Shown here piece by piece: positions 1 to 11,524 of a DNA stretch of 11,524 nt. The notes below the pieces were generated by a model. That model did not search any database and was not told where the DNA came from. It was given only the letters and a program-made list of their open reading frames with translations. Source of the stretch: Cyanobacteria bacterium HKST-UBA02 (GTDB taxonomy: Bacteria; Cyanobacteriota; Vampirovibrionia; Obscuribacterales; Obscuribacteraceae); NCBI GenBank assembly GCA_020431945.1, contig JAGQHH010000006.1, forward strand, positions 1-11,524, read 5' to 3'. Within the stretch, counting starts at the first letter, position 1, and the number at the start of each line of letters is the position of its first letter. A program made the position numbers and the translations under genes.

Positions 1-283
1 ATGCGACTAAGTTGCTCGTCTCTACGTCGGTCAAGGAACTAAGTCAACTTTACATGCAGTGGATTCTGATAAGAAGTATTATGTTCAAGGCAGCCCAAAA
101 AGCGAATGAGGAAGGATGGACGCCTGGAGTCTCGGCGTCACGATGGTTTGATTTTGGCGCATTGAATCCGACATCACCTCCGCCAGATAGAATTTCTCGG
201 GTTTTTCTCTCTCTTCAGAGCACCGGCACCGGGAACGTAATTCCCCCATAGGCGCCCGCCCCGGGGACGGCTAGGATCGGGCA
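1..283. other. Leader region with no supported gene, upstream of the PP2C phosphatase
   Basis: This stretch holds no gene I can support. A 79-codon plus-strand reading frame (12-251) has no ribosome binding site, no recognisable domain and an unremarkable composition, so I leave it out. The left half is more AT-rich than the genes and could carry the promoter of the phosphatase gene. TATTAT at 77-82 resembles a -10 box, but TTTACA at 49-54 is too far upstream (22-base spacer) to be a good -35 partner, so I do not call a promoter. A short GGGAA/TTCCC inverted repeat near 230-245 has no T-tract. Confidence 0.5.
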
Positions 284-1474
284 ATGTCCTCCCTCGAAAC
301 ATTCGACTCCTCATCTACCGGTGAGAGCCTTCTTAGAGAAGGGAAAATGCTCAGCGTCGGCGTCTGGGAAGCCGTCAGCGACACCCTGGCGAATCCGGGC
401 AGAAAGCTTCCCGAGCTCGGGCTGTCGGCAGCCACCGGCTCGGTCCTGGGGGCCGTGGAGCGCCTGGGGGCACCGGGCAAAATCGTGGCTGCCGGAATAG
501 GCTCTGCCATGCTCCTCAAGCTTGGCTATGACGAGATCACCGGTGAGCGCTGGAGCAAGTTCGGAGCCGCCCTGAAAGATACGTGGAAATCCGGCCAGAA
601 CATGGACAGGAATATAGCAATTACCCGGGACAGCCTGGGCTCTTTCCTGGTGGATACGGGCATCGGCTATGCCGGAATGAGAGCGGGCTCGGCTCTCACT
701 GCCCGGATGGCGCCCCGGGGCAAGCTCGTGGACAGCGCCATCGCCCGCTCGGGCCGAGACGGCGGCACAGCCATGCGCAAGCTCCAGGAACGCTATGAGA
801 ACCCTCTTCTCATGAAAAAGCAGGCGGGAGAAGATATCAACCTGATCACCCATACAGAGCCGGCAAGCCCCGGCCGGGCAAGCGGCGATCTGATCAGGGT
901 CCAGCGAACCAGCGACGGCGATATCGTCCTTGCCGCCATGGACGTGGAAGGACATGGGATCGCCGCGGCGAAGAAAGCTCTCAAAGTGCACCAGATAATG
1001 GACGATGTCCTGCCGGTCAGCCGGAATAGAAGCGCCAGCGACATCCTCGCTCTGGTGGATGATCGTATCCCGCAAGCAGACGAACTATCACTTACCGCCG
1101 GAATGATGCTCTTCAAACCCAAAACCGGGGAGTTGCAGGCAGCCACCGCCAGCTCGCAGCTCGCCTATGTAATCAGGAAGACCGGCGAAGTCAGCCGGCT
1201 AGACGCCGAGGTCGGCGGATTACCCCTGGGCAATGGTCTCTACTCCGGTCTGCCCCGGGGCAATGAGACTCTCGGTCTGGTCTCCGGCGACACGGTCATA
1301 GTAGCCAGCGACGGTGTTTTCGATCGTTTCGGCTACGGTGTCGCTTCGAAGTTCCAGAAATTTCTGGAAGGTGTCGGACCGCATCCCGAGCGGCTCCGAG
1401 ACGGCATCTTGAACGCTCCGTCGCCGGTAAACGGCGCCGATGACGCCAGTTTTATTATTTTCCAGAAGCCCTGA
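284..1474 (+). CDS. SpoIIE/RsbU-type PP2C protein serine/threonine phosphatase
   Basis: This is a metal-dependent phosphatase of the PP2C SpoIIE/RsbU branch (396 aa). Such enzymes usually dephosphorylate anti-sigma antagonists in partner-switching pathways. The catalytic domain spans about residues 195-394. Visible hallmarks are Gly201-Asp202, Asp220 followed by Val-Glu-Gly-His-Gly (221-225), the KTGELQAATAS strand near 280-290, GGLPLG at 311-316, SGDTVIVASDG at 335-344 with Asp343, and Asp386-Asp387 near the C-terminus. The metal-binding acids are therefore all present and the enzyme is probably active. Residues 30-150 are Ala/Gly-rich with two weakly hydrophobic stretches (about 66-82 and 120-140). 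I recognise no HAMP, PAS, GAF or receiver domain there, so the input signal is unknown. The ATG at 284 follows a weak site (AGGAT). An internal ATG at 347, just after GAAGGG, is an alternative that would drop 21 residues. It is the only plus-strand gene and it converges on the USP gene at its right, overlapping it by 20 bases. The enzyme class is secure; the substrate is not. Confidence 0.88.
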   Translation: MSSLETFDSSSTGESLLREGKMLSVGVWEAVSDTLANPGRKLPELGLSAATGSVLGAVERLGAPGKIVAAGIGSAMLLKLGYDEITGERWSKFGAALKDTWKSGQNMDRNIAITRDSLGSFLVDTGIGYAGMRAGSALTARMAPRGKLVDSAIARSGRDGGTAMRKLQERYENPLLMKKQAGEDINLITHTEPASPGRASGDLIRVQRTSDGDIVLAAMDVEGHGIAAAKKALKVHQIMDDVLPVSRNRSASDILALVDDRIPQADELSLTAGMMLFKPKTGELQAATASSQLAYVIRKTGEVSRLDAEVGGLPLGNGLYSGLPRGNETLGLVSGDTVIVASDGVFDRFGYGVASKFQKFLEGVGPHPERLRDGILNAPSPVNGADDASFIIFQKP

Positions 1475-2408
1475 CCGCTTCTCTGATGTCGCCGTCTTTG
1501 CCGAGCTCCACGTGCTCTTCGGGCCAGAGGAGGATGGAGGGCAGGCCTAAATTGGCGACAAAGAGATCCGGAGTGGTATCGAGAACAGTGAGCCGCTCGT
1601 CGCCGCTGCGTCTGGTCGGTATGACCAGAAGCGTGTCGGGATCGGGATACCAGTCGAGATTGAGCTCCTCGCTGGGCCAGAGGGCGGCATGATCGTCGAC
1701 GGCTACTCCCTCCATGGAATGTGCCTCGATGGCTACATTATCCAGCCCCTTCACGGCTTTCCTGAGATTGGTCGTGAAATCGGCGGGACTCTCTTCGCGG
1801 ACACCGCTCGATAGTGCCACCACTTTCGGTGTGATGCCCAGCAACCCGGCGAAGTAAAGACAGGCTTCGATGAGAGAATAATTGATGTGGTCCATGGAGA
1901 TGAGCACGGTCAGCGAGCTCCACTCCTTGACCTGGCTCTGGACGACAAGAAGAGGTCTCGGGCATTCGTGAGCAAGTCCCTCGGCCACGGCATAGCGGAT
2001 AAAGCTGCGGCGCTCTTTGCGGCCCCCGGTCCCCCGGGGCTGGTGCCCCACCACAACCAGGTCGTAGCCCCTGGCGACATCGGCGATGAGGGTGATGGGA
2101 TTACCCTCGGCAATTATCGTATCGCCTTTCAGAGACCGGCCTGCGGCCATGGCTTCATACTTCTCGGCAAGCTTGTTGGCGATGGATCTGAGAGTGTCGC
2201 AGAGATTGGCATAGGCATCGACATAGGCGCTGCTGCCAATCAAGCCGGGCTTGTCGTTGCGCAGGAGCTCCCAGATCGTGCGGGTGTCGATGACATGATG
2301 GGCAGTGACCGTGCCCTTGCATCGGTTGGCGATATCCCAGGCGACCTCGGCGGCGAACTTTGATTGCTCCGAACCGCTCAGGCCATAAAGAATTGAAATC
2401 GAAGACAT
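1455..2408 (-). CDS. Tandem universal stress protein, degenerate nucleotide site
   Basis: This 317-aa protein has the length of two fused USP domains. The first half (about 1-157) follows the UspA pattern: a first strand ISILYGLSGSEQS, a second strand ending in AHHVID, DLVVVGH at 116-122, and a final strand PLLVVQ at 152-157. The second half (about 163-300) begins with LTVLISMDHINYS and ends with SILLWPEE; it is strongly diverged. The ATP signature G-2x-G-9x-G(S/T) is not intact in either half: VGHQPRGTGG is followed by no Gly-Ser, and the second half has no GSHG-like loop. It therefore probably does not bind ATP in the usual way and may act through dimerisation or another ligand. The ATG at 2408 has a strong AAGGAGG site (2417-2423). 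It is the last gene of the long minus-strand series, 72 bases after the diheme cytochrome. Its stop lies inside the end of the convergent phosphatase gene. Confidence 0.85.
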   Translation of the reverse strand: MSSISILYGLSGSEQSKFAAEVAWDIANRCKGTVTAHHVIDTRTIWELLRNDKPGLIGSSAYVDAYANLCDTLRSIANKLAEKYEAMAAGRSLKGDTIIAEGNPITLIADVARGYDLVVVGHQPRGTGGRKERRSFIRYAVAEGLAHECPRPLLVVQSQVKEWSSLTVLISMDHINYSLIEACLYFAGLLGITPKVVALSSGVREESPADFTTNLRKAVKGLDNVAIEAHSMEGVAVDDHAALWPSEELNLDWYPDPDTLLVIPTRRSGDERLTVLDTTPDLFVANLGLPSILLWPEEHVELGKDGDIREAVRASGK

Positions 2409-2480
2409 GGCTCAGGCCTCCTTAACCTGGCCTGATCTTACCGGCACCGGATTCTCCGGCCATCAGTCGCAGGGCTTAGC

Positions 2481-3182
2481 CTATTTGAGAGTCTCGAGAT
2501 AATCGGCGATTGCTTCGATCTCGTCTCGGGAGAGCCCGGATGGCGGCATCACCGCGCCCCGGTTGCCATACTCGCCTCCACCGTCGACCACCATCTCGGC
2601 ACCGAGGATATGATTGTCAATGGACTCCCGGGTTCGGCGTCCACCCACCCCATCCAGGGCCGGAGCGAAGCTCCCTCCGATACCTCCGAGACTGTGACAG
2701 GCAAGACAGCCCTTTTGAGCGACCAGGGCACGTCCGGGCATCTCTTTCTTCTTCTGCCCGGCAAGACCATGACCGACTATTTTAAAGCCGCCTTCGGGCT
2801 CCGGTACCGTCATCAGATAGGCAGCAATGGCCCGGGCCTGCTTATCCGGAATCCGCAGGTGGGGCATCAGCTCGTATTCGCCGTACTGACGGGCGAACTT
2901 GGCCACCGCTCCTTTCGAGTCGCTGATTCTGGATACGAGAAAATCCTCGCTGCGCCGCGCCCCTATGCCGTCGAAAGGCGGAGCCAGACAACCGCCCTGG
3001 CCGCCTGCAGTGTGGCAGAGAGAGCACTTGTGCATCTCGACATATTTCTTGCCCTGTTTCGCTAGGGCAGTTTCCGGCGCCGGCTTGTAAGGCTTGGACG
3101 CGGCAGCCGGAACGATAGTCAGAAGGCTGAGAATGCTTAGAGCGAAAAAAGAGACCGGAAAGAGACGACTGGATGTTCTCAT
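2481..3182 (-). CDS. Exported diheme c-type cytochrome
   Basis: This 233-aa protein starts with a signal peptide (MRTSS followed by a hydrophobic run, cleavage likely after AAA-S near residue 29), so it acts outside the cytoplasmic membrane as an electron carrier or the cytochrome part of a larger complex. Two cytochrome c domains follow. The first has CSLCH at 53-57 and a likely distal Met106 (LMPHLR). The second has CLACH at 159-163 and a likely distal Met212 (VMPPSG). Both carry the helix pattern ending in IAAYL or IADYL. An additional Cys65 lies just after the first haem site (GGCLAPPF). It resembles stand-alone diheme cytochromes or the c-type subunits of membrane oxidoreductases, but no oxidase or reductase partner is in the window. 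It sits 28 bases downstream of a USP gene and 72 bases upstream of another. Only a weak ribosome binding site (GGGTAA) precedes the ATG, so translation may depend on the upstream gene. Confidence 0.88.
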   Translation of the reverse strand: MRTSSRLFPVSFFALSILSLLTIVPAAASKPYKPAPETALAKQGKKYVEMHKCSLCHTAGGQGGCLAPPFDGIGARRSEDFLVSRISDSKGAVAKFARQYGEYELMPHLRIPDKQARAIAAYLMTVPEPEGGFKIVGHGLAGQKKKEMPGRALVAQKGCLACHSLGGIGGSFAPALDGVGGRRTRESIDNHILGAEMVVDGGGEYGNRGAVMPPSGLSRDEIEAIADYLETLK

Positions 3183-3210
3183 TTATTTACCCGACTTGCC
3201 CGACCTGATT

Positions 3211-3714
3211 CTACTTGATTGTGACTTGCACACGAGCGTCTTTCCACTCGGAAGGATCGCCCTGGCCTCTTTCATGATGAGGTAGACCGACAATGATCAC
3301 TTTGCAGGGGCTGTGCACCAGGACATTGTAAGAGACGCTGCCCAGTATGAGTTGACCGAGCCCTTCTCGTCCGTGCGAGCAGAGTACGATCATAGCGCTT
3401 TCCCACTTCGCCGCCAGATTGACAATCTCCTCCACCGGGGCGCCTTCTACGAATTCCCTGGAGACTTTGATCTCGGGAGATTCTTTTTTGAGGGTCTTCT
3501 CTATGGTGGACATGAGCTCCTCGGCATATTTTCGAGCTTCTTTCATGAGCTTGTCCAGATAGACCTGGCTCGAGACCATGGAGCGCTCGACAATCAGAGT
3601 ATGGAGGACATGCACCAGACGAATCTCTGTGCCGGCAGGCCACTTGTAAGACAGCAAGAACTCGATCTGAGACTTGGCGACGAAATCGTCCTCCACAGGA
3701 ACCAGTACTTTCAT
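3211..3714 (-). CDS. Universal stress protein UspA family (single domain)
   Basis: This 167-aa protein is a single USP domain. It has the first strand MKVLVPVEDD, a second strand ending in LVHVL, the acidic/amphipathic helix around 52-78, MIVLCSHG at 108-115 and the C-terminal strand CKVIIVG at 137-143. The ATP-type loop reads C-S-H-G(115)-9x-G125-S126: the last part is intact, but the first Gly of the usual GSHG is Cys112. A poorly conserved tail of about 24 residues follows the domain. The start overlaps the stop of the preceding USP gene by four bases (ATGA at 3711-3714), so the two are probably translationally coupled. Its N-terminus, with VED, QIEF and WP in the same order, is closely similar to that of the USP gene at 4663-5103, suggesting a local duplicate pair. 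Substrates and partners are unknown. Confidence 0.9.
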   Translation of the reverse strand: MKVLVPVEDDFVAKSQIEFLLSYKWPAGTEIRLVHVLHTLIVERSMVSSQVYLDKLMKEARKYAEELMSTIEKTLKKESPEIKVSREFVEGAPVEEIVNLAAKWESAMIVLCSHGREGLGQLILGSVSYNVLVHSPCKVIIVGLPHHERGQGDPSEWKDARVQVTIK

Positions 3715-4151
3715 TTCTCAACCTCCTGAATCCTTACTACCTGAACCGAGCAGGGTGCCTGCTTGAGCACTGTCTCCGCCACGCTGCCTACCATGAAGCG
3801 GCGGCAGCCGCTGTGACCATGAGATCCCAGAACAATGAGATCAGCCGGCCAGGAGGCGGCTCGCTCTACGATAGCCTCCGGTGGCGATCCGCATACTACC
3901 AGAGTCGACATCGACTGACTGGAAAGCTTTCGCTGCAAACGCTTGAGCCCACGCTCGGCAATTACGCCGCAATCCTTGAGCATCTCGCTGGAGCACTGGG
4001 CTTCCTCCTCGTCATCCTCGAAAACGCCGGGAGCTGGCTCGGCTACACAAAGGACAAGGAACTCGTCTTCTTCCCCCCAGCGCCTTCCCGAGACGAAGTC
4101 CAGGGCCTGGTCAGAGCAATCGGTTCCATCGATGGCGACAATTATTCTCAT
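3711..4151 (-). CDS. Universal stress protein UspA family (single domain, ATP motif intact)
   Basis: This is a compact 146-aa USP domain. The first strand MRIIVAIDGTDCS carries the Asp that usually contacts the adenine. The nucleotide loop is G109-S-H-G112-9x-G122-S123, matching the ATP-binding subgroup (as in MJ0577), and the final strand reads CSVQVVR. A very acidic stretch (EDDEEE at 45-50) lies in the variable helix region. It begins 10 bases after the stop of the avidin-family gene, with a purine-rich GAGAGGGAAG just before the ATG, and its stop overlaps the next USP start by four bases. It most resembles the USP at 10242-10733 (shared DG, DEF or DQF, and PCSV features), so the two may descend from a duplication. 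ATP binding is inferred from the motif only. Confidence 0.9.
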   Translation of the reverse strand: MRIIVAIDGTDCSDQALDFVSGRRWGEEDEFLVLCVAEPAPGVFEDDEEEAQCSSEMLKDCGVIAERGLKRLQRKLSSQSMSTLVVCGSPPEAIVERAASWPADLIVLGSHGHSGCRRFMVGSVAETVLKQAPCSVQVVRIQEVEK

Positions 4152-4161
4152 CTTCCCTCTC

Positions 4162-4638
4162 TCATTTCAAGGATACTTTGAATGGATAGGAGGGGGACAT
4201 GGTAGGCCTGTCGAAAAGATTCAGGTCTCGCTTCGCTTCGCCCTCGACTCGTTTGAAAGTATCGGCACCGGTCCAGAAACCGGCCCAGAGATGGCGCGCC
4301 TCGAGCTTTTCCGGAATGGCCCTTGCCAGGTGCCACATGGTCTCGATACGAGGACCGTCGAGGCCCCCGGTATGCTGTCCTGACCAGGAGGTGAGACAAC
4401 CATACTTGCCGAAATTCACACTGAAACTGATCAGGTCGTCACTGATGAAGCCGGTGAGAGCGAACTCCTCGTCGGGATCATGAGCACCGACTCCGGTCTT
4501 GAAAGTGCCGGTGAGTAGCCCGTTCTCCACCGCCGCCAGGTAAACTTCCGAGCCGTGCTGGTTGCGCCAGAGCCCCAGGAAGTTCACCGACTCTCTGGTC
4601 TTCTTTGTTGCAACAGATTTGGCTGTGCTGGCATTCAT
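4162..4638 (-). CDS. Avidin/streptavidin-family protein, no signal peptide
   Basis: The 158-aa product carries the avidin-fold signature over residues 20-131. GLWRNQHGS (22-30) matches the first streptavidin strand, LLTGTFKTGVG (41-51) the LTGTYESAVG strand, TSWSGQ (83-88) the TTWSGQ strand, IETMWHL (98-104) the INTQWLL strand, and W118 with GADTF (124-128) the last strands. By hand alignment, biotin-contact residues kept are Asn26 (streptavidin N23), Ser30 (S27), Thr83 (T90), Trp85 (W92), Trp102 (W108), Trp118 (W120, the inter-subunit lid) and Asp126 (D128). Changed are Y43 to Phe46, S45 to Thr48, N49 to Ala52, W79 to Phe76 and S88 to Cys81. Biotin binding is thus plausible but not assured. 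Unlike secreted avidins, it lacks a signal peptide (N-terminus MNASTAKSVATKK), so it is probably cytoplasmic. About 27 C-terminal residues extend beyond the fold. The ATG has GAAGGAG seven bases upstream. It lies 24 bases after one USP gene and 10 bases before another, so it appears to be part of that operon. Confidence 0.85.
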   Translation of the reverse strand: MNASTAKSVATKKTRESVNFLGLWRNQHGSEVYLAAVENGLLTGTFKTGVGAHDPDEEFALTGFISDDLISFSVNFGKYGCLTSWSGQHTGGLDGPRIETMWHLARAIPEKLEARHLWAGFWTGADTFKRVEGEAKRDLNLFDRPTMSPSYPFKVSLK

Positions 4639-4662
4639 GACATTTCTCCTTCAGAGCCTGGC

Positions 4663-5103
4663 TTAGAGCTTGGGCGGCCGAACGACAAGCACCGAGCAGA
4701 GCGCATAGGTGAGGACCGCGGTGGAGACGCTGCCGATCATGGTGCGGGTGAGCTCCCTTCGACCGTGGGAGCCGAGAATCGCAACATCCGCTTCCCAGTT
4801 CTCGATCACTTCGAGAATTTTTTCCTTGGCATAGCCATGCTCGACAGACTGAATGATTTTGGCATCGGGGAACTTCAAACCGAGCTTCTGGGCGGCTTCC
4901 TTCACCAGGCTCTTGCCTCGCTCGAGCCGGCGGTTGCCGACATCGACGATGAAAGAGTTGTCCTCCTGGGAGAGATCCGCAGGAAGAGGCGGCACCACAT
5001 GCAGGATATTGAAGGTCACTTCCCCGGGCCAGTTGTGGTTGCTGACGAACTCGATCTGGGGTCCGGCAAAATATGTGTCTTCGACAGCGACTAGAATTCG
5101 CAT
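4663..5103 (-). CDS. Universal stress protein UspA family (single domain, ATP motif intact)
   Basis: This is a 146-aa USP domain starting MRILVAVEDTYF. The second strand ends in ILHVVPPLP, the loop reads G111-S-H-G114-9x-G124-S125 (full ATP-type signature), and the last strand is CSVLVVRPP. I place the start at the ATG 5101-5103 because AGGAGGG sits five bases upstream. A GTG at 5116-5118 would add five residues, but it overlaps that ribosome binding site. The gene follows the tandem USP gene by 18 bases and precedes the avidin-family gene by 24. Its N-terminal half resembles the USP at 3211-3714 (VED, QIEF, WP), a likely local duplicate, though that copy has Cys in place of the first motif glycine. 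Confidence 0.9.
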   Translation of the reverse strand: MRILVAVEDTYFAGPQIEFVSNHNWPGEVTFNILHVVPPLPADLSQEDNSFIVDVGNRRLERGKSLVKEAAQKLGLKFPDAKIIQSVEHGYAKEKILEVIENWEADVAILGSHGRRELTRTMIGSVSTAVLTYALCSVLVVRPPKL

Positions 5104-5108
5104 TTTTT

Positions 5109-5115
5109 CCCTCCT
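5109..5115 (-). promoter_or_regulatory. Ribosome binding site deciding the start at 5103
   Basis: AGGAGGG on the minus strand lies five bases before the ATG at 5103-5101. It supports that start over the GTG at 5118, which overlaps this site. Confidence 0.7.
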
Positions 5116-5121
5116 CACCGA

Positions 5122-6036
5122 TCAGCTTTTCTTGGCGGTGCCGGCGGAAGCAGCTTTCTTACCGCCTTTGCCGCCTTTCGCCTCGTGCTTGAAGACGAGC
5201 ACACTGGTGGGCGAATTGCGAACCACCTGGCTGGCAGTCGTGCCGAGCACCATCTCGTCAATTTTCTTGAATCCATAGGCGCCCATGATCAAAAGACTCC
5301 TGGTCTTGCCGGCATAATCCATCAAGGTCTGAGCATGGGGGCCTTTCTCGATGCGGAAGACGTCTTTGTCGTGATACTCTCGCAAATAAGGCTCACCCTG
5401 CTCGACGGTCAGCTCCGCCTCCCCGACACTCTCTCCTTCCGCCACCACTGTGAGAGCGCGCAGAGTCTTGTGAGTCTCTTTGGCCATCTGCTCGGCTGCC
5501 AGAAGAGCTCCTTTCGCTGCTTCACTGCCGTCGTAAGCGACCAGAAGCTGATCGACTTCTTTCAGTGAATTGACCGCCACCAGAACCGGGCTGTAAGAGT
5601 TGAGCACCACCCTTTCCGCCACCGATCCGGTCATCAGATTGCTGGGGGATTGCTTGGCGCCTTTGCCCTTATGACCCATCACCACCAGATCGTGGGTGCG
5701 GGAGCGCTTCACCACTTCCTCGACGATATGACCGATGTCGAGATGGCTCTCCACAGCGATCCCGCGCTCTTTAGCCTCTTTGGCAAAAAGCTCGAGGACT
5801 ACAGTACCGATTTTTTTGATTGCCCGGAAAACCCGATCCTCGGTATCGGCTGCCACTGAAAAACCGAGCTCCTCGCCAAATTCCGGAGCGATGAAAAGCT
5901 CGACCAGCCTTGGATCCACCACATGCTGAGCGGAGATTTCCGCATCCAGCTCACCGGCCAACCAGAAGGCGTACTCGGCAGCTCTCTGACTGTACTCCGA
6001 ACCATCTACGGCTACCAGGATGTTTCTGAAAGGCAT
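5122..6036 (-). CDS. Tandem universal stress protein (two USP domains)
   Basis: This 304-aa protein holds two USP domains. Domain 1 (about 3-156) has NILVAVDGSEYS, AQHVVDPRLVELF, DLVVMGHKGKG at 116-126 and SPVLVAV. Domain 2 (about 162-284) has LLVAYDGSEAAK, LLIMGAYG at 248-255 and TSVLVFKH. The ATP-type loop is intact in domain 2 (G252-A-Y-G255-9x-G265-T). In domain 1 the spacing from the second Gly (G124) to G137-S138 is 12 instead of 9, a three-residue insertion. A Lys/Gly/Ala-rich tail (about 285-304) follows. I chose the ATG at 6036 because AAGAGGA lies seven bases upstream and the first strand begins at once. An ATG at 6072 would add 12 residues after a poor site. It is the first gene of the downstream unit, after 287 non-coding bases, so a promoter is expected just upstream. 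Bacterial tandem USPs are often dimer-like sensors of energy state; the role here is not known. Confidence 0.9.
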   Translation of the reverse strand: MPFRNILVAVDGSEYSQRAAEYAFWLAGELDAEISAQHVVDPRLVELFIAPEFGEELGFSVAADTEDRVFRAIKKIGTVVLELFAKEAKERGIAVESHLDIGHIVEEVVKRSRTHDLVVMGHKGKGAKQSPSNLMTGSVAERVVLNSYSPVLVAVNSLKEVDQLLVAYDGSEAAKGALLAAEQMAKETHKTLRALTVVAEGESVGEAELTVEQGEPYLREYHDKDVFRIEKGPHAQTLMDYAGKTRSLLIMGAYGFKKIDEMVLGTTASQVVRNSPTSVLVFKHEAKGGKGGKKAASAGTAKKS

Positions 6037-6043
6037 CTCTAAT

Positions 6044-6050
6044 TCCTCTT
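6044..6050 (-). promoter_or_regulatory. Ribosome binding site deciding the start at 6036
   Basis: AAGAGGA on the minus strand lies seven bases before the ATG at 6036-6034. The alternative ATG at 6072 has only a GGTGA-like match at a poor distance. Confidence 0.55.
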
Positions 6051-6175
6051 TTTGCAGCGTCTCCCTCGACATTTCAATTTCACCAGATCGCCCGGGGCAT
6101 CGATAACGACCGGAAGACGGATTCTCATCTCTTGATCACTAGCATAAAGTCAACAAACACGAGCACTTCCACGAA

Positions 6176-6193
6176 ATCATCCCGGAAGATGAT
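6176..6193. repeat. Short inverted repeat, possible operator
   Basis: ATCATC and GATGAT flank a 6-base centre (CCGGAA). It lies about 140 bases upstream of the tandem USP start and about 130 bases downstream of the HxlR stop. A dimeric winged-helix regulator could bind such a site, but 6-base arms arise often by chance and I see no second copy. Confidence 0.2.
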
Positions 6194-6266
6194 GTCCCCC
6201 ATGGCTTCCGACCATAGACTGGAAATAGCCTACCACCGGACGCAAGAGACTCGTCCTCCAGAAATC

Positions 6267-6302
6267 GGAGAAACCGGAGCGAAATTATCCTCCGGTTTCT
6301 CC
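6267..6302. terminator. Perfect 13-bp-stem hairpin, probable bidirectional terminator
   Basis: GGAGAAACCGGAG (6267-6279) and its exact reverse complement (6290-6302) enclose a 10-base loop. On the plus strand the stem is followed at once by TTTT and a T-rich stretch, as in an intrinsic terminator. On the minus strand, the direction of the HxlR gene whose stop lies 21 bases upstream, it is preceded by an A-rich run but followed only by GATTTC, a weak T-tract. Its position after the HxlR stop suggests it ends the upstream unit, perhaps in both directions. Confidence 0.7.
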
Positions 6303-6323
6303 TTTTATCTCAATTACTTTCGA

Positions 6324-6746
6324 TCAGTCTCTTCTCTCGGGACAGTCGATCTCAGCCGGAGCGATATCGACACCGGCAAGATGCGCTTCCATGGGGCAGG
6401 AGCAAGCGGATGGCGAGATCTCATCAGCCAGCCTCTTGAGGGAGACCATGATCGAGAGAAGCTTGTGACCGCGCTCGGTGATACTGTGCTCAACCCGGGG
6501 CACCTTTTCGTCATATTTGACCCGGAGAATCATGCCGTGAGCCTCGAGATCCTTGAGTCGCTCCTGCAAGCATTTCATGCTGAGCCCGGGAATCCGGCTC
6601 AAGAACTGTCTGGTGCGGGTGGGCTGAATCGAGACCTCGCGCATGATCTCGACGGTCCACTTTGCCGAGATCAACTTCATGATCGAGTTGATCGGACAAC
6701 CTGCCTGCCTGACTTCCGGTTCGCTGACAACAACTTGCTCGTTCAA
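6324..6746 (-). CDS. HxlR-family winged-helix transcriptional regulator
   Basis: This 140-aa protein has the HxlR (MarR-like, DUF24) pattern. Cys17-Pro-Ile precedes the first helix; then come AKW at 28-30, RQFLSRIPGLSMKCLQERL over 46-64 (recognition helix region), the LEAHGMILR wing approach at 67-75, and VEHSITERGHKL at 85-96. Family members bind DNA as dimers, and several (YodB, HypR) sense electrophiles or oxidants through a cysteine at the place of Cys17. Further cysteines are Cys59 in the helix-turn-helix and Cys115, Cys117 and Cys135 in a tail beyond the usual fold. The start is TTG at 6746-6744, with AAGGAG at 6755-6760 eight bases upstream; no ATG fits as well. It follows the monoheme cytochrome by 81 bases and is the last gene before the hairpin at 6267-6302. 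It is the only DNA-binding protein in the window, so it may control the flanking USP, pump and cytochrome genes. Redox sensing is inference. Confidence 0.9.
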   Translation of the reverse strand: MNEQVVVSEPEVRQAGCPINSIMKLISAKWTVEIMREVSIQPTRTRQFLSRIPGLSMKCLQERLKDLEAHGMILRVKYDEKVPRVEHSITERGHKLLSIMVSLKRLADEISPSACSCPMEAHLAGVDIAPAEIDCPERRD

Positions 6747-6754
6747 AAGAGATT

Positions 6755-6760
6755 CTCCTT
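6755..6760 (-). promoter_or_regulatory. Ribosome binding site supporting a TTG start for the HxlR gene
   Basis: AAGGAG on the minus strand lies eight bases before TTG at 6746-6744. The next in-frame ATG falls at residue 23, after the conserved Cys-Pro motif, so the TTG start is preferred. Confidence 0.65.
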
Positions 6761-6827
6761 GCGTACTGCTTCCAGTCTCGCCAGAGAAGCTCTTTCCGTC
6801 ATCGTCCGAAGTACTGATCGGAGAGGC

Positions 6828-7202
6828 CTATTTACTCTTCTTCTTGGGATCTCCCGCCGGCTTTTTTGCCGGAGCATCTTTTTTGGGCTCTTCTTTGCCG
6901 AGCTTCTTCACATAGAGATAGAGAGGCGTGAGCAAATCGTCGTTGCTGATCAAATGCTCGTAGTGCGGCATGTCGCCCAGGGGCTCGTTGAGATAAGCCT
7001 TGAAAGTGGCATAGGTGACCAGAACATTGGAGCCTTTGATGGGCTTGCCTGGCTTTACAAGGTTGCCGCCGCCCTGATGGCAGCTAGCGCAATGAGTCTT
7101 GAAGAGCTTTTTGCCGTCGGGAGCTTTCTTCTCACCGCTCTTCGCCGCCATGGCTGCAGGCACGGCGATCATCATGAAAAGCACTAAGAGTTTTCTGGTC
7201 AT
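6828..7202 (-). CDS. Exported monoheme c-type cytochrome (class I, c6/c553-like)
   Basis: This 124-aa precursor begins with a short signal peptide (MTRKLLVLFMMIAVPAAMAA, cleavage probably after residue 19 or 20). The mature part is one small cytochrome c domain: haem site CASCH at 38-42, a Gly-rich loop GGGNLVKPGKPIKG, probable distal Met78 in DMPHYEH, and a final helix LLTPLYLYVKKL. The loop recalls class I c6/c553-type electron carriers. The last 20 or so residues are a Lys/Ala/Pro-rich tail (KKDAPAKKPAGDPKKKSK) that could sit on an acidic partner or the envelope surface. AAAAGGAGA precedes the ATG at good spacing. It lies 24 bases downstream of the small membrane protein gene and 81 bases upstream of the HxlR regulator. 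Its redox partner is not in the window; the diheme cytochrome at 2481-3182 is a candidate. Confidence 0.88.
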   Translation of the reverse strand: MTRKLLVLFMMIAVPAAMAAKSGEKKAPDGKKLFKTHCASCHQGGGNLVKPGKPIKGSNVLVTYATFKAYLNEPLGDMPHYEHLISNDDLLTPLYLYVKKLGKEEPKKDAPAKKPAGDPKKKSK

Positions 7203-7226
7203 CGAATTCTCCTTTTAATATCCAGA

Positions 7227-7484
7227 TCAGAAAGGTGCCTTACCGGCAATACCGATATTGGGGTTGTGTGCGATATGAGGCTCTTCCAGCTCATCCAGAC
7301 TGGGCTCCCGGAAGGTGCCGTGCAAGACGTTGCCCGCCGAGTCCTCGACATAGCCGACCTCGGTGGTGACATCCCCTTCCTCATCGCGAAAGCGCGGCTG
7401 CTCCACCATCTTGAAGAACTTGATCACGGCGAGGATATTGAGGATTGCATAGATATAGAATGCGACAACCAGAATTACTTTCAT
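7227..7484 (-). CDS. Small single-span membrane protein coupled to the P-type ATPase gene
   Basis: I recognise no family for this 85-aa product. Residues 2-21 (KVILVVAFYIYAILNILAVI) form one hydrophobic transmembrane segment, followed by KFFK and then a polar, acidic domain (RDEEGD, SLDELEE) with no cysteines. By the positive-inside rule the C-terminal domain is probably cytoplasmic. The ATG at 7484-7482 overlaps the ATPase stop in an ATGA arrangement, and AGAGGGA at 7492-7498 lies seven bases upstream. A longer reading frame reaching 7655 lies antiparallel to no gene but inside the ATPase coding sequence in another frame and is rejected. Strict coupling to the pump suggests a small accessory or regulatory subunit, comparable in idea to KdpF or eukaryotic pump regulators; there is no sequence similarity I can claim to either. 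The monoheme cytochrome follows after 24 bases. Confidence 0.75.
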   Translation of the reverse strand: MKVILVVAFYIYAILNILAVIKFFKMVEQPRFRDEEGDVTTEVGYVEDSAGNVLHGTFREPSLDELEEPHIAHNPNIGIAGKAPF

Positions 7485-10240
7485 GAGCGATTCCCTCTGA
7501 AGAGATTGTAAACCAGACAGAGCCCATAAGAAACAAGCGAAAGACTGATTGCGATACTCAGGCAGGGAAGCTCCAGGGCGGCAGTGTTCAGAACCACCTG
7601 CAGGGGAGGCAGATAGACGGCTCCGGCGGTAAGCAGATAAGAGATGAGCATGCAAAGATACATATATTTATTGACCGAGACCCGCTCTTTGCGGGAATCG
7701 AGGAAAAGCCATCCCCAGGCCTGCATGAGCAGAGCCAGGGCTATGGTTGTAAAAGCTACCGTGGTGACGAAAGTATCGCCTCCGGTTACTATCCGGCTCA
7801 TCTGAATAGCAACCAGCACCGCCGCCGATACGACTATGCTGCGCATGAGTATCTGCTCTTTCTCGAAGGAGCCGAGAAAAGGCGAGCCCGGAGCCCGGGG
7901 AGGACGACTCATGATTCCCGGAGAAGCCTCCTGCATGACGATGCCCAGACCCGGAAAGATATGCATGATCAGATTCAGCCAGAGAAGTTGCAGGGGCGTC
8001 ATCGCCAGGGTTCCGTCACAGGCCATGGCGACAGCCACGGTAATCACAGAAGCCACCGCCGCCGTGAGTAGGTAGCAGATGGAGCGCTTGATGTTCTCGT
8101 AGATTACCCGTCCCTGACGGATTGCACTGACTATGGTGGCGAAATTGTCGTCGGTGATCACCATATTCGCTGCTTCCCGGGCGAGATCCGTACCACCCTT
8201 GCCCATGGCGACACCGATGTCGGACTGCTGCAGAGCAGGAGCGTCGTTGACACCGTCACCGGTCATGGCGACGACTTCGCCCTTTTCCTGAAGAGCGCGA
8301 ACGATATTGAGCTTCATCGCCGGTGTCACCCTGGCCACCACCGAAGTCGAGGCGAGCTTGTTCGAGAGCTCCCGGGAATCGAGCTTGCCGAGCTGGGCTC
8401 CGGTTGTAACCGAATCCTTGCTGCCGTCCACCAGCAGATCGAGCTCTTCGGCGATGGAAGTGGCGGTGGCGAGCTGATCGCCGGTCAGCATCATCACTCT
8501 TATCCCGGCTTGTTTGCACTGGTGCATGGAATCGCTCACGCCTTCCCGGGGAGTGTCCTTCATAGCTATGAGACCGACAAAAACCAGATCTTCATCGAGC
8601 ATGTCGGGCTTGCAGCGATCGTTGTCCTCGTCCAGCTCTTTGATAGCGAAGGCGAGAACCCGCAAGCCATGCCGGGCGAGGTCCTCGTTTTTGTCGGAAT
8701 AATAGCGGCGCTCTTCCGGACCGAACGTCTCGATGCCGCTTCCGGTCAGAATCCGGCTGCAGGCCCCGAGCACCACCTCCGGAGAGCCTTTGACATAGAG
8801 CTCCCGGCAGCCGCCCTCGCCGCGGTGCATGGTGGCCATCATCTTGCGGCTCAGACAAAAAGGAAGCTCGGAGACACGGGGATAATGACTGTGAGTATCC
8901 TGGTCGAGCACACCACTCTTGGATGCCACCACCAGCAAAGCCCCTTCGGTAGGGTCGCCCTGAATCGTCCAGCACTCATTTTCTTCATCGACCTCGAGAC
9001 TGGCATCATTGCAGAGGTATGCCGAGAGAAAGAGCCTGGACAAGACAGGATCCGAGCCGCTGTCCACCGGTCTGGAGTCGCGGACGATCTCACCCACCGG
9101 TGCATAGCCCGAGCCCGTCACCTTCAGGTGCGCTCCTCCGGCGACGATATCGGTGGCGGTGAGCTTGTTCTCGGTAAGTGTGCCAGTCTTATCCGAGCAG
9201 ATTATCGTGGTGCACCCCAGGGTCTCCACCGCAGCAAGCTGGCGAACAAGCGTGCCGAGCTTGACCATTCGCTGCACTCCCAGGGCGAGTGCCAGGGTAG
9301 CCACCACCGGCAGTCCTTCAGGTATGGCAGCCACCGCGAGAGCGATGCCGGCCTCGAGCATCTTCCAGAAATCATGCTTGTAGAGCATGCCTGTGCCGAG
9401 GACGATCGCGCAGACGATGACCGTCAGGATCGTCAGTTGACCGCCAAGCTCCTCGAGATTCTTCTCCAGGGGAGTCGGCTGGCTATGCCCTTCGATAAGG
9501 GACTTTTGAAGCTCGCCCAGGCTGGTCCGGGCTCCTGTACGGAGCACCACTCCGAGACCGCGTCCGTCCAGGACATGGGTGCCGTGATAAGCGATGGTGC
9601 TGAGATTATCCCCGTCACTCCCGTCGCCGCTCAGCAACTCGGCGGACTTCGATTGCGAGAGGCTCTCACCGGTGAGAACCGATTCGTCGATGGTCAGTCC
9701 CGCTGCTTCGATGAGCCGGAGATCGGCAGGCACCCGGGAGCCGGCTTCCAGGACCACTATATCCCCCGGGACCAGATGCCCGGCCGGAACGGTCTGGTCG
9801 TGTCCCTGGCGACGGATTCTAGCCGAAGGCGAGGCGATTTTGGCAAGGGCGGCAAGAGATACGCTGGCTCGCCATTCAGTGAGGAAGCCTACCAGGGCAT
9901 TGATGAAAACAGCTGCCAGGATAGCCGCAGCCTGTAGATGATCGCCTGTCAGAAAGGATATCCCAGAGGCGACCAGGAGAAGCACCACCACCGAGGAGGC
10001 GAATTGACGAATGAGGATCTGTGCCGGAGTGGTTGCCGGTCGCGCTTCCACCTCGTTGAGACCATAGGCGGCGACGCGCTCCTCCACCTGGGACAGGGAT
10101 AGCCCGCTCTCCCTGTCGCTCTCGAAGCGCTCCAGGAGACCGAGACTTTCCATGGCGGCAAAATACTCGAGACCTGGCGAGTCGGACTCGCTAGACTTGG
10201 AATCGGAGTTGGAATGCAAGACTGCGCCAGGTCCGGTCAT
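7481..10240 (-). CDS. P-type cation-transporting ATPase, P2-like, ion specificity unclear
   Basis: This 919-aa ATP-driven membrane pump has the usual P2 layout. There is an N-terminal cation-ATPase domain (about 27-95), the actuator loop with TGES at 190-193, M4 with PEGLP at 307-311, the phosphorylation site DKTGTLT with Asp350, the nucleotide-binding KGSPE at 484-488, MLTGDQ at 584-589, the hinge TGDGVNDAP at 660-668, then M5-M10. All catalytic motifs are intact, so it should hydrolyse ATP. The ion site is not that of SERCA: in a gap-free alignment of M5-M6, Asn768 and Glu771 become Ala728 and Ser731, Thr799 becomes Met759 and Asp800 becomes His760; only Glu308 (E309) and Asn756 (N796) remain. 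Met at the Thr799 place also occurs in PMR1-type pumps, but those keep the Asp. Calcium transport is therefore doubtful. The ATG lies one base after the stop of a USP gene, and the pump stop overlaps the small membrane protein start by four bases. The first 25 residues are Ser-rich and poorly conserved. Confidence 0.93.
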   Translation of the reverse strand: MTGPGAVLHSNSDSKSSESDSPGLEYFAAMESLGLLERFESDRESGLSLSQVEERVAAYGLNEVEARPATTPAQILIRQFASSVVVLLLVASGISFLTGDHLQAAAILAAVFINALVGFLTEWRASVSLAALAKIASPSARIRRQGHDQTVPAGHLVPGDIVVLEAGSRVPADLRLIEAAGLTIDESVLTGESLSQSKSAELLSGDGSDGDNLSTIAYHGTHVLDGRGLGVVLRTGARTSLGELQKSLIEGHSQPTPLEKNLEELGGQLTILTVIVCAIVLGTGMLYKHDFWKMLEAGIALAVAAIPEGLPVVATLALALGVQRMVKLGTLVRQLAAVETLGCTTIICSDKTGTLTENKLTATDIVAGGAHLKVTGSGYAPVGEIVRDSRPVDSGSDPVLSRLFLSAYLCNDASLEVDEENECWTIQGDPTEGALLVVASKSGVLDQDTHSHYPRVSELPFCLSRKMMATMHRGEGGCRELYVKGSPEVVLGACSRILTGSGIETFGPEERRYYSDKNEDLARHGLRVLAFAIKELDEDNDRCKPDMLDEDLVFVGLIAMKDTPREGVSDSMHQCKQAGIRVMMLTGDQLATATSIAEELDLLVDGSKDSVTTGAQLGKLDSRELSNKLASTSVVARVTPAMKLNIVRALQEKGEVVAMTGDGVNDAPALQQSDIGVAMGKGGTDLAREAANMVITDDNFATIVSAIRQGRVIYENIKRSICYLLTAAVASVITVAVAMACDGTLAMTPLQLLWLNLIMHIFPGLGIVMQEASPGIMSRPPRAPGSPFLGSFEKEQILMRSIVVSAAVLVAIQMSRIVTGGDTFVTTVAFTTIALALLMQAWGWLFLDSRKERVSVNKYMYLCMLISYLLTAGAVYLPPLQVVLNTAALELPCLSIAISLSLVSYGLCLVYNLFRGNRS

Positions 10241-10241
10241 C

Positions 10242-10733
10242 TTACTTCTTGCTGGCCGAGGCTTTCTTATCGCCTTTCTTTTCGCCGGCTCTGGCGATGC
10301 GTCCTTTGATGATCTCCACCGAGCAGGGCGCTTTCTTCAGCACCTCCTCGGCAACGCTTCCCAGGAGGAATTTCTGGAATCCCTTTCGACCATGGGAGCC
10401 CATCACCACCAGATCGGCATGCCATTCTTCGGCGCACTTGCAGATCTCCTGGGCGATGAGACCGGAAGTGACTTTAGCTTCCACCGAATTGCCCTTGAGC
10501 TTCTCTTTCAAGAGTGCCCCGGCAGAAGCAGTGATTTCGGCGCACTCCTCATACATCTGCTCCTCGAAACGCTCCGCCGACTCGGGCATGTGCCCCAGAC
10601 CGAACTCTGTGGGCACGATCTCCTTGACCATCAGCACCATGAACTGGTCCTCGTCCTTGAAAGGGCGCTCCACCAGGAACTCCACGGCTTGTTGCGAGCT
10701 CTCGGATCCATCGACAGCCAGTAGAATTTTCAT
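10242..10733 (-). CDS. Universal stress protein UspA family (single domain, ATP motif intact)
   Basis: This 163-aa protein is a single USP domain with MKILLAVDGSESS, a second strand MVLMVKEIVP, ADLVVMGSHG at 106-115, the full ATP-type loop G112-S-H-G115-9x-G125-S126 and a final strand CSVEIIKG. A Lys/Ala/Ser-rich tail (about 145-163) follows, similar in style to those of the tandem USP at 5122-6036 and the monoheme cytochrome. AAGGAGGG at 10739-10746, five bases before the ATG, is one of the strongest sites in the window. It ends one base before the P-type ATPase start, so the two are almost certainly co-expressed. USP next to P2-type ATPase is also known from the mycobacterial DosR regulon (Rv1996 beside ctpF). 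It may tune or report on the pump, but that is inference. Confidence 0.92.
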   Translation of the reverse strand: MKILLAVDGSESSQQAVEFLVERPFKDEDQFMVLMVKEIVPTEFGLGHMPESAERFEEQMYEECAEITASAGALLKEKLKGNSVEAKVTSGLIAQEICKCAEEWHADLVVMGSHGRKGFQKFLLGSVAEEVLKKAPCSVEIIKGRIARAGEKKGDKKASASKK

Positions 10734-10830
10734 GTTTGCCCTCCTTGCTCCGGGATCATCCTTCTGATTGACCCCAGCTAATTGTCGAGGATACCGGAGC
10801 GGCTGACATCGGCCCCAGTATTGAAAAGCT
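10734..10830 (-). other. 97-base spacer between the Sel1 and USP genes
   Basis: This is the longest gap upstream of the USP-pump unit and the natural place for its promoter. Apart from the ribosome binding site at 10739-10746, I see no convincing -35/-10 pair and no hairpin with a T-tract, so neither a promoter nor a terminator is called. Confidence 0.35.
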
Positions 10831-11524
10831 TTACTCAGTACTCTTATTCAAACTTTCTAGCATATGGTCGGCCTGGTCGATGCCTCCCTGGCTGGCCTTC
10901 TTCAGCCAGTGCGCAGCCAGAGTGCTGCTTTTCTGGACACCGAGACCGCGGGCGAACATGCATCCGAGCAAATACTGAGCCTTGGCATTGCCTTTCTCAC
11001 TGGCTTGATTGATCAGCTCGAATGCCCGGGCGTAGTCCTTGCCGACTCCCGTACCGCGCAGATAAAGGACTCCCAGCTGTCCCTGGGCATCACTGTCCCC
11101 GGCAGCGGCGCCCTTCTCGAGCCACTTCACGCCCTCTTCAGGACTCTGCTCGACACCGATGCCATTCACATACATGGCTCCTACCTGACCCTGAGCCGCT
11201 GCTACCCCGAGCTCGGCAGCCCGGCGGTACCATAAGAAGGCTTCTTCGAAAGAGCGAAGCTTGACCAGCTCCAGGGCTCGCTCCAGATACAGTGACGGCT
11301 TGTCGACGGTGTCGACGTCTCCTTTTACCTTTGAAGGAGCAGGACTGGTCAGGGTGGAAGGAACCATGGCCACCACCGGAGTCTTGCTGCTCGTCACCTG
11401 ATAAGGCTCTGCCATTCTCGGTTTGGCCGGCGGTGCCAGAAGTGAGACCGGCTTGCCTTTCCAGCGGCTTTTCATGAGAGGCACCTGATCGGCTTTGCGA
11501 TCGAAACGCACTTCCTGCTGGACT
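10831..11524 (-). CDS. Sel1-repeat protein, 5' end beyond the window
   Basis: The visible part has a low-complexity Pro/Ala/Ser/Lys-rich stretch followed by Sel1-type helical repeats. Counting from the GTG at 11511, the repeats are at about 88-123 (AFLWYRRAAELG, GAMYVNGIGV), 124-159 (GVKWLEKGAAAGD, GVLYLRGTGV) and 160-195 (AFELINQASEKGN, GCMFARGLGV), with part of a fourth at 196-213. These repeats form solenoid scaffolds for protein-protein contacts. The reading frame stays open to the right edge, so the gene probably begins outside; the GTG at 11511 has AGGAA too close to it. An ATG at 11475 is another possible start. No signal peptide or membrane segment is visible. It ends 97 bases before the USP gene at 10733, so co-transcription is possible but not shown. 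Confidence 0.82.
   Translation of the reverse strand, partial: VQQEVRFDRKADQVPLMKSRWKGKPVSLLAPPAKPRMAEPYQVTSSKTPVVAMVPSTLTSPAPSKVKGDVDTVDKPSLYLERALELVKLRSFEEAFLWYRRAAELGVAAAQGQVGAMYVNGIGVEQSPEEGVKWLEKGAAAGDSDAQGQLGVLYLRGTGVGKDYARAFELINQASEKGNAKAQYLLGCMFARGLGVQKSSTLAAHWLKKASQGGIDQADHMLESLNKSTE

Follow-up and report, generated by a model that had tools for sequence, protein, structure and literature searches.

A leaderless avidin-family protein in a universal stress protein gene cluster of Obscuribacterales and its possible role as a stress-regulated biotin reservoir

Avidins, familiar chiefly as biotin traps that cells secrete, are among the best-studied binding proteins. The stretch of DNA analyzed here, hereafter the window, comprises 11,524 nucleotides of Cyanobacteria bacterium HKST-UBA02 (contig JAGQHH010000006.1), which probably belongs to the non-photosynthetic branch of the cyanobacteria, and raises the question of what an avidin without a leader might do among universal stress protein (USP) genes (Table 1). 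An earlier note on this DNA described the avidin reading frame on the minus strand and its distances of 24 and 10 bases to the flanking USP genes, and both are present as described. Seven minus-strand genes occupy the interval between 6072 and 1455; computed from the first start codon of each open reading frame, the successive spacings in reading order are 3, 24, 10, −4, 28 and 72 bases. Further genes upstream of this operon encode an HxlR regulator, a small cytochrome, a P-type ATPase and one more USP. The HxlR-family gene is located at 6324–6746, between the cytochrome and ATPase genes and the avidin operon, and a SpoIIE-type phosphatase gene on the plus strand (284–1474) overlaps with its end the end of the USP gene at 1455–2408. 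Promoter and terminator scans gave results near chance level.

Table 1. Features of the avidin operon and its surroundings, in window coordinates.
Feature	Position	Strand	Evidence
USP, 317 aa, last in the gene string	1455–2408	-	ORF, Pfam
Cytochrome c, two matched haem-domain stretches	2481–3182	-	Pfam
USP, 4-base overlap with the USP at 3711–4151	3211–3714	-	ORF, Pfam
USP, 10 bases downstream of the avidin gene	3711–4151	-	ORF, Pfam
Avidin-family protein, leaderless, 158 aa, ATG start	4162–4638	-	ORF, PF01382, structure model, alignment
C-terminal tail after the barrel, residues 131–158	4165–4248	-	Model, alignment
PSYP motif of the tail, residues 149–152	4183–4194	-	Motif count
USP, 24 bases upstream of the avidin gene	4663–5118	-	ORF, Pfam
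Two-domain USP, likely the first gene of the operon	5122–6072	-	ORF, Pfam
Palindrome ATCATCCCGGAAGATGAT, 103 bases ahead of the operon's first gene, deviating at 1 of 14 specified positions	6176–6193		Pattern scan
P-type ATPase; best NCBIfam matches of calcium type, below their cut-offs	7481–10240	-	NCBIfam
USP directly upstream of the P-type ATPase	10242–10733	-	Profile match
Weaker palindrome copy, 3 mismatches, before the USP/P-type ATPase pair	10755–10772		Pattern scan

That the protein belongs to the avidin family is virtually certain. A profile search matched PF01382 with E = 2.2e-17 (64 bits against a cut-off of 24), the predicted monomer is an eight-stranded antiparallel barrel (pLDDT 86.4), and the rows shown in two structure comparisons of the model are avidins, with shwanavidin and xenavidin as the closest solved folds and streptavidin close as well. 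The streptavidin equivalog NF047623 scored 43 bits, below the 300 needed. The family and fold proposed in the earlier note are thus borne out, and none of the three refuting outcomes that it named occurred: the PF01382 match is significant, the predicted barrel has eight strands, and homologues adjoining USP genes were found. From the closest known members of PF01382, the window protein differs in its lack of a leader, in the pocket substitutions given below and in its place in a USP operon.

No in-frame ATG, GTG or TTG lies between the preceding stop codon and the avidin start in the window, and the 21 residues ahead of the barrel reach a maximum 10-residue mean hydropathy of 0.18. By this crude measure the N-terminal signal peptide that marks secreted avidins is missing from the window protein, in agreement with the earlier note, and the protein is very probably cytoplasmic. 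In the same test, any 10-residue stretch before the barrel with a mean above 1.8 counted as a leader and N-termini shorter than 10 residues as leaderless; none of the 120 proteins listed among 250 homologues found, the window's own included, passed it, and passages of a 2021 survey, PMC8033661, assign signal peptides to about 50% of putative bacterial avidins. Judged by these counts, the lack of a leader is therefore not unusual among bacterial avidins, and the idea that a leaderless avidin is an exception does not hold. Leaderless avidins outside the order are found in Deltaproteobacteria, Vicinamibacteria, Pseudomonas, Nibrella and Flagellimonas entries. The avidin of one locus, L016, possibly has a leader, since its start is uncertain and in the longer reading the sequence ahead of the barrel includes a segment whose hydropathy is 1.64. 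Three plasmid-borne relatives, from Rhizobium gallicum, Burkholderia glumae and Xanthomonas vasicola, were examined out of 85 matching records; their starts look like leaders to the eye, the tail motif described below is missing from them, and the surrounding 12–18 kb showed no USP match.

The proximity to USP genes recurs in relatives. For scanning genomes we drew a 15-row alignment from a 29-row alignment that was too diverse for the purpose, and the scan found one locus, in a Candidatus Obscuribacterales MAG. In the order sample, 11 avidin genes were present in 10 of 53 genomes; the class sample contained the same ten among 382 genomes, and in the phylum sample of 386 only the starting genome exceeded the cut-off. 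One phylum match, in genome G091, fell below it (E = 5.6e-4). The similarity of the window to the Obscuribacterales loci is 57% for the avidin, 51% for the two-domain USP and 50% for the ATPase. Measured start to start, 10 of the 11 avidin genes have a USP gene no farther than ~10 kb away, 9 have one within ~5 kb and 4 within ~1.4 kb; of all positions in these genomes, 2.8–5.5% lie that near (10 kb) to one. The resulting P value of 5.5e-14 assumes independent genomes, and the ten, all from one order, are not independent. The immediate neighbors of the avidin gene vary between the loci while USP genes stay close. In passages of PMC8033661, avidins come chiefly from Proteobacteria, Actinobacteria and Bacteroidetes, a single match being from Synergistetes, and its main text uses neither the word cyanobacteria nor the word melainabacteria. 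In the open-licence PMC literature, we found no related paper linking avidin and universal stress proteins, nothing on Obscuribacterales universal stress proteins and nothing on intracellular bacterial avidin with rhizavidin; a search for Melainabacteria and avidin gave only urea work in cyanobacteria.

The USP operon is part of a larger neighborhood of oxygen and redox genes with a shared palindrome, both of which the earlier note overlooked. We compared 12 loci of up to 20 kb each, naming gene clusters by Pfam matches of their representatives. The shared families were USP (11 loci), cytochrome c (7), phosphoribosyltransferase (6), HSP20 (6), P-type ATPase (5), acetyl-CoA hydrolase (4) and NiFe hydrogenase large subunit (3); erythromycin esterase, globin, GNAT acetyltransferase and beta-CASP nuclease occurred in 2 loci each, and Rrf2 and hemerythrin/rubredoxin genes in one (L018). 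Homologues of the window cytochrome c adjoin avidin genes in L019, L021 and L022. NiFe hydrogenase gene sets lie near the avidin gene at 12364–19825 in L019, 11416–18708 in L021 and 1279–8744 in L022, and some neighborhood genes are presumably HypA- and HypB-like. In L013, the gene of a GGDEF-EAL protein (7905–9428) separates the avidin gene from a USP gene.

A candidate oxygen or NO sensor for this neighborhood is found in L014 (2947–5456), where Pfam matches show a Protoglobin-PAS-HisKA-HATPase kinase next to a response regulator of LuxR type (4701–5456). A protoglobin match is present on the avidin contig in 6 of 11 cases, the nearest copy 5.9–25.7 kb off; the kinase architecture is established for the L014 gene only, and the window itself contains no sensor kinase and no protoglobin. 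Protoglobin is not specific to avidin genomes: in the order, 43 of 53 genomes gave a match, avidin-free ones among them, and so did 9 of the 14 named controls. The neighborhood resembles the DosR/DevR regulon of mycobacteria, and the likeness extends to erythromycin esterase, to CtpF as a cation ATPase and to hydrogenase. A pattern that we take to be the DosR box, GGGACTTNNGNCCCT, is absent from the window apart from 5 weak matches, where chance alone would give 12.2. We know of no description of a DosR-like programme in this phylum, and the loci give a hint of one. Passages of Table 1 in PMC5309233 on the DosR regulon include USPs, alpha-crystallin, the transport protein Rv1997, a putative phosphoribosyltransferase, and sensor kinases with a regulator, a set that is paralleled here, with the L014 kinase as a candidate counterpart of the sensors, and passages of PMC4082495 describe heme-based sensing in the DosR/DevR system. 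In contrast to DosR, the sensor candidate here is a protoglobin and not a GAF protein, the phylum is a different one, and those passages of the table contain no avidin.

The palindrome emerged from the intergenic sequences of the loci. Among exact gapped palindromes in 105 intergenic stretches, ATCAT-N8-ATGAT ranked top with 4 loci, others reaching at most 2. The extended form ATCATCC-N4-GGATGAT, allowing up to 3 mismatches, occurred at 47 places in the 12 loci, compared with 10, 7 and 10 in three random draws, and 33 of the 47 were intergenic although intergenic sequence makes up 14.8% of the bases. In ten whole genomes, TCATYC-N4-GRATGA was found at 72 places and its mirror pattern at 6. Fourteen of the 72 lay within ~1.4 kb of a USP gene, where 0.5 were expected; 50 were more than ~10 kb from any USP gene, and a regulon wider than the USP clusters is therefore possible. 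We then scored the upstream regions with a held-out matrix, built from 26 of the 33 intergenic sites after excluding 2 window sites, 3 avidin-upstream sites and 2 overlapping sites of L016, against a null of first-order resampling with 500 draws per locus; the avidin start was taken as the nearest ATG that leaves 10 or more residues ahead of the barrel. In 7 of 12 loci the matrix detected a site at p ≤ 0.032 upstream of the avidin gene or operon (combined p = 6e-7), six of the seven lying 63–114 bases from the start of five avidin genes and of the window operon; the other 5 of the 12 upstream regions contained no significant site. The window site at 6176–6193 took no part in the discovery of the palindrome, as a spurious 351-aa reading frame (6132–7187, plus strand) covered it. 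It is the loci taken together and the mirror control that make the palindrome significant; in the window alone, up to 3 mismatches give 2 places, a number reached by 29 of 200 shuffles and not significant. A copy with 4 mismatches lies at window position 6801, by the HxlR gene, and in L022 a copy with 2 mismatches, at 3314, precedes the hydrogenase set. Through this palindrome, the avidin gene probably belongs to an oxygen- or redox-responsive regulon.

The pocket speaks to the ligand. We aligned 17 positions that we take to form the streptavidin pocket: 10 are identical in the window protein, among them N23, S27, T90, W92, W108, W120 and D128 (streptavidin numbers), and 7 differ. The changes Y43F, S45T, N49A, W79F and S88C, named in the earlier note, are all confirmed by the alignment, and its count needs extending by L25H and A86Y, which differ from streptavidin as well; the lid tryptophan is kept as claimed, its number 118 being that of the window protein itself and aligning with streptavidin Trp120. 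Across 40 aligned proteins, namely 29 homologues with the window's own among them and 11 genome relatives, N23, W92 and W108 are kept in all and S27, T90, W120 and D128 in 39. W79F is found in all 40 and Y43F in 32, position 88 is Ser in 21, Cys in 13 and Thr in 6, and N49 is kept in none, with loop 47–49 being hard to align in distant proteins. By this alignment, the ureido end of the pocket is kept and the carboxylate end loosened, and the window protein therefore likely binds biotin, probably with lower affinity. On balance, we lean toward biotin as its ligand.

A second feature of the protein, a conserved C-terminal PS[HY]P motif, also went unnoticed in the earlier note. Of the 120 proteins listed from the 250 homologues found, 45 have a tail of at least 12 residues after the barrel and 75 do not, and PSHP or PSYP is present in 40 of those 45, behind linkers that vary in length and sequence. 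The single monomer model of the window protein has low confidence in the tail, with a mean pLDDT of 48 over the last block. According to passages of PMC3344845, the C-terminal peptide of bradavidin (Brad-tag) fills the biotin pocket of a neighboring subunit and lowers biotin affinity. An extension peptide of streptavidin C1 likewise enters the pocket; the abstract of PMC7924230 reports reduced binding, and a later passage of the same paper states that this tail leaves the ability to bind biotin unaffected. The tails here share with these two a short C-terminal stretch following a linker. The motifs differ, PS[HY]P here and SEKLSNTK or VTSANPPAS there, and pocket occupancy is known for the latter alone. 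Strep-tag II, WSHPQFEK, tabulated in PMC3344845 as a streptavidin-pocket peptide, shares the core SHP with the PSHP tails, three residues being weak evidence; the tails have no glutamine after the proline, and the window protein has SYP. No related work on avidin with PSHP was found in the open-licence PMC literature. By analogy with bradavidin and streptavidin C1, the tail might act as a self-ligand, a proposal that we hold tentatively and at somewhat less than even odds.

Biotin supply in these genomes was assessed from their gene content. Eight of the ten avidin genomes had no BioB match (E ≤ 1e-30), nine had BioY and all ten had biotinyl/lipoyl-domain matches, so that they look like biotin importers. 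Absence of BioB can be mimicked by incomplete genomes, and BioB, present in 2 of the 10 genomes with an avidin and in 19 of the 43 without, showed no significant link with avidin (Fisher p = 0.28). In the best reading, to which we assign a probability of roughly 0.4, the protein would serve as a biotin reservoir in the cytoplasm, regulated by stress and plugged by its own tail. Oxygen limitation would turn on the avidin and USP genes through ATCATCC-N4-GGATGAT, and the cytoplasmic avidin would bind free biotin or biotinyl groups. Its affinity would be lowered by the loosened carboxylate-end and aromatic contacts, and further by its own PSYP tail, an intrinsic ligand sitting in an oligomer pocket. 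When oxygen is low or the cell is dormant, imported biotin would then be stored reversibly, which would keep biotin-dependent carboxylases low, and be freed on recovery. The storage role taken by itself is doubtful but possible. The most far-reaching form of the proposal, a class of intracellular avidins under oxygen-sensing two-component control and gated by a PS[HY]P pseudo-ligand, through which oxygen limitation would govern how much biotin is available in Obscuribacterales, slowing carboxylases as dormancy begins and giving biotin back when it ends, seems unlikely as a whole.

Two other readings also start from the pocket. The avidin could grip the biotinylated carrier domain of a carboxylase and halt fatty-acid synthesis or anaplerosis as oxygen falls: the carboxylate-end changes N49A, S88C and A86Y might tolerate lysine-linked biotin, every one of the ten avidin genomes has biotinyl/lipoyl-domain matches, and growth arrest would fit a dormancy-type gene set. 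Yet no listed biotinyl/lipoyl match shares a contig with an avidin gene at a distance of 270 kb or less, position 88 is most often the Ser of streptavidin (21 of 40), and it is doubtful that a carrier domain could enter a pocket whose lid tryptophan is kept in 39 of 40 proteins, and we consider this quite unlikely. To the same degree we disfavor a pocket retuned to another stress-related small ligand, with biotin not the physiological one. The 7 of 17 differing contact positions, with W79F in all 40 proteins and Y43F in 32, would suit such a change; however, 39 or 40 of the 40 retain the ureido-end residues and three of the four tryptophans of the pocket, which is hard to explain without a biotin-like ligand, and streptavidins with the single changes Y43F or W79F have been solved as avidin folds, in a listing silent on affinity.

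The location raises two further possibilities, both of which we regard as improbable. Starvation of neighbors or grazers for biotin after lysis would reduce the stress-gene location to a matter of timing. Bacterial avidins have been discussed as defence proteins, and passages of PMC8033661 link avidin neighborhoods to mobile-element terms and, significantly, to two defence GO terms, its Conclusions finding avidins without clear association with distinctive processes; against this stands the leader test, passed by none of the 120 proteins listed, while the leader-like starts were seen in the three plasmid-borne relatives without tail motif or USP. Alternatively, the avidin gene might sit in large USP clusters by ancestry, without shared function. 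All cases come from one order, with the same ten genomes recovered from the 382 of the class sample, and a single inherited ancestral insertion could therefore explain the location; but the direct neighbors differ between loci although USP genes stay close, and the palindrome keeps its place 63–114 bases before the avidin gene in 5 loci or, in the window, before the operon. The association with USP clusters and a shared promoter palindrome, joined in some loci by a protoglobin gene on the contig, is specific to this lineage. It makes an intracellular avidin role directly testable, with PS[HY]P as a candidate self-ligand motif.

The exception among the 11 genome relatives is the avidin of genome G049 (locus L023), which lies outside any USP cluster, has a degraded pocket and is the only one to have lost W120 and D128. 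This degenerate avidin-like gene, at 9807–10202 of L023 (G049:C121) on a contig with no USP gene, has W120D and D128E by alignment and is possibly losing its function.
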